Virus record (IMG/VR): IMGVR_UViG_3300043449_000430
Span: 1 to 55,468 of that record
DNA: 55,468 bases
Strand: one strand, 5' to 3'
From: a virus
Part shown: positions 1 to 55,468 of the stretch, piece by piece
Layout of the letters: the number at the start of each line of letters is the position of its first letter
How positions within the stretch are numbered: the first letter of the stretch is position 1
Translations under genes and position numbers: made by a program
Notes under the pieces: generated by a model
Seen by the model: the letters and a program-made list of their open reading frames with translations, nothing else
What the model was told of the DNA's origin: nothing
Databases searched by the model: none

Positions 1-127
1 AATATTAAGAGCCCCACGCAGGCGATTCAAGCACTATGGCCCAGGTCGTATATAGAATAGGTAACTAATCCATCCCAAGGTCCTGCGTGAGGCATGCCAG
101 GTATTTAATGTCGCTGTCTCCCCCGAC
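1..127 (-). ncRNA. candidate structured RNA or structured 5' leader
   Basis: No convincing protein gene lies in 1-127. Positions 11-22 and 82-93 form a 12-bp inverted repeat around a 59-nt interior. One pair is G-U if the RNA is read from the minus strand, but a C-A mismatch if it is read from the plus strand, which favours a minus-strand transcript. A minus-strand extended -10 (TGC-TACAAT, 134-139) would start RNA near 127. A GGGGGAG string near 118-124 has no good start codon after it. The RNA could be a non-coding RNA or the leader of a gene beyond the left edge. No known RNA family was recognised. Confidence 0.35.
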
Positions 128-133
128 TATTAT

Positions 134-139
134 ATTGTA
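134..139 (-). promoter_or_regulatory. extended -10 promoter, leftward
   Basis: Reads TGC-TACAAT on the minus strand. It lies in a 20-bp string that recurs with one change at 1480-1499, where it is a full promoter. It is back to back with the plus-strand -10 at 161-166. No good -35 is seen. Confidence 0.45.
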
Positions 140-160
140 GCATAGAAATGCCAGACATGG

Positions 161-166
161 TATACT
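161..166 (+). promoter_or_regulatory. extended -10 promoter of the plus-strand gene, probably leaderless
   Basis: Reads TGG-TATACT, with seven bases before the ATG at 174. The expected transcription start falls on or next to the start codon, and no ribosome-binding site is present. This matches the leaderless arrangement seen on the minus strand at 2728, 3334, 13910, 24093 and 50842. Confidence 0.55.
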
Positions 167-173
167 TGTAGGT

Positions 174-869
174 ATGGAACGCAAAGGGTCTAGACATTGG
201 CTTGAAGGTAAAGCAATAAGAGAACCACTTAGATACGATGAAGATAAAATGTATGAAGATCATGAGGTTGAAATGGCAATCCATATATCTCAAGATCAAC
301 TAAATGGTGCAAAACTATTTACATCAAAATATGAATATGCAAAAACATTAGACAAAAATATAGCATATTTGGAAGTAGGTGTTGGATGGGGAAACTCTGC
401 TAAGATGTTTATAGATACAACCAATGCTAAGAGTGCAGACCTTTTAGACTTTTATAATAATGCTGATGGAACTAGGGTACCAGGTGGAGCAGATCCAGGG
501 ATCACTGAAGAATCTCATGAAGAATATATAAAAAATAAATTTTCTTATCATCCTAATGTAAACACTATTAAAGGTGATATGAGAGAAGAATTTTTTAAAT
601 TAAGAAAAAGATATGATTTTATATTTTTTGATGGTGATACTGATAGAATTTTAGTAAGAAATCTTTTAAAACATGCTTCTGAACTAATTACCAGTAATGG
701 AGTCATAGGGATGACATCTTATTTGGTCTATGATGCAGTTCATTATGACAGACACCCAGGAGTATATCAAGCCGTAAATGAGTTTTTATATTTAAATAAA
801 AATTGGTTTGTTGACGGGATAGTTTTACATGATCTTGGATTTCACGAAATATATATTAAAAGATCATGA
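174..869 (+). CDS. SAM-dependent methyltransferase-like protein
   Basis: 231-residue protein and the only plus-strand gene in the window. The segment AYLEVGVGWGNSAKMF near residues 64-79 looks like the glycine-rich SAM-binding motif I of class I methyltransferases. FIFFDGD near residue 150 resembles the post-motif acidic loop. The substrate cannot be read from the sequence; small-molecule, protein or nucleic-acid methylation are all possible. It is preceded by an extended -10 that predicts a leaderless mRNA and is followed by an 8-bp hairpin. It converges on the hsp20 gene. Its opposite orientation suggests an independently controlled cargo gene. Confidence 0.65.
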   Translation: MERKGSRHWLEGKAIREPLRYDEDKMYEDHEVEMAIHISQDQLNGAKLFTSKYEYAKTLDKNIAYLEVGVGWGNSAKMFIDTTNAKSADLLDFYNNADGTRVPGGADPGITEESHEEYIKNKFSYHPNVNTIKGDMREEFFKLRKRYDFIFFDGDTDRILVRNLLKHASELITSNGVIGMTSYLVYDAVHYDRHPGVYQAVNEFLYLNKNWFVDGIVLHDLGFHEIYIKRS

Positions 870-873
870 TAAA

Positions 874-898
874 TGAGCAGTTTATAGACGACTGCTCA
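874..898. terminator. bidirectional hairpin between convergent genes
   Basis: Perfect 8-bp inverted repeat (TGAGCAGT, 874-881, with ACTGCTCA, 891-898) and a 9-nt loop, four bases after the plus-strand stop codon. Both convergent transcripts run into it. The T-tract is weak on both sides, so it may be an inefficient terminator or an RNA-stabilising hairpin. Confidence 0.5.
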
Positions 899-984
899 GG
901 TCTATCAGCCACGGTAATCACCCTGCCGACTCTCCACTCATAGGAGCATCCGTTGTAAAACCTATTAAGTCTTATAGCGGAATG
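874..984 (-). ncRNA. candidate small structured RNA downstream of hsp20
   Basis: The 127-bp gap between the convergent genes is not empty. A TATAAT (991-996, minus) directly abuts the hsp20 stop codon. The minus-strand sequence below it can fold into a CTCC/GGAG hairpin with a 7-nt loop, a TCGGC/GCTGA hairpin closed inside by GGT-GATT-ACC, and an AGGT/ACCT closing stem. The 8-bp hairpin at 874-898 follows. It could be a small RNA or simply the hsp20 3' UTR. No known family was recognised. Confidence 0.25.
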
Positions 985-996
985 TCATATATTATA

Positions 997-1428
997 CTAC
1001 TTAATTTGAATCATTTTAGGCTTCTTCTCTTCTGGGACTTCCCGCTTTACTACTACATAAAGCATTCCGTCATTGAGATCCGCACTATCAACAAACATGT
1101 ACTCACCAAGAGCAAAACTACGGGTAAACTTTCTACCAGCAATTCCCTTATGCAAATACTCTTCAACATCTTCTGGACGCTCACCCTTAATGATAAGCGA
1201 TCCGTCATGTTCTGTGATTGTAATTGATTCCTTGTTGTATCCTGCTACTGCAAGTTCTACAGCAAATGTATCTTCATCTACTTTGCGAACATTGTATGGC
1301 GGAAAGCCAGATTGATTTGTTGTTGTGTTTGTTAATCGGTCAAACATTTTATCAAATCCAATAAAGAATGGATCGTTTAACCATGTTGGCCCTAGGCCGT
1401 TTGTTGTTGTTACACTTACATAACTCAT
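997..1428 (-). CDS. hsp20: small heat-shock protein, Hsp20/alpha-crystallin family
   Basis: 143 residues, the usual length for a bacterial IbpA-type chaperone. Residues 45-125 carry the alpha-crystallin domain. The FAVELAVAGYNKESITI and GSLIIKGER strings are characteristic, and an IQI-type C-terminal tail (MIQIK) is the oligomerisation motif of the family. Such proteins hold unfolding proteins in the cytoplasm without ATP. Phage copies, for example in cyanophages, are thought to aid virion protein folding or stress survival. The gene has its own strong promoter at 1485-1513 and a good ribosome-binding site (AAAGGGG) before ATG. A terminator upstream separates it from the membrane-protein cluster. 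Confidence 0.93.
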   Translation of the reverse strand: MSYVSVTTTNGLGPTWLNDPFFIGFDKMFDRLTNTTTNQSGFPPYNVRKVDEDTFAVELAVAGYNKESITITEHDGSLIIKGERPEDVEEYLHKGIAGRKFTRSFALGEYMFVDSADLNDGMLYVVVKREVPEEKKPKMIQIK

Positions 1429-1484
1429 TTTATTCCCCTTTCAAGCGAATAGTTTAATTTACCCCCCAGTGGGCAGGCAATTAT

Positions 1485-1513
1485 ATTATAGCATAGAAAA
1501 ACAGGCTAGTCAA
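1485..1513 (-). promoter_or_regulatory. consensus promoter for hsp20
   Basis: TTGACT (1508-1513), 17-bp spacer, TATAAT (1485-1490), with TGC just upstream of the -10. The -35 lies in the loop of the terminator hairpin at 1502-1526. The predicted start is near 1478, leaving a leader of about 50 nt with a Shine-Dalgarno sequence. Confidence 0.85.
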
Positions 1514-1526
1514 CTACCCTAGCCTG
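1497..1526 (-). terminator. rho-independent terminator overlapping the hsp20 promoter
   Basis: 8-bp stem CAGGCTAG/CTAGCCTG (1519-1526 with 1502-1509), 9-nt loop, then five T on the minus strand (1497-1501). It follows the 1540-1818 gene. The next promoter's -35 sits in its loop. Confidence 0.8.
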
Positions 1527-1539
1527 CTAATCTAATTAC

Positions 1540-1818
1540 TTACTTCTTTGCTGCTGATTTCTTAGCAGGAGCCTTCTTTGCAGCCTTCTTGACTACCTTT
1601 GCAGTCTTAAGTGCTGTATCAACCTCTTCTACCGAAGGCATCTTTCCAAACGCCTTGTCGTTAGGGTTGGCTGCTCTCAATACAACAGGAACCACTGCTC
1701 CAAGTAGTGAGTATGCCAGTGTTTGGGGATCTGTTACGCCAGATGCATACATTGCTGTTGCTGCTGCGATTACTGATCTTCCATATGACGCTAGTGCTGC
1801 TTTAATTTGTTCATTCAT
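1540..1818 (-). CDS. small membrane protein with basic Lys/Ala tail, holin-like
   Basis: 92 residues. Residues 8-50 are hydrophobic and could form one or two membrane segments, with a TDPQTLAYSLLGAVVPVVLR core. The last 20 or so residues are almost only Lys, Ala and Pro. The layout (short amphipathic start, membrane region, charged tail) resembles phage holin-like proteins, and a similar Lys/Ala/Pro tail ends the endolysin at 9814. A lysis role is inferred from shape only. The start has a good AGGAGG-type site before ATG. The gene sits 10 bp after the XapX gene and is followed by a terminator. Confidence 0.6.
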   Translation of the reverse strand: MNEQIKAALASYGRSVIAAATAMYASGVTDPQTLAYSLLGAVVPVVLRAANPNDKAFGKMPSVEEVDTALKTAKVVKKAAKKAPAKKSAAKK

Positions 1819-1827
1819 AATTTCCTC

Positions 1828-1986
1828 CTAGGATATTACATTTGTTAGTACTGTGAAGCCAATCCATAGACCAATAATTCCTGCGACTCCCGCAAAAACT
1901 GGTGGTGCTGGTACTGGCAATTTGAATGCTGCGAAAACTACGCCACATCCAAAACCTGTTAATGTTGATAAGATAATGTCTTTCAT
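1828..1986 (-). CDS. XapX-domain small membrane protein
   Basis: 52-residue protein. The sequence reads as a single GF..G..FAAFKLPVPAPPVFAGVAGIIG core with a second hydrophobic stretch. This is the signature of the XapX domain found in short bacterial membrane proteins, some linked to purine or xanthine metabolism. No biochemical role is firmly known. Its ATG overlaps the stop of the preceding 49-residue gene as ATGA, indicating translational coupling. A GGGAG site lies four bases upstream. Confidence 0.75.
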   Translation of the reverse strand: MKDIILSTLTGFGCGVVFAAFKLPVPAPPVFAGVAGIIGLWIGFTVLTNVIS

Positions 1987-2132
1987 GATTCTCCCATTGC
2001 CTCATTATAATGTAGATCGCATAGATCTAGGATTCTGCTCTCTTTGGTTGCCCAAATTCGTGTACTATCTTCTTGACAAAACTCCTCTTCACATATAGAA
2101 AAGTTAAGACTCTTTGTTGATTTAAATATCAT
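1983..2132 (-). CDS. tiny Cys/His protein, probably zinc-binding
   Basis: 49 residues. Cys14, Cys19, Cys38 and His41 lie in a C-x4-C ... C-x2-HYN arrangement. The C-terminal CDLHYNEAM closely resembles CGHHYNKIM in the protein at 7710 and CDYHYHYE in the protein at 8042, so it looks like a member of the same family (DUF7455-like). The stop overlaps the XapX start as ATGA. The ribosome-binding site is weak (TTGGATG). Function unknown; a small zinc-stabilised adaptor or regulator is possible. Confidence 0.6.
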   Translation of the reverse strand: MIFKSTKSLNFSICEEEFCQEDSTRIWATKESRILDLCDLHYNEAMGES

Positions 2133-2152
2133 TTTTATATCATCCAAAGATA

Positions 2153-2728
2153 TTAGTATTGAACAGTCCTAGCAGTTCCCTCTTTTTCATTTATATCTCC
2201 ACGATATTGAGTGCCCTCAAAATTAAACCAGAGGGTTGAGGAGTATCTGTTTGCACTATTTGACAGAACTTCATGCAAGTAATGCTGATTGCTAGGGAAT
2301 GTAATAAAACTGTTAGCCTTTGGCTTAACCTTCAATTCATGCCAAGGGAAGTTGATCTCTCCACCTTCATAATCGTCATTTATGTAGTAGATTACTGCAA
2401 AATCTCCTGCAGTATCAATATGCTTGTTCATATAAAAATCTTTTTGAAATCTAACTAAGTGAACTTCCTGCTTTTTAAATACACGAAGTTTTGCATTATA
2501 GTTGTCCTCACATTTTTTAAAAGCAATTCTAAAAACCTTGTCTAGCATATCAACAATGTCAGAAGACATTCCCTTTTCAGAATTGAAGTATTCAACTCCC
2601 CACGGCTGCTTATGCCATCCAGTAACATTGGTAGCGTACTCAAGAAGTTTTTCGTGCTCTTCTTTGGATAAAACATTTTCGGTTATCTGTATATTGTCTA
2701 CAGAGTTTTCTGATGTAAATTCTGTCAT
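2153..2728 (-). CDS. Fe(II)/2-oxoglutarate-dependent oxygenase
   Basis: 191 residues. The iron-binding triad is visible as His103-x-Asp105 in NKHIDTAGDF and His152 in YLHEV. Arg161 in NRYSSTLWF is the expected 2-oxoglutarate-binding residue. The IYYINDDYEGGEINFP segment is typical of prolyl-4-hydroxylase-like enzymes. Such enzymes hydroxylate proteins, nucleic acids or small molecules; the substrate is unknown. It is a paralogue of the next gene upstream (2732-3334), three bases away. The mRNA is predicted to be leaderless: TGG-TATAAT sits exactly six bases before the ATG, inside the last codons of the upstream gene. Confidence 0.88.
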   Translation of the reverse strand: MTEFTSENSVDNIQITENVLSKEEHEKLLEYATNVTGWHKQPWGVEYFNSEKGMSSDIVDMLDKVFRIAFKKCEDNYNAKLRVFKKQEVHLVRFQKDFYMNKHIDTAGDFAVIYYINDDYEGGEINFPWHELKVKPKANSFITFPSNQHYLHEVLSNSANRYSSTLWFNFEGTQYRGDINEKEGTARTVQY

Positions 2729-2731
2729 GTT

Positions 2732-3334
2732 TTAATTATACCATTCTGATTTTTTAGTGAAGGAAGATCCAGTAAACTGGAACCACATAGAAGAACTAAA
2801 CCTGTCACCAGTTAATATTGTACGAACCTCGTGCAAATAGTTTTCGTTACCAGGGAAGAATATCAAACTATTTGGCGTTGGCTTAATATAAACCTTAAGG
2901 TCTGGGAAACATATTTCGCCACCAATGTAGTCATCATTGATATAGTATATGGAAGCAAGATGGTTTGATTCGGCTGAATCAGTATCTACATGAGGATGTA
3001 GCGCAAGCCCTTTCTCAAACTTAATCAACACAAGATTGTTTCTATCAAAAGGATTAATCTCTACATCATAAAGATCTGTCATTTCTTTGTGAACACGCAC
3101 AGACATTCCCTCTAATATAGACACAATGTTTCCTGGCATCTTATCTAGACCAATGGTCTTAGAGTCCCATGGTTGAAGAGCCCAGTCTTTTTGGGATCTC
3201 ACATACTCAAGAAGAGTTTTGTGGTCTTCTTCTGGCAGGAAGTTCTCAATGTACTTTAGGCTGTCTACAGACTTTCCTATTTTTTCAACATTCTTTAAAT
3301 AAATTTCGTCTTTTTTGGATGGATTCGTAATCAT
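2732..3334 (-). CDS. Fe(II)/2-oxoglutarate-dependent oxygenase, paralogue
   Basis: 200 residues, prolyl-4-hydroxylase-like. His115-x-Asp117 (HPHVDTD), His168 (YLHEV) and Arg178 (DRFSSSMWF) give a complete active site, with IYYINDDYIGGEICFP between. It pairs in tandem with 2153-2728, and the two probably arose by duplication. Its last three residues (WYN) and stop are also the promoter of the downstream copy. Its own ATG overlaps the stop of the preceding gene and is preceded, at six bases, by TGG-TACAAT. There is no ribosome-binding site, so a leaderless message is expected. Substrate unknown. Confidence 0.88.
   Translation of the reverse strand: MITNPSKKDEIYLKNVEKIGKSVDSLKYIENFLPEEDHKTLLEYVRSQKDWALQPWDSKTIGLDKMPGNIVSILEGMSVRVHKEMTDLYDVEINPFDRNNLVLIKFEKGLALHPHVDTDSAESNHLASIYYINDDYIGGEICFPDLKVYIKPTPNSLIFFPGNENYLHEVRTILTGDRFSSSMWFQFTGSSFTKKSEWYN
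2735..2740 (-). promoter_or_regulatory. leaderless extended -10 (TGG-TATAAT)
   Basis: Six bases separate the -10 from the ATG at 2728, so transcription should start at the A of the start codon. The element encodes the end of the upstream oxygenase gene. Confidence 0.7.
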
Positions 3335-3738
3335 GTATCTATTGTACCATAATCTTCAGGTAGTAGGTTTTTGAGTTCGTCATACGCAGCAGCAATCTTT
3401 TTCATCGAGTAGTAGTTGGGGGACATAGAGGCAAGGTCTCCGTACTCTTTAAAGTAGTTTATCTCTGGCTCAATATCAGTAATAAACTTATTTAATGATG
3501 CCTGAACCTCGTCTATATAGGTGTAGGCCCAGTCACGAGAATCTGAAATAAATTTTAAGAAGTCCTCGTTGGCCTTGTCTTTGTCCGTTTTCATTTCCTG
3601 CTTTTGAGACTCTTGGATCATAATGAACTCAAGAGTTTGAGCAAGGACCTGCATAGTCTTTTTCCTTTGAATATAAAACAGAAAACCAAAGGTAGTTGAT
3701 GATACTGATAGGATAACTAATAGGATTGACTGAATCAC
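3331..3738 (-). CDS. membrane-anchored protein of unknown function
   Basis: 135 residues. Residues 2-24 form a hydrophobic membrane helix followed by RKK, and the remainder is soluble, helical and highly charged, with a likely coiled coil at residues 30-100. The topology suggests a cytoplasmic domain anchored to the inner membrane. It overlaps the upstream gene by ATGA and its stop codon overlaps the ATG of the oxygenase at 3334. The codons for its last residues (GTIDT) double as the promoter of that oxygenase. No family recognised. Confidence 0.75.
   Translation of the reverse strand: MIQSILLVILSVSSTTFGFLFYIQRKKTMQVLAQTLEFIMIQESQKQEMKTDKDKANEDFLKFISDSRDWAYTYIDEVQASLNKFITDIEPEINYFKEYGDLASMSPNYYSMKKIAAAYDELKNLLPEDYGTIDT
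3341..3346 (-). promoter_or_regulatory. leaderless extended -10 (TGG-TACAAT)
   Basis: Six bases upstream of the ATG at 3334, with no Shine-Dalgarno between. It lies inside the C-terminal codons of the 3331-3738 gene. Confidence 0.65.
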
Positions 3739-3977
3739 TCTTCTTTACCACCCTCTCGAACAAGAAGCACAATAGCCCCGTTGTCTTCCAATGCCTTCTT
3801 TGAACGAATCATGTATTCAACTGCACGGATCTTATCTTCTCCAGTTAGAACCATGAAGTGTGGCTCGCTGGCCCTTAACGTAATAAAGTTATCGTTGTCG
3901 ATTACCTCAAGAACAAACCCAGGTGGACAAAAATGTTTTACTGAACTAAAGGCTCGCCTCATTTGATCTGTATACAT
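3735..3977 (-). CDS. small soluble protein of unknown function
   Basis: 80 residues, mixed alpha/beta by eye. The start was placed at the ATG that overlaps the preceding stop as TAATG, with AGAAGAG just upstream. A longer in-frame extension would run through the neighbouring membrane gene and looks artificial. A single Cys (HFCPPGF) and a repeated VL/VV pattern are the only features noted. It is coupled to genes on both sides. Function unknown. Confidence 0.7.
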   Translation of the reverse strand: MYTDQMRRAFSSVKHFCPPGFVLEVIDNDNFITLRASEPHFMVLTGEDKIRAVEYMIRSKKALEDNGAIVLLVREGGKEE

Positions 3978-4186
3978 TACTCTTCTCTCTTCCAGTGAAT
4001 AAATGATCTTATATATACCGCAGAGTATGCAGTAGCCATAGCAATAAACCCATATTGGTCTGTGGCAATTGCGTATGCAATCCAAATACACTCATTAAGA
4101 AGTAGTACTAGCCATCCCCAGATAGTCTTACGACCAACTAGAAATATTCCTGCTACTCCTATTACTGCTAAAACCCATGACCACAT
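3977..4186 (-). CDS. small membrane protein resembling PnuC transporters
   Basis: 69 residues with two to three hydrophobic segments (residues 2-18, 22-42, 45-62). The pattern G-W..LLLNE.IWIAYAI.T.QYGF is reminiscent of one repeat of PnuC-type nicotinamide riboside or NMN transporters, but the protein is much shorter than a full PnuC (over 200 residues). Small PnuC-like proteins are common in actinophages. A transport role is uncertain. The nucleotidyltransferase fusion at 6952 could point to cofactor metabolism. It lies in the coupled gene run 4188-3331. Confidence 0.6.
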   Translation of the reverse strand: MWSWVLAVIGVAGIFLVGRKTIWGWLVLLLNECIWIAYAIATDQYGFIAMATAYSAVYIRSFIHWKREE

Positions 4187-4187
4187 C

Positions 4188-4472
4188 TTATTGCTCCATT
4201 GTTAGGTGCTGCCATGTCTTTGCCCAATCAGCCTTGCTCTTATGGCTTGAAAACTCTTTAGACAGTTCTCCGTTTTCTAGGTATACCCCACCCCAAACCC
4301 CCCATTCTTTGCCAGATATACCGACAGAGAAGCATTCTTTCCTCACTGGACAAGAAAAGCATAGTTCATCAATTGCTGGCCTTAAAAGTTCGTCATCTTC
4401 ATACTTTTCAAAAAACAGATTTGTATCGTAGTCTAAGCAGACAGCATCATCTTTCCATTTAAATTTATTCAT
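4188..4472 (-). CDS. WhiB-family iron-sulfur transcription regulator
   Basis: 94 residues. Cys12, Cys38, Cys41 and Cys47 give the C...C-x2-C-x5-C pattern that holds a 4Fe-4S cluster. The signature turn GVWGGVYL follows at residues 57-64. WhiB proteins are restricted to Actinobacteria and their phages. They bind the principal sigma factor or DNA and often respond to oxygen or nitric oxide. A phage copy can redirect host transcription or block host WhiB proteins. This is the strongest single pointer to the host phylum. It lacks the long basic tail of some host members. Confidence 0.92.
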   Translation of the reverse strand: MNKFKWKDDAVCLDYDTNLFFEKYEDDELLRPAIDELCFSCPVRKECFSVGISGKEWGVWGGVYLENGELSKEFSSHKSKADWAKTWQHLTMEQ

Positions 4473-4685
4473 TTAGATCACATACTTATCAGGAATTTCC
4501 CAACCTTGGTTAGAAGGAGCAAACTCTTTTTTCATCTGCCACTTATTATTTTTATATATACCAAACTTTGAGAAGTATGCCTTCTCTGATGGGAATGTCT
4601 CAACAACAGTCCATCCATCCCAAGATAGTTGCTTATTCTTGTTCACTATAGATTCCATAGTCTCTAAAGAATTAATTAATTTCAT
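4473..4685 (-). CDS. small protein of unknown function
   Basis: 70 residues, rich in Trp and Lys (LSWDGWTVVETFP, NNKWQMKKEF, QGWEIP). The repeated Trp-Gly pattern suggests a compact beta fold. No family name can be supported. The stop directly abuts the WhiB start, so they are probably co-translated. The start has a GGAAC site. A short TGTGC/GCACA hairpin lies upstream, near 4710-4722. Confidence 0.65.
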   Translation of the reverse strand: MKLINSLETMESIVNKNKQLSWDGWTVVETFPSEKAYFSKFGIYKNNKWQMKKEFAPSNQGWEIPDKYVI

Positions 4686-4734
4686 AATAGTTCCGTTCTG
4701 TTTATGTGCAAAGCACAGGCTTATGTATCTTCTG

Positions 4735-5085
4735 TTAGAAGTTATATACGTTTGTATTTATATTATTTAGTTTTGATATATGAACAATCTTAGACACTGG
4801 CTCTTTTGGGTTAGACAAAAAAGCAAAGTGATTTATTTCAGATATGTTTTCTTCTAGCCACTGAGGAGAAACCTTAAAGAACTTGATATTCTTACCTCTT
4901 GACTTCATACCTTTCTCAGATAAATTTGCAAACTCCATTGACATCATGTTGATATTGTTTGGTCCAGCAGAGTATATGTGAAAGTCCTTGTCGCCTTCTA
5001 ATAACTCAGAAAGGGCAACGGCCATAGATCTAAGGAAAACCTGGTAGTTATCAAAACTACTCGTCCCTTGAACTCCTACTATCAT
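4735..5085 (-). CDS. possible SLOG/YspA-like Rossmann protein
   Basis: 116 residues from the ATG at 5085, chosen because AAGGGATTGAGG lies just upstream; a TTG six bases earlier is less likely. The pattern is an N-terminal beta strand (MIVGVQGTSSFDN), a helix, a second strand (FHIYSAGPNNINMM) and a helix. This recalls DprA/SLOG-like predicted nucleotide-binding proteins seen in actinophages. Similarity is by pattern only and function is unknown. The first 29 bases overlap the end of the upstream membrane gene. Confidence 0.6.
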   Translation of the reverse strand: MIVGVQGTSSFDNYQVFLRSMAVALSELLEGDKDFHIYSAGPNNINMMSMEFANLSEKGMKSRGKNIKFFKVSPQWLEENISEINHFAFLSNPKEPVSKIVHISKLNNINTNVYNF

Positions 5086-5473
5086 CCTCAATCCCTTCTC
5101 TTAGTTTATCCATTATAAATAACATCTTATCTAATTGTACCTTATCCATGTGTATCGTGTCAACTTCTTCTGCTGCTTCCTTGTCAATAATTTCATTGAC
5201 CAATGGCGCTTTATAAAATATATTGTCTTTGATCCAGTATGCATCGTTATCAAAAATAATAACTTTTATATTATTCTTATCGTAACGGGCCTTAGACTGT
5301 GTTCTTGACTTCATTCTTTTATATCTTTTGTTAGCATCGCTGTATCTATAATGCAGCATTGACTGACTTATAATCGGCAGCCTATTATTCTTTATACTAT
5401 TTCTGAGCACAAAAATATAAATAACTAATAGGATAGCAACTGTTGTCCCAATAGCGCCATAAATGTTATTCAT
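5057..5473 (-). CDS. single-pass membrane protein of unknown function
   Basis: 138 residues. Residues 4-24 are a clean membrane helix (IYGAIGTTVAILLVIYIFVL). A basic stretch follows (KRYKRMKSRTQSKARYDK), then an acidic helical C-terminus. The positive residues after the helix suggest that the soluble part lies in the cytoplasm. An extended -10 (TGA-TATACT, 5491-5496) and a TAGGAG site precede the ATG. No family recognised. Confidence 0.7.
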   Translation of the reverse strand: MNNIYGAIGTTVAILLVIYIFVLRNSIKNNRLPIISQSMLHYRYSDANKRYKRMKSRTQSKARYDKNNIKVIIFDNDAYWIKDNIFYKAPLVNEIIDKEAAEEVDTIHMDKVQLDKMLFIMDKLREGIEDDSRSSRDE

Positions 5474-5490
5474 AAATACTCCTATATATT

Positions 5491-5496
5491 AGTATA
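5491..5496 (-). promoter_or_regulatory. extended -10 fused to the upstream stop codon
   Basis: TGA-TATACT, in which the TGA is the stop codon of the 5497-5826 gene. A short leader carries TAGGAG before the ATG at 5473. No clear -35. Confidence 0.45.
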
Positions 5497-5826
5497 TCAG
5501 TTTTTATCTAAAAGAGCACGAACAATTTGTTCCATTACGACTCTCTCATCTGTTGGTAAAGACTTTATAGAATAAGCATTAAAAGACTTTGGACCAAGTT
5601 TTACGATTGGATCTTCTTGAGTAACATCCATGTCGATAAAACCTTTTTCCCATAGTTTTAAAGTTACATCTGAAAAGTATGTAGATAGTTCTTCGCTAAG
5701 TTTTTGGTCAATATCCTTAAGTTTATCTGTAGGCCTATACAGAGCCTCTCCAGTTTCAGGATCTTTGCCTGCAAACTCTAGCCCACCATTAATAACTAAA
5801 TTATCAACGATATCAAACTCATCCAT
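5497..5826 (-). CDS. acidic protein of unknown function
   Basis: 109 residues, acidic. A GLEFAGKDPETGEALYRPTDK turn near residues 15-35 resembles a short beta hairpin. A helical middle and LGPKSFNAYSIKSLPTDERVVMEQIVRALLDKN at the end look like a compact domain. No family recognised. It overlaps the thioredoxin gene by 8 bases (ATGGATGA), so translation is probably coupled to it. Confidence 0.7.
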   Translation of the reverse strand: MDEFDIVDNLVINGGLEFAGKDPETGEALYRPTDKLKDIDQKLSEELSTYFSDVTLKLWEKGFIDMDVTQEDPIVKLGPKSFNAYSIKSLPTDERVVMEQIVRALLDKN

Positions 5827-6082
5827 GTCTATCCTCAGAAATAAAATCTAAGAAATCTTGACGAGTTTTTGTACCATTCATTCGACGGATCTCTTTGTCA
5901 TTTTCCACTAGGATAAATGTTGGCACAGCCTTAATATCAAACTTTTTTATTAGTTCAATATTAGCATCAGCATCTACAAATTCAAAATTTATAATTCCTT
6001 CTGCATGAAGTTCTTCTGCAACAGGTTTTGTGCGCTGACATGGATTACACCAGTCTGCTGTGAAGTAAAGTACATTGGTCAC
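5819..6082 (-). CDS. thioredoxin
   Basis: 87 residues. The redox motif is Trp11-Cys12-Asn13-Pro14-Cys15, and the cis-proline region reads KAVPTFIL. Length is at the short end of the family, as is common for phage thioredoxins. It likely reduces disulfides in the cytoplasm, perhaps supplying a reductase or keeping phage enzymes active; the CNPC centre differs from the classic CGPC and would shift its redox potential. It starts with GTG overlapping the nuclease stop as GTGA. Confidence 0.9.
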   Translation of the reverse strand: MTNVLYFTADWCNPCQRTKPVAEELHAEGIINFEFVDADANIELIKKFDIKAVPTFILVENDKEIRRMNGTKTRQDFLDFISEDRHG

Positions 6083-6486
6083 TTTCCAGACTTCTTTCTA
6101 ACCTTTGCAAGAGCATCAAAGTCCTTAACCTTAGTATCTCCTAGGTATCCCCAAGCATAGCCATCATTGATCATCATATCGTTTAGAGATACGGTGTTGC
6201 CATCTACGTACACCCAGCCCAAAATACGACCATACTTTTCTGATGAGTCCATCTTCTCAGTCTTAATAACAACAGACTTAGCATCCTTAAGATGCTTCTT
6301 TAGGTACTCCTTAGCCTCAAGACCAAGTGCCTTCTCAGCAAGGTCCTTTGTACGAGACTCAGGGGTATCAATACCAGCCAGTCTTACACGAGACGCAAAA
6401 AGGATATCAAACCCTAAATCAATAAGAACGTCTATGGTATCTCCATCTACAACATTCTCTACTTTTCTTACATAGTATTCATACAT
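6079..6486 (-). CDS. thermonuclease, staphylococcal nuclease-like (SNase)
   Basis: 135 residues from the ATG at 6486, which overlaps the previous stop as TAATG with GGGGGAG upstream. VVDGDTIDVLIDLGF (metal-binding Asp), ASRVRLAGIDTPE (catalytic Arg) and SEKYGRILGWVYVDG (second catalytic Arg) are the hallmarks of the OB-fold SNase family. LNDMMINDGYAW marks the C-terminal helix. It hydrolyses DNA or RNA using calcium. No signal peptide is seen, so it should act inside the cell, perhaps in host DNA breakdown. Confidence 0.9.
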   Translation of the reverse strand: MYEYYVRKVENVVDGDTIDVLIDLGFDILFASRVRLAGIDTPESRTKDLAEKALGLEAKEYLKKHLKDAKSVVIKTEKMDSSEKYGRILGWVYVDGNTVSLNDMMINDGYAWGYLGDTKVKDFDALAKVRKKSGK

Positions 6487-6689
6487 TATTTTCTCCCCCA
6501 TTGGATTTTGTTCCAACCACGCTCATGTGCGTAGTAGATAAATACTTTAACTACCGTTTCCCAAAAGGCAATAGCCCCTGAAAGTGTTGCATCACCAGTA
6601 AGTACATATGCAACAACAAATGAAGATAGGGTGCCCCATATGCGATAACTCAGTGCTTTAGTAAATGATCGTGCTTTAGTTACCGTCAC
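6486..6689 (-). CDS. DUF2061 small membrane protein (copy 1)
   Basis: 67 residues from a GTG overlapping the upstream stop as GTGA; an upstream TTG is an alternative. Two membrane helices and the family pattern R-S-F-x-K-A-x-S-Y-R at the start and YYAHERGWNKIQWG at the end identify DUF2061. Function of the family is unknown. It is adjacent to a second copy (6686-6889), and a third lies at 9613-9813. Confidence 0.8.
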   Translation of the reverse strand: MTVTKARSFTKALSYRIWGTLSSFVVAYVLTGDATLSGAIAFWETVVKVFIYYAHERGWNKIQWGRK

Positions 6690-6889
6690 TCTTTGCCCCA
6701 ATTAACCGCATTCCAAATTCTTTCATGATAATAGTAACATACAAAGTTAACAGCATTTGTTATTACTGTTGCCATCGTAGCCATATTAATATCTTTGCTG
6801 AGCGCATAAAGGGTTACAAATGTTGTTATTAGTGCAACAACTCTCCAAGTTAGCGACTTAGCAAAAGACCTACTCTTTTTCACTTTCAT
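6686..6889 (-). CDS. DUF2061 small membrane protein (copy 2)
   Basis: 67 residues from the ATG at 6889, preferred because GGGAG lies four bases upstream. KSRSFAKSLTWRVVALITTFVTLYAL is the first helix region; YYYHERIWNAVNWGKE closes the protein, matching the DUF2061 pattern. It is clearly paralogous to the copy immediately downstream, with which it overlaps by four bases. Role in infection unknown; the membrane location is inferred. Confidence 0.8.
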   Translation of the reverse strand: MKVKKSRSFAKSLTWRVVALITTFVTLYALSKDINMATMATVITNAVNFVCYYYHERIWNAVNWGKE

Positions 6890-6995
6890 CTGGCTCCCAT
6901 CCATACATTACTCGCATCTCGTTGTCTGCGATCTTGTTGTCAAAAAAGATACTAAATGCCCAGTTCTTTACGCTTTTCAGTAGCCGAAATAGCAT
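6870..6995 (-). CDS. tiny amphipathic protein, unnamed
   Basis: 41-residue frame in the gap between the fusion enzyme and DUF2061 copy 2. A TAGGAG site lies eight bases before the ATG. It overlaps the fusion gene's end by 44 bases and the next start by 20. The first half is basic and hydrophobic (KSVKNWAFSIFF), the last part acidic (GWEPDESEKE). It resembles in shape the 35-residue gene at 9506, which also neighbours a DUF2061 gene. Evidence is position and ribosome-binding site only. Confidence 0.45.
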   Translation of the reverse strand: MLFRLLKSVKNWAFSIFFDNKIADNEMRVMYGWEPDESEKE

Positions 6996-7713
6996 GAATG
7001 GTTGCTCCTAAATCTACTTGTTCGATCTTATATCCTACATCACGACCATAAACAATATTTGTAATGTTCGGCAGTCTTAGTACTAACGATCCATCCATAA
7101 ATTCATCCTTAGCAATGTAGCCTTTTACTTCATCAAAAGTAAGCGGATCTTTCTCACTTGTCTTATATGTGTTGCGAACTCCAAGAAGTACTTGGTTAGT
7201 GCGCTTACCAGCCTCTACATAAAGAGCATGGTGTCCTTCATGCCATGGCTGATAACGACCAAGCATCAGGGTCGTAGGTGCAGACCAATCATGCAAACCA
7301 AATTCCTCAATAACGACAGAAGATTTTTCATTTGGATCTAGAGTATGGTTTAAAAATGACCAATCATACTCAGTAGGCGCTTCGAACATTTTGTTTGTAT
7401 CTTCAAAGCGCCCTTCTTTAATTGTGTCCATATAAATAAGAATATCTGGCTTGCCAAATGCTGCACGAGTAAGGTCTGTTGGACACACAAAGTCAACAAT
7501 AACTGGTGCAACGCCTTGCTTTGCAATTAGTCTTGCCATCTCTCCCATGCGACGGGCCTGCTCAAGTCTGTCTTCAGGTGTAAAGCCTAAGTCAGAGTTT
7601 ACTGTTGCACGAACCTCATCTGCATTCAGATGGATAGCGTTAATACGTTCTTTTAGTGCTTTTGCTAGTTCTGTCTTGCCAGATCCTGGCAGACCAATAA
7701 TTTGAATAATCAT
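6952..7713 (-). CDS. fusion of APS-kinase-like P-loop domain and nucleotidyltransferase
   Basis: 253 residues. Residues 1-120 form a P-loop kinase: Walker A GLPGSGKT near residues 7-14, then HLNADEVRATVNSDLGF and PVIVDFVCPT, as in adenylylsulfate (APS) kinases. Residues 145-253 carry a nucleotidyltransferase core with GRYQPWHEGH (the H-x-x-H site) and ISATEKRKE near the C-terminus, as in cytidylyltransferases, NMN adenylyltransferases and ATP sulfurylases. The product could be a sulfate, NAD or sugar/cofactor intermediate and cannot be decided here. Its ATG overlaps the stop of the zinc protein upstream. Confidence 0.82.
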   Translation of the reverse strand: MIIQIIGLPGSGKTELAKALKERINAIHLNADEVRATVNSDLGFTPEDRLEQARRMGEMARLIAKQGVAPVIVDFVCPTDLTRAAFGKPDILIYMDTIKEGRFEDTNKMFEAPTEYDWSFLNHTLDPNEKSSVVIEEFGLHDWSAPTTLMLGRYQPWHEGHHALYVEAGKRTNQVLLGVRNTYKTSEKDPLTFDEVKGYIAKDEFMDGSLVLRLPNITNIVYGRDVGYKIEQVDLGATIHAISATEKRKELGI

Positions 7714-7967
7714 GCGTGTGGCGCTTCCTTTGCTTTGTTTTCAATCAACTTATCTCTTTCATCAATGACTGTAATCATAAACGACATCATCTTCTTATAG
7801 CCATCTGGGTTGTTCATGATCTTGTTGTAGTGATGCCCACAAAAAAGAAGGTCTCCATTAAGCCCAGTTACCTGCACCAATGCTTCTGCAGCACATGAGT
7901 CACATCGATCTGTGGCTTTTAGTACCCACTCTTTTACTTCTACAGGCGTCTCAGTCATTGTCTTCAT
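7710..7967 (-). CDS. DUF7455-like zinc-binding protein
   Basis: 85 residues from the ATG at 7967. TDRCDSCAAEALVQVTG...LLFCGHHYNKIM gives Cys22-x2-Cys25 and Cys43-x2-His46, a four-ligand zinc site. The string is close to the DUF7455 pattern found in small actinobacterial proteins. It shares the C-x2-HY motif with the proteins at 1983 and 8042. It follows a strong promoter and an operator-like palindrome (7987-7998), so it is the first gene of an operon with the fusion enzyme. Function unknown. Confidence 0.7.
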   Translation of the reverse strand: MKTMTETPVEVKEWVLKATDRCDSCAAEALVQVTGLNGDLLFCGHHYNKIMNNPDGYKKMMSFMITVIDERDKLIENKAKEAPHA

Positions 7968-7986
7968 AGTATACCCCACTTCTTAG

Positions 7987-7998
7987 ATTGTTTACAAT
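7987..7998 (-). promoter_or_regulatory. operator-like palindrome at transcription start
   Basis: Perfect 12-bp palindrome (ATTGT-TT-ACAAT) beginning at the expected first transcribed base of the promoter 8006-8034. Its position suits a repressor site. The binding protein is unknown. Confidence 0.35.
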
Positions 7999-8005
7999 AT
8001 ACTTA

Positions 8006-8034
8006 ATTATACCCTAGTATGTCAATCATGTCAA
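8006..8034 (-). promoter_or_regulatory. consensus promoter for the 7967-6079 operon
   Basis: TTGACA (8029-8034), 17-bp spacer, TATAAT (8006-8011), predicted start near 7999. A second TTGACA at 8020-8025 lies too close to the -10 to serve as its -35. A downstream TATACT abuts the ATG at 7967. Confidence 0.88.
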
Positions 8035-8041
8035 CACAGGA

Positions 8042-8653
8042 TCAGACATAGGTAAGTTTCTCTGCCTCTTCCGCAAGAGTAATTGTCATTCTGTATCTTT
8101 CATCTATCACCTTATGAAAATCCTCATACACTACTCCATTATTATAATATCTATTGGACTCTCTTCTAAAATGAAAATTACAATAAAAAACACCATCTGA
8201 TATATTGTTTATATCTTTTACTGTAGTAAAGTTGATTTTACCATCAACCATTTTGATCGGTATAACCTTGACAAGTGCGTCTGCCGTGCAACCGTACCTT
8301 CTGTCGTAAGAATTAATTAGAGAACACTTATGACCCCATGTTTCTGTGGTTGTTACATTTTTTGGAAATGTATCTTTTACTCTTTCTCTTTCATCAACTA
8401 TATAGTTAACAATACTTTGCCAAGGATTTTCTGGGTGAGAGTAGCCCTGTTTAGACATGTATAATTCGTAGTGATAGTGATAATCACATAGGAATTTGTT
8501 ACCATGGCTACCCTCAATATAAACAAATGCTGGGGTAACACATGACACATTGGCATTCTCCTTTGCGCCATGCATCTCCAATACTGATGGAGGGAAATTC
8601 ATTTTTGGATCAAATGCTTGACATTTTTGCTCTTCTGGTATTTTTGTTATCAT
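8042..8653 (-). CDS. two-domain Cys/His protein related to the zinc family
   Basis: 203 residues from the ATG at 8653, supported by AAGGGAAAGG upstream. Two similar halves are visible. The first has KCQAF near residue 10, SCVTPAFV and LCDYHYHYE. The second has KCSLINSYDRRYGCTADALVKV and YCNFHFRRE. Each half repeats the C...C...C-x2-H[YF] layout of the single-domain proteins at 1983 and 7710. DERERV and DERYRM follow each domain. A tandem duplication with possible zinc binding is inferred. Function unknown. Confidence 0.65.
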   Translation of the reverse strand: MITKIPEEQKCQAFDPKMNFPPSVLEMHGAKENANVSCVTPAFVYIEGSHGNKFLCDYHYHYELYMSKQGYSHPENPWQSIVNYIVDERERVKDTFPKNVTTTETWGHKCSLINSYDRRYGCTADALVKVIPIKMVDGKINFTTVKDINNISDGVFYCNFHFRRESNRYYNNGVVYEDFHKVIDERYRMTITLAEEAEKLTYV

Positions 8654-8666
8654 ATTTACCTTTCCC

Positions 8667-9320
8667 TTAGTAATGCTTTCTTCGCCAAAAATTTTTCTTA
8701 TAACTAATCTTTTTGTCTGAATGTCTTTCTTTATACATTCTTTGCCAGAATGCAGTATCGTACTCGGACTCATCTGCAGACCAGTCTTCTCTTTTTATAG
8801 GAATCACCTGAAACATTGGGGTTCCTGCCTTAATAACACCAGTAAAACTACTTTTAATGTAGAAAGGAATGTTTCCAATTATAGTATGATGATAAGTATC
8901 TGAATCTACAATTCCAGACATAGTATAGAAAGGAAGATCCGCCCTGTTTAATGGGTGGGTAATGAGGCTACTATACCCATCTGGAAGTTGTATTGACCAT
9001 GGTCGTTGCCAGATAAATTCTTTTTGATAAAGTTCTTCTGATGAAGGCATGGCAGTATTTTCTCTTTGCTTTACCATTTCAACTTCGTGTGGAAGTGTTT
9101 CAACTTTTACTTCTCCATTGTCGCATGTGACTAGAATATCTGTCCATGTTCTTTGAATATAGCCTGAAGTTAAAGCATCTAAAAATGGAACACATTTTTT
9201 TACCCCTGAAGGATCTGTCTTTGGCAAAATATCTTTGTACCATTCTGGTACAACAGACCTTGCTGGAGATGGAACCAGTTCTTTGATTTTTTTAGATCCA
9301 GGAATAAAAAGAACCTTCAT
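8667..9320 (-). CDS. phage protein of unknown function, DUF6065-like
   Basis: 217 residues. SVVPEWYKDILPK and VKKCVPFLDALTSGYIQRTWTDI near residues 22-60, and a later W.IQLPDGYSSLITHPLNR, resemble a protein family found in cyanophages and other environmental phages (DUF6065-like). No reaction is known. A jelly-roll-like fold is possible from the hydrophobic spacing. The ATG abuts the stop of the FmdB gene. The C-terminus is basic (KKISYKKNFWRRKHY). Confidence 0.55.
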   Translation of the reverse strand: MKVLFIPGSKKIKELVPSPARSVVPEWYKDILPKTDPSGVKKCVPFLDALTSGYIQRTWTDILVTCDNGEVKVETLPHEVEMVKQRENTAMPSSEELYQKEFIWQRPWSIQLPDGYSSLITHPLNRADLPFYTMSGIVDSDTYHHTIIGNIPFYIKSSFTGVIKAGTPMFQVIPIKREDWSADESEYDTAFWQRMYKERHSDKKISYKKNFWRRKHY

Positions 9321-9506
9321 TTATTTTTTTCTATTATCTGTACTATAGAATCCAGACCCAGTAAACTGAGCCCCTATGGGAGTGTAGTGTCTTTTCATAT
9401 CAGCACCACACTCACCACAAGGATAGGTCTCTTTATAGTTTGACATACTGGTGTTGAATGGAACAATGTTGTTGTTGCACTCACACTTGTATTCGTATAT
9501 AGGCAT
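9321..9506 (-). CDS. FmdB-family zinc ribbon protein
   Basis: 61 residues from the ATG at 9506. MPIYEYKCEC at the start and YPCGECGADMKRHYTP later are diagnostic of the FmdB regulatory zinc-ribbon family, with Cys8/Cys10 and a C-x2-C pair. The C-terminal GAQFTGSGFYSTD is also family-typical. Host members are small putative regulators. The start codon overlaps the stop of the 35-residue gene as TAATG. Confidence 0.85.
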   Translation of the reverse strand: MPIYEYKCECNNNIVPFNTSMSNYKETYPCGECGADMKRHYTPIGAQFTGSGFYSTDNRKK

Positions 9507-9613
9507 TACTTCTTTTTCTTCTCTTTGACTGTCCAGTATGGAAGGTTTAGCGAATCTCCGCCCCACTCATAGCCTAATGCTTTTACGACAAATTTAATTA
9601 TCTTGATACGCAT
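9506..9613 (-). CDS. tiny basic protein, unnamed
   Basis: 35 residues, filling the gap between the FmdB and DUF2061 genes. Both ends use TAATG overlaps, a strong sign of real coupled translation. The sequence is basic at both ends (MRIKIIKFVVKALGYEWGG... TVKEKKKK) with a Trp-Gly-Gly turn. No family recognised. A similar-sized protein at 6870 also adjoins a DUF2061 gene. Confidence 0.6.
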   Translation of the reverse strand: MRIKIIKFVVKALGYEWGGDSLNLPYWTVKEKKKK

Positions 9614-9813
9614 TACTTCACCTTATGACCAAACTTTGCCCAAACTCTTTCGTGAAGAAAGTATCCAAGCGCTTCCCAGCCAATGTATAGAAGGGCACCA
9701 AGACTTGCGTACTCCCATTCACCAGTAAAAAGATAAATCACTCCAGCAACACCAACTAGATGGAAAGTTTCCCAACTCGCTGTTTTAAGCAATGTTCTCT
9801 TCGTTGATTCCAT
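9613..9813 (-). CDS. DUF2061 small membrane protein (copy 3)
   Basis: 66 residues with two membrane helices. KRTLLKTASWETFHLVGVAGVIYLF and GALLYIGWEALGYFLHERVWAKFG follow the DUF2061 pattern, with the terminal HERVW motif shared with copies 1 and 2. It is more divergent at the N-terminus (SWETFH in place of SYR or TWR). It starts directly after the endolysin stop, so the two are probably co-expressed; a lysis-related role is possible but unproven. Confidence 0.75.
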   Translation of the reverse strand: MESTKRTLLKTASWETFHLVGVAGVIYLFTGEWEYASLGALLYIGWEALGYFLHERVWAKFGHKVK

Positions 9814-10416
9814 TTACTTTGCCTTCTTAACTGCTGGCTTCTTCGCTACTGGCTTAGCAACTGCTTCTGCAGGTGCTGCTAGTTTATTTAGCAATGGAGC
9901 ATTTTCTTCTCCAGCATAAACTGGACGACCCCAACCAACTACTGCGTTCATTAACTTCTTTTTGTTGTTCTTTACATATCCACGAGTTTTCTCTACGCAC
10001 ATTCCGCCATTGCGCTGATCTCCCTTTGCAGTTCCTGAAGTGTTTCCTTCAATAACTTGGATAGTTCCATCACCGTTGTTCTTAATACAAAGACCAACAT
10101 GTGAAATACGATTTACACCATCTTCTGGGAAATCAAAATAAATCCAGTCTCCTGGCTGTGGATCATCATTGCGAGCATCTGACCAACGCTCAGCCTTCTT
10201 GAACCAGTCTGCTGCTGCAACTGTTGATGCTGACTTTGGGAATGACTTTACTCCCGCTGTAAAAGCACACCATGAAACGAATGACTGGCACCATGGCTGG
10301 AAGTTTACCTTAATCCATGCACCGTATTTTGTTTCATTATCTTTTGGGCCTTCAATTGTGCCCACTTCCTTTTTTGCAATCTCAATGATTGCCTCTAAAC
10401 TACCTTTTACTGCCAT
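9814..10416 (-). CDS. endolysin, CHAP-type cysteine amidohydrolase or peptidase
   Basis: 200 residues. PWCQSFVSWC contains the nucleophile Cys, SHVGLCIK the His, and VIEGNTSG the third polar residue of a CHAP/NlpC-like peptidoglycan hydrolase (TIGR02594-like). The substrate is cell-wall peptide or amide bonds. No signal peptide is seen, so it needs a holin; candidates lie at 1540 and 14528-15251. The C-terminal 25 residues are Lys/Ala/Pro-rich and may bind the anionic wall. It has a strong promoter (10444-10472) and a near-ideal AAAGGAGG site. Confidence 0.88.
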   Translation of the reverse strand: MAVKGSLEAIIEIAKKEVGTIEGPKDNETKYGAWIKVNFQPWCQSFVSWCAFTAGVKSFPKSASTVAAADWFKKAERWSDARNDDPQPGDWIYFDFPEDGVNRISHVGLCIKNNGDGTIQVIEGNTSGTAKGDQRNGGMCVEKTRGYVKNNKKKLMNAVVGWGRPVYAGEENAPLLNKLAAPAEAVAKPVAKKPAVKKAK

Positions 10417-10443
10417 GTTTATTCCTCCTTTAAGGACATATCT

Positions 10444-10472
10444 ATTATACCAGTCTACCTACATATTGTAAA
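10444..10472 (-). promoter_or_regulatory. consensus promoter for the endolysin
   Basis: TTTACA (10467-10472), 17-bp spacer ending in TGG, TATAAT (10444-10449). The -35 and spacer are formed by the last codons of the carbamoyltransferase. A short leader carries AAAGGAGG. Confidence 0.85.
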
Positions 10473-11894
10473 ATTATATTCTTTTTCCCACTTAAGAATG
10501 TCATCCTCATCATTCAAAAGTGGCTGGCCTTTTATGTTAAGGCTAGTATTCAAAAGAACTGGGACACCAGTCTGAAGATAAAACTTGTTGATTGCTCTAT
10601 ATAGCCCTGGATGCTGCTCTCTTGTAACCGTCTGCACTCTAGATGTTCCATCTTCATGCACTACAGATGGGATCTTGTCGGGCTTCAAACACTTCACAGT
10701 GTATTGCATATACGGACTATCAAAATCCATATCAAACCATTTATGTGCATGATCAGCCAAAACTACAGGAGCAAACGGTCTGAATAGTTCTCTTTGTTTA
10801 ATCCTATTAACCTTATCTTTTATTAGTGGATCTCGTGGGTCTGCAAGAATTGATCTGTTGCCAAGTGCTCTTGGACCATACTCTGCTCGACCTGATGCTA
10901 CTGCTACTATTCCATCCTTCAATATTCCGTCAACAATTTGTTGAATAGGATAGTCTCCACCAAGATCATAGCCAAGATAAGGAGTCTTCCACTCAAGGTG
11001 CTTTCCATATAGCGCTGCTGCTGCACCCAAAGAACTTCCAGCATCCCCTGGGTTTGGCATAATCCAGATCATATCAAACAGGTTCCATAAAGATGTGTTG
11101 GCAGATGAGTTTAGTGCACATCCACCCATGAATACCAAATTCTTTTTTCCAGTTACAAGTTTAGCCATTCGCATAAACTCCATAAGCCTTGTGGTATAAA
11201 CAACTTGAACTGCTGCTGCAATGTCAAACTTATCTTGTTCTGTTATTGCCATATCCCAGTCGTGAATTCCTTTATGGAAGTTATATTTTTGAGTATGATA
11301 GTTTGGGAAATACTCGTCTACTTCTTTGTAATATCTCTTCCAGTCTCCATAAGCAGCCATACCCATCATAATGTATTCTTCTTGGTTTGGCATAAGGCCA
11401 ATCAGGTCTGTAAATGCAGAATAGAATAGGCCGAAACTAACTGGGTAGTTTTGCTTAAATTTAAGTTTAAGTTTGTTGCCTTCGCCTGACCAGACTGTGG
11501 ATGTATTGTATTCTCCCATTGCATCTAGGACTACAACTACAGCATCGTTAAATGGGCTTGTGTAGTATCCCGCAGCAGCGTGTGAATGATGATGACTAAA
11601 ATAAGTAGTTGGAACTCTTTTTCCAAACATATTATCAATTATATATCTTGGTTTCCAGTCTCCTGCACCACCCTTTAAAAGCAGTCTAGAGGCCTTTAGA
11701 AGAGGTTTTTCATAGTAGGCTATATGATCTGGATAGCCATACTGCAAAGCATCATTGATTAAACTATCATTGACATACCAGTCGTTTTTCTGCTTGCTAT
11801 ATCTTTCTGCATGACCTGCAAAAAGTATTTCTCCATCTTTGATTAGCGATACAGATGCATCGTGAGATGTTTCATTGATACCAAGAATTATCAC
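10455..11894 (-). CDS. carbamoyltransferase, NodU/TobZ family
   Basis: 479 residues. GINETSHDASVSLI at the start and YFSHHHSHAAAGYYTSPF near residue 95 give the metal- and nucleotide-binding sites of the Kae1-like domain. ASGRAEYGPRALGNRSILADPR (residues 340-360) is the YrdC-like C-terminal signature, followed by VLLNTSLNIKGQPL. The enzyme uses carbamoyl phosphate and ATP to carbamoylate a hydroxyl or amine. In phages such enzymes occur with sugar or hypermodified-base pathways; the acceptor here is unknown. It starts with GTG after AAGGATAAA. It is slightly shorter than host members at the end. Confidence 0.9.
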   Translation of the reverse strand: MIILGINETSHDASVSLIKDGEILFAGHAERYSKQKNDWYVNDSLINDALQYGYPDHIAYYEKPLLKASRLLLKGGAGDWKPRYIIDNMFGKRVPTTYFSHHHSHAAAGYYTSPFNDAVVVVLDAMGEYNTSTVWSGEGNKLKLKFKQNYPVSFGLFYSAFTDLIGLMPNQEEYIMMGMAAYGDWKRYYKEVDEYFPNYHTQKYNFHKGIHDWDMAITEQDKFDIAAAVQVVYTTRLMEFMRMAKLVTGKKNLVFMGGCALNSSANTSLWNLFDMIWIMPNPGDAGSSLGAAAALYGKHLEWKTPYLGYDLGGDYPIQQIVDGILKDGIVAVASGRAEYGPRALGNRSILADPRDPLIKDKVNRIKQRELFRPFAPVVLADHAHKWFDMDFDSPYMQYTVKCLKPDKIPSVVHEDGTSRVQTVTREQHPGLYRAINKFYLQTGVPVLLNTSLNIKGQPLLNDEDDILKWEKEYNFTICR

Positions 11895-11903
11895 ACTTTA
11901 TCC

Positions 11904-11990
11904 TTAATATATGTATCTATCTGTATTGTCGTTTTTCCTTATTTTTTTAATAAGAAAATACATCTTAATTTTTTTGATTAGTTTTTTCAT
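11904..11990 (-). CDS. tiny lysine-rich peptide, tentative
   Basis: 28 residues, very basic (KKLIKKIK, LIKKIRKN). Its ATG lies one base after the stop of the oxygenase, and its end is ten bases from the carbamoyltransferase GTG. Translation through this gap would couple those two genes. The DNA is strongly AT-rich and also folds into a weak hairpin, so a spacer or attenuator is an alternative. No family recognised. Confidence 0.35.
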   Translation of the reverse strand: MKKLIKKIKMYFLIKKIRKNDNTDRYIY

Positions 11991-11991
11991 G

Positions 11992-12660
11992 TTACACCAG
12001 AGGGAACCAATGCTGCTCAGAGATAGAGTTTCCAGCACGAAGCAAAGAACTTAGTGGCTCAATATCATAAGCAATAGTAATTCTGGAGCCTTCCCATTCC
12101 CAGTCTCCCATAGCGTGTGGGTGACCCATTTCAGAAAGAATTAGCCTGTTGTTCTTATTTACATTGTCAACAATTCTTCCTGATCCATCATTAATCTGGT
12201 AGTGCGTTGTTGATGGTTCAGCGTTAACACAGTAGTACCCGTGAAAATGAGGTGCAAATGGGCCGCCATGATCATGCCAGTTTAATTTGCCACCCTTTGC
12301 AACACTGTTAATATTAAACCATCCCTGGATGTAGTACTGTTGCTTGTCAAAGTCTACATCGTAATATTCGCATGCCTCTTTGACAGTGTTTACAATTTCC
12401 TTATACAACTTATGAATTGATGAATGGTAGAACTGAAATACATTGTACTCTCTCCACTTTACAGTTGATAGACTTTTGGAGTCAATCCAGTATCCTGGGT
12501 CATTCTCCATTGATGTGACCCCAGCAAGTTTTGCATTTTCAATTAACTCATACTGTTTTTCTAAGAATTTTGACAACTCTTGTAGATCATTGTCTAGATA
12601 CTTTTCAAAAAATTTATGCTCTTTGCTAGGCTTTGGCATTAGGCCATTTGAACTTAACAC
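11992..12660 (-). CDS. 2OG-Fe(II) oxygenase-like protein (2OG-FeII_Oxy_5 type)
   Basis: 222 residues. NWHDHGGPFAPHFHGYYCVNAEP near residues 127-149, then MGHPHAMGDWEWEGSRITIAYDI near residues 178-200, match families in which a His-rich loop, a distal His and an Arg bind iron and 2-oxoglutarate. The strict His-x-Asp of the copies at 2153 and 2732 is replaced by His-Asp-His. It uses a GTG start with a good AAAGGAG site, unlike the leaderless paralogues. It lies just below the tRNA and above the carbamoyltransferase. Substrate unknown. Confidence 0.75.
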   Translation of the reverse strand: MLSSNGLMPKPSKEHKFFEKYLDNDLQELSKFLEKQYELIENAKLAGVTSMENDPGYWIDSKSLSTVKWREYNVFQFYHSSIHKLYKEIVNTVKEACEYYDVDFDKQQYYIQGWFNINSVAKGGKLNWHDHGGPFAPHFHGYYCVNAEPSTTHYQINDGSGRIVDNVNKNNRLILSEMGHPHAMGDWEWEGSRITIAYDIEPLSSLLRAGNSISEQHWFPLV

Positions 12661-12719
12661 TGTCTATCTCCTTTATTGTTTGTCTGCTGTACATCGATAT
12701 AACAATTATACACCATTTG

Positions 12720-12792
12720 CTGCCCCACCAGGTCTCGATCCTGGGACATCCGAATTAACAGTTCGGCACTCTACCATCTGAGTTATAGGGCA
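12720..12792 (-). tRNA. tRNA-Asn (anticodon GTT)
   Basis: Full cloverleaf on the minus strand: acceptor TGCCCTA pairs with TGGGGCA, the D-arm follows, and the anticodon stem CCGAA/TTCGG holds the loop CTGTTAA with anticodon GTT. The T-arm reads CCAGG-ATCGAGA-CCTGG. The discriminator base is G and CCA is not encoded. No consensus promoter directly precedes it, so it may be processed from the protease operon transcript. Confidence 0.95.
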
Positions 12793-12825
12793 ATGAGCAG
12801 TTTTAAGTCATGCCTAGGACATTTT

Positions 12826-13698
12826 TTAATTACGAATATATGTTGCAGTACCAATCAAAATCTTTGGAAGAGCATTTAGATACTCTACAAAGGTCTTAAA
12901 TGTATTGCGGTTTACATATGATGCTGCTGATACCACGGTTGCCACAGAACTTCCAGCAGTATCTACTGGTGATCCATTGTACTTAGTGATTCTAACCTTG
13001 CCAGGGGCAACCATATCAAGTCCAGGACCTGTATTTGTTGCTGCCTCTAGTTGGGTTGCACTACCCAGTGCTCCAACACCAGTAACTCCACTTACACAAG
13101 ATGGGAATCCAACTACATCTCGTCGCTTATCATTACCTGTTGCAACAAAAACGGGGATGTTACTTGAAGTTAAAGATGAAACTGCGTTAATAGTAACTGT
13201 ATCTGTTGAGCATAGAGCAAGATTTCCTGCACTTACTGAAGACTGGCTAATTGAAAGAGCATCAATGCTATACTTTGAAGCATTCTTTGAAACCCAGTCA
13301 ATTGCTTGGGCAAGAGCCTTAGCATCTCCCCTTGAATTTCCAATGCTTGTTACATCATTAAATCTAACAAAAACAATCTTCAGTTCTGGGTTTACTGTAA
13401 GTGCAGCCTTTACCATTGAGTCTCCATGGTATGTCGCATTGTTGACTGCAGAAGGCCATGGCGCAGATGCAGAGCCCTTCCCTTCCATGAACAATTCACC
13501 GTTAGGGCAAGACATATTTTGGGAAACAACATTTGACTTTACAGTTGTAAAGCAAGCCTCATAAATAATTGATGGGAAGTTATTAGAATTAATAGCAGAA
13601 TCAATAATGGCAAGAACCTTTTGATCTTCTGCTTGTGCTGGGGTAATTACTGAAAACAAAAGTGTTGCTGATAGTAGTGCTAGTAGTGTCTTCTTCAT
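12826..13698 (-). CDS. secreted subtilisin-like serine protease (S8)
   Basis: 290 residues from the ATG at 13698 (AAAAGG upstream). Residues 1-23 are a signal peptide (KKTLLALLSATLLFSVITPAQA). IIDSAINS supplies the Asp, ATYHGDSMVKAAL the His, VFVATGND the oxyanion Asn, and DTAGSSVATVVSAA the nucleophile Ser of the S8 family. Usual GTSMA is GSSVA here. It should act outside the membrane, possibly on surface or wall proteins, or in release. A secreted subtilase is rare in phages. It follows the 64-residue gene by 17 bases, so they probably form one operon. Confidence 0.85.
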   Translation of the reverse strand: MKKTLLALLSATLLFSVITPAQAEDQKVLAIIDSAINSNNFPSIIYEACFTTVKSNVVSQNMSCPNGELFMEGKGSASAPWPSAVNNATYHGDSMVKAALTVNPELKIVFVRFNDVTSIGNSRGDAKALAQAIDWVSKNASKYSIDALSISQSSVSAGNLALCSTDTVTINAVSSLTSSNIPVFVATGNDKRRDVVGFPSCVSGVTGVGALGSATQLEAATNTGPGLDMVAPGKVRITKYNGSPVDTAGSSVATVVSAASYVNRNTFKTFVEYLNALPKILIGTATYIRN

Positions 13699-13715
13699 TG
13701 TATTCCTTTTCATTT

Positions 13716-13910
13716 TTACGATATCATCAATCTGACGATATGACAACATGGGTCTCCACCTTGGTCCCACTCTTCAATCTCTTCTGCGCTCATGTATTGG
13801 TATCCACCGTCATGAGTATTGCAATACGGTTCTGTGATCCATCCCCGCTCAATTCCATTTGTAATCCAAATACCGAACTCTTGTTCTTCTACTGATAAGT
13901 CTTCGCTCAT
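13716..13910 (-). CDS. small acidic protein of unknown function
   Basis: 64 residues, acidic, with WITNGIERGWITEPYCNTHDGGYQYMSAEE in the middle and a Cys pair near the end (GGDPCCHIV). It resembles short actinophage proteins without known role. The mRNA is predicted to be leaderless: a full TTGACA-N17-TATAAT promoter ends six bases before the ATG. It is the first gene of the protease operon. Two in-frame copies of TATAAT precede the ATG. Confidence 0.75.
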   Translation of the reverse strand: MSEDLSVEEQEFGIWITNGIERGWITEPYCNTHDGGYQYMSAEEIEEWDQGGDPCCHIVRLMIS

Positions 13911-13916
13911 ATTATA

Positions 13917-13945
13917 ATTATATCCTTAAAGGCTAACGATGTCAA
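13917..13945 (-). promoter_or_regulatory. perfect consensus promoter, leaderless
   Basis: TTGACA (13940-13945), 17-bp spacer, TATAAT (13917-13922). The ATG at 13910 lies seven bases from the -10, exactly where transcription should start. The -35 encodes part of the last codons of the HslV-like gene. Confidence 0.88.
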
Positions 13946-14450
13946 CTGGACCCATACAGGATGGGCTAAATTTAATTGCAGCATTTACTGCCTGCAAGAC
14001 TCTGTTTCTTGCATTTTTTTGCTTATCTGTTGCATACAAAACTCCATATGCATACTCTGCCCCTGAACCCATAGCAAGATAGGGAAGTGTGTATTTAGAT
14101 AAAGACATATCTGCAGAACTGTGTTCGTAAATTTCACCACGGACTGCAATAATCAAACCAAGGTCTCCATCTTTAGATGTGTCAACCCAGAACTCGTTAT
14201 AGAAATCACGAAGTTCTTTAACAAACTTAGTCTGCATAAACTTATCTGTGTCTTTAATGTTTGGAGCAGTTGGCTTAAAATTGTATCGGATTCTTTCTCC
14301 GTCCATTGCCCCTGCATATCCAATAAGGTACGGACCAATCTTCCAAACCTTTGGAGCATCTAATGCTAAAATAGTACCATCATCTGAGGCACCACGATCA
14401 CCAGCCATGTAGATTTTATCTTCATGTTTTACTACAGAAATACAAGTCAT
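13926..14450 (-). CDS. HslV/proteasome-like N-terminal nucleophile peptidase
   Basis: 174 residues. After removal of Met, the first residue is Thr1 (MTCISVV). Asp17 (AGDRGAS) and Lys33 (APKVWKIG) fall at exactly the positions of the 20S beta-subunit and HslV catalytic residues. YAGAMDGER and AMGSGAEYAYGVLYA are the later family motifs. It is expected to form a ring peptidase, but no unfoldase partner is seen nearby, so it may pair with host ATPases or act alone. It could degrade host proteins or process capsid proteins. The Shine-Dalgarno sequence is the 3' arm of the upstream terminator. Confidence 0.82.
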   Translation of the reverse strand: MTCISVVKHEDKIYMAGDRGASDDGTILALDAPKVWKIGPYLIGYAGAMDGERIRYNFKPTAPNIKDTDKFMQTKFVKELRDFYNEFWVDTSKDGDLGLIIAVRGEIYEHSSADMSLSKYTLPYLAMGSGAEYAYGVLYATDKQKNARNRVLQAVNAAIKFSPSCMGPVDIVSL

Positions 14451-14456
14451 GGAAAA

Positions 14457-14506
14457 AGCCCTCTCTAGATAGATATACCTAAGTATACCATTGCCCAGAG
14501 AGGGCT
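14457..14506 (-). terminator. terminator containing the next gene's promoter and Shine-Dalgarno
   Basis: 10-bp perfect stem AGCCCTCTCT/AGAGAGGGCT (14497-14506 with 14457-14466) followed by T's on the minus strand. The 30-nt loop holds the -10 of the 13926-14450 gene, with a small inner stem. Its right arm (GAGAGGG) is that gene's ribosome-binding site. Confidence 0.75.
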
Positions 14507-14511
14507 GTCAA
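14482..14511 (-). promoter_or_regulatory. promoter for the HslV-like gene
   Basis: TTGACA (14506-14511), 18-bp spacer ending in TGG, TATACT (14482-14487). The -35 overlaps the first base of the terminator stem and the -10 lies in its loop. Start near 14475. Confidence 0.8.
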
Positions 14512-14527
14512 CTACCGCCAATAATGA

Positions 14528-14815
14528 CTAATTAGCCTTCTTGTCTACCGTCTTAAACGCATCATTGATCTCTGCCAATGTGAGTTTTCCATCGTCCAAA
14601 AAAGCCCTTGCCAGTCTTTCGATGACAGTTGCTACGCCTAATAGTCCTGCTAACAATACTGCCTGAACTGTGTCAATTCCAACGACTGCACCAGCACCAA
14701 GTACTGATAAGCCAGAAGCAGCAAATACTGCTACGATTCGCATTAGGATATTTGTTAGAGCCTTTTGTGGGTGCTCCTTTTTTGGAGCCTCTACTACTAC
14801 CTTTTTAGTTGCCAT
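14528..14815 (-). CDS. holin candidate, r1t-like
   Basis: 95 residues. Two hydrophobic segments (residues 23-45 and 48-66) follow a Lys-rich start. The C-terminus reads ERLARAFLDDGKLTLAEINDAF. This DDGKL..AEIN ending after two helices is typical of the phage r1t-type holins of Gram-positive phages. It would form membrane pores that release the endolysin at lysis. It lies in tandem with two more small membrane genes and has a good AGGAGG site. The endolysin lies about 4 kb away. Confidence 0.75.
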   Translation of the reverse strand: MATKKVVVEAPKKEHPQKALTNILMRIVAVFAASGLSVLGAGAVVGIDTVQAVLLAGLLGVATVIERLARAFLDDGKLTLAEINDAFKTVDKKAN

Positions 14816-14817
14816 TT

Positions 14818-15045
14818 TTAGTCCTCCTTATCCTTATTATTTGCCTTTGCCCCAAAGTAACCACCAATGATTCCAATGAGGCCTCCAAGAGCAGTTTGTA
14901 CTAATGTCATTACCTCTGCAGATACCTCTACAGGCTCACCAGTCACTTGAGTTTCCATTGCTGCTGTTACGTAATCACCAACAATGGCAGTAATGATTGC
15001 TATTCCTACTAGGATAGCCAATACATAAATTACCTTATCTTTCAT
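14818..15045 (-). CDS. two-helix small membrane protein
   Basis: 75 residues. Residues 4-30 and 46-66 are hydrophobic, with an acidic linker (EVSAEVM) and a charged tail (KANNKDKED). Such a layout occurs in class II holins and in other phage membrane proteins. No family can be named. The ATG overlaps the preceding stop as TAATG, and it precedes the r1t-like protein by two bases. It may be a holin partner or antiholin, inferred from neighbours only. Confidence 0.7.
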   Translation of the reverse strand: MKDKVIYVLAILVGIAIITAIVGDYVTAAMETQVTGEPVEVSAEVMTLVQTALGGLIGIIGGYFGAKANNKDKED

Positions 15046-15251
15046 TATTCTTCCTTTCTAAGCGGAATTGTAATTAACCAGATTATTGTTGTTCCAAGTA
15101 CTGCTATACCAACAATGTCTCTGGCTGATCCCGTCAAAGTTAGCCATGCGATGAAGAAGCCTAGGAGAGTAAAGGCTTGTGCAATTACTTCCACTCCCGC
15201 ATCCTTTAGCCATGTAAAGAATCCCTTTACAACCTTCTTGATTATTTTCAC
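15045..15251 (-). CDS. small membrane protein
   Basis: 68 residues. A basic amphipathic start (KIIKKVVKGFFTWLKDAG) is followed by two likely membrane helices (residues 22-41 and 45-62) and a charged end (PLRKEE). It is coupled to the gene below by TAATG. Its start follows the secreted PA14-like protein by one base. No family recognised; a membrane or lysis function fits the setting. Confidence 0.7.
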   Translation of the reverse strand: MKIIKKVVKGFFTWLKDAGVEVIAQAFTLLGFFIAWLTLTGSARDIVGIAVLGTTIIWLITIPLRKEE

Positions 15252-15252
15252 A

Positions 15253-17298
15253 TTACCTCCTCATCCCAATCATTACATTTGCAACCTGTGAAACAATGAT
15301 TACTGGAATAATGACTTCTTGGGCTTTTTCTCTCTGATCGTCTGTCATATCCATACCCAACTCAGAGAAATTGGATAGGAGTTCTAGTGGGTCCACATTA
15401 AATAATGCTCCAAGTGGATCTGCTAAAAATGCTTCTGTTTGTACTTCTGTTACTGCATCTGCTAATGTAAATGGCATAGGAGTTTCTCCTGCTGCCCCTG
15501 CTCTATCAGAGAACTCAACAAATGCTGATGCAAGGGCTGGGTTAGATTTCATTTGATCTGCAATTTTGGCAACTTCTCCTGCAGAAATACCAAGATCTCC
15601 AGCAATCTCTGCTTTTGCTTCTTGTGTCAAAGACTTGAGTGTTTGGCTAACTGCTGTAATTTGCTCAGGGGAAAGTTGAACTAATTTATTGTCTTTGCTA
15701 GTAAGGTTAGCAATAACTCCAGATAAATCTTCTGTTGTCCCAGTACCCTTTTTAGGAATAAGTGCTGCTAGTTCCTCATCCTTGATCTCAGGATTAGTTG
15801 TTGGCTCTACTGTTGGCTCAGGCAACGGTTCTGGCGATGGGGCAACGGTTGGCTCTGGTTCTGGTGCAGGTGTAGGTTCTGGCTCTGGTGTAGGCTGAGG
15901 ATCTACGGTTGGCTCTGGCTTAGGCTCTTCTGTTGGTGGTGCATCTGGTGTAGGATCTGGGCTTGCTACAGGTATTGGTGGTGCTTCTACTGTAGGTTCT
16001 GGGGAAGGTGCAGGGCTTGGAGCAATTGAAGGTTCTGGCTGTGGCTGATTAGCAAGGGCAGTAGCAATTGCAGCAGCGATCCTTTGCTTTTCTTCAAAAT
16101 CCCATTGAGCAATATATTCTTCTTCTGCAGCAGTTATCGCATCATTCATATCACTAATAGCATTGTTATAAACTTCAATAGCATCATCTTTTGCTATTAG
16201 TGCTGAAGCAGTGTTTGTTTGTGCGGTTTCATGTGCAGTTTGTGCATCATCTTTTTCATCTTGTGCTTGTTCTAAATCATCTTGTAGATTATTGAGGGTT
16301 GAAACTGCCTGATTATAAACAGATAACTTATCGTTATAAACATCTTGTGCTGCATTCTTTTCAGCAAGAGCATTATTATATGCATTTATTTGTGACTGTG
16401 TTGGACCTGATCCAGAAGAAAATGTTCCAAGATTACAACTAAACCCTACCCCCCAGCCACCAGTATAGTCGCACCCTGCTCCTGTCCATCCTCCAGGTAT
16501 AGCCCAACCAAGATGATAAGATCCAGGACCTCCACCGTTATACCACCAAATTTCTACATCAAATGTCTTGTCTTCAGTTACATCATAAACAGGTGAATAC
16601 TGGCTCCACCTAACGCCTTGCTCTTGCCAATTACTAATAGCAAGTTGTCCATCAATATACATTTTAAAGCCATCGTCTGTATACCCTGCAAAATATGTGG
16701 ATGTCCAGTGTGATGGAACAGTGATCTGTCCAGTAAACTTAACTACAATATTTTCATACCTATTGCCACATACTGGAAGTTGCATAGAATTTGAATTCCA
16801 TGTGCCAGAACAAATAACAGAATCTGGGACTGCTATGCTTGGCCAAACTCTGGCTAAGTTATATACAGTGTATTGAAGTCCTGATCCACCTGCTGACTGC
16901 ATGTTAGATTGTGCTGTTTGAAGATTAATATTGGCTATGCTCAATGCCTCTTGAGCATTATTTTTATTAGTTTGGGCAGTCGCTACTGTTGCTGTTTGTC
17001 CATCTACTGCTGACTGGGCAGAGGATAGATTTGATATTTTTGTATTAAGTGTGGATAGGGCTGACGTTTCTGCTTCTACTGATTGGGCATAGGACTGTTC
17101 TGCTGATGACTTATTATCCCTGGCAATAACGGCAGCGTCATATTTGTCCTGGGCGACATCAATAAGTGAAACCAACTCGGCACTATCAGTAAGGTCTGAA
17201 ACCTTCTGATTCAGGGCTTCTATCCTTTGTGCACCTACTGTTATAGGGTCATCAGAATGAGCATCTGTGGGGGCTATTGCAAGCCATCCAAAGGCCAA
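15253..17298 (-). CDS. secreted PA14-like, coiled-coil and Pro/Glu-repeat surface protein
   Basis: 681 residues from a TTG at 17298. Residues 25-140 form a coiled coil. Residues 145-290 hold a PA14-like beta domain (TSTYFAGYTDDGFKMYIDGQ and WWYNGGGPGSYHLGW), known from carbohydrate-binding proteins. Another coiled coil follows. A Pro/Glu/Thr repeat (PEPTP, PEPEP) spans about residues 415-505, and a hydrophobic helix lies near the C-terminus. The frame is open upstream to 17334 and there encodes a signal-peptide-like start beginning IKRLLRI, but without ATG, GTG or TTG beside the strong GAGGGGGAAGG site. The true start may be the ATA at 17334. Confidence 0.75.
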   Translation of the reverse strand: MAFGWLAIAPTDAHSDDPITVGAQRIEALNQKVSDLTDSAELVSLIDVAQDKYDAAVIARDNKSSAEQSYAQSVEAETSALSTLNTKISNLSSAQSAVDGQTATVATAQTNKNNAQEALSIANINLQTAQSNMQSAGGSGLQYTVYNLARVWPSIAVPDSVICSGTWNSNSMQLPVCGNRYENIVVKFTGQITVPSHWTSTYFAGYTDDGFKMYIDGQLAISNWQEQGVRWSQYSPVYDVTEDKTFDVEIWWYNGGGPGSYHLGWAIPGGWTGAGCDYTGGWGVGFSCNLGTFSSGSGPTQSQINAYNNALAEKNAAQDVYNDKLSVYNQAVSTLNNLQDDLEQAQDEKDDAQTAHETAQTNTASALIAKDDAIEVYNNAISDMNDAITAAEEEYIAQWDFEEKQRIAAAIATALANQPQPEPSIAPSPAPSPEPTVEAPPIPVASPDPTPDAPPTEEPKPEPTVDPQPTPEPEPTPAPEPEPTVAPSPEPLPEPTVEPTTNPEIKDEELAALIPKKGTGTTEDLSGVIANLTSKDNKLVQLSPEQITAVSQTLKSLTQEAKAEIAGDLGISAGEVAKIADQMKSNPALASAFVEFSDRAGAAGETPMPFTLADAVTEVQTEAFLADPLGALFNVDPLELLSNFSELGMDMTDDQREKAQEVIIPVIIVSQVANVMIGMRR

Positions 17299-17372
17299 GA
17301 AGGTGGCTGTTGCTATACGTAATAATCTCTTTATTAGCCTTCCCCCTCGCAGACTGGATGTCTGATAGGATG

Positions 17373-17378
17373 ATTATA
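17373..17378 (-). promoter_or_regulatory. extended -10 (TGG-TATAAT) for the PA14-like gene
   Basis: TGG-TATAAT just after the terminator of the previous gene, predicted start near 17366. A leader of about 30 nt carries GAGGGGGAAGG. No convincing -35; its position would lie in the terminator T-tract. Confidence 0.6.
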
Positions 17379-17389
17379 CCATTTTATTG

Positions 17390-17425
17390 CACAAAAAAGG
17401 GGCCACCATAATTGGCAACCCCTTT
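17390..17425 (-). terminator. rho-independent terminator
   Basis: 7-bp stem AAAGGGG/CCCCTTT (17419-17425 with 17396-17402), followed by a T-run on the minus strand. It ends the 17439-18545 transcript. Confidence 0.75.
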
Positions 17426-17438
17426 AGTGTTGGACTAA

Positions 17439-18545
17439 TTACTTAAGCAAAGCAACCTTAGCCTTTGGATTCTTTGCATTCCACTTCTTAGCGAGTGCAT
17501 TGAATGATGCCTTAATCGTTGCAAGTGCTGCTGCGTTATCTGCAGTCAACTTAGCGATTGTTGCATCCTTAGCAAGAATTGCTGCATCTGAAGCAACCTT
17601 TGCATCAGCAAGAGCCTTTGCAGAAGCAGCCTTTTCAGCAGCAAGATCTGCAGCAGCCTTAGCGTTAGCAGTTGCTATAGCAGCCTCTGCTACAGCCTTT
17701 GCAGCAAGTGCTGCATCCTTAGCAGCAGCCTGAGCAGCAAGTTCTGATACTAGATCACGAACTGCGATCTCTGCAAATGGTGCAAGAGTGCGAGAATTAA
17801 GACCAGTTACATCAGCAGAGTTTGCATCTGATGAAGTTGTTGGTGCAAATGTGATTAGTGAACGTGTTCCAGTTGTTGGAAGTGTTGCAGAAAACTTTGC
17901 AACTCCGAAATCAGCAAGTGTAGCACCAGTTGTTGCTGTTGCTGTGTCTAGTGTTGCTGTAGCAGCAAATACTGTTGCTGTGATTGACTTACCAGAAACC
18001 TTGTTTCCGAATACGTCTGTTGCAGTAACTGTAATTTCCTGCTTTGTTCCAGCAGCGCCGTTTGCAGGTGCTGAGACAGCAAGGTTATTAATCTTGCCAG
18101 CAGTTCCCTGTACGTAGTATGTAAGTTGTGTTCCACCGTTGGTGACTACAACTGTACCAATTGCTGTTGTCTTTGTGTAGACATAAAATGTTGCGGTTGT
18201 TCCTGTACCAGTTGCAATTGTCAAAGATGATGATCCTGACGATGCTCCTACTGGTGCAGCAGATGTGTGTAGTGCAGACACGATTGTTGCGTTTGTTGCT
18301 ACTACAGAAACAGATGTTCCTGTGTCAACTGTTGCGACGAACTTGAGTGCGTCAGCAGCGTCAACTGAGTTGTCTGCAGGGACTGGCAATGCAGCAGGTG
18401 TAGCGATTGATGATGCCGTTGAGTTAGCGGTTCCATCAAGAGTTACAGCGACTGACATTACAGCAGCACTTGCAGGTGTTGCTACGATTGTGCCCAAAGT
18501 CATGGCTGCAACCATGGCTAGTGCGATTTTCTTAAATGAGTTCAT
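17439..18545 (-). CDS. secreted Ig-like and coiled-coil surface protein
   Basis: 368 residues. A classic signal peptide (residues 1-27, ending TPASA) is followed by Ala/Thr/Val-rich beta sequence. One part (APANGAAGTKQEITVTATDVFGNKVSGKSIT) reads like a bacterial Ig-like domain. Residues 255-345 are an Ala-rich coiled coil and the tail is basic. This is the make-up of S-layer or adhesion proteins, unusual in a phage. It may alter the infected cell surface or bind other virions, but this is inference. AAAAGGAAAT precedes the ATG and a terminator follows. Confidence 0.7.
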   Translation of the reverse strand: MNSFKKIALAMVAAMTLGTIVATPASAAVMSVAVTLDGTANSTASSIATPAALPVPADNSVDAADALKFVATVDTGTSVSVVATNATIVSALHTSAAPVGASSGSSSLTIATGTGTTATFYVYTKTTAIGTVVVTNGGTQLTYYVQGTAGKINNLAVSAPANGAAGTKQEITVTATDVFGNKVSGKSITATVFAATATLDTATATTGATLADFGVAKFSATLPTTGTRSLITFAPTTSSDANSADVTGLNSRTLAPFAEIAVRDLVSELAAQAAAKDAALAAKAVAEAAIATANAKAAADLAAEKAASAKALADAKVASDAAILAKDATIAKLTADNAAALATIKASFNALAKKWNAKNPKAKVALLK

Positions 18546-18566
18546 TTAATTTATTTCCTTTTCTTT

Positions 18567-20354
18567 TTATAGTGTTTTTAGCCTATCCAAATAGTCTTTT
18601 ATCTCTTCTATTTGAGCAGGATTATATTGTATCACATTGCGCTTATCTAGGTCAAATTGCTCTTCTGGAGTCTTTGGCCTATCTCTGAAAGTGTGAACCT
18701 CTACTTCAGTGTCTATATTTTTTGGTGTGTGTGATATAGCACCAAAAATTGCACCACACACGGCATCCGCCAAGTCCTTTGACTTTTTTCGTGGGTGGTC
18801 AACTCTATCGTTTTTCATGATCTTTAACTGTGTTAGTTCATCAAATAATAAATCAATTGCTGGCATAGCAAGTCTTTCCTCATATACTAGCATAGCCATA
18901 TCCTCGTAGTGCTTTTTAGCAACAGAAACAGTATCAGTTTTCATTCCAACCTGCTTTAGTTCATTTTGAATATCAAATGATTGCCAACGGTCAAATGAGA
19001 CCATACCTATATCAAAACCAATTCTGCGAAGGTTTTGGATCCATTGCTTTACCTCAGAAAGGTTTACTGGGCCTTCAATCTTTGGCTCCCACCATGCTAC
19101 TGCATCTACTACTACAATTGGTGCTACCTGCTCATAATTATTAATAACCTGAATATTTACCCATTTTTCTACATGTGCAATTGCTACTGCACACTTGTCA
19201 TGCTTTTGTGCAAGGTCAGCATGAACGTAGTACTTCTTTGTTGGGTCTGGCTTAAAAGCGTCATCAAATCTTTTAAATGTATCAACTGGGTTTCTTAGTG
19301 TCATACATGATCTAACTTTGTCTGCCTGCTTAAAAAATGCGTCAGAAGCAAATGTTGGGACACATGTAAAACGCATCATTGCATCCCCAAGGTCAGTCAT
19401 GAATGCGATCATGAAGTCATCAATCTTTCTTGTAGGGTTTACTTCCCATGTAGGTCGCTTTAATGCAAACACTCCTGGGTATTTGTATGATATGATCTGA
19501 TCCTCATCCCAAGAGATTTCAAAAGTGTTGTCTGCACTATCTTCTGGAAGTAGTGGATTAATTGTAAACTTGTGCGTTCTTTCTATAACTTCTTTCTCAG
19601 CAATTACATCATCGTATCTTTCTGAAATAAAGTCACCTGGATAGCGTGGGAACGAAAGCAAAACAACTTTACCAAGGTCAGGGAAGCGAGAGTCTACTGA
19701 TCCACGGAAAGCCTTGTAAATATTATCAGCAGTCTTTCCTTGTTCATTTCCTGTTCCAACCTCAGATGCAAAACCAGAAATCTCGTCAAGCACTGCAAGA
19801 AGAAGGTTGAGCCCCTCATGAGACTCTCTTTCTGAGTGACCCGAATAAACAGTAATTGCCTTATCAAACTCAACAGAGTCTGCCTTAGCATTATACTTTC
19901 CTGCAAACCAAGGGGATCTTTCAATTTTTGATTTAAAACCTTTAAAGAAAACATTCTTTGCCTGCTGAGCGTTAATCGCTACGTTAATAAGATCAATAGC
20001 ATCTCCAGATGGCTTACCGAAGTACTTTGCTGGGTCTTTTAGGCATAGAAGTTTATATACGATATATGAGCAGGCTACTGTAGATGTGAAGTCTTTTCCA
20101 GATCCCTTGCCAAGTTGCAAAATAATTTCATTCTTTGTGTACTTGTTATAGTACTGAGTACCTTTTTCTTCACCCATTATGTTTATCAAATCTTCTTTAC
20201 GATAGATCTGACTCATTGCCTCTACAATATCATACTGGATATCTGATAGTGGTGGCTGTCCTAGGTAAGCCTCACCCTCTACAAAAGTTCTTGCGTCTAC
20301 AGGGGTTTCTTCAAAGTGATCATCTTGAAGTGCCTCAAGGAACTCATTGAACAT
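18567..20354 (-). CDS. terL: terminase large subunit
   Basis: 595 residues from the ATG at 20354, three codons inside a possible TTG start. The ATPase half carries QLGKGSGKDF (Walker A, near residues 81-90) and LLLAVLDEISGF (Walker B and catalytic Glu). The nuclease half holds YYVHADLAQKHDKCAVAIAH and later acidic residues. It packages DNA into proheads and cuts concatemers. It overlaps the small-subunit gene. Its place 35 kb from the capsid genes is unusual, since portal and capsid normally follow directly. Confidence 0.93.
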   Translation of the reverse strand: MFNEFLEALQDDHFEETPVDARTFVEGEAYLGQPPLSDIQYDIVEAMSQIYRKEDLINIMGEEKGTQYYNKYTKNEIILQLGKGSGKDFTSTVACSYIVYKLLCLKDPAKYFGKPSGDAIDLINVAINAQQAKNVFFKGFKSKIERSPWFAGKYNAKADSVEFDKAITVYSGHSERESHEGLNLLLAVLDEISGFASEVGTGNEQGKTADNIYKAFRGSVDSRFPDLGKVVLLSFPRYPGDFISERYDDVIAEKEVIERTHKFTINPLLPEDSADNTFEISWDEDQIISYKYPGVFALKRPTWEVNPTRKIDDFMIAFMTDLGDAMMRFTCVPTFASDAFFKQADKVRSCMTLRNPVDTFKRFDDAFKPDPTKKYYVHADLAQKHDKCAVAIAHVEKWVNIQVINNYEQVAPIVVVDAVAWWEPKIEGPVNLSEVKQWIQNLRRIGFDIGMVSFDRWQSFDIQNELKQVGMKTDTVSVAKKHYEDMAMLVYEERLAMPAIDLLFDELTQLKIMKNDRVDHPRKKSKDLADAVCGAIFGAISHTPKNIDTEVEVHTFRDRPKTPEEQFDLDKRNVIQYNPAQIEEIKDYLDRLKTL

Positions 20355-20880
20355 CGTGGACAACTGTAATCACCTCATTGTCTTTTGCAAATGAAGATAG
20401 TCTTCTCATAATCTCATCACGAATCTGCGGGTATTCAGAAGCAATATCCTTGAGTATACCAACAAGGACTTCCTGTCTGCGTTCAATCTCAACCATTTCT
20501 TCAGCAAGTTCTTTATTCTCAAGAAGGCCAGCCTTCTGCAACATATCTATACGCTTAGACTCAATATCCATAACAAGTTTGATTGCTGCTGTTTTTGCAC
20601 TAAGATTGTTGGTCATGGACGCTTCATCAATAACCTCATAAGTTCGGGATACCAACTTGCTGTAATGTGTATCTGCAGCAGCGAGTGCCTCTTTAGCACG
20701 AGCACGGATAGCATCGTTAGCAGATGCCATAACCTTCCACTCATTAATAAGCGTTACAACTTTTTGTCTTGGGATAGACAATTGCTTTGAAATTACAGTT
20801 GGGTCATTTCCCTTAAGATATTCTTCTACGACCAAGTTTACCTGGTCTAGGTGCTTTACAAGATCGTCTTCAGTTGTCAT
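20344..20880 (-). CDS. terminase small subunit-like protein
   Basis: 178 residues. The first 60 contain a helix-turn-helix-like segment (GNDPTVISKQLSIPRQKVVTLINEWK). The remainder is helical with an acidic region (LLENKELAEEMVEIERRQEV). Place directly upstream of terL, with an 11-base overlap, supports a DNA-recognition subunit of the packaging motor. Sequence alone is only weakly similar to known small subunits. Confidence 0.75.
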   Translation of the reverse strand: MTTEDDLVKHLDQVNLVVEEYLKGNDPTVISKQLSIPRQKVVTLINEWKVMASANDAIRARAKEALAAADTHYSKLVSRTYEVIDEASMTNNLSAKTAAIKLVMDIESKRIDMLQKAGLLENKELAEEMVEIERRQEVLVGILKDIASEYPQIRDEIMRRLSSFAKDNEVITVVHDVQ

Positions 20881-21112
20881 ATTTTCCCTCTAGTCTATTA
20901 ATTTCATCCTTAATATAGAATATAGCCTTTTCAAGATCCTGAATTGTTTTTGACTCATCCTTAAGTCCTGCTCTCCACAAATATTTGAAAGCATTTCCAA
21001 TATTAAAGTTTCGGTGTCTTGTAATTTCAATGCATTCAATTCCAGATGGATCCGATGTATAGTGGGTAGGGTTATTTACTTGATCAACTGTAATAGTAAG
21101 TTTATTATTCAT
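20870..21112 (-). CDS. DUF3310 protein
   Basis: 80 residues from the ATG at 21112 (GGGAAGAAG upstream). VNNPTHYTSDPSGIECIEITRHRNFNIGNAFKYLWRAG is the DUF3310 signature, a phage family sometimes annotated as a nucleotide kinase; enzymatic activity is unproven. It begins within the last codons of the preceding membrane gene and overlaps the terminase small subunit start, so it belongs to the packaging operon. Confidence 0.85.
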   Translation of the reverse strand: MNNKLTITVDQVNNPTHYTSDPSGIECIEITRHRNFNIGNAFKYLWRAGLKDESKTIQDLEKAIFYIKDEINRLEGKYDN

Positions 21113-21227
21113 CGTCTTCTTCCCAATCAAATACATCTGGAATACCCCTCAATGAAGATATGGCATACCCAAGTCCAACCATTCCAATAACTGCAATAGC
21201 AACCACTGCTTTTTCAAGTTTGTTCAT
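21105..21227 (-). CDS. tiny membrane protein
   Basis: 40 residues with one clean membrane helix (VVAIAVIGMVGLGYAI) and an acidic cytoplasmic tail (VFDWEEDDE). It is joined to the HTH gene above by ATGA and overlaps the DUF3310 start below. No ribosome-binding site was found beyond coupling. Function unknown. Confidence 0.65.
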   Translation of the reverse strand: MNKLEKAVVAIAVIGMVGLGYAISSLRGIPDVFDWEEDDE

Positions 21228-21379
21228 CGTTTTGACTTCCTTAATCCAAATTTAGCAAGGTAAACATAAATAGTTTCTAGGCTTACTCCGCACTCTTTAG
21301 CAATTTCTTCTGGCGTTTTCTTATCCATAAGGTATCTCTTACGCATAAAAGTTTCGCTTGTATATAGTTTAGCAGCCAT
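21224..21379 (-). CDS. small helix-turn-helix DNA-binding protein
   Basis: 51 residues. MDKKTPEEIAKECGVSLETIYVYLAKFGL fits a helix-turn-helix of the homeodomain/sigma-4-like kind. A basic tail follows (RKSKR). It could regulate the terminase operon or act with the resolvase. The ATG at 21379 is five bases after the resolvase stop. A promoter-like TTGACA-N17-TAAACT overlaps this start, so translation may instead begin at the internal ATG at 21346. Confidence 0.65.
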   Translation of the reverse strand: MAAKLYTSETFMRKRYLMDKKTPEEIAKECGVSLETIYVYLAKFGLRKSKR

Positions 21380-21394
21380 AGCGTTATTTGTCAA
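21366..21394 (-). promoter_or_regulatory. TTGACA/TAAACT promoter candidate
   Basis: TTGACA (21389-21394), 17-bp spacer ending in TGC, TAAACT (21366-21371). The -10 lies inside the first codons of the HTH gene, so it would drive expression from the internal ATG at 21346. Confidence 0.45.
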
Positions 21395-21974
21395 CCCCTA
21401 TTGCCTTACCCCAGTTCTTTACAGCCCAATGCCCAATGCCACAGGCATCGGCCACATCGTTATCAGTAATAGTCTTATCGTACTGAATGTTAATAAAGTT
21501 AATAGTTCTTTGTTTGCGTAGTTCCCTTTCATAACCTTTAAGCCAAGATTCAGACTTTCCAGGATTTTGCGACTTGATATAAAGTTTTTCGTCCTTAGAG
21601 ATCTTCTTGTTGCCAATGAAATTTTGCCAAGTAATCGGTGCTACTTTCCCTATCATTCTAATTCCAGACTGACCTGCTGCACCAAGTAGAGCACCTTGAA
21701 CTAATGCCAAGTCAGCAGCAGTCTTGGGGCTATTCATAAAAACAGTATGCTCAATAACAATTGCATCGACATTCACAATATGATCAAACAATCCCTTAGA
21801 CTTTCTGCCAGCATCAATCACTTTCTCATAGATATTGTTTCCTTCAAAGTTAATCTTTCCAACCTCTTTAAGGTGTCCTCCATGAAATGTAGCGTATGCA
21901 AGACTATTGGTACTAGCATCAATAGCACAAATACGTTCTGGCTGTAACTCTAAGCCCCACTTATTTTTTACCAT
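21384..21974 (-). CDS. RuvC-like Holliday-junction resolvase
   Basis: 196 residues. ICAIDASTNSLAYA holds the first catalytic Asp (residue 19), DAIVIEHTVF the Glu, and ITDNDVADACGIGHWA the C-terminal Asp pair of RNase-H-fold RuvC enzymes. It would cut four-way junctions made during recombination and replication, preparing DNA for packaging. It has a 14-base overlap with the zinc protein upstream. Confidence 0.85.
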   Translation of the reverse strand: MVKNKWGLELQPERICAIDASTNSLAYATFHGGHLKEVGKINFEGNNIYEKVIDAGRKSKGLFDHIVNVDAIVIEHTVFMNSPKTAADLALVQGALLGAAGQSGIRMIGKVAPITWQNFIGNKKISKDEKLYIKSQNPGKSESWLKGYERELRKQRTINFINIQYDKTITDNDVADACGIGHWAVKNWGKAIGVDK

Positions 21975-22245
21975 TTATTTTTCCCTTTATTTCTTTAATT
22001 GCTTTTGTTACGGCATCAGGATTAACACTACAAGATGAACAAACTAAATCATCATTATAGATAGAAAGAGGAAGGGAGCAAGACTTGCAGAGCCTAGTCT
22101 TTCCTTTTCTTTTTTGCCTTTTTGATTGCAAATACCTTGCTGCAATTTTTTCTTTTGTTGCAATATCTCTACAGTTTGGAGAACAGTATATCTGATAAGA
22201 GACTGTTGGCTCAAACTGATTATCGCAGCATCTACAATTGTTCAC
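21961..22245 (-). CDS. zinc-finger-like protein
   Basis: 94 residues. Two cysteine clusters are seen: CRCCDNQF...YCSPNCRDIA at the start and LCKSCSLPLS...VCSSC in the middle, giving two probable zinc sites. The first resembles short zinc fingers that recognise nucleic acid. A basic linker (QSKRQKRKGKTR) lies between. It sits between the Cas4-like nuclease and resolvase genes and overlaps both, suggesting a nucleic-acid role. It starts with GTG. Confidence 0.7.
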   Translation of the reverse strand: MNNCRCCDNQFEPTVSYQIYCSPNCRDIATKEKIAARYLQSKRQKRKGKTRLCKSCSLPLSIYNDDLVCSSCSVNPDAVTKAIKEIKGKINGKK

Positions 22246-23047
22246 CGAGAATCTCCAGAGGCGCTATTTTTACTACGCCTGGGCCTGCAGACTCACATGC
22301 TTTTTTAATTGGGCATGACTTGCATATCTTGGAGTTTGATCTATAGTTTTTGTTTGGCAGGGTTCTGTCTTCCCATGTCTTGCGAACTAGTCTCATCCAA
22401 TCAAATGCCTGGTCTACCCACCGACGGTAATGATCGTTTACATCTACAGGGATCAAAAGGAGTTCATGATTATTTTTATTTTCATATATCATTACACCAG
22501 TTGGTCTCTTTAAGATCTTCATATAGATAAGTAACTGCATTAGGTGGCCATTCTTTGCCTTACCTGATGCCTTTCTATATTCAAATCCTTCATTCATCAT
22601 TGTTTTAATTTCACCAATAAGTTCTTGGCCTTGCCAATCAAACATGACATCTCCATACCCAAAAATAGGCGGATCATCATGTCTAATCTTAAATTCTGTT
22701 GTAGGTTCGTTATCATCATCACGATAAACCTTTACAATTCCAGCATTCATCATTGCATTTTGAATTCGTGCATGGGATAATGTTCCTGCTGTCATATTTG
22801 CAGAAGCATAGGCATCAGCATTGTCTTCAAACATCTGGCCATCAAATGCGAGGTACCAATATCTTGCACACTCTCCATGGCCATATGCAATAGTAGAAGG
22901 AGCAAATGTTTTCTTGGTAGTATGCTTGTCTACACGAGTGATCGTGTATCCTTCTTTAATCTTTGCCTCTAGCCCCGCTATATCCATAGGGTGAACTGGC
23001 TTTTCTTCTGGCTTAATCATAACTGTATGTAGTAAATTCTTCGTCAT
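22232..23047 (-). CDS. Cas4/RecB-like PD-(D/E)XK exonuclease
   Basis: 271 residues. Four cysteines at ECARYWYL (near residue 60) and ICKSCPIKKACESAG (near residue 250) form an iron-sulfur-type staple, as in Cas4 and AddB nucleases. IFGYGDVMFDWQGQELIGEIKTM supplies the Asp and the Glu-x-Lys of the PD-(D/E)XK site. It probably trims DNA ends for recombination with RecA. No Cas genes or CRISPR array are present. An extended -10 (TGC-TATACT) lies upstream at 23073-23078. Confidence 0.85.
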   Translation of the reverse strand: MTKNLLHTVMIKPEEKPVHPMDIAGLEAKIKEGYTITRVDKHTTKKTFAPSTIAYGHGECARYWYLAFDGQMFEDNADAYASANMTAGTLSHARIQNAMMNAGIVKVYRDDDNEPTTEFKIRHDDPPIFGYGDVMFDWQGQELIGEIKTMMNEGFEYRKASGKAKNGHLMQLLIYMKILKRPTGVMIYENKNNHELLLIPVDVNDHYRRWVDQAFDWMRLVRKTWEDRTLPNKNYRSNSKICKSCPIKKACESAGPGVVKIAPLEILGEQL

Positions 23048-23072
23048 TAATTTTCTCGTTTCTATTAGTATA

Positions 23073-23078
23073 AGTATA
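23073..23078 (-). promoter_or_regulatory. extended -10 (TGC-TATACT)
   Basis: Upstream of the Cas4-like gene, with a second TATACT six bases down. A short leader carries ACGAGAAA. No clear -35. Confidence 0.4.
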
Positions 23079-23083
23079 GCAGA

Positions 23084-23389
23084 CTATCGAGTTATATATT
23101 TTAATGCAGAAACAAGATTATTAATTGACTCTGCTGCAGTGTAGTAAAGATTTTTCTTTGCACGATCAGACTTGTCAACATTTGCCATCCATGTTGCCTT
23201 GAATGCCATCTTTGCTGCAATAGCCTGTAGTCTCACAATCTCCACAGTTGCAACATTTAGAGGAATGTCTGGCTTAATAATTATCTTAGCAATAAAAGTA
23301 AGAGCAGTAGTAAGTTCTTCGTCTTCCATGTAGTCTGCAATTTCTGACAAACCATTTACCATATCAATTGTAGTATTTTCACTTTGCAT
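23084..23389 (-). CDS. helical protein of unknown function
   Basis: 101 residues, almost entirely helical by eye, with acidic first half (SEIADYMEDEELTTALTFIAK) and basic second half (VDKSDRAKKNLYYTAAES). No cysteines and no membrane segment. AAAAGGAAAATA precedes the ATG. It sits between an oxygenase and the Cas4-like nuclease. Function unknown. Confidence 0.7.
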   Translation of the reverse strand: MQSENTTIDMVNGLSEIADYMEDEELTTALTFIAKIIIKPDIPLNVATVEIVRLQAIAAKMAFKATWMANVDKSDRAKKNLYYTAAESINNLVSALKYITR

Positions 23390-23400
23390 TATTTTCCTTT

Positions 23401-24093
23401 TTAAGCGTTGTCGGTTTTGTTTGTTTTAGTTAAGTTTCCTTCTTTTTCAAAAAAGTTCTCGTTGTACTTTAAAAATACTGGATCTGACTGCCAAGTCTTA
23501 AGTCTTTCTTTTCTTTCTTCTGGATTACGGGCAGCAAAGTTTAACTTTTCAAAATCTTCTCTTGTTGAGAAATGCATAGTTAAAACTTCTGTGTAGTCTC
23601 CTTCTTTAAACAATACTGGCTCTCTCCAGTGCACTTGACCAGCGCCCCAGAATACAAGAAGATCTCCATACTGAAGATTAAAACTTTCGTTTTCAATCAC
23701 AATCGGCCAATCTATATTGGCACCTAACTGGTAATCAATTGTTAGTTTAGAAAAATAATTATCTGAATCATAGTGTACTGGTAATTTTGGATTGGTTGCT
23801 TCATTATGCTCCTTGTTATAACTTAAATAACTATTGTGAGACATAAAAACATCTTCTCCAACTAAGTTAGAGGCAAGAACTTCAATCTTTCTCTGAATAG
23901 TTGGTGGATACATAACTTCTATCTGCATTCTTGACAAGTCTGGCAAGATAAGTGGAGAGTAGAATGTGCCTAGGTCTTTGGCAGTTTTTTGATACTTAAT
24001 GATTGCCCTTATGACCTCTACTTCCTCATCGCTAAGGAAGTTCTTTATAATGTGTGGAACTATCTTGTTCTTTGGTTCGTGTCCTGTGTTCAT
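23401..24093 (-). CDS. Fe(II)/2-oxoglutarate oxygenase-like protein
   Basis: 230 residues from the ATG at 24093. LPVHYDSDNYFS gives His107-x-Asp109, and LVFWGAGQVHWREP gives His155 and a candidate Arg157 for 2-oxoglutarate. The overall fold is like the prolyl hydroxylases at 2153 and 2732 but divergent. The mRNA is predicted to be leaderless: TATAAT lies exactly six bases before ATG. This fourth oxygenase stands inside the replication region rather than with the other three. Substrate unknown. Confidence 0.75.
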   Translation of the reverse strand: MNTGHEPKNKIVPHIIKNFLSDEEVEVIRAIIKYQKTAKDLGTFYSPLILPDLSRMQIEVMYPPTIQRKIEVLASNLVGEDVFMSHNSYLSYNKEHNEATNPKLPVHYDSDNYFSKLTIDYQLGANIDWPIVIENESFNLQYGDLLVFWGAGQVHWREPVLFKEGDYTEVLTMHFSTREDFEKLNFAARNPEERKERLKTWQSDPVFLKYNENFFEKEGNLTKTNKTDNA

Positions 24094-24099
24094 AATACT

Positions 24100-24105
24100 A
24101 TTATA
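24100..24105 (-). promoter_or_regulatory. leaderless -10 (TATAAT)
   Basis: Six bases before the ATG at 24093, within the last codons and stop of the 24101-24388 gene. No Shine-Dalgarno and only a weak -35. Confidence 0.6.
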
Positions 24106-24388
24106 CACCATCCTCTGTAAGTTGTTCTAAAATACTCATTTCAATTATAGCAAGTCTAACCTTAGAGTTACCCTCGCCCATAACGACAACTATGGCTGGA
24201 TCTTTACCATTTTTCATAGCGTCAGTAGTAGCCTTAGCCCAAACCTCTTTGTTCAATGTAAATGACTTACCAACTTCTTTAAAATCAACAACAAAGTTTT
24301 TCCAAGAAGCATCACCTTTCTGAGTATTTCTGCCAGAGTTTTTGTGCTGTTTAGCACCTATCCTCTTGGACTCACTCTTCTCTGTCAA
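24101..24388 (-). CDS. possible nuclease-like protein, resolvase type
   Basis: 95 residues from a TTG. The start RIGAKQHKNSGRNTQKGDASW is basic; VVDFKEVGKSFTLN and PAIVVVMGEGNSKVRLAII follow. An Asp-x-Lys pair after a basic region, and a beta core, recall small restriction-endonuclease-fold resolvases in actinophages. The match is weak and function is uncertain. It lies in the recombination cluster after RecA. Confidence 0.6.
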   Translation of the reverse strand: MTEKSESKRIGAKQHKNSGRNTQKGDASWKNFVVDFKEVGKSFTLNKEVWAKATTDAMKNGKDPAIVVVMGEGNSKVRLAIIEMSILEQLTEDGV

Positions 24389-24548
24389 AATCGCTCTTCT
24401 TTCTTTTACCTAGACCGACCCTGCTTATATGCTTATCCTTGCACATCCAGGTCATTTCTTTTGTCTCTGCATAAAGTCTTAAAGTCCCCACCTCTGCCTT
24501 GCAGACTTGGCACAAGAACTTGCCTTGATATACAGTAAAACTAGCCAT
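24372..24548 (-). CDS. small zinc-binding protein
   Basis: 58 residues from the ATG at 24548, which overlaps the RecA stop. FLCQVCKAEVGTLRLY...WMCKDKHISRV gives C-x2-C and C-x3-H, a likely zinc site. The end is basic then acidic. It is placed between RecA and the resolvase-like protein. Function unknown. Confidence 0.65.
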   Translation of the reverse strand: MASFTVYQGKFLCQVCKAEVGTLRLYAETKEMTWMCKDKHISRVGLGKRKKSDFDREE

Positions 24549-25551
24549 TGAGTTTTGCCTTGATTGATTCTTGCAAGTCAAGGTCCTCCCTTACACGGTT
24601 GACAAATGCTTCTTTGCCCTGAACCTTTGTGCCATCAGGAAGAATGTACCAGGCTCCTGTTCGTTCCACAATACCATTTAGTTCTGCTGTAGTAACCAGA
24701 TCACCGATGGTATCAAGACCAATATCATCACCTCTAAAATAAAAATCGTACTCACCAGATTGGAACCCTGGAGAGGTCTTAGAAAACTGTAGTTCCCATT
24801 TAATAGTTCTACCAACTTTTTCTTCAATTAATTTATCTCCCACCTTGATTTTGCCCTTAATTGCCTGATTATCTGACTCTGAAGAAAAGAGTTTAATAAT
24901 ACATGAGGAATAAAACTTAGTAGCCTGACCACCAGAAGGCTGCTGGCTAGTATACATAGCATTGATATTGTTACGAGACTGAGAAATAAGAACAAGCAAA
25001 GTTGGCTTAACTTTATTGTTTGCATAGTTAAGCATTTTCCATGCGTTACTAAAGTCACGAGATTCTGCTCCAATCTGCTTTGTATTTTCCAAAGCCTTCA
25101 TCTCATCTGTATCCTTTTCAAAATAAATTGCAGGAAGCATTGATGTAATAGAGTCTACCACAATTAAATCTACTCCAGCGTTCATTAGACCAACCCCAAC
25201 ATCCACCATGTCGCTGATTGTTCTTGCTTGTGAATAAATAAGTTTTTCTGGATCCACTCCTAAAGACCTTGCCCAGTCTTCTGAGTATGACATTTCTGAG
25301 TCAATCCAAGCACATAACTTTCCTTCGGCTTGGGCTAGAGCGATCATTTGAAGGCACATAGAGGACTTTGCAGACGACTTAGAGCCCCAGATAAGAACTT
25401 GTCTACCATACGGCAGTCCGCCCCCTAGAGCACGGTTTAACCCAAAACTTGGAGTAGGCTGATACTCGTAGTTAACCCCAACGCCACTTCCGAGTCTCTT
25501 TCTCAACTTAGGATCAAGTTGTGCTAACGCTTCTTCTATACTAACTGACAT
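24541..25551 (-). CDS. RecA/UvsX-like recombinase
   Basis: 336 residues from the ATG at 25551, six bases after GGAGG. The ATPase region reads VLIWGSKSSAKSSMCLQM (Walker A), LCAWIDSE, and VDLIVVDSITSMLP (Walker B). The P-loop is GSKSSAKS, with Ala in place of the last Gly of GxxxxGK; UvsX-type phage proteins also deviate here. TLLVLISQSRNN is the L2-side beta strand. It pairs DNA strands in recombination and repair. It overlaps the polymerase gene by 11 bases. Confidence 0.92.
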   Translation of the reverse strand: MSVSIEEALAQLDPKLRKRLGSGVGVNYEYQPTPSFGLNRALGGGLPYGRQVLIWGSKSSAKSSMCLQMIALAQAEGKLCAWIDSEMSYSEDWARSLGVDPEKLIYSQARTISDMVDVGVGLMNAGVDLIVVDSITSMLPAIYFEKDTDEMKALENTKQIGAESRDFSNAWKMLNYANNKVKPTLLVLISQSRNNINAMYTSQQPSGGQATKFYSSCIIKLFSSESDNQAIKGKIKVGDKLIEEKVGRTIKWELQFSKTSPGFQSGEYDFYFRGDDIGLDTIGDLVTTAELNGIVERTGAWYILPDGTKVQGKEAFVNRVREDLDLQESIKAKLNG

Positions 25552-28500
25552 GTACATCCTCCAATGTTACGGTTCCGTCTTTAGTCTTACCAAAATCAAA
25601 CTTGTAGTACTTTCCTTCTTCAATATTCATATAAGCCTTTGCAAAAGAAGTCGGGAACACTGTAATAGAGTGCAGATCTCTGCTTGTATCTGCAAGTGTA
25701 AGAGATGCCATCTTCTTTCCAGTCTTTGTAATTCTTGGCTTAAATGAAACAACGAACATCTCGTCATCCTTGTATGGAAGTTGCTTATAACTCAAGAACT
25801 TTACAAGAGCATGAGATGACTCTTTTATTTCGTCAGACGGTATGAAAGATACAATCCTGTTATCATTACAAAGAACCAGGTAAGAACGACCCGTCTCAAT
25901 AGTTGTATTTTCATCGTCAAATATACCAACACTACCAGTCTTGTCCAAAATTTCAACTCGTGACCACCCTGTTCCTCGCTTAATTGATTTTACCATACCC
26001 ATAAAAATGTAAGATCCCTTTTCTTCAAAGTCAGATATATCCTGAATGAATGCATAATAGTGAGAAGGAATAGCGATATTGAACTCTGGTAGGTTTAGAT
26101 ACTCGTAAAGATTTTCTTTAATGTCCTGATCATTTCTAGGATTATCATTAAAAGTTGCAGCACCGATTGCCCTTAGTGCTTGAAGAGCCCTAGAATTAAC
26201 CCCGTTACCCTTTGTAAAGGTAAACTCTTCAAGTTCTTTGTAGGATACGAACGGGCGAGCAGTAATATATCTTTCTGCAATCTTATCAGAGATGAACTTA
26301 ATTGCTGATAATCCAAACCGAATACCCTTGCCTTCAATTTTAAAATCAATATCCGAATCGTTAATATGTGGCAGTTTAATCGAAATGCCCATTCGCTTCG
26401 CTTCAATAAGGTATTCAGTTCTTGCATCTTTATCCTTTTCATTCTTAAGTAGTGAGTACATAAACTCTAGTGGGTAATAGTACTTTAACCATGCTGTCCA
26501 GTAGGATAGCGTTGAGTATGCTACTGCGTGTGACTTGTTAAATGAGTACCCTGCGTGAGCCTCAAAGTCATGCCAAAGATCAAGAGCAAGGTTTGGAGAG
26601 ATAAACTTTGATGCACCCTCTACAAATTTCTCTTTAAACTGATCAAACTCTTTAGCATCCTTTTTCTTTCCAATGATTTTTCTAACTTTATCTGCTTCCG
26701 ACATGGACATACCGCCAAGGTGTACGCATGCTTGCATAACTTGTTCCTGGTAAAGAATACAGCCATATGTGTCCTCCGTAAATTGTTTAAGTACTTGGTG
26801 TGTATAAGAAATGTTTTGGCGACCATGCTTACGATCAACATAGTCTTTTCCAATAGTATTCATAGCACCTGGGCGTACAAGAGCATTTGATGCTGCTAGT
26901 TCATTAAGGTTCTTTACACCCATCTTAACAAGAAGATTTGTGTATGGTGCTGCTTCACACTGGAATACGCCCTTTGTATAGCCATCCGAAAGCATCTGAT
27001 ACACGTTAGCGTCATCCATCTTGATTTTAAGAAGATCAATCTTCTTTCCATCTCGTTCCTTAATTATATCAATTGTGTTCTTAAGAACAGACAAAGTTTT
27101 AAGGCCCAACGCATCAATCTTAATCAAACCAATTCTTTCAGCCTCTTCCATGTCGACACCAACAACTGGAATTCTTTCATCAGAGCCAGTAGATGATCTT
27201 GTCTCAAGTGGAGCATATCTAAAGATTGGCTCCTTACTTGTTACTACACCTGCTGCGTGAATACCTGTACCACGAATACGACCTCTAAGTTGTTCACCGT
27301 AGACCTCTACCTCTGGATACTTCTCACGAAACTCCCGTGTTGATTTAGAGTTACAGAAGTCATCCCAAGAGTCAACAGTTTTTAGAACCTTGTTAACATC
27401 CGATAGTGGAATATTTAATACTCGTGCAACGTCTCTAACGATTCCTTTTCCTGTAAACTCAAGAAATGTAGCGATAGATGCAACATGGCGATACTGTCTA
27501 ACAAGATAGTCTTTGACTTCTTCACGACGAGTATCCTGAATATCTGTATCGATATCTGGGAAGTCGTTACGCTCTGGGTTAATAAATCGGAAGAACAAAA
27601 GGTTATGCTCAATAGGATCGATGTCCGTAATCTTTAGAGCATAACATACAAGAGACCCAGCAGAAGAACCACGTCCAGGACCAACCATGATCTCTTCCTT
27701 CTTGGCCCAGTTAATCATGTTGCTAACAACAAGGAAGTATGGAGCAAACTTCTTGTCTTTAATAATCTGCAACTCTTCTTCAAGTCTATCAAGGTATTCT
27801 TGATTTTCTGATAATCCTCGTTCTGCCAAACCTTCTAGCGCAACCTTTGCAAGTTCTTTGTCAGGACTCTTGTACTGCACTGGTAGAAGGTTTAGGCCTT
27901 CTTGAATTCCATAGTCTCCTACTGTATCTGCTAATAGCAGTGTGTTTGAGTATATGTCTGGTCTATCAATACCCTGGGCTTCCATGGCTGCTTTAATTTC
28001 TTCATATGAAAGCAGATGAATATCAAACTTATTAAAAGTAATCTGACGATCTTCGCCGTAGAGGTAGTCAAGGCGCTCCATCATTGTGCCCTTTTTCTTT
28101 GACTTTTCATACGTTGCATCTTTTACAAACTTACCGTGTGTGTTCATGAGCAACTTAAACTCTTGGACTTCCTTTTGTGATGGGTCAACATGGTGGCAGT
28201 CTGGTGTAACAACAACCTTAATGTTAAACTCGTCTGCGAGTTCAATGAGATACTTGTTTATGTGTGCTTCATTATGAGGCATTACCTCAATGTAATAGTC
28301 ATCCTCAAAGCGCTCTTTGAACCAAGAGATGTACTTCTTAGCAAGAGCAAACTCTTCTTCTTCTAATGCCTTTACAAGCACACTACTTGGACAAGCAGAA
28401 GTAACAATAATTCCTTCTTTATACTTTTCAAGAATTGTAAAGTCAAACCTTGGTTTCTTAAAAAACCCATCTGTCCAAGACAGTTCACTAATCTTATTAA

Positions 28501-28816
28501 GGTTTTCTAAGCCAATTTGATTCTTGGCTAGAAGGATAATGTGGTTATAGACAAGATCTTGCTGACCTTCTCTTTCAGACTTATCTCGTGTATCAGATAT
28601 GTCTGCACACATGTATCCTTCTAGACCTAGAATTGGCTTAATGCCCTTTGCTTTTGCAATACGGTGCAGTTCCCTATGCCCAGATAAAGTACCGTGGTCA
28701 GTGATGGCTATTGCAGGCATCCCTAACTCAACTGCACGGTCAACGTATTCTTCTGGAGTAGCAATCCCATCAAATAAACTAAAATGGGTATGGACATGTA
28801 AGCCGACGTAGTTCAT
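25541..28816 (-). CDS. dnaE: DNA polymerase III alpha subunit-like replicative polymerase
   Basis: 1091 residues, typical of DnaE. The N-terminal PHP domain reads YVGLHVHTHFSLFDG and AIAITDHGTLSG. The catalytic palm has FINPERNDFPDIDTDIQDTR with the Asp pair. YQEQVMQACVHLGGMS and KSHAVAYSTLSYWTAWLK mark the thumb and finger regions. A C-terminal OB-like part ends the protein. It replaces the family A or B polymerase of many phages. It is placed between the single-strand binding protein and RecA. Confidence 0.95.
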   Translation of the reverse strand: MNYVGLHVHTHFSLFDGIATPEEYVDRAVELGMPAIAITDHGTLSGHRELHRIAKAKGIKPILGLEGYMCADISDTRDKSEREGQQDLVYNHIILLAKNQIGLENLNKISELSWTDGFFKKPRFDFTILEKYKEGIIVTSACPSSVLVKALEEEEFALAKKYISWFKERFEDDYYIEVMPHNEAHINKYLIELADEFNIKVVVTPDCHHVDPSQKEVQEFKLLMNTHGKFVKDATYEKSKKKGTMMERLDYLYGEDRQITFNKFDIHLLSYEEIKAAMEAQGIDRPDIYSNTLLLADTVGDYGIQEGLNLLPVQYKSPDKELAKVALEGLAERGLSENQEYLDRLEEELQIIKDKKFAPYFLVVSNMINWAKKEEIMVGPGRGSSAGSLVCYALKITDIDPIEHNLLFFRFINPERNDFPDIDTDIQDTRREEVKDYLVRQYRHVASIATFLEFTGKGIVRDVARVLNIPLSDVNKVLKTVDSWDDFCNSKSTREFREKYPEVEVYGEQLRGRIRGTGIHAAGVVTSKEPIFRYAPLETRSSTGSDERIPVVGVDMEEAERIGLIKIDALGLKTLSVLKNTIDIIKERDGKKIDLLKIKMDDANVYQMLSDGYTKGVFQCEAAPYTNLLVKMGVKNLNELAASNALVRPGAMNTIGKDYVDRKHGRQNISYTHQVLKQFTEDTYGCILYQEQVMQACVHLGGMSMSEADKVRKIIGKKKDAKEFDQFKEKFVEGASKFISPNLALDLWHDFEAHAGYSFNKSHAVAYSTLSYWTAWLKYYYPLEFMYSLLKNEKDKDARTEYLIEAKRMGISIKLPHINDSDIDFKIEGKGIRFGLSAIKFISDKIAERYITARPFVSYKELEEFTFTKGNGVNSRALQALRAIGAATFNDNPRNDQDIKENLYEYLNLPEFNIAIPSHYYAFIQDISDFEEKGSYIFMGMVKSIKRGTGWSRVEILDKTGSVGIFDDENTTIETGRSYLVLCNDNRIVSFIPSDEIKESSHALVKFLSYKQLPYKDDEMFVVSFKPRITKTGKKMASLTLADTSRDLHSITVFPTSFAKAYMNIEEGKYYKFDFGKTKDGTVTLEDVHVS

Positions 28817-28817
28817 A

Positions 28818-29474
28818 TTACCAATCTGCGTTGGTAGATGAAGTTACAGATGGACCATCAAAGCCCAAATAGTATGCTTCTTGCTCGGCATAAGGAATCT
28901 TCTTAAGTGCTGACTCAAGAGGATAAGGCTCAATGTCCTTCCAATCAAATGGTTCCTTGTCTGGTGCAGATGGAATAAGTGTGTAATTAGTTTCAGTTCC
29001 CTGACCATTACGCTTTAACTTCCATAGTACATTTGAGATGCTTCCTGTTTCAAGAGCATACTCACGAATTGTATTGAATGATGACTGCTTGCTGATACCC
29101 ATTGACCAGATTGCAACATATGGTGCTTCGATACCATCGTCAACTAGGACATTACAATAGAAGCGAAGACGGCCACGCCATCCAGCCTTTGGATCCTTAC
29201 GGTGCATTTCTTCAGCCCAGTCACGGCCTTCTGTGTCCATTGTGTCTACAGCCTTGCGCTTGTAGTCCTTTGGGTTTACGTGTTCCTTAACAACAAGTGC
29301 TAGGCCACGCTTTTCATTGTAGTTTGCAGAATCCTCATCGAGTTCTTCGATGAATCGAATCTTTACAGACTGACCATCTGCAAGTTTGAGCCACTTTACC
29401 TTTGGCCCGTCGTTTTCATACTTTGGCTTGTCGAGCAGGGCATTAATGTTTTTGAGTCCCTTTACTACGCTCAT
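28818..29474 (-). CDS. single-stranded DNA-binding protein, gp32-like
   Basis: 218 residues. The N-terminal part has KWLKLADGQSVKIRFIEEL and GRLRFYCNVLVDDG, like an OB-fold core of T4 gp32-type proteins. The last 50 residues are acidic and end in DGPSVTSSTNADW, the charged tail that recruits replication partners. It coats single strands near the polymerase and primase. It starts two bases above the DnaE gene. AAAGGAG precedes ATG and a promoter is seen at 29500-29529. Confidence 0.72.
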   Translation of the reverse strand: MSVVKGLKNINALLDKPKYENDGPKVKWLKLADGQSVKIRFIEELDEDSANYNEKRGLALVVKEHVNPKDYKRKAVDTMDTEGRDWAEEMHRKDPKAGWRGRLRFYCNVLVDDGIEAPYVAIWSMGISKQSSFNTIREYALETGSISNVLWKLKRNGQGTETNYTLIPSAPDKEPFDWKDIEPYPLESALKKIPYAEQEAYYLGFDGPSVTSSTNADW

Positions 29475-29497
29475 ATTATTCTCCTTTGGTTGTTATA

Positions 29498-30442
29498 TTA
29501 GTTTAGCATAAGAGATATTGATTTGTCAAACTGAAACTCCAGACCTGCAAGTTCTTCATCTGGCATATCGCCTATGTCTTTGTATTTTTTATTTAGTTCG
29601 ATAACAGAAACACGACTAGAAAGTTTTTCGACTATTCTATCTTTCATGTTTCTTCCTGCCTCATCATTATCAGCAATAACAATAATGTTATTGAAATACT
29701 TTTGAAACAATTCTATTTGTGTACTTGATACATTTGCACCAAGTGTTGCTACTGCTGGAAGTCCAACTTGATCTAATCTAATAGCATCAAATGATGACTC
29801 CACTACATATACTCTATCATATTTCTTTACACGGTGCAAGTTAAACAGTGTCTTACTTTTTGGAAGACCTGGAGTATTTTTAAAATCTTTACCCTCAATA
29901 GATCTTCCAACAAAGCCCAGTGGGATTCCGTCAGGACTATGAACTGGTACAGTAACCATGTCCTGTTTTTCTGAGTACCCTAAAGAAAACTTTATACATG
30001 AAGATTTTTCTATTTTTCTATATGTGAAATAGTTTCTTGCTCTTTCAGAAGCAACCAAGTTATTGTGCAACCTTTTGATAATTAGTTCGTCAAAAGTCTT
30101 ATACTGTTCTTCTTTTACAAGAACCCTATCAATTTCTGTGGTAAGGTTAGTTAACTTTTCCTTGCTCTTAATAAATCTAGCAGACTCAAAATATGTTCTA
30201 CCAGATGTGTGCATAACTAGTTCTAACAGGTCTGCAGATTTTTGACATGAGAAACAAAAGAACATCCCGCTATCTTTTTGAACTTCTCCTGCTGGTGTTC
30301 TGTGGTTATTATGAAATGGACAAAAGATCATGAAGTCTGCATCAAGTTCAGACTCTATTGTTATACCCGATCCTGTAAGGACTCGCTTGACTTGCTCTGC
30401 GGAATAAGTATTGGATTGGTTCCGTCTATTCCTGCTATCCAT
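29498..30442 (-). CDS. dnaG: DNA primase, DnaG-like
   Basis: 314 residues, shorter than host DnaG. The zinc finger FCPFHNNH...GMFFCFSCQ lies at residues 40-70. The Toprim core has RVYVVESSFDAIRL, AVATLGANVS and IIVIADNDEAGRNMKDR. It makes RNA primers with the DnaB helicase encoded just upstream; the C-terminal helicase-binding domain looks absent or very short. Its start overlaps the 30361-30711 gene by 82 bases. Confidence 0.92.
   Translation of the reverse strand: MDSRNRRNQSNTYSAEQVKRVLTGSGITIESELDADFMIFCPFHNNHRTPAGEVQKDSGMFFCFSCQKSADLLELVMHTSGRTYFESARFIKSKEKLTNLTTEIDRVLVKEEQYKTFDELIIKRLHNNLVASERARNYFTYRKIEKSSCIKFSLGYSEKQDMVTVPVHSPDGIPLGFVGRSIEGKDFKNTPGLPKSKTLFNLHRVKKYDRVYVVESSFDAIRLDQVGLPAVATLGANVSSTQIELFQKYFNNIIVIADNDEAGRNMKDRIVEKLSSRVSVIELNKKYKDIGDMPDEELAGLEFQFDKSISLMLN
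29500..29529 (-). promoter_or_regulatory. TTGACA/TAAACT promoter candidate for the ssb gene
   Basis: TTGACA (29524-29529), 18-bp spacer ending in TGC, TAAACT (29500-29505). It is built like the one at 21366-21394 and lies across the primase stop. Confidence 0.5.
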
Positions 30443-30711
30443 TCGCTTTTCCTTTTCCCCGTATATACTGCCTGTACTGATAATTTAAATTCAAAAAAGT
30501 TCTTTGTACTATTATACCTTATCGTGAAGTCTGGGTCAAGATCAATTCTTGGAACATACCCACTTAACTTCATTTCTGATATCAATAACCTTATATATTC
30601 TTCTCTAAGTCGTCCGATCATTGAGTCGTCATGGATTATGCCATCGATATAAAACCTTTTAATGGTCTTATGATGGTATGAATCATTAGTGCTGACACTC
30701 TTTTTTGACAT
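30361..30711 (-). CDS. phage protein of unknown function
   Basis: 116 residues, mixed fold with EEYIRLLISEMKLSGYVPRIDLDPDFTIRYN and EFKLSVQAVYTGKRKSEWIAGIDG. No family recognised. The last 82 bases overlap the primase start in another frame, an unusually long overlap. TATAAT lies five bases before the ATG, so a near-leaderless message is possible. It sits between helicase and primase, perhaps as a replication accessory. Confidence 0.7.
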   Translation of the reverse strand: MSKKSVSTNDSYHHKTIKRFYIDGIIHDDSMIGRLREEYIRLLISEMKLSGYVPRIDLDPDFTIRYNSTKNFFEFKLSVQAVYTGKRKSEWIAGIDGTNPILIPQSKSSESLQDRV

Positions 30712-30723
30712 ACCATATTATAA

Positions 30724-31944
30724 CTACTTATCTTCAAAGTCTTTATAACGATAGTATCCCTTGTCAAAGTCACACTGCACTAAGAAGTCTCCCATAAACC
30801 CATTACGGTTCTTTCTAAAAGCACACTCGATAATGTCACTATTTGTTCCACGGCCCAATGCAAGAACCCAGTCTGCATCGTAGGCAATCTGTCTAGACCA
30901 GGCTGTTTGACCCAGTGTAGGGACCGTAGACAGGTCATTAACATCATCTGGTGTAGCAGATGAGATAGCAATGATAGGGACTTCTTCACCAATAGCCATG
31001 AGTTTAAGTTCTCGTGAAAGGTTCTTCATTCGTACCGTTTCGTTATCTGACTTCTGATTAGGAGCCATCAACTGTAGGTAGTCAACGATTACAAAGTCTG
31101 GCTTGTACTGGTCAATCTTTCCACGTAGAACTGATGGGTTGATTTCTCCACCGCTATCGTTAGAAATGATATGGAACTCAGGCTTGCCTGCAAGGTTCTT
31201 TGCATGCCAATCCTTAAGCATATCAATTTCGATCTCACCATTACTAATCTTTCTGTGTGACCATCTGCCCTCACCCATAATAGTAAATATTCGATTACGG
31301 ACTTCTGTCTCACTCATTTCAAGAGAAATAACCATCGGAGACTTTCCCTGCTTCCATGCCTGAACTGCAAAGTACAGTGCAAGCCAAGACTTTCCAATTC
31401 CAGGATAAGCAAGAAATACTCCAAGTTGCCCTGGCATAATTCCAGAAGGAAGGTAATTGTCAAAACCTGGCAGACCTGTTTTAATGCCAGAGAGTCCTAG
31501 AGCCTGCTGCTTCTTAACATTCTCAAAGTATGCAATGGCAGACTCAAGATCTGTAACATCAATATCACGGATTGCAGCAGTATTTTTCTTTAACTCAGAA
31601 GTCTTTGTAATTAGTTCATTTAAGGCGCCAGTTCCATTATTATTCTGAATCTCAGATGCTGCTGATCTAATGATATCTTTTAGACTGTCTGTTAGATATT
31701 CTCCCTGAAGTTCTTCAAGATGGTGCTTGGTCGCACCAACACCCTGCACTGGTTCAAAGTCCCTGAACTTTTCAGTAATAAGTTCTGCTGGAGGAAGAAC
31801 TGAGTTGTTCTCAAAATATAGCCTAACAAAATTCCAGATGTCTCCGTGAGTTCTTAGCAAGCCGTCTACGTTTGCCTGAAGAAGAACATGGATCTGTTTA
31901 TCTTTCAAAACAGCCGTAAGTAGTTTTGCCTCTGTATTATTCAC
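30724..31944 (-). CDS. dnaB: replicative DNA helicase, DnaB-like
   Basis: 406 residues. GLPGFDNYLPSGIMPGQLGVFLAYPGIGKSW holds the Walker A region, KPDFVIVDYLQLM the Walker B, and SRELKLMAIGEEVPIIAIS the sensor region of the RecA-like DnaB motor. The N-terminal primase-binding domain is present but brief. It unwinds the fork for DnaE. It begins with GTG, overlapping the preceding stop by eight bases. Confidence 0.93.
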   Translation of the reverse strand: MNNTEAKLLTAVLKDKQIHVLLQANVDGLLRTHGDIWNFVRLYFENNSVLPPAELITEKFRDFEPVQGVGATKHHLEELQGEYLTDSLKDIIRSAASEIQNNNGTGALNELITKTSELKKNTAAIRDIDVTDLESAIAYFENVKKQQALGLSGIKTGLPGFDNYLPSGIMPGQLGVFLAYPGIGKSWLALYFAVQAWKQGKSPMVISLEMSETEVRNRIFTIMGEGRWSHRKISNGEIEIDMLKDWHAKNLAGKPEFHIISNDSGGEINPSVLRGKIDQYKPDFVIVDYLQLMAPNQKSDNETVRMKNLSRELKLMAIGEEVPIIAISSATPDDVNDLSTVPTLGQTAWSRQIAYDADWVLALGRGTNSDIIECAFRKNRNGFMGDFLVQCDFDKGYYRYKDFEDK

Positions 31945-32245
31945 TTAGCCACTCCTTTGCCATTCGTCTACGCTCTGCTCTCTCTGAATCATCTTTAAGT
32001 TTGTCTTTTTGTGCCTGCAATATTTTTTCTGCATTGTATGCAAAATAATTCCACGAAGGGTTTTCTGCAACTGAAAAGTAATACTCAAGTATATCGTAAC
32101 ATCCTGGCAATGTGTATGACTCAACAAGAGCATCAGATGCCCACTGCTCTACATTAAGATTTAGGGATGGCTTTGATTCGTACCTTACGGTATGATACTT
32201 GCTGTATCTTGAAAGCAAAGCCATACGGTCTTTGCGTTCTGCCAT
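31937..32245 (-). CDS. protein of unknown function, possible helicase accessory
   Basis: 102 residues. A Tyr-rich centre (CYDILEYYFSVAENPSWNYFAYNAEKILQ) is followed by a charged coiled-coil end (KDKLKDDSERAERRRMAKEWLSE). No ATPase or zinc motif is seen. The immediate overlap with DnaB raises the possibility of a loader-like or accessory role, but this is from position only. The ATG overlaps the preceding stop. Confidence 0.65.
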   Translation of the reverse strand: MAERKDRMALLSRYSKYHTVRYESKPSLNLNVEQWASDALVESYTLPGCYDILEYYFSVAENPSWNYFAYNAEKILQAQKDKLKDDSERAERRRMAKEWLSE

Positions 32246-32505
32246 TACTTCTCTTCAGCCTCGCTTTGGGCTTCTAGAATCTTTGCGGTGAGTTTGTCTT
32301 CAACAAACTTGTAGACTCTTTCAAAAGCCTGATCTGCAGTTTCTCCATTGCGCCTTGAGTCAACAATTCCGAGATCGAGTCTTAGTGATTGAAAGTTTCC
32401 TAGGTTAAGTGTGTATCCAAGTGTAACAGATACCTTTGTGTCTTCGTTTTCCATTTTATACCCTTCGTTAAATAGATTCATTCCAGATTGGAATAAATCG
32501 CCCAT
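32245..32505 (-). CDS. conserved phage protein of unknown function
   Basis: 86 residues from the ATG at 32505, chosen because AGGAGAACAG lies just upstream; an earlier ATG overlaps the -10 of the promoter. VSVTLGYTLNLGNFQSLRLDLGIVDS and AFERVYKFVEDKLTAK resemble a conserved actinophage protein found near helicase genes. No known function. It has a perfect promoter at 32526-32554. Confidence 0.72.
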   Translation of the reverse strand: MGDLFQSGMNLFNEGYKMENEDTKVSVTLGYTLNLGNFQSLRLDLGIVDSRRNGETADQAFERVYKFVEDKLTAKILEAQSEAEEK

Positions 32506-33010
32506 CTTCTGTTCTCCTATATGTAAGTATACCATCGCCCATTCTTCGTGTCAACTCTTGTTTGCTGGGCGTAATATCATTAGTAATTAACTTATCTTTT
32601 CTTGGTCTACCAATATGGTATGAAGCAAGTATATCACGAATCTCTCTAACTTGCGATTCAGAATAGTATGACCTTACCTGAAATCCTCTAGCCCCGCCTT
32701 TTTGAGATCCAGTTGGGAATGGAATCACCCCACGCTTCATTAAGTCTGGCAAATATTTTTTGTGACGATTAACTAATTCAGCAGTCTGGCCAACTGTGTA
32801 TGCTCGTTCTCTTTTGTTTTTAAAATCACTAATTAAACAACTCTCAATCTGATCCTTTATAATATTATAAACAGACATTATTCCGTTAGAGTGGTTATAG
32901 TGATGTATTCTAACAAGATCCCCATTAAGAAACCAAACCTTTTTGTTACCTGGTATTACAGGTGACTCATTGTATTTTTCGCTCTCGATTGTTCCCTTTT
33001 TAGCAACCAT
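32468..33010 (-). CDS. MerR-like DNA-binding regulator
   Basis: 180 residues. Residues 70-135 contain a winged-helix MerR-like region: AYTVGQTAELVNRHKKYLPDLMKRGVIPFP, then GFQVRSYYSESQVREIRDIL. The N-terminal 65 residues are a separate domain without clear family. It may regulate early replication genes. The ribosome-binding site is GGAGGGACG. The last codons encode a full promoter for the next gene and overlap it by 38 bases. Confidence 0.75.
   Translation of the reverse strand: MVAKKGTIESEKYNESPVIPGNKKVWFLNGDLVRIHHYNHSNGIMSVYNIIKDQIESCLISDFKNKRERAYTVGQTAELVNRHKKYLPDLMKRGVIPFPTGSQKGGARGFQVRSYYSESQVREIRDILASYHIGRPRKDKLITNDITPSKQELTRRMGDGILTYRRTEDGRFIPIWNESI
32526..32554 (-). promoter_or_regulatory. 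perfect consensus promoter for the replication operon
   Basis: TTGACA (32549-32554), 17-bp spacer ending in TGG, TATACT (32526-32531). It lies entirely inside the 3' end of the MerR-like gene, ahead of the genes leading to DnaB. Confidence 0.88.
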
Positions 33011-33147
33011 CGTCCCTCCAAGGTGTGGCTAGGTGGATGAAAGAATACTCTAAATCCACAACTCATACAATAAACTTCTAAATGGTTAATCTCAGTATAC
33101 TGTCTATCTACGAACATTCTACCTTTGCATTTTTTACAAGACATCAT
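32956..33147 (-). CDS. zinc-ribbon protein
   Basis: 63 residues. MSCKKCKGRMFVDRQ...VYCMSCGFRVFF gives two C-x2-C pairs, a classic zinc ribbon. A basic tail (LLKREQSRAKN) follows. Such proteins bind nucleic acid or partner proteins. It links the tail module to the MerR-like gene, and overlaps both. Start ATGATG follows the minor tail stop. Confidence 0.75.
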   Translation of the reverse strand: MMSCKKCKGRMFVDRQYTEINHLEVYCMSCGFRVFFHPPSHTLEGRWLLKREQSRAKNTMSHL

Positions 33148-33590
33148 TAGTTAGGTATTCCAACTATGATCAGGTTAATACCAATACTTGTATCTCCACC
33201 AGCGTTGAACTTTACGGTTCCCTCTACTTGAGAAGTTGATATGCTATTAATTGTTACAGTTACATCTTTTCCAGCATCTGTGCTTCCAATGTTAATTGGT
33301 GTTGCAGTAACCACTGGGGCAAACTTAAAGTCTGTTCCAAATGGATAAGAAAAAGTTTTAGATGACCCTGCAGTCTGTGTTGTGCTTGTTGTCACCTGAA
33401 CATACCCACCGATTATACGGGCTTCTGAGGCTTTTACGCTTTGCTTTCCAGATGTCGGCGTATCGACTGTCACATATTTGTATGTTGACGGAGATATCTG
33501 GGTAGACAAATCATTAATAGCCTTAACAATCTGATAGATATAAGTTACGTCTAGCGGTTGCCCTCTTTCGGGCACAGGTAAAATAGCCAT
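33147..33590 (-). CDS. tail-associated protein, probable minor tail or fibre
   Basis: 147 residues. PPVTATPIN-type beta strands and repeated TVTINSISTSQVEGTVKFNAGG look like a beta-rich, fibre-tip domain found in minor tail proteins of actinophages. The first 35 residues are helical (YIYQIVKAINDLSTQI), a likely trimer stalk. No enzyme motif. The place after the other minor tail genes supports this. The exact function is unknown. Confidence 0.6.
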   Translation of the reverse strand: MAILPVPERGQPLDVTYIYQIVKAINDLSTQISPSTYKYVTVDTPTSGKQSVKASEARIIGGYVQVTTSTTQTAGSSKTFSYPFGTDFKFAPVVTATPINIGSTDAGKDVTVTINSISTSQVEGTVKFNAGGDTSIGINLIIVGIPN

Positions 33591-33597
33591 AATACAA

Positions 33598-34029
33598 TTA
33601 TACCAGAGACCTGACTTCAGAATCGTAAACCTGTAGAGAGGTGTTAACTACTGGATTTATTGATGCTAACTGGACTAAGACTCTAACGGAAGATGTCCCA
33701 GTTTTTAAAAATGAATAACTGGTACCAGTAGCAATACCAACATTTGAATACGCCCCACCATCAAATGAAGCAAAGACGTCATACATTTCTTGCGTAGAAG
33801 TTCTTGATCCTTTAGACCAGTTTACAAGAATTGTGTTGCCAACAACATTTAAATCACCTGGCAAAACCTGAACTGCTTCTGAGTCAACCAAAAATATTTG
33901 TGACCAGGCAGACTTTCTATTCTTATCTTCTGATACCAGTCTAAACCTTGCGACTCTACCATTTTCTGATGTTACCTTTCCGAGCAACTCTTTCTTAACA
34001 ATAATATTTTTTATTCCTGCGTCAGCCAT
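33598..34029 (-). CDS. tail protein with fibronectin-like beta domain
   Basis: 143 residues. VNWSKGSRTSTQEMYDVFASFDGGAYSNVGIATGTSYSFLKTGTSSVRVLVQLAS has the strand pattern of a fibronectin type III-like domain common in phage tails. Coupled to the next gene by ATGA. A role in host or surface binding is likely from setting, not proven. Confidence 0.6.
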   Translation of the reverse strand: MADAGIKNIIVKKELLGKVTSENGRVARFRLVSEDKNRKSAWSQIFLVDSEAVQVLPGDLNVVGNTILVNWSKGSRTSTQEMYDVFASFDGGAYSNVGIATGTSYSFLKTGTSSVRVLVQLASINPVVNTSLQVYDSEVRSLV

Positions 34030-35396
34030 TAGACCACATCCAAACCAAATCTAAACTCAATATAGTTTGTCGTATTTGCTGATTTAATAATTGTCTTTGC
34101 TTCTGGTGTCTTAATAACTGAGTAACCAGTTAGTCCGTATACTGAGTTATTGGATGTAACATTTTCAAGTCTAAAACCATCTAGACAAACATAGAAATCT
34201 GATGTTGGGGTTGTGCTACCATCTTTAATAACAGATGCATATATTCTTGCGTTATTTACTTCTGCCCAGGAAAAATCGGAACTCTTCTGTAATTCTTGAA
34301 GTTGTTTAGATACAACAAAATATCTATTAGTTGCAAAGTCATTGTCAGAGTCGTCCACCACTGCTTCAAACAATGCCCACTTACCACTTTTAAAGGTTCC
34401 AGTTGAGGAAAACTCTACAATAATTCTAACAGATTTTGGAAGTGTGCTTGCTGCACCAACCTTATTAACTACAGAGAATGCAAGTCTTAGTTCGTCTGTT
34501 GGAGAATTTTTGCTAAAGTCAACAGATGTATTGGTTAACTGGATGAAGTTTGATCCTGCTTCTGCTATTAGGTTCCCACTACTATTTACTGTAATGTTTG
34601 CGTTATTACCAACAATTGCAAAAATATTATTTAAGAACCTACATCTTTCATATCTGCTAACTCTATTTGAGTTTGTAAATATTTTATTATCTGCATTTGT
34701 TTGAAATACTGGATAAACCTGGTTAATAATATTTGTATCAACATCATTAATTAAGTAGCCAGAAGATGCGAATGTTCCTGTTACAGTCGAAGAAGATGTA
34801 ATAGTAAAAGATGTAGCAGATGGTACAGTGGCTATAGCAACATCAGACAAGTTAAAGACTGTCGGAGTTATACCAGAAATAGATATCCTAGTTCCAGATG
34901 TAAGTCCATGTTCTGCATCTGTAGTGTATGTTAAGACAGATCCAGAGGGTGTTCCTGCTGCTGATGTAGCATTTACTATTTTTACAACACGATCATCTAG
35001 TGGCTCATAAATTGATGGAATTTCTGTGCCCTGTGAAGAGTACTTCCATTGCTCTGATTCAGAAAATGAATATACAGTTTTGCTGTCAAAAGAACCTGCT
35101 GCAGGGTTTGATGCTGCAGAAAATATTCCAACTTCTGTAATCTCGTATCTTTCCTGAGTTGGAAGTTCTGCAGTAAGGACTACTTTTGAAACTCCATCTT
35201 CTTCTACAAAACCACGGGAAATGACTGGCACACGAAACATTTCAAAGTCAAGCGATGACTTGCTAGAGTAGTCTTCTAGGATTCCATCTGAGACAATAGG
35301 CTTTGGTCCACAACCAATTGCTATGTGTGATGCATATGATGGTGTTTGCCCAACAAGATACTTTGCTAAAATATTCTTACCTATATTAGTTATCAT
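34029..35396 (-). CDS. minor tail protein
   Basis: 455 residues. MITNIGKNILAKYLVGQTPSYASHIAIGCGPKP at the start is typical of actinophage minor tail proteins. The following part is beta-rich with several Gly/Ser/Thr regions (SGTRISISGITPTVFNLSD). A final domain ends in YGLTGYSVIKTPEAKTI. It is probably part of the baseplate or tail tip. It overlaps its neighbours by single bases. Confidence 0.72.
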   Translation of the reverse strand: MITNIGKNILAKYLVGQTPSYASHIAIGCGPKPIVSDGILEDYSSKSSLDFEMFRVPVISRGFVEEDGVSKVVLTAELPTQERYEITEVGIFSAASNPAAGSFDSKTVYSFSESEQWKYSSQGTEIPSIYEPLDDRVVKIVNATSAAGTPSGSVLTYTTDAEHGLTSGTRISISGITPTVFNLSDVAIATVPSATSFTITSSSTVTGTFASSGYLINDVDTNIINQVYPVFQTNADNKIFTNSNRVSRYERCRFLNNIFAIVGNNANITVNSSGNLIAEAGSNFIQLTNTSVDFSKNSPTDELRLAFSVVNKVGAASTLPKSVRIIVEFSSTGTFKSGKWALFEAVVDDSDNDFATNRYFVVSKQLQELQKSSDFSWAEVNNARIYASVIKDGSTTPTSDFYVCLDGFRLENVTSNNSVYGLTGYSVIKTPEAKTIIKSANTTNYIEFRFGLDVV

Positions 35397-35941
35397 TAAC
35401 TTCCTCCATTGTATATTGTATCATCAAAGGTTGATCCACTTGTCAGTATTTGAACCTCAGCCTGCTCTCCATCTTTAAGGTTAACTAGGTTAATTACTAG
35501 GTCTCCTGTTATTGGGTCTATGTATATTGACTTACAGTTTGGCACCTTGGTCCACTTAGTCTTGTCTGGCTCCCCGACCTTTTCTACGAGGTCGTATCCA
35601 TTACCACATTCTGGCAAGTGGTCTAGAACAGAAAGAGAAAGAGACTTAAAATACGAGTCTGAAGACTGAAGTCTTAAGATATTGTTTGGATTGTACTGCA
35701 AGTAAAGGTCTGTCAAGTTTTTTATTGGACTGTACAATATTTTTTGACCATTAACAAGGTCATGTCTTGAAATTGTTGCAAGTTCTTGCCCACCTATATC
35801 TTCAAAGATTAAGTCTGTCATTATATCAATAGACATAACCTCATCATCTCTTATAATAAGATCAGGTGTAGCAATCTTTACGGCACTACTATCCACTACT
35901 GTTTTTGGATCTGGAAGATTTGGTGTTGCGCTTGTTGTCAT
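35396..35941 (-). CDS. tail protein of unknown role
   Basis: 181 residues. DVMSID-like acidic start, then a beta-rich core (SIYIDPITGDLVINLVNLKDGEQAEVQIL). The two Cys (ECGNGYDLV and NCKSIYID) may be structural. Located between the large tip protein and the minor tail protein, and overlapping both, it is probably a component of the tail tip. No family recognised. Confidence 0.65.
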   Translation of the reverse strand: MTTSATPNLPDPKTVVDSSAVKIATPDLIIRDDEVMSIDIMTDLIFEDIGGQELATISRHDLVNGQKILYSPIKNLTDLYLQYNPNNILRLQSSDSYFKSLSLSVLDHLPECGNGYDLVEKVGEPDKTKWTKVPNCKSIYIDPITGDLVINLVNLKDGEQAEVQILTSGSTFDDTIYNGGS

Positions 35942-38900
35942 TAAACTACCTCACTTAGGAATACTGTCATTTCTGGCCCATCAGAACTCTTTGAATACTC
36001 TATATTATATATCACAAATCTACTTGAAGAAGAAGGAGATGCCATGCTTAGACCGTTTTCCTCATAGTCCACCGTAACTATATCTCCCAACTGAAGCGTT
36101 GGGATTGCAAAGATCTTAATACCTATAGACTTTCTTGGCTTTGTAATCTTTTCAACAAGCCACTTCATCAAACTATTTGCTTCATCATAAGACTGGATGT
36201 ATAGAGCGCTTATAGAAAAATCTTTTTTGCCGTAAGTCATTCTACTTAGTTTAATGTCTTGATAGTCCTGCTTAAACTTATATGGATTTGAAACTAGTTT
36301 ATCGGCAACAAACTCTGGATTTGAAGTTAAACTATTTTTGTTAAAGTATTCATCAAGTGTCAGTCTATTGTCAGACTGCTGAGTGAATGTCACACCCTGA
36401 ACTCTTAGATAGTTGCCTGTTGTCTCATCTAAACTGATTGCTGTATCCGTTGCGTTAAAGATCATAAACTCTGCCCCGTAAGATCCAGCCCTGAATCCTG
36501 AAACAACATATCCTTTAATCTTATTGAACGTTGGTGATATTTTTGCAGTCAATGCTGGAAACGCCTTATCATACTTGAAGTTAAATGTCGCTGCTTCTCT
36601 CATTATTGATCCAAACTCTTCAAAGAATATATTGTACTTAGGTGCTTCTGATGTTCCGATTCCAGATAGGTATGTGTTTTGGATTAGACCGCTCAGGGCA
36701 TACTTTCTAAAAGACTCATTTGCATCAACATCGGAATCTCCAAATGCTGAGTTAACTGGGGCACCTAAAGAGAAAGTTGTATTTTGAGAATAGTTATTGC
36801 AAAGAGCATATACATTTTCAAACATAACTCTTGAAGACCCTCTTGAGAATAGTGCAATCCCAGAGTAAACTGGTAGAGGATCTGTATCGTCCACTGTCTT
36901 AATTATTTTCCCGTTTAGATACAAATAGAATCTTCTTACTTTTCCTATGTCTTGGTACTCAACTGCAAGATCGTAAACCGTAGGATTTTCCTCAGCCACA
37001 ATTCTTGCCTGCCCAGTGAACTTGCCATCATCTACAGTTATTTCTCCAAGACCCTCCCATAACTTTACTGGGACTGCTTTTCCGTTATCAGACTTTACCT
37101 TATAAAAGAAAACATTGCTTACACTTTCTCTCTCTTCCTTTGAAAGATTTCCTATCCCAAGGGCTGCAATCTCAAAGTAGTATCCGACATTTGTTGATGA
37201 ATTTAGCATAAAAGCAAGTCCACCAGAACCACCAGAGATATTAATATTCTTGTCTGGAGTGTTTCCATTGACAACATAGTATGTTGCAGATCCATTAGAT
37301 GTCTGTCCTCTATCAGAACTATTCTCTATCTTTCCAACAATTCTCATTCTTGTTCCAAAATGCTTATACTTATTGTCTTCTAGTGATTTATGAACATATG
37401 AAATAAAGTTTCGTGGCTTTTCTTTTGTAGTAAAGTTTGGTCCAGTAACTGAAAGGGCGGAAGACTGAAGGGTTCCACTCTGAACTGCTGTTGCTGTACT
37501 GATTTCTCCTAAGAATGAAGTCGACATAAAGTTTTTAATAATTCCACTTCTTGAAGATGTTCTTGAAAGAGCATCTGAAGATATTCCAGAGTCAGTTAAC
37601 TTTCCAGCAGACGCCACAGTTGTTGATGGAGTAGTTAAGTCTTTTTGGAATAAGTATTCTGATGACATATAACAACCCTTTACGTTATCATCTGCCTTCC
37701 AGTAATCTGCTATCCCAGCACTATGAGCGACCACCTTTGTGCCAAACTGACCACGACCATGTTTTTGAACATCTCCATTTTGTAGTTTTACGACACCATC
37801 TTTTTCAAAATACTTTGGCTCGGAATAAATTCTGACAAGGCCAGTAGGATATATTTTTCCATTAAATGGAAGTTTTGCAAAATAGTTTTGATAGTCTTCT
37901 GTAGATGTTATCCAGACATTTCCAAACCCAGACACATTGTATTGAACAGCGTCATACTTTATAATCTCTCCCTGTGAATAAAAATATCCATTGTATCTAG
38001 TGATCCAATATGCTGCTTCTCCAAGACTAAATGTATTATTTATTACGATATTATTTTTTACAATGGGTACGTCTGCTGTAAGATCTGAGTTAAGCGGAAT
38101 AGCGCTAAGGACATAAGCAGACTGGGTAGCCACCTCATTATTAATAGACTTTGTGTTTTGGGTTCCAGAAACTTCCCACAGCAGTGCTGGCTTGTATGTA
38201 TAGAATCTTTCATTATCTACAAGGCTTGCCTGTCTAAGCGATCCGATAGACCTTTGAATGTATCTGCTGGTATAGTTGATTGTTCCATCATTGTATGCCG
38301 AATTTTCTTGGGTTGATACAGAGATTATGTTTGCCAATTTTGGTTTATTTGTCTTGTTACGAATTTCAGACTCTTCAATAAAGTCTTTAGTTCCTTTTAG
38401 GGCAAAGGTGGTTGGTCTTTCTGCTACTGTTGGCATTATATAATTTTTGCTCATCATAACAAAGTTATTGTATTCATCAAAGAACATCGCTGTCTGTGTT
38501 GATACTGCTAAATCTTCAAGAACCTGAGCAACGCTAGTTTCTGGAGAAACAAAAAAATATGGGATAACTATTTCTTTTTCGTTTGCTACTCTTTTAAAAG
38601 TATAGTTAGAAAATCCAATATGGTCTAGCAATAAAGAAACTGCAGAACTAACCGACACCTCTGTCATTAATATTTCTGGAGCGGTTATAGACTCAAGATA
38701 CCAATATAGATCTCTAAGATTTATGGCCACACGCTTTGTCATTAGGTCTTGCTTTGGAAATGCATCAGAGTATAGAGTTTTTATTGGGACATAGTAATCC
38801 CAGCCATCGACATCGACAACCACTTCGTAAAACTTAAACTGCACATGTCTGGAAATATATTTAGAAATAATGCTGTCTTTATTATTATCATTAAATGCAT

Positions 38901-40233
38901 TGTCATGATCAAAAATATTAATGTTTCCATTAGAGGCTATCAACTGGCCAACTGGCAATCCAGAAATACCAAGGTCTGAAGCGCTCTTGTTGATCGAGTA
39001 GTCTAATGTCTTATCGGAAATGTTTAAAGCAAGTCTTGGAGATATCTCGATAAGATCAAAAGTTGAATCTTTGACATTCATTGTCTCAACAACAACTCTT
39101 ACTCCACTAAGGTATTCAAATTCTCTAAATTGCAACTTATTGTCAAGTGGCCGATAAAAAACATCTGGGGATGTGGCGTCGGTAACAAAGTTTGTTAACC
39201 TGTCAACTGTTTCATCTTGTACATACCAGCCATACTTTGGGCTAAGCACAATATATTCTGTACCGTTCCAAATATGGAAACTTCCAATATCGTTAGCATT
39301 TGCTTTAATTAAATAAGCATACCCAACAACAGACTGCTCAGGGAGCAATACTACATCGCTATATGTCTCAGCAAATACAAAAGTATCTCTCCATTCGTCT
39401 GGGACAATTAGTCCATAAGCAATCTCAACATAACCATCACTCTTTATAACGGAAGAGCCATCTTTTCTTTTTACCGCTGGATCAAACGATATTACATTCT
39501 CCCAGTTGCCATCTTTGAGGAACTGGATTTTCCACTTGCTAGGAGTTTTTTGATTTGACTCACCAAAAAATGGATCAATGTACGACCCAGTAGATGAAGA
39601 AAATGGCCCAAGGTTTTCAGTTCCTGTATGGGTCTGCATTTTGACAACGACTCTGTTTGCTGGGATCTTTTCTTTATATACAACGAAGGGCACAGCGTCT
39701 TCAATAGAGTACTGCTGTCCACGAACCTTTGAAGCAATGCCATATTCAGAGCCAGACTCTGTTCTATAAGATGTCCAATATTTAAATTTATCATTTTTGT
39801 CTGGCATGTAGTACCTAGGTCTATCTGCCATAACAAGATTAGGATGATGAAGTTTTCCATTTTCAAAGAACATTGCCTTATTGATTCCAGACCTTGGCCT
39901 AAACTGTCCGAAGCAATCCTCTAGTGAGTACAGTGTCTGCATTTTTTCTTTTTTGTTTAAAAGAATTGTGGGGATATTGTCATTATCAAAAACACCGTCT
40001 ACGACAACATCTGCATCTGTTGCCCCAGTGTAAAAGTTTCCAGCATCGTTAATGTCAAAACTTGTTGGTAAAGAAGCATAGATAGAGCCTGACTGAGTTG
40101 GTCTGTATCGATAGTTTCCTATGTGCTTAATATTAGTTGGAATATTCATATTCCACTCAGCAGTTATAACTGACTTATTTCTTATTGTAGAAGATGTTTC
40201 TAAAAAATTCTGCAGACCTTTATCTTCAAACAT
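35941..40233 (-). CDS. large minor tail protein or central tip protein
   Basis: 1430 residues from the ATG at 40233 (TAATG overlap with the previous gene). It is the largest structural gene after the tape measure. The first half has a tail-tip-like segment (LRDLYWYLESITAPEILMTEVSVSSAVSLLLDHIGF) as in phage tail hub proteins. The second half carries concanavalin-like beta strands (RRFYLYLNGKIIKTVDD, GIALFSRGSSRVMFENV), a fold that often binds carbohydrates. It probably forms the hub and receptor-binding part of the tail. Function from place and size. Confidence 0.78.
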   Translation of the reverse strand: MFEDKGLQNFLETSSTIRNKSVITAEWNMNIPTNIKHIGNYRYRPTQSGSIYASLPTSFDINDAGNFYTGATDADVVVDGVFDNDNIPTILLNKKEKMQTLYSLEDCFGQFRPRSGINKAMFFENGKLHHPNLVMADRPRYYMPDKNDKFKYWTSYRTESGSEYGIASKVRGQQYSIEDAVPFVVYKEKIPANRVVVKMQTHTGTENLGPFSSSTGSYIDPFFGESNQKTPSKWKIQFLKDGNWENVISFDPAVKRKDGSSVIKSDGYVEIAYGLIVPDEWRDTFVFAETYSDVVLLPEQSVVGYAYLIKANANDIGSFHIWNGTEYIVLSPKYGWYVQDETVDRLTNFVTDATSPDVFYRPLDNKLQFREFEYLSGVRVVVETMNVKDSTFDLIEISPRLALNISDKTLDYSINKSASDLGISGLPVGQLIASNGNINIFDHDNAFNDNNKDSIISKYISRHVQFKFYEVVVDVDGWDYYVPIKTLYSDAFPKQDLMTKRVAINLRDLYWYLESITAPEILMTEVSVSSAVSLLLDHIGFSNYTFKRVANEKEIVIPYFFVSPETSVAQVLEDLAVSTQTAMFFDEYNNFVMMSKNYIMPTVAERPTTFALKGTKDFIEESEIRNKTNKPKLANIISVSTQENSAYNDGTINYTSRYIQRSIGSLRQASLVDNERFYTYKPALLWEVSGTQNTKSINNEVATQSAYVLSAIPLNSDLTADVPIVKNNIVINNTFSLGEAAYWITRYNGYFYSQGEIIKYDAVQYNVSGFGNVWITSTEDYQNYFAKLPFNGKIYPTGLVRIYSEPKYFEKDGVVKLQNGDVQKHGRGQFGTKVVAHSAGIADYWKADDNVKGCYMSSEYLFQKDLTTPSTTVASAGKLTDSGISSDALSRTSSRSGIIKNFMSTSFLGEISTATAVQSGTLQSSALSVTGPNFTTKEKPRNFISYVHKSLEDNKYKHFGTRMRIVGKIENSSDRGQTSNGSATYYVVNGNTPDKNINISGGSGGLAFMLNSSTNVGYYFEIAALGIGNLSKEERESVSNVFFYKVKSDNGKAVPVKLWEGLGEITVDDGKFTGQARIVAEENPTVYDLAVEYQDIGKVRRFYLYLNGKIIKTVDDTDPLPVYSGIALFSRGSSRVMFENVYALCNNYSQNTTFSLGAPVNSAFGDSDVDANESFRKYALSGLIQNTYLSGIGTSEAPKYNIFFEEFGSIMREAATFNFKYDKAFPALTAKISPTFNKIKGYVVSGFRAGSYGAEFMIFNATDTAISLDETTGNYLRVQGVTFTQQSDNRLTLDEYFNKNSLTSNPEFVADKLVSNPYKFKQDYQDIKLSRMTYGKKDFSISALYIQSYDEANSLMKWLVEKITKPRKSIGIKIFAIPTLQLGDIVTVDYEENGLSMASPSSSSRFVIYNIEYSKSSDGPEMTVFLSEVV

Positions 40234-40871
40234 TATACTTCTTCCAAAGTAACTGAGACATTCCAATAATCAAAATTGGATCCTCTTTTTTCTACAGAGT
40301 ATGTAAAACTAGAAATAAACATCTCTACAAGTTGATTATATTGGGCTAAATGGTCATATGGATTTTCTTTACCCTTAAATACACCCTTCTTATCGTATGC
40401 AAGAAATACCCAAAAAGAGCCCTTATGCGAGTCATACCACTCAAGCATATCTGCTCCGCCAGCACCACCATCTGTAGTATAAGACTTGTATGGAGATAGC
40501 CCTGTTTCTGGATTAAAACTTGGGACATCTGAATGAGATCTAGAAGGAATCATGTTCCAACTAGTGCTAAGTTTCATCTTGTCTGCAATATGATATGACC
40601 TCATACGGCCATTTATCATTCGCTCCCGTTTTTCAATTCGCTCATCTGAGAAGTCTAATGGAGATCTATTGTCATCTGTAAGCATTAAAAACTGGTCTAT
40701 AAGAGTTGAATCTTCTTCTGCTGAGGCATCGGCTCCAACCTCAAGACCATAAGGGATATACAAACCATTTATCAGGGTCCCAGAATTTTCAGACCAAAGC
40801 ATACCGCTAGGTCTATCATATTTCCTACGACTTTGCATATAGGTATATCTTGGATCAATATTATCTGCCAT
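40233..40871 (-). CDS. distal tail-like protein
   Basis: 212 residues. Trp-rich segments (MLWSENSGTLINGLYIPYG, FWVFLAYDKKGVF, NFDYWNVSVTLEEV) and location just below the tape measure suit a distal tail or first tip protein. The ATG is inside the last codons of the tape measure gene. No enzyme motif. The family call is positional. Confidence 0.65.
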   Translation of the reverse strand: MADNIDPRYTYMQSRRKYDRPSGMLWSENSGTLINGLYIPYGLEVGADASAEEDSTLIDQFLMLTDDNRSPLDFSDERIEKRERMINGRMRSYHIADKMKLSTSWNMIPSRSHSDVPSFNPETGLSPYKSYTTDGGAGGADMLEWYDSHKGSFWVFLAYDKKGVFKGKENPYDHLAQYNQLVEMFISSFTYSVEKRGSNFDYWNVSVTLEEV

Positions 40872-43800
40872 TTATCCCAATCCCCCGAATTCTTCTATCT
40901 TCTACTTGCTTAATTGTCGACATTACTGCTTGTGCAATCTCATTTGGATTAGCGTCTGTCTTTGCATTAACAGTTAAAGTATATGTATTATTATACACTG
41001 CTCCGCCACTCGCATCTCCATTATTGATCTTTTTAAGATTATCTATCCCGTATGAGTCAACAGCATACTTGCTCATTACAAACTCTCCTGGGGTTAGCAT
41101 TGCTGGAATTGTGTCTGTTCCTCTTGCAAAACCTCCTGCTGCAAAATACTTAGGGACGATTCCGCCACCTGATAGATATCCGTACTTTGCTTTTCTTTCA
41201 GCAATAATCTCTGCTGCTGTTTTTGGTGCAACAACAGGTGCCATACCTAAGTATGATCTTTCTGCAGCAGATAAGGTCTGACCAGAAGTCAACTTAGATA
41301 GTGCTGCACGTCCGTCTACAGATGAACTAGTAGATGTCGCAGCGGGTGCCTGAGTCGTAGTCGCAGTAGTTGTAGTAGGCGCTGTAGTTGTTGTTGTAGG
41401 GGCTGTAGTCGCTGCTGTAGTTGTAGTTGGAACCACTGCTGGGTCATAAGCAGCACCGACAATTGGATCATTTCCGCTTGCTTGCTGATTGTTATAGCCC
41501 TGAATCAACTTGTTTTGAGTATTCAGACCAAGTTGCATTGACTCAATAAACTTCTTGCTACTAATCATAGCAACGTCTACCTGGTTTTTAATTGCTTCCC
41601 AGGCATCTCTAGTCTTCCCAAGTACGGTCAAACCTTCTATATCTTTATCTAGTTGAATCTGTCTTAGTCTAACAAATTCTTGTGCTGGCTCAATCTTCTT
41701 TTCTTCTAGGTCAAAGATTTCATCCTGAAGTTTCTTGATATCTGCCTCAAGTTCTTTTCTAGTCTTATAAGATTTTGTAGTAGGGTCGTACGCCTTTACT
41801 GAATCAAGTTCATATTGTCTAGCCTGATCTACTGCATCTTTTTGCTTTGTCACAGCATCAGCAGCCTGCTGTGCTCTCATATCCTGTGCTGCTCGTGCTG
41901 CTGCTGCGATGTCTCCAGATGTCAGTGCTTCGGCAAGTGTTAGTTGGCCTCTTTGTTGATCAGCAATAGAAGCATTGGCCTTTTCTACTTCATCTAAAGC
42001 CCTAATTCTCTCATCATACTTTTCATTAATCTTTTTCTCTTGATCTTCAATGGCCTTAAGAGATGCTTCTTTATCATCAATGCTATACTGAATTCCAGCA
42101 ATAGTATTTTGTGCTTCTTCAATTATCTTATTACTTTCTTTGGTGTCTAGATCAAACTTTATTTGAAGAGCAGTTTCTTGTACATCGAAAGCCTCCATAG
42201 CATTTCCAAAACCTTCATCAAATATGTCCTGCATATATCCAATTGTATTCTTTAACTGGTTAAGTCTTTCATCAAATTCTGAAACCATCTTATTGAGGTC
42301 GGCCTGGGCAGTCTTGATAAGTTCCTTGTCTGCGCCACTCTTAATTCTTTTTTGAACAAGAGCCTCTTGAGCAGCAATAGCGCTTTCCATTGATCTTAAG
42401 TTTTCGTCAGATCCAATTGCTGCTGCAGTCTCTGAACTATACTTACTTCTAATTCTGTCTTCCTGAACTCTGTCCTTTTTAAATTGAGCAATATCTGTTC
42501 TCACTCCTTGGATTGCTGCAGACTTTTCTTGTGCTTCTGTCAAGCCCTTATATCTGCTAATTAAAGTTTTTAGAGTTTTGTCATTTACCCCATTAGCAAT
42601 TGCTTGAGCAATAGTCTTATCAGTTATCAGATCATAAGCGTTTGCTACTGGGACACCAAGACCTGCGATCCTATCAAATGCCTTACCTTGATCAAGAAGA
42701 GCCTTAGACTCTGCCTCCATGCTAGAATTCCAGTCACCCATAGCAATTGAGTTCATGGCTTCTTGGATGTTCTTGGCATCATTTTTTAGTCCAACAATAT
42801 TTCCCTTATTGTCAAACTTAAACAGTGAGTTCTTTCGCTTTTCGTATTCTTTTGGATCCATGCCAACGATGAGTTCGATAAAGTCCTGGCTACCGCCCAA
42901 CTTTCTAATATCATTCTCTATACCGCTAAATACATCAATTGTCTTCTTGCCACCAAACAGGCCGTCAAGGGCCTTACGAGAGGCGCTCCAGCCTTCTGTG
43001 ACCTTTATCTGGTTCTTTCGTACATCTCTAAGTTTCTTAACTAGATCGTCAAGGGGGGAAGCCTCTACCTTGGTTGCTCCGCCACCACCACTGCCTGGGG
43101 GTGCTGTAGAAGTATCGACCTGCACTCCATCCTTTACAGCCTTCCATCCTTGGGACTCTATATATTTTTGTACAATATAAGACTTGCTTCCCTTTACGTC
43201 CTTTCCACCCTTTGGCCCACCTTCTTGTCTCCATGCCTTGAAGTCTGCGCTTTCAAGAATCTCTGGTTCTGGAACATTTATCAAAGAAGCAATTGTGGTT
43301 GAATAAACCTTTTGTTCGTTCTCGTCTAGAGTGTTAAAGTATGCCTCATCAAATGCTGCAGTTCCTTCAACCTTTGGTATAATCTTATAAACTATTTCGG
43401 CAGTTAAATCTTTTTCTCCTTCAATACTATCAAGCATTTTATTTAAGTCTTCATACGCTTTTGTATTCTTTGTGTAGTAACTTACCATCACATCTGAAGG
43501 GATTACAGCATTAAGATTATTTAATTTAATCATGTTCTTTGTAAAATCAAGAGCATCTGATTCTTTTTCAAATGCTGAAACCTTATTGATAAACTCAGTC
43601 TGAACTGTTTTATTAACAACCTTGTCTGCTCCAAGGATATTTTGTGCTGCAACACCAATAGATTCAGAAGTTGCTCCACTGAACTTAGTAATAATGTTCA
43701 TCATCTTTGGAGCAATATCTTCGTTATCTGTTGCTAGTTGTAAAAGACTTCTAAATACTGCTGGAGGAATATCTCCACTTGCCATCTTTGCTTGAATTAA

Positions 43801-46800
43801 AAACTCTTGACCACTATCAATAAGCCCTTCTTTTTGTAGGTTTGCTGCTTGTGTATTTACAACATCTACATACGCTAACTGATTTGGATCATTCTTATAT
43901 CTAGCAGTTGTTGACTTCTTCATTCCATTCATCATTGACTCTTGAAGCCCACCAGCATTATTGTATTGAGATATCATGTCTTCAGAAAGTTTTGCTTGAG
44001 CGTTAGTTAACTTATCTCTTTCTCCAACTGTACCTTTTTCCTTATCTCCCAAATACTTTTTCTCTAACTCCAGGGCTTCGTTAATCTTTCCCTGCAGTCT
44101 TAGTTCTTCAATTTTCTTTTGATAGTACATATCCAATGAGTCAAGCATTTGCTTATTTTGCTCTAGGGCAATCTTTGCATCTACAGCATATGCTGCTCCT
44201 AATTGTCCTGCTTGCTCTGTAAATTTCTTTGAAGCAAAGTAACCACCAATTGCTCCCGCTGCTGCTCCGATTCCACCACCAATAATTGCTCCGACAACAT
44301 TTCCAACTCCAGGAACGATTGATCCAAGAACTGCTCCGACAGTTGCTCCTGCTGCAGCGGTTGCACCGATTCCAACCTTTTGCATAGTTGCCTGTCCAGC
44401 AAGTTTTGTTATTGGGTTAGCCTTATTGATGTTCTTGGCACTGTTTTGCATATTCTTAGCATTTGCAGCAACCATATCCATTCTAACCTTCAATGGCTCT
44501 TTATCAAGTCTTTCTCCATTTGGACCAAGCATTTCTTCCATCTGGGCAATTACCTTAAGACCTATAGACATATCTCCTGCTTCTCTTGCAGTATTCATTG
44601 CCAAACTTCTTGCCTGGTTCATGTCCATTGCACCAGACATTATTGCTGCCGATAATTGTCCACTTAAATCTTTTGCTGCTACATTGCCCTTGCCAGCAGC
44701 ATTCTGTTGCGAAACTCTCTTAGTTAATTCTTTTCCTTCTTTTGTCTGAACAAAGGCCTCTCCATAGGTTGTCTTTCCTGTTGCTGGTCCAAGCATTTGG
44801 AAAGAATTTTTTCTTCTTAGATCCATTTGCTCTGAGGCAGTTACTTTACCGCTGAACTTTGCTATGTTATTTATTGCAGAGTTAGAGCCCTTAAACTTTT
44901 CGCCTTCTTCCAAAACCTTGTTTGCTGCCTTATCAAATGCCATTCTTAATGCGATTATTGAACCAACTATTGCTGTGAGTCCAAGAGCAACAGAAGCAAC
45001 TGGGCTCTTCAACATTGGAGCAATCATTGAAAGACCCATCAATGGCATCATAAGTTTTTGTGAGATTTCACCAACTTTTCCTGGTGCCATAGACCCAATC
45101 ATTGCAGCACCTGATGCAAGACCAAGCGCTCCTCCCATGCCCATCCCTGGTTTTGCTGTTCCTGCTGCTTTTGCTGCAGCCTGCTTTGCCTGACGTGCCT
45201 TAAAACTTTCAAGAACTTTTGCTGACACAGTATTTTTTTGAACGGTCTGTGTTGCTTTGTCTAGTACTTTTGAAAAAACTGAAACTGGTGCTGCAAGTTC
45301 TTTAGTCAATCCAATTAGTGGCTTGCCCTGTCTTTGCAATTTGTCATTTTGTTTTCTTATAGATTTCTGAGAAGCAGTTGGGGCCTCTGTGCCGTACATC
45401 TTTCGTGCATTAGCCTGTCTCGCTTCTGCTGCGTTGGCTTCTCTTGCTGCTCTTAGTGCTGCTGCACGTTCTCTTACTTCTGGAGTCACATAGTCAACGG
45501 GGGCAACAGGTGCTTTCGGCACTCCGACTAGTGGTAGACCCTGCTTTGCATTACTATCATTCTTTCTTCTCAAAGCCTTTTCGTATGCAGTTGGCTTATC
45601 TGTTCCATATCTTTGTCTTGCATTTGCTTCTGCAAGTGCCTTTTTCTTTGCTAGTTTTTCGATTGCTCTTTCTTCGATTCGAGCAGCCAAGGCTGGATTA
45701 ATTATAGTAGGAGCATCGGCTCTTCCTCTAATATTAGTTACATTACGAACTTGTGATGTCTTTGCTTTTGGCGCTGTTCTAGTGTCGCTAGGACTCTTAG
45801 TCTTTGTATTTTTGCCTTTTGGCTGAGTCTTTGGCTTTTTTGCTTTACCCTTTTCGTCTATGACAACTTCGTTAGGCTTTATAGCAATTGAACGATGCTT
45901 GTCGTATAGTGGCCTCCAGTCTTTTACCTGTGCACCTTCATTTACTCTACGTAAAATATCTAGATATGCTGGTCTTAGTGGATCATCTAGAGGAATCTTT
46001 GCAACGAATGCTTCTGTATTTGCCTGAATCCTTTTAATTTCTTTTTTCATGTCACGATCATAATGATCTGCAGTATACTTTGAACTATTTATATTCTTTT
46101 GAGTTTCATTAGCAAACCAGTTTGGAGAATTCTTTGCTTGTGTTCCAGGAACTCCCTGGAGGTTTCTCTCTGCCATTTCATAGATTGATGGCATATTTGT
46201 TGAAAGCGTACGCAAGCCAGCCTTTCTAGTAGATGTAGCCCTATCAAACACACCTGCAGTTCCAACATCTGCTAATACATTTCCTCCAAGATTTCCAATC
46301 TTAAGATCTTTATCCCCACGGAGTCCTGATGCAACAAGTTGTCTAAAGTATTGGTCTCTAGTAAATGTCTTTGGCATTTTCTTTTCGTCAAATTTGGTAT
46401 CATACTTAGACTCTAATACAATAATTTTTCTCTTTCTTTCTGGATCTGAAGGATCTATTATTGTGCTGATTTTTTGTTCTGGTGTATTAAGGCCGTGGAC
46501 TTCTCTTGCAAAGTCAGTTGCTCTTTTTTCTGCTAGAGCATCCAGTTCAGTCATCATTGGCTTTACAAAGACTTTACCATTTGGACCATCGTACAGTCCG
46601 CCTACTCCTGGAACATCAAAACTATATCCAGTTGTTGGTGCAATAAGTTTACCAAAATTAGTCGCTGGCAACTTGCCAGATTTTGTTTGTGAAGCGAGGT
46701 CTGCAGTTTCCTTTAACTTTCGTTGATCTGAAGTTCCAAACCTTTTTGATGGATCATCCTCTGCAACTCTTTCAAGAATTACTCCCTTATCCTTTGGGAA

Positions 46801-49764
46801 AATATCTGCAAGAGACTTTAGACCTCCTTCGCCAAAAGCACCTATACCCTTTGCTGCTCTCCACTCTAAGCCAGCATCAACTAGATGCGCTTGGTATATC
46901 TTATCTTTTTTAACTGATCTAGTTTTGTCTAGTTCTATATCGTATCTTGCTATATTTCTAAATGTTCTTGCTGCTTCTGCAGTTACTGGATGCTTACCCT
47001 GCATAAGGCCTCTGAGTTCTTTTCTATCAATGCCACGCTTTTCCAGTTCAGCGTCTGTCATGTTTAACAAGTTCTTTCCGAGGTCACCCTCGACAGTGTT
47101 CATGTAGTTATTGATATACCCTGGGTCTGGCGAAATATTTACTATTCTCCATCGCTTCTTTCCATCAGGTCCAATATCTTTTTCACGGTGTGCTTTAGAA
47201 GTTGTAAAAGAATCTTTTAACTGTGTTTCAGTAAGTGGTGGCAGACCACGATCCTTTAATGTTTTTTGGAGTGCTTCTTTTTCTTCCAGAATTACCGCTG
47301 CATTTTTTTCATTATATACGTCTACCATTTTTTTAACAAGTGGGGACCTATTAGACATATTCTCTCTTTGAATAGATCTTTTAATTTGGCTTGGAGTAAG
47401 TGATTTGCCTTCTTGAGATCTATAACTAAGAACCTCAGCCAGTCTTGCTTTTGTAAATGTTTTTCCTGTTGTTGTGTCTGTAAGAGTGCCATCTGGGTTT
47501 CTTACAAGGCTATTTATGTAGTCTCTTACCCGTGTTGCTCTCTGAGCAGTTCTTGCGTTATATTCTTTACCATCAAAAGTTACACCAGTTGATCCTACAC
47601 TAAACTTTTGAACCTTCTGTCCTGCAACCATTCGTGCAATTATTGGTCTGTTTGCTGGATCCTGTGCAGGACCTGCTGGGATAACTGCTTCTCCAGGAGT
47701 AAGCATTGCTGGAATGGTATCTTTGTTGCCTGTTCCAGGAACACTTGTAATACCACTTGAATACTTTCTGCTTTGTGGAGGGCCACCCATTTTGCCAGGT
47801 GTACGAACTGGTCCAGTAAATCCTACCTGTGCTGCGATTGCTCTTCTGTATGCATCTGCAAGCATATTTACTGCTGCTGCTTCAGATGTAAATGTTTGTC
47901 TAAGTCTTTGGTGTACCTGATCAAGAGATGCTGCAACTGCTGATGCCTCTATTTGTTCTTTACTTAAATAGTTTGTTTGTTCTCCTAAAACCCTACTTGT
48001 ATTGCCAGTACGGTTGTACATAGACTTTATGCCTGCAAATAATTTTATTATATTCGCTGCAGCGTTTGCTATCAAACCAAATGTCATAAGTAGTACTGGA
48101 CCAACGCCTGCAACTCCGACAGTTAGCAGGGTAATAAACTTCTTAGTTCCATCTCCAAGATTATTAAACTTATCTAGAATCTTTCCAACAAACTCAACAA
48201 TAGGAGTCAGGGCCTTTAGGAACTGCTCTCCAACTGGGGCAATTGCCACCTTAAGGTCTTCCATTGACTTCTTAAACTTATAAGTTGTTGTATTCTGAAT
48301 CTTATCCATTTCTCGCTGTGACAAGATTGCAAGTTCTTCTGTAGTTGCTTTTGTAAGGCCTAGCACTCTTTGTGCCTGTGTACCCTGGGCTGTTACGTTC
48401 TGAAACAATGTAGAAAGTCTTGAGAACTGGAACTTACCAAATAGTTGCTCAATTGCTCTTGCACGGTTAAGAGGATCAAGTGTATCTAATGCTTGTGCAA
48501 AACCAACAACAGTTCCTTTAATATCTCCCTTGTTCGCTTCAACGATTCCCTTAATATTAACGCCAAGGCCAGCAAGCATTTTGCTTGCCTTTTCTGATGG
48601 ATTGATAAGTGATGCTAGACCAGACTTGAGAGCATTAGCGCCCTCAGATGCATTAATTCCACCTTCCTTCATTGCTGTAAGGAAGAATGCTAAATCTTCT
48701 ACGTCTCCTCCAAGTTGCTGAACGACTGGTCCAGCCTTTGGAATTGCTATGGTTAGGTCTTCAATAGATACTACAGTCTGGTTTTCAACTGCGTTAAGAA
48801 AGTCAATCTTGTTTGCTAAATCTTCTGCTGCAACTCCAAATGCATTGGTTACAGAAATTGTTGTCTCTAAAGCCTGCGCTTGCTCTACACCACCAAGGAC
48901 TGCAAGACGAGTTGCTTGTGCAACCTGTGCAGTTAGTTCTGCACCCATCTTACCCATTGCTGCTGCATCCGCAGCCATCTTCATTGTATCTTCTACTGCA
49001 ACGCCATACTTAGTATACTCTCTTGCAAGCGTCTGTATCTGCTTGACCATTGCATCGGTTTCTTCTTGCGTTGTAAACATTTCTCCATACACTCGCTTGA
49101 AACGAATTGCCTGCTCTTCAAGTTTCATGAATGTCTTAGCAGCAGTTGTTCCAAGCATTGCCAAAGGAACGGTGAAACCGACCATCAACTGGCGACCAGC
49201 CCATTGTGTATTCTTACCGAAGTTTAGAAGATTTGTCGATCCCTGCTTTAAAAGTTGATTTAAAAGTTGCTGTCTTTGTGCAGCAATGGCAGTCTGTGTG
49301 CCAAGGTTCTTCATGTCTAGAGTTAAAGGTCTTACAGCAATTGACTGTAGTGCCCCATTTGCACCACGCCCCATTTTAATATATTGGGTCTGAACATCCT
49401 TTACACGCTCTCGTGCTACCTTGTTTATTGTTTCAAATTCTGACTTAAAGAGTCTGCCGAATGTTTTGGTTGCTGCGCCTGTGTATCTGAAGTATTCTCT
49501 AGATGTTAGTTTATTGCGCTCTAACGCATTTGTAAAATGCTCTGTGCTTGTTGTTACCTGTCGCATAGACGCCTGGAATTGTCCAGTAGCATTTATGCTG
49601 TTCATCAAGTTTTGGGCTTGATTTGCTGCTACCGCTGAGGCTGCGGTACCAGACTTTGCCATTTGTGTATGGAAGGCTGATATTTGACGTTGCAGAAGTT
49701 TTAGACTTGCTAAAGCATCAGACGTATCAATATTTACATGAATATTGGATTCAACATCAGCCAT
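40861..49764 (-). CDS. tail tape measure protein
   Basis: 2967 residues. Helical, coiled-coil ends, a glycine-zipper membrane-like stretch near residues 1810-1860, and two copies of the DTIPAMLTPGE motif (near residues 690 and 2890) mark it as the tape measure. At roughly 0.15 nm per residue it would set a tail of about 440 nm. An inserted region, residues about 1020-1300, looks kinase-like (VFVKPMMTELDALAEK, KIIVLESKYD, DKDLKIGNLGGNVLAD). Near residues 2780-2830 a Thr/Ala/Pro-rich low-complexity segment occurs. It has an AGAGGTG ribosome-binding site. Confidence 0.95.
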   Translation of the reverse strand: MADVESNIHVNIDTSDALASLKLLQRQISAFHTQMAKSGTAASAVAANQAQNLMNSINATGQFQASMRQVTTSTEHFTNALERNKLTSREYFRYTGAATKTFGRLFKSEFETINKVARERVKDVQTQYIKMGRGANGALQSIAVRPLTLDMKNLGTQTAIAAQRQQLLNQLLKQGSTNLLNFGKNTQWAGRQLMVGFTVPLAMLGTTAAKTFMKLEEQAIRFKRVYGEMFTTQEETDAMVKQIQTLAREYTKYGVAVEDTMKMAADAAAMGKMGAELTAQVAQATRLAVLGGVEQAQALETTISVTNAFGVAAEDLANKIDFLNAVENQTVVSIEDLTIAIPKAGPVVQQLGGDVEDLAFFLTAMKEGGINASEGANALKSGLASLINPSEKASKMLAGLGVNIKGIVEANKGDIKGTVVGFAQALDTLDPLNRARAIEQLFGKFQFSRLSTLFQNVTAQGTQAQRVLGLTKATTEELAILSQREMDKIQNTTTYKFKKSMEDLKVAIAPVGEQFLKALTPIVEFVGKILDKFNNLGDGTKKFITLLTVGVAGVGPVLLMTFGLIANAAANIIKLFAGIKSMYNRTGNTSRVLGEQTNYLSKEQIEASAVAASLDQVHQRLRQTFTSEAAAVNMLADAYRRAIAAQVGFTGPVRTPGKMGGPPQSRKYSSGITSVPGTGNKDTIPAMLTPGEAVIPAGPAQDPANRPIIARMVAGQKVQKFSVGSTGVTFDGKEYNARTAQRATRVRDYINSLVRNPDGTLTDTTTGKTFTKARLAEVLSYRSQEGKSLTPSQIKRSIQRENMSNRSPLVKKMVDVYNEKNAAVILEEKEALQKTLKDRGLPPLTETQLKDSFTTSKAHREKDIGPDGKKRWRIVNISPDPGYINNYMNTVEGDLGKNLLNMTDAELEKRGIDRKELRGLMQGKHPVTAEAARTFRNIARYDIELDKTRSVKKDKIYQAHLVDAGLEWRAAKGIGAFGEGGLKSLADIFPKDKGVILERVAEDDPSKRFGTSDQRKLKETADLASQTKSGKLPATNFGKLIAPTTGYSFDVPGVGGLYDGPNGKVFVKPMMTELDALAEKRATDFAREVHGLNTPEQKISTIIDPSDPERKRKIIVLESKYDTKFDEKKMPKTFTRDQYFRQLVASGLRGDKDLKIGNLGGNVLADVGTAGVFDRATSTRKAGLRTLSTNMPSIYEMAERNLQGVPGTQAKNSPNWFANETQKNINSSKYTADHYDRDMKKEIKRIQANTEAFVAKIPLDDPLRPAYLDILRRVNEGAQVKDWRPLYDKHRSIAIKPNEVVIDEKGKAKKPKTQPKGKNTKTKSPSDTRTAPKAKTSQVRNVTNIRGRADAPTIINPALAARIEERAIEKLAKKKALAEANARQRYGTDKPTAYEKALRRKNDSNAKQGLPLVGVPKAPVAPVDYVTPEVRERAAALRAAREANAAEARQANARKMYGTEAPTASQKSIRKQNDKLQRQGKPLIGLTKELAAPVSVFSKVLDKATQTVQKNTVSAKVLESFKARQAKQAAAKAAGTAKPGMGMGGALGLASGAAMIGSMAPGKVGEISQKLMMPLMGLSMIAPMLKSPVASVALGLTAIVGSIIALRMAFDKAANKVLEEGEKFKGSNSAINNIAKFSGKVTASEQMDLRRKNSFQMLGPATGKTTYGEAFVQTKEGKELTKRVSQQNAAGKGNVAAKDLSGQLSAAIMSGAMDMNQARSLAMNTAREAGDMSIGLKVIAQMEEMLGPNGERLDKEPLKVRMDMVAANAKNMQNSAKNINKANPITKLAGQATMQKVGIGATAAAGATVGAVLGSIVPGVGNVVGAIIGGGIGAAAGAIGGYFASKKFTEQAGQLGAAYAVDAKIALEQNKQMLDSLDMYYQKKIEELRLQGKINEALELEKKYLGDKEKGTVGERDKLTNAQAKLSEDMISQYNNAGGLQESMMNGMKKSTTARYKNDPNQLAYVDVVNTQAANLQKEGLIDSGQEFLIQAKMASGDIPPAVFRSLLQLATDNEDIAPKMMNIITKFSGATSESIGVAAQNILGADKVVNKTVQTEFINKVSAFEKESDALDFTKNMIKLNNLNAVIPSDVMVSYYTKNTKAYEDLNKMLDSIEGEKDLTAEIVYKIIPKVEGTAAFDEAYFNTLDENEQKVYSTTIASLINVPEPEILESADFKAWRQEGGPKGGKDVKGSKSYIVQKYIESQGWKAVKDGVQVDTSTAPPGSGGGGATKVEASPLDDLVKKLRDVRKNQIKVTEGWSASRKALDGLFGGKKTIDVFSGIENDIRKLGGSQDFIELIVGMDPKEYEKRKNSLFKFDNKGNIVGLKNDAKNIQEAMNSIAMGDWNSSMEAESKALLDQGKAFDRIAGLGVPVANAYDLITDKTIAQAIANGVNDKTLKTLISRYKGLTEAQEKSAAIQGVRTDIAQFKKDRVQEDRIRSKYSSETAAAIGSDENLRSMESAIAAQEALVQKRIKSGADKELIKTAQADLNKMVSEFDERLNQLKNTIGYMQDIFDEGFGNAMEAFDVQETALQIKFDLDTKESNKIIEEAQNTIAGIQYSIDDKEASLKAIEDQEKKINEKYDERIRALDEVEKANASIADQQRGQLTLAEALTSGDIAAAARAAQDMRAQQAADAVTKQKDAVDQARQYELDSVKAYDPTTKSYKTRKELEADIKKLQDEIFDLEEKKIEPAQEFVRLRQIQLDKDIEGLTVLGKTRDAWEAIKNQVDVAMISSKKFIESMQLGLNTQNKLIQGYNNQQASGNDPIVGAAYDPAVVPTTTTAATTAPTTTTTAPTTTTATTTQAPAATSTSSSVDGRAALSKLTSGQTLSAAERSYLGMAPVVAPKTAAEIIAERKAKYGYLSGGGIVPKYFAAGGFARGTDTIPAMLTPGEFVMSKYAVDSYGIDNLKKINNGDASGGAVYNNTYTLTVNAKTDANPNEIAQAVMSTIKQVEDRRIRGIGINGR

Positions 49765-49782
49765 CCATTAACACCTCTTTAT

Positions 49783-50106
49783 TTAGTTATTTCCAAGATT
49801 GCCGAGTAATGATGCGTCAGAAAGTTTAATTCCTGATGCCTCTTCGACGATCTTGTACACTGTTGGAAGATCCAGATTTTCTTCTAGAGATTCCTTGTCT
49901 TCTGCCAATTCTGGCTTGTATTGTTGCATTGCGATTTGTACACAGTCCATAAGTAGATCCATAGACTTTTCGTTATCGTCTGCGACCTTTGCGATATCCT
50001 CAAACTTCTTCATAAATGGACGAAGTAGCGAGATCTTTAGTGGTCGGACCTTGACCTTTGTGCCGTCAATTAGTGTTACTGTCTTTTCTTCAGTGGCAGT
50101 TGCCAT
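49783..50106 (-). CDS. tail assembly chaperone-like protein, short form
   Basis: 107 residues. VTLIDGTKVKVRPLKISLLRPFMKKFEDI...LEENLDLPTVYKIVEEASGIKL is similar along its whole length to the first 100 residues of the protein at 50165. Location just above the tape measure indicates the tail assembly chaperone that binds it. It carries its own extended -10 (TGG-TATAAT, 50133-50138) and a near-perfect AAGGAGG site, so it can be made independently. Confidence 0.75.
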   Translation of the reverse strand: MATATEEKTVTLIDGTKVKVRPLKISLLRPFMKKFEDIAKVADDNEKSMDLLMDCVQIAMQQYKPELAEDKESLEENLDLPTVYKIVEEASGIKLSDASLLGNLGNN

Positions 50107-50132
50107 TTATTCCTCCTTATAAGGTTTAGTCA

Positions 50133-50138
50133 ATTATA
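50133..50138 (-). promoter_or_regulatory. extended -10 (TGG-TATAAT) for the short chaperone gene
   Basis: Start near 50126, with a leader holding a CCTTATAAGG palindrome and AAGGAGG before the ATG at 50106. The -35 is weak. Confidence 0.6.
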
Positions 50139-50164
50139 CCATAGGAGAGGCTTATTTTTTGCTA

Positions 50165-50842
50165 TTAATAAGTTTCATAGTCAAGCCCCATTCCTATACC
50201 AAAACCAGCCCTTTCAGCATTCATTCCTTGTAAGGCTAGAATATCATTTCCATTAGTTGTTGCACCTTTGCTAAAAACTCTAGCCTTCATATCTTCCCAT
50301 TCGTTACCGCTTCCAGAATTCTTATCTAGATCTACACCCTGCATAGAGGCAGCAAACTTCTTATCTGAATAATCTAGTTCTCTTTTTATTTGAAGAGTTG
50401 CAGTTAGTTCTTGCATAGACAAAGATGACTCTAGTTCATGATAGTCTTTCCATATTCCAAGCAAGAAAACCTCAGACTCTAGTTTTGCTAAGTCTAATGT
50501 GTCCCACGTGGATCCGCTATCTACTGCCTGATTTTTTACTGTATCCTCTGACTTCTCATTAATTTTAATACCTGCTGCAACATCAATTATTTCATAGATT
50601 GTTGGCAAGTCTAGGTTGTCTTCTAGTTCTTCTATGGTTTTTATAGACGGGCAATACTGTTGCATTGATATAAGAGCACACTGTGCAAGAACAGCAATTG
50701 ATTCATCATCTGTTTTTGCATCTTTGATTGTCTCAAAGTTTTCTAAGAATTCTCTAAGGTATTTTATTTTTAATGGCGAAACAGTAATAATCCTGTCATC
50801 GACTAATGATATTTTTTTGGTATCGTATACTTTTGTTGCCAT
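50165..50842 (-). CDS. tail assembly chaperone-like protein, long form
   Basis: 225 residues from the ATG at 50842. Residues 1-100 are paralogous to the short protein at 49783 (PLKIKYLREFLENF, LEDNLDLPTIYEIIDVAAGIKI). Residues 105-225 form an extra domain with ELTATLQIKRELDYSDKKFAASMQGVD, like the extension normally added by a -1 frameshift in siphoviruses. The mRNA is predicted leaderless: TGG-TATACT, six bases, ATG. A terminator separates it from the tail tube gene. Confidence 0.78.
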   Translation of the reverse strand: MATKVYDTKKISLVDDRIITVSPLKIKYLREFLENFETIKDAKTDDESIAVLAQCALISMQQYCPSIKTIEELEDNLDLPTIYEIIDVAAGIKINEKSEDTVKNQAVDSGSTWDTLDLAKLESEVFLLGIWKDYHELESSLSMQELTATLQIKRELDYSDKKFAASMQGVDLDKNSGSGNEWEDMKARVFSKGATTNGNDILALQGMNAERAGFGIGMGLDYETY

Positions 50843-50848
50843 TATACA

Positions 50849-50854
50849 AGTATA
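50849..50854 (-). promoter_or_regulatory. leaderless extended -10 (TGG-TATACT)
   Basis: Six bases upstream of the ATG at 50842 and directly after the UUCG terminator. No Shine-Dalgarno. Confidence 0.65.
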
Positions 50855-50864
50855 CCAAACAGAA

Positions 50865-50890
50865 AGGCCCAACCCCGAAGGATTGAGCCT
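50865..50890 (-). terminator. terminator with UUCG tetraloop after the tail tube gene
   Basis: 11-bp stem (50880-50890 with 50865-50875, two G-U pairs) capped by TTCG on the minus strand and followed by TTTCTGTTT. It ends the tail tube transcript. Confidence 0.85.
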
Positions 50891-50908
50891 CTCATATATT
50901 AAGTTGTA

Positions 50909-51565
50909 TTATGCTGATAGTGAGCGGTCTACGATCTTACCGTAAGACGCATTATCATTTGGAAGGAGACGGAATGAAACTTCAAACATTGTTGCTTCAT
51001 CACGCTTTGCTGATACTGTTACATTCTCGATTGAGAGTGCACGGTATGCAACATAGATTCTTTCCTTTGGATCTAGAGAAGAACCAGAACCTGGTCCTAC
51101 TGCTACAAGACCACGCTCTAGTGGAACGTCGCCAATGTCACCTGCAGACATCTTGAGTGTTGAGACTCCTGATGCTGAAGTAAGATCTGTGTCACTTCCT
51201 GCAATTGCTACTAGAAGGTTTTCTAGTGTTGCCTCTGCGAAAGATGTATTTAGATTAACTGTCATACCTTGCTTGAAAAGACGAGCAACGTCGAGAAGTT
51301 GGTCTACTGCTACATCACCAAAGTCTGGCTGGAATGCGAGTTCCAAACCATTTGATGTGTAACCGATGTTTGTGTATTCATCATTCTCTGACAAAGTGTC
51401 TTTGTATGATGTTGCTGATGCAGTAAATACTGGAAGATCTGATGATGCTTGAAGATCAGTTATCTTGTTAGTTACTGAATCGTATCCGATTGGACCTGCG
51501 TCATGCGTAAAGAGTGCTGCTGCACCTACGATGATATTGCTACTTGAACCACGGCTGTATGCCAT
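50909..51565 (-). CDS. major tail tube protein
   Basis: 218 residues from the ATG at 51565 (GAGGTG upstream). GLELAFQPDFGDVAVDQLLDVARLFKQGMTVNLNTSFAEATLENLLVAIAG and KRDEATMFEVSFRLLPNDNASYGKIVDRS are typical of siphovirus tube proteins. It stacks around the tape measure. A strong terminator follows, so high independent expression is likely. An extended-type -10 (TATAAT, 51615-51620) lies upstream. Confidence 0.85.
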   Translation of the reverse strand: MAYSRGSSSNIIVGAAALFTHDAGPIGYDSVTNKITDLQASSDLPVFTASATSYKDTLSENDEYTNIGYTSNGLELAFQPDFGDVAVDQLLDVARLFKQGMTVNLNTSFAEATLENLLVAIAGSDTDLTSASGVSTLKMSAGDIGDVPLERGLVAVGPGSGSSLDPKERIYVAYRALSIENVTVSAKRDEATMFEVSFRLLPNDNASYGKIVDRSLSA

Positions 51566-51614
51566 ATATTTCACCTCTTTCATTTTATTAAAAGGGGGTT
51601 GTTTCCTCACCTTA

Positions 51615-51620
51615 ATTATA
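51615..51620 (-). promoter_or_regulatory. -10 element (TATAAT) for the tail tube gene
   Basis: TG at -2 relative spacing (TGT-TATAAT), predicted start near 51608, leader of about 43 nt with GAGGTG. -35 is not clear. Confidence 0.5.
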
Positions 51621-51630
51621 ACACCTTTTA

Positions 51631-52161
51631 TTAAGGGTTTACTGGGTGCCAGTCGTAGTCTATAATTATCTTATTCCCCGCATACGTACGGGCTGTACCA
51701 AAGTCTACGATATCTCTGGTCTCTTCTAGTTGGTAGATCTTAAAATTATGAAAGAATACTGGCTTAGATTCTGGCCAAGCACCCTGGTTTGCTGATGCCC
51801 ACTCATTTAACTCTTGTGCTGACTCATCTCCACGATCTAGCAGGTCTTGAACTCTTTGAGTTATTCTGATCAAATTGGGAACAGCATTTTCTTCTAAAGC
51901 ATTAAAATAGTAAAGCAACTGCTCACATTTAATATGAGGGAATGGCATTCTTCTCATTTTAAACATTCTGTCATATATTGCAGCATTACCATTAAAAGAA
52001 AATATAGTTCCTTCTGTTAGGTCATTTATAGTAAATTCTTGAGCCAAGCCTGCCATATCTGTAGGCACTGTTGGAAACATTGGAATAGCACCAAAGTCTG
52101 GGCCTAGTTTTTGCTGCAAGTATGCATTAATGATTGTAGGCGGATGATGTATGGTAGCCAT
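51631..52161 (-). CDS. tail terminator-like or connector protein
   Basis: 176 residues. Alpha/beta pattern with IINAYLQQKLGPDFGAIPMFP and a DYDWHPVNP end. Position between the gp10-like connector and the tail tube suits the tail terminator that caps tube polymerisation. No motif settles it. It overlaps the upstream stop by one base. Confidence 0.6.
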   Translation of the reverse strand: MATIHHPPTIINAYLQQKLGPDFGAIPMFPTVPTDMAGLAQEFTINDLTEGTIFSFNGNAAIYDRMFKMRRMPFPHIKCEQLLYYFNALEENAVPNLIRITQRVQDLLDRGDESAQELNEWASANQGAWPESKPVFFHNFKIYQLEETRDIVDFGTARTYAGNKIIIDYDWHPVNP

Positions 52162-52835
52162 TATGCATCAACTCCTGCGTTGGCAATCCAGCGATAGCCA
52201 GTAGATACACCCTTAGATCTGCCCATCTTTTTACCTGCTTGAATATTTTTCTTATACAGTTGCGGATTCTCAAGATATTGTGCAATACCGCTTGATCTTA
52301 AGAATGCTTGAGAAAAGTATCTATTAAAGAACATATCAAATACCTTTTCAAAACCACCCTGAACTTCTGTTCCTCCAGGGTTGTCTACACGCACTTCATT
52401 TCTAGTAAAAACCATTTCTCCATTTTCTTCAAATGCCAAAACCTGTGCAGCCTTTGGTCTGATGGTGACTGGAATGCCTTCTTCCATTATTCTTGCCTTA
52501 TCATAAAACGGAGTTCTAGATCCGTTCTTGATTGATACTGATTGGCTAAATGAAGACTTAAATGACAGCCCTAGGTTGCTAGTTGTATATGAAATATCAT
52601 ACAATCTAGCGCTTGGGCTTCCTGTTTGATTCCACTCGTATATGTGATGAAGCATTTCTGGATTAACTCTTGCATTAGAGTCAATAAATTGTTTCATCAA
52701 CTCTACAGTTTCCATTCCTAGTGTTTTCAAAAATACTGTTTTTCCTCTTTGTACCCCGTCTAAAAATCCAATAGAGTAGTTAACAATATTATTCATCTCT
52801 TTTTTGAACTGGTTAGAATTAAAGACCGCTCTCAT
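52161..52835 (-). CDS. HK97 gp10-like head-tail protein
   Basis: 224 residues. A helical start (FKKEMNNIVNYSIGFLDGVQRGKTVFLKTLG) is followed by beta and loop regions and a C-terminal YRWIANAGVDA. The helical start and location match HK97 gp10-type neck or minor tail proteins. The family call is tentative. ATGA overlap with the gene above. Confidence 0.6.
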   Translation of the reverse strand: MRAVFNSNQFKKEMNNIVNYSIGFLDGVQRGKTVFLKTLGMETVELMKQFIDSNARVNPEMLHHIYEWNQTGSPSARLYDISYTTSNLGLSFKSSFSQSVSIKNGSRTPFYDKARIMEEGIPVTIRPKAAQVLAFEENGEMVFTRNEVRVDNPGGTEVQGGFEKVFDMFFNRYFSQAFLRSSGIAQYLENPQLYKKNIQAGKKMGRSKGVSTGYRWIANAGVDA

Positions 52836-53281
52836 ACGTCACCTGTTTGATTCTCTGAGCGTCTAATTACTACCTTGTATGACTCAACTGTCCCGAAAGG
52901 GCCTACGAAAGGCTCATACGTGGCTATTTCAAATAGGGTACCCTTGCCAGATCTTGGACCAGATGTTTCCATATAAACAAGGTTTCCCTCTTGGTCTCTA
53001 ATGTCTGTTATTAATATGTTTGTTAGGGAATTTTTGTTATCACGAGAAGAGATTCTAAGGTCTGACTTTGTTCTGCCAACTAGGACTGAGTTCTGTGTTA
53101 TATTTACGTTTGGCTTTACTTCTTCTTTAAATGCAGATCCGCCTGAAGAAAATGTACAAGCAAACACTCTGTCTAGGACCCACTGCTTTTTAATTGCGCC
53201 AAAGTCACCCTGCTCAACTATTGGATGATATACAGATGCTTGAAGCGGGTACATGAAGTCTGGGGTTTCACACACTGTCAT
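52832..53281 (-). CDS. head-tail connector (stopper) protein
   Basis: 149 residues, beta-rich: FACTFSSGGSAF, VNITQNSVLVGRTKSDLRISSRDNKNSLTNILITDIRDQEGN, FEIATYEPFVGPFGTVESYKVVIRRSE. The layout is like SPP1 gp16-type stopper or HK97 head-closure proteins, barrel-like and short. Overlaps both neighbours by four bases or less. Function from context. Confidence 0.62.
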   Translation of the reverse strand: MTVCETPDFMYPLQASVYHPIVEQGDFGAIKKQWVLDRVFACTFSSGGSAFKEEVKPNVNITQNSVLVGRTKSDLRISSRDNKNSLTNILITDIRDQEGNLVYMETSGPRSGKGTLFEIATYEPFVGPFGTVESYKVVIRRSENQTGDV

Positions 53282-54177
53282 TATAGAACCCCAATTTTTG
53301 TAATAGACTTAGCATACTTTGAAAGTATTTTGTCTACAATTATGTTTCCCGTTCCTTCGAAAAGACCCTTGTCAAACTGAATTCTATACTGATCTGTATT
53401 GTAAGAAGAAATAAATCTCTTATAGTAGTCTAACTTTCCACATTCGATATCATGGATAAGCATCTCTGCTGCTCTTGTAATGTCTGATGGAACATTTGTA
53501 TACCCATGTTCTACAGTTATTGCATAGTCCCAAGTCTTGCCAAATCCTCTATAAACAAACTGAGGATCAAGAGAGTCTGAAGATGCTGCAGGAAGAACTA
53601 GCGGAGCAGACTCTGCACGATTGATATTGTCTGTAGACTTTTCAACAATTGCTGTCTTGTCTGGAGTTACTTCAAACTGTCTATCTGTTACTAACTTATT
53701 ATTTTCATAAACACTTAAGACTTTCTTTACATCATCCCAGATAGGCAAGTAGTCTGATCCAGTTCCTGTAAAACTCAAAACCTTTTTCTTGTAATAAAAT
53801 CCTTCTGGAATTACTGAATCGATAACCGCTCTTGCAATTTCTTCATTTATTGCATATGCAGATATGTCTGATGCAGTTGTTCCTTTGGTTGATGGATCAA
53901 CATACGGTCTGACTATCTCGTATGTTTCATCCTGTAAAATTTCTTCATCTTCCCCGCCAAGATCTGATACAACTTCTACTCTATAAGAGGAGTCGTACTT
54001 TCCTGACAATGAAATTTCTAGTAAGTCTCCAGATGATGCATCTGGGAAGTTTAACTCTGAGATTGAAAGGTCCGCCATATCCGTTATGGTGACAGATATA
54101 TCTTTATTTGTAATTCCCGCAGGAACTACAAAATTAGCAGGTACATCTGCATATGGCGAAACTCTCAATATTTCCAT
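53281..54177 (-). CDS. head-tail adaptor-like protein
   Basis: 298 residues from the ATG at 54177, three bases after the preceding stop. Helical N- and C-terminal parts enclose a beta region (VVSDLGGEDEEIL, FYYKKKVLSFTGTGSDYLPIWDDVKKVLSVYE). The final third (DITRAAEMLIHDIECGKLDYYKRFISSYN) resembles the helical adaptors of siphovirus necks. It should join portal to stopper. Call is positional. Confidence 0.62.
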   Translation of the reverse strand: MEILRVSPYADVPANFVVPAGITNKDISVTITDMADLSISELNFPDASSGDLLEISLSGKYDSSYRVEVVSDLGGEDEEILQDETYEIVRPYVDPSTKGTTASDISAYAINEEIARAVIDSVIPEGFYYKKKVLSFTGTGSDYLPIWDDVKKVLSVYENNKLVTDRQFEVTPDKTAIVEKSTDNINRAESAPLVLPAASSDSLDPQFVYRGFGKTWDYAITVEHGYTNVPSDITRAAEMLIHDIECGKLDYYKRFISSYNTDQYRIQFDKGLFEGTGNIIVDKILSKYAKSITKIGVL

Positions 54178-54179
54178 AA

Positions 54180-54641
54180 TTATCCGAAAGCCTTCTGGAC
54201 TTCTTCTGGTGTAGCGGTACGGACATGTGAGCGTGTAAGCCACTTGTCTGCTTGTGCCTTTGTTACGATATTGTAACCCTTAGAAATTGAACCAACTTCT
54301 TCCCAGCGAACACTCTTTGTTGAGTGAATTGCCACCTTGTCTGAAAGTTCTGCTTCTGGCTTGATTGTCTTCTTTGGTCCATCTGCTGCCATTGATCCAA
54401 TAGCCCCTGTCTTTGTAAATCCTAGGGACTGAACTGGCTCTTCTGCTGCTGGAGCCTCTACAACTACAGCAGGGGCTTCTTTAACCTCTACTGGTGCTTC
54501 GACAACTGGAGCCTCTACGACTGGTGCTTCTTCAACTGTTTCAACTTTGGCTGCTGCTTCAGCAACTTGCTCTGGAGTTGACCAGTATCCGACAGAAGTC
54601 TTTTCATCTTTTACTTCTGAAACGTTATTGTTATTTTCCAT
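54180..54641 (-). CDS. Glu/Ala/Val-rich capsid-associated protein
   Basis: 153 residues. Residues 30-75 are a repeat of EAP/VEAP units, then a compact domain (SVRWEEVGSISKGYNIVTKAQADKWLTRSHVRTATPEEVQKAFG). Such proteins follow the capsid gene in many actinophages as decoration or linker proteins. Role not proven. A terminator after the capsid gene and an extended -10 with AAGGAGG give it its own transcript. Confidence 0.68.
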   Translation of the reverse strand: MENNNNVSEVKDEKTSVGYWSTPEQVAEAAAKVETVEEAPVVEAPVVEAPVEVKEAPAVVVEAPAAEEPVQSLGFTKTGAIGSMAADGPKKTIKPEAELSDKVAIHSTKSVRWEEVGSISKGYNIVTKAQADKWLTRSHVRTATPEEVQKAFG

Positions 54642-54659
54642 TGTATCCTCCTTGTTTGT

Positions 54660-54665
54660 ATTATA
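54660..54665 (-). promoter_or_regulatory. extended -10 (TGA-TATAAT)
   Basis: Just after the capsid terminator, predicted start near 54653, with AAGGAGG before the ATG at 54641. No clear -35. Confidence 0.6.
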
Positions 54666-54676
54666 TCATTAAAGTA

Positions 54677-54715
54677 TTAAGGGGGACAGGAGAGTGAACT
54701 CCCGCCCCCCATTAA
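54677..54715 (-). terminator. strong hairpin terminator after the capsid gene
   Basis: Long GC-rich stem (GGGGGGCGGGAG against CTCCTGTCCCCC, with one bulge and G-U pairs) flanked by TTAA/TTAA. It follows the capsid stop by 17 bases. It lies directly before an extended -10. Confidence 0.8.
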
Positions 54716-54731
54716 AGGTACTGTTTACAGA

Positions 54732-55468
54732 TTATGCATCTGATGCAGCGTCAGCGAATGCAATTGCATCCTCTTCTTCCCACTGAATACCAAAGCGGAC
54801 GAATACTGTGTATTCAATTGTGTCCTTCTTTGCTACGTATTCACGGTTTACAGTGATATCACGCTGGAATCCCCATACACGGTTTGCAGGGAATGTCAAG
54901 TCGATATAGCCTGCTGGGTAGTAAGGAACTTCCTGAACTTCGATTCCGAGAACACGAGTTGTACGTGCTCCACCGAATGTCTGTCCGATACCATCAAGGT
55001 ATGACTGGCGGTTTGCCTGGGTTGATCCTGGCATCTGGCCTGCGAATGCTTCTGCAACTGCATCAGCAAGTGTACCGTTGTTCTTAACGATTCCACCGAA
55101 TGCATCTGTACCTGCGTAGAACTTAAGATTGTTCTTAAGTGCACGGTACTTACGTGGCATTGCATTGATGATGCCCTGCATTACATCAGGTGTCCAAGCA
55201 TTATCTGCTACGGTTACAACTGACTCATGTGCATCTCCATTTTCCTTTACCTTGTTGATAAAGCCTGGCATGATTGACAAGAATGCTCCTGTTTCACCAT
55301 CACCATTGATAGCGAGATCTTCGATATCATTTGCGAATGCGTTTGTCATCAAGCGTACCAAGTGATCTTCTAGAGCGTCACCTTCTACACCATCTTCCAA
55401 TGATTCTGCTGTTACTTCCCAATCAAGACGAATCTTCTTGGTAGTAAGTTCGACCTTAGAGAATGTTG
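54732..55468 (-). CDS. major capsid protein, HK97-fold (5' end outside window)
   Basis: At least 245 residues are present and the reading frame continues past the window end, so the start is missing. ELTTKKIRLDWEVTAESLEDGVEGDALEDHLVRLMTNAFANDIEDLAINGDGETG is a typical HK97-like capsid helix and E-loop region, and VWGFQRDITVNREYVAKKDTIEYTVFVRFGIQW near the end is the P-domain strand set. It builds the icosahedral shell. A strong terminator follows. Confidence 0.9.
   Translation of the reverse strand, partial: TFSKVELTTKKIRLDWEVTAESLEDGVEGDALEDHLVRLMTNAFANDIEDLAINGDGETGAFLSIMPGFINKVKENGDAHESVVTVADNAWTPDVMQGIINAMPRKYRALKNNLKFYAGTDAFGGIVKNNGTLADAVAEAFAGQMPGSTQANRQSYLDGIGQTFGGARTTRVLGIEVQEVPYYPAGYIDLTFPANRVWGFQRDITVNREYVAKKDTIEYTVFVRFGIQWEEEDAIAFADAASDA

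Follow-up and report, generated by a model that had tools for sequence, protein, structure and literature searches.

In actinobacteria, a TANNNT box located ~12 bp upstream of the start marks leaderless genes, which lack a Shine-Dalgarno (SD) sequence and account for about 20% of genes (PMC3160421). In mycobacteria, nearly one-quarter of transcripts are leaderless, a 5' ATG or GTG being both necessary and sufficient (PMC4633059). Leaderless promoters have been predicted in phages as well: SigA promoters in the cluster O mycobacteriophages, such as Corndog (PMC4351075), and the promoter of a toxin-antitoxin gene in Adephagia (PMC11373665). The extended -10 promoters of Thermus phage P23-45 are read by host RNA polymerase (PMC7403470). 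The gene starts analyzed here appear to be of this known kind; what our sequence comparisons add is genome-wide, phylogenetically conserved evidence for them in an uncultured phage group.

The predicted starts share the box-to-start geometry and the absence of an SD with the leaderless genes of Actinobacteria (Mycobacterium, Streptomyces, and Corynebacterium). Unlike those genes, they lie in phage genomes, are predicted from sequence, use ATG only, and have a -10 element that is more often extended and AT rich. Cluster O phages such as Corndog likewise have promoters whose predicted +1 is the first base of the start codon; however, such promoters are few there, whereas we found ~20 leaderless candidates per near-complete relative, conserved over many contigs. 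The middle and late genes of P23-45 offer a further parallel in their extended -10 promoters and their reliance on host RNA polymerase, which is presumed here, but the sigma-remodelling protein and the temporal class belong to the P23-45 side of the comparison. Leaderless late mRNAs were reportedly described in P23-45 by Berdygulova in 2011.

The stretch of DNA that we analyzed (the window) is a 55-kb viral record of 55,468 nucleotides with 39% G+C and, judged by its genes, is an actinophage related to Stanwilliamsviridae. It carries a WhiB-like gene (4284 to 4457, minus strand), an actinophage marker present in 10 of the 10 records tested, and its terminase shares 55% identity with Streptomyces phage terminases from end to end; among the related Streptomyces phages, several have been assigned to Stanwilliamsviridae. 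Since related contigs reach 100 to 119 kb, the window is probably a fragment. The presence of WhiB in all records tested and the terminase kinship point to an actinobacterium as the most likely host, and published work on low-GC actinobacteria and the phages that infect them (PMC10202952), taken with the IMG/VR origin, suggests that the phage probably comes from fresh water. The single model tried for a sigma-70 region 2 gene, Sigma70_r2, had no match in the ten records; a phage-encoded sigma factor was therefore set aside, and transcription from these promoters presumably depends on host RNA polymerase. No DNA nearly identical to positions 18000 to 42900 was found in the phage collection, and a scan of genome contigs for a pointer to the host found nothing. 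An HSP20-like small heat-shock protein (997 to 1428, minus strand) was rejected as a host marker because the homologs returned were mostly alphaproteobacterial; its nearest bacterial relatives found, at ~45% identity, are alphaproteobacterial as well, which is unexpected for an actinophage. Also on the minus strand are two large alanine- or proline-rich proteins adjoining the terminase gene (15253 to 18545), of which the product of 17439 to 18545 has a signal-peptide-like stretch at its N-terminal end, a protein that by eye is subtilase-like and has a signal-peptide-like stretch (12826 to 13770), and a 479-residue protein that by eye resembles a carbamoyltransferase (10455 to 11894).

The original prediction held that a -10 box ends exactly six bases before ATG at 2728, 3334, 13910, 24093, and 50842, with variants at 174 (seven bases) and 30711 (five bases), and all of these were found as described. 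It also held that TGG or a -35 element precedes the box at four of the five; we found TGG at 2728, 3334, and 50842, TTGACA at 13910, and neither at 24093. A site that it missed, at 33590, is the most strongly conserved of all. The excess of this spacing that the prediction required in related genomes was evident in ~3.4 Mb of related phage contigs (277 loci), in which each extended -10 element (TGnTAnAMT) was scored for its distance to an ATG that opens an open reading frame of at least 60 codons and is preceded by an in-frame stop no more than 60 nt away. Distances of 0 to 15 were represented by 0, 1, 0, 0, 0, 5, 17, 4, 4, 2, 1, 1, 0, 1, 1, and 1 gene families, respectively. The peak at precisely 6 nt is sharp and comprises 17 families, with 73 distinct sites, over a background of 0.7 families. 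Distances of 9 to 15 were nearly empty, and a second, broad hump at 16 to 38 contained sites with SD sequences. None of the 25 families at 5 to 8 showed strong anti-SD pairing, versus 59% of the 29 families at 15 to 40, in agreement with the claim that the leaderless starts have no SD. When distinct N termini were grouped over 4.2 Mb, 48 groups had an ATG at distance 6, compared with a mean of 1.75. The corresponding Poisson probabilities are minute but nominal, since related contigs and families are not fully independent units. Among leaderless promoters, 55% have a TGn before the box, versus 17% of other TATAMT boxes. Three near-complete relatives have 11, 19, and 16 sites at 5 to 8 versus 24, 27, and 19 at 15 to 40, and three Streptomyces relatives have 3, 8, and 6 sites at 5 to 8, with 3, 7, and 5 of them at exactly 6; among four Streptomyces distance-6 sites checked, three are annotated coding sequence starts and one is not. 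In TunaTartare, a cultured Streptomyces phage of the Stanwilliamsviridae, the distance-6 genes at 73259, 80340, and 105397 are annotated coding sequences. These spacings suggest that the phage group has two classes of start, leaderless (5 to 8) and SD led (~16 to 38), in broadly similar numbers.

The best case is the start at 50842. Directly upstream of its promoter lies an intrinsic terminator (50857 to 50889, minus strand), composed of a hairpin (50866 to 50889) and a T-rich tail that extends to 50857; 3 of the 10 hairpin pairs show two-sided (compensatory) changes in an alignment of 12 sequences. The extended -10 element TGGTATACT (50849 to 50857) follows, then six bases and the ATG, leaving no room for a leader behind the terminator. 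The TGGTATACT-N6-ATG arrangement is kept in most of 80 relatives; the distance is 6 in 22 of the 27 distinct orthologous upstream sequences, and TAGAAT or TAAAAT at 8 to 14 takes its place in the most divergent ones. The predicted leaderless gene (50165 to 50842, minus strand) matches annotated Streptomyces phage tail assembly chaperones in tblastn, and its G and T parts are joined in a single reading frame.

Conservation extends to other starts. At 24093, a TATAAT box (GTGTATAAT; 24100 to 24105, minus strand) stands six bases before the ATG. This box was present in all of the distinct orthologous upstream sequences (12 of 12), including those of proteins with as little as 59% identity. The SD score of -8.6 for this start stems from GGAGG-like bases that precede the box and so would not be part of the predicted mRNA; a few other single sites also obtain SD scores from such bases. 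At 13910, the promoter TTGACA-17-TATAAT (13917 to 13945, minus strand) matches the consensus at 12 of 12 positions, and the box and its six-base spacing were retained in most of the 12 distinct orthologous upstream sequences; the small gene that it would serve (13716 to 13910, minus strand; 64 residues) has a weak SWIM zinc-finger match below the Pfam cutoff. A second perfect TTGACA-17-TATAAT match lies at 8006 to 8034 (minus strand). On the plus strand, TGGTATACT (158 to 166) stands in intergenic DNA seven bases before the ATG at 174 of a predicted leaderless methyltransferase gene (174 to 869; PF13578, E = 8e-8), and the box and its seven-base spacing recur in five of five distinct upstream sequences with differing flanks. 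The TATAAT at 30717 to 30722 (minus strand), five bases before the ATG at 30711, is kept in only four distinct sequences whose flanks are equally conserved, which is weak evidence for conservation of the box itself.

An AT-rich genome could yield TATAAT near ATG by accident; at 39% G+C, and with two of the seven TATAMT-N6-ATG matches in the window (1997 and 2937, the latter inside a 2OG gene) set aside as not being gene starts, this idea has some basis. However, all seven matches lie on the minus (coding) strand, and 100 dinucleotide shuffles of the window gave a mean of 1.68 matches and never reached 7, consistent with the earlier impression that the repetition is beyond chance. Other distances lack a comparable peak, the distance-6 peak was absent for GTG, TTG, CTG, and control codons (N termini grouped over 4.2 Mb), and a reversed-pattern control gave at most 1 match versus 4 to 14 in each freshwater record. 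We regard an origin by base composition as virtually excluded. Alternatively, RNA could start a few bases before the ATG, making these mRNAs SD independent and not strictly leaderless. Spacings of 7 to 9 in some families and in divergent chaperone orthologs fit such short leaders, but a mode of exactly 6 in 17 families speaks against them as the rule, and we consider this reading improbable. Taken together, the spacings of 5 (30711), 7 (174), and 8 to 14 (divergent chaperone orthologs) would correspond to leaders of 0 to 8 nt.

Another possibility, to which we assign a slightly lower probability still, is that the boxes are simply codons of the upstream gene and that the genes downstream rely on translational coupling. 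This is partly true at 2728, the lead site of the original prediction, which proved the weakest as a conserved promoter: TGGTATAAT (2735 to 2743, minus strand) encodes Trp-Tyr-Asn-stop of the preceding gene, and the orthologs have TATAGT, TACAAT, TACAGT, TATGGT, or TATGAT at shifting spacings, variation expected of a stretch that encodes the C terminus of the upstream protein. We consider it a doubtful promoter for the 2OG oxygenase gene (2153 to 2728, minus strand; PF13640). Coupled reinitiation could also translate the gene at 3334, since its start overlaps the upstream stop codon (ATGA). However, its extended -10 element, TGGTACAAT (3341 to 3349, minus strand; TGGTARAAT in relatives), which lies within the 3' end of the gene at 3331 to 3738, six bases before the ATG, is constrained beyond its coding role. 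The start region reads TATGGTARAATAGATAC-ATG; in 15 distinct sequences, the Tyr, Gly, Ile, Asp, and Thr codons are invariant at synonymous sites, whereas free variation is seen in the Leu and Pro codons immediately preceding them. Moreover, the box is retained in loci L345 to L347 and L355, which lack the upstream gene or have another in its place; it is lost in L352 and L358. The same constraint is seen at 33590, where TGGTATAAT (33597 to 33605, minus strand) stands six bases before the ATG of a predicted leaderless gene in the structural region (33147 to 33590, minus strand), whose product had no Pfam or PHROG match. The stretch TCTGGTATAATT...ATG is identical in all orthologs listed, and the final codons of the upstream gene, CTG GTA TAA, are invariant in 39 distinct sequences, but many codons further upstream vary synonymously. 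Finally, coupling does not account for 50842, behind its terminator, or for 174, in intergenic DNA. Overall, the position of the box is conserved in orthologs at 50842, 33590, 3334, 24093, 13910, and 174 and is not conserved at 2728.

The spacing peak and its conservation, the nucleotide-level constraint on codons under the boxes, and the missing SD uphold the view of these elements as a leaderless promoter module: box and spacing are kept in orthologs while the flanks change. We think it very probable that the genes are leaderless, the box-N6-ATG geometry placing +1 at the A of AUG; from it we infer the 5' ends, the use of the host sigma factor, and translation from the 5' AUG. In the mechanism that we propose, the main sigma factor of the host RNA polymerase would direct transcription from a strong -10 element, often extended (TGG or TGN), with little dependence on a -35 element. 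RNA synthesis would begin about seven nucleotides past the -10 box, so that six bases between box and ATG would give an mRNA without a leader, and the ribosome would recognize the 5'-terminal AUG much as in mycobacteria, although the GTG starts that mycobacteria accept form no peak here. Such a start would make up a 15-nt expression unit that could fit behind a terminator or within the 3' end of an upstream gene.

The prediction that three of the genes are 2OG oxygenases stood for two, 2153 to 2728 and the predicted leaderless gene at 2732 to 3334 (minus strand; PF13640, E = 5e-10); the third (23401 to 24093, minus strand) is 2OG-like by its match to phrog_2954 (E = 1e-6), with no Pfam match and no match in a PDB sequence search (23404 to 24093). 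Across Pfam-named genes of the window and three near-complete relatives, with classes assigned by hand, leaderless genes were mostly accessory (2OG oxygenases, JmjC, P450, glutathione peroxidase, methyltransferases, and an NMN transporter, to which PHROGs adds HNH endonucleases), whereas SD-led genes were mostly core (ribonucleotide reductase, prohead protease, CHAP endolysins, and tail fibre, to which PHROGs adds a single-stranded DNA-binding protein). The contrast, a rough Fisher P of ~0.01 for hand-made classes and families that are not independent, is suggestive of leaderless starts favoring accessory genes. The proposed class of cargo genes held in part, in that accessory enzymes are over-represented; however, 50842 and 33590, among the best-conserved sites, lie in the structural region. 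The further suggestion of the original prediction, that such mRNAs could escape translation control during infection, is a conjecture. Morons are autonomous accessory genes, each with its own promoter and its own terminator, and the leaderless genes may be of this type: each has a predicted promoter of its own and accessory functions are over-represented among them, flanking terminators having been looked at for 50842 only.

The chaperone locus sets both classes of start side by side. About 60 bp past the end of the long copy begins a G-only paralog (49783 to 50106, minus strand) with 44% identity to the N terminus of the long copy; its extended -10 element, TGGTATAAT (50133 to 50141), is 26 nt from the start, and it has the SD AAGGAGG. 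Over relatives, mean SD energies are -2.6 kcal/mol for the long copy versus -11.0 kcal/mol for the short one. Almost every freshwater locus yielded a short copy (81 upstream sequences), and a stricter rule finds two separate copies in 65 of 87 sequences, six Streptomyces loci being among the sequences. Streptomyces relatives have a single chaperone gene with the G and T parts in different frames and the same order of terminator and promoter, but with an SD leader; the leader was therefore either lost in the freshwater lineage or gained in the others. We tentatively propose that the pair took over from the programmed frameshift in determining the long:short chaperone ratio, which would then be set at translation initiation, a hypothesis that we hold to be possible but doubtful. 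T4-like phages are described as using a short and a fused copy instead of frameshifting (Vladimirov 2022, as cited in PMC10885494); the separate short and fused long genes are alike, and the difference is that the long copy is predicted to be leaderless and the short copy SD led in this phage. For mycobacteria, one account describes leaderless translation as comparable in robustness to leadered translation (PMC4633059), and in another its efficiency may be lower, depending on the model (PMC7148126).

Predicted leaderless genes in this phage stand directly beside ordinary leadered genes, and the chaperone paralogs, with near-identical promoters, one leaderless and one SD led, form a natural matched pair for measuring what a leader is worth. 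Gene callers that rely on the SD may misplace or miss starts in uncultured freshwater phages of this group. Our findings indicate that leaderless expression, far from being an isolated curiosity, can serve a phage group as a conserved strategy across the genome.
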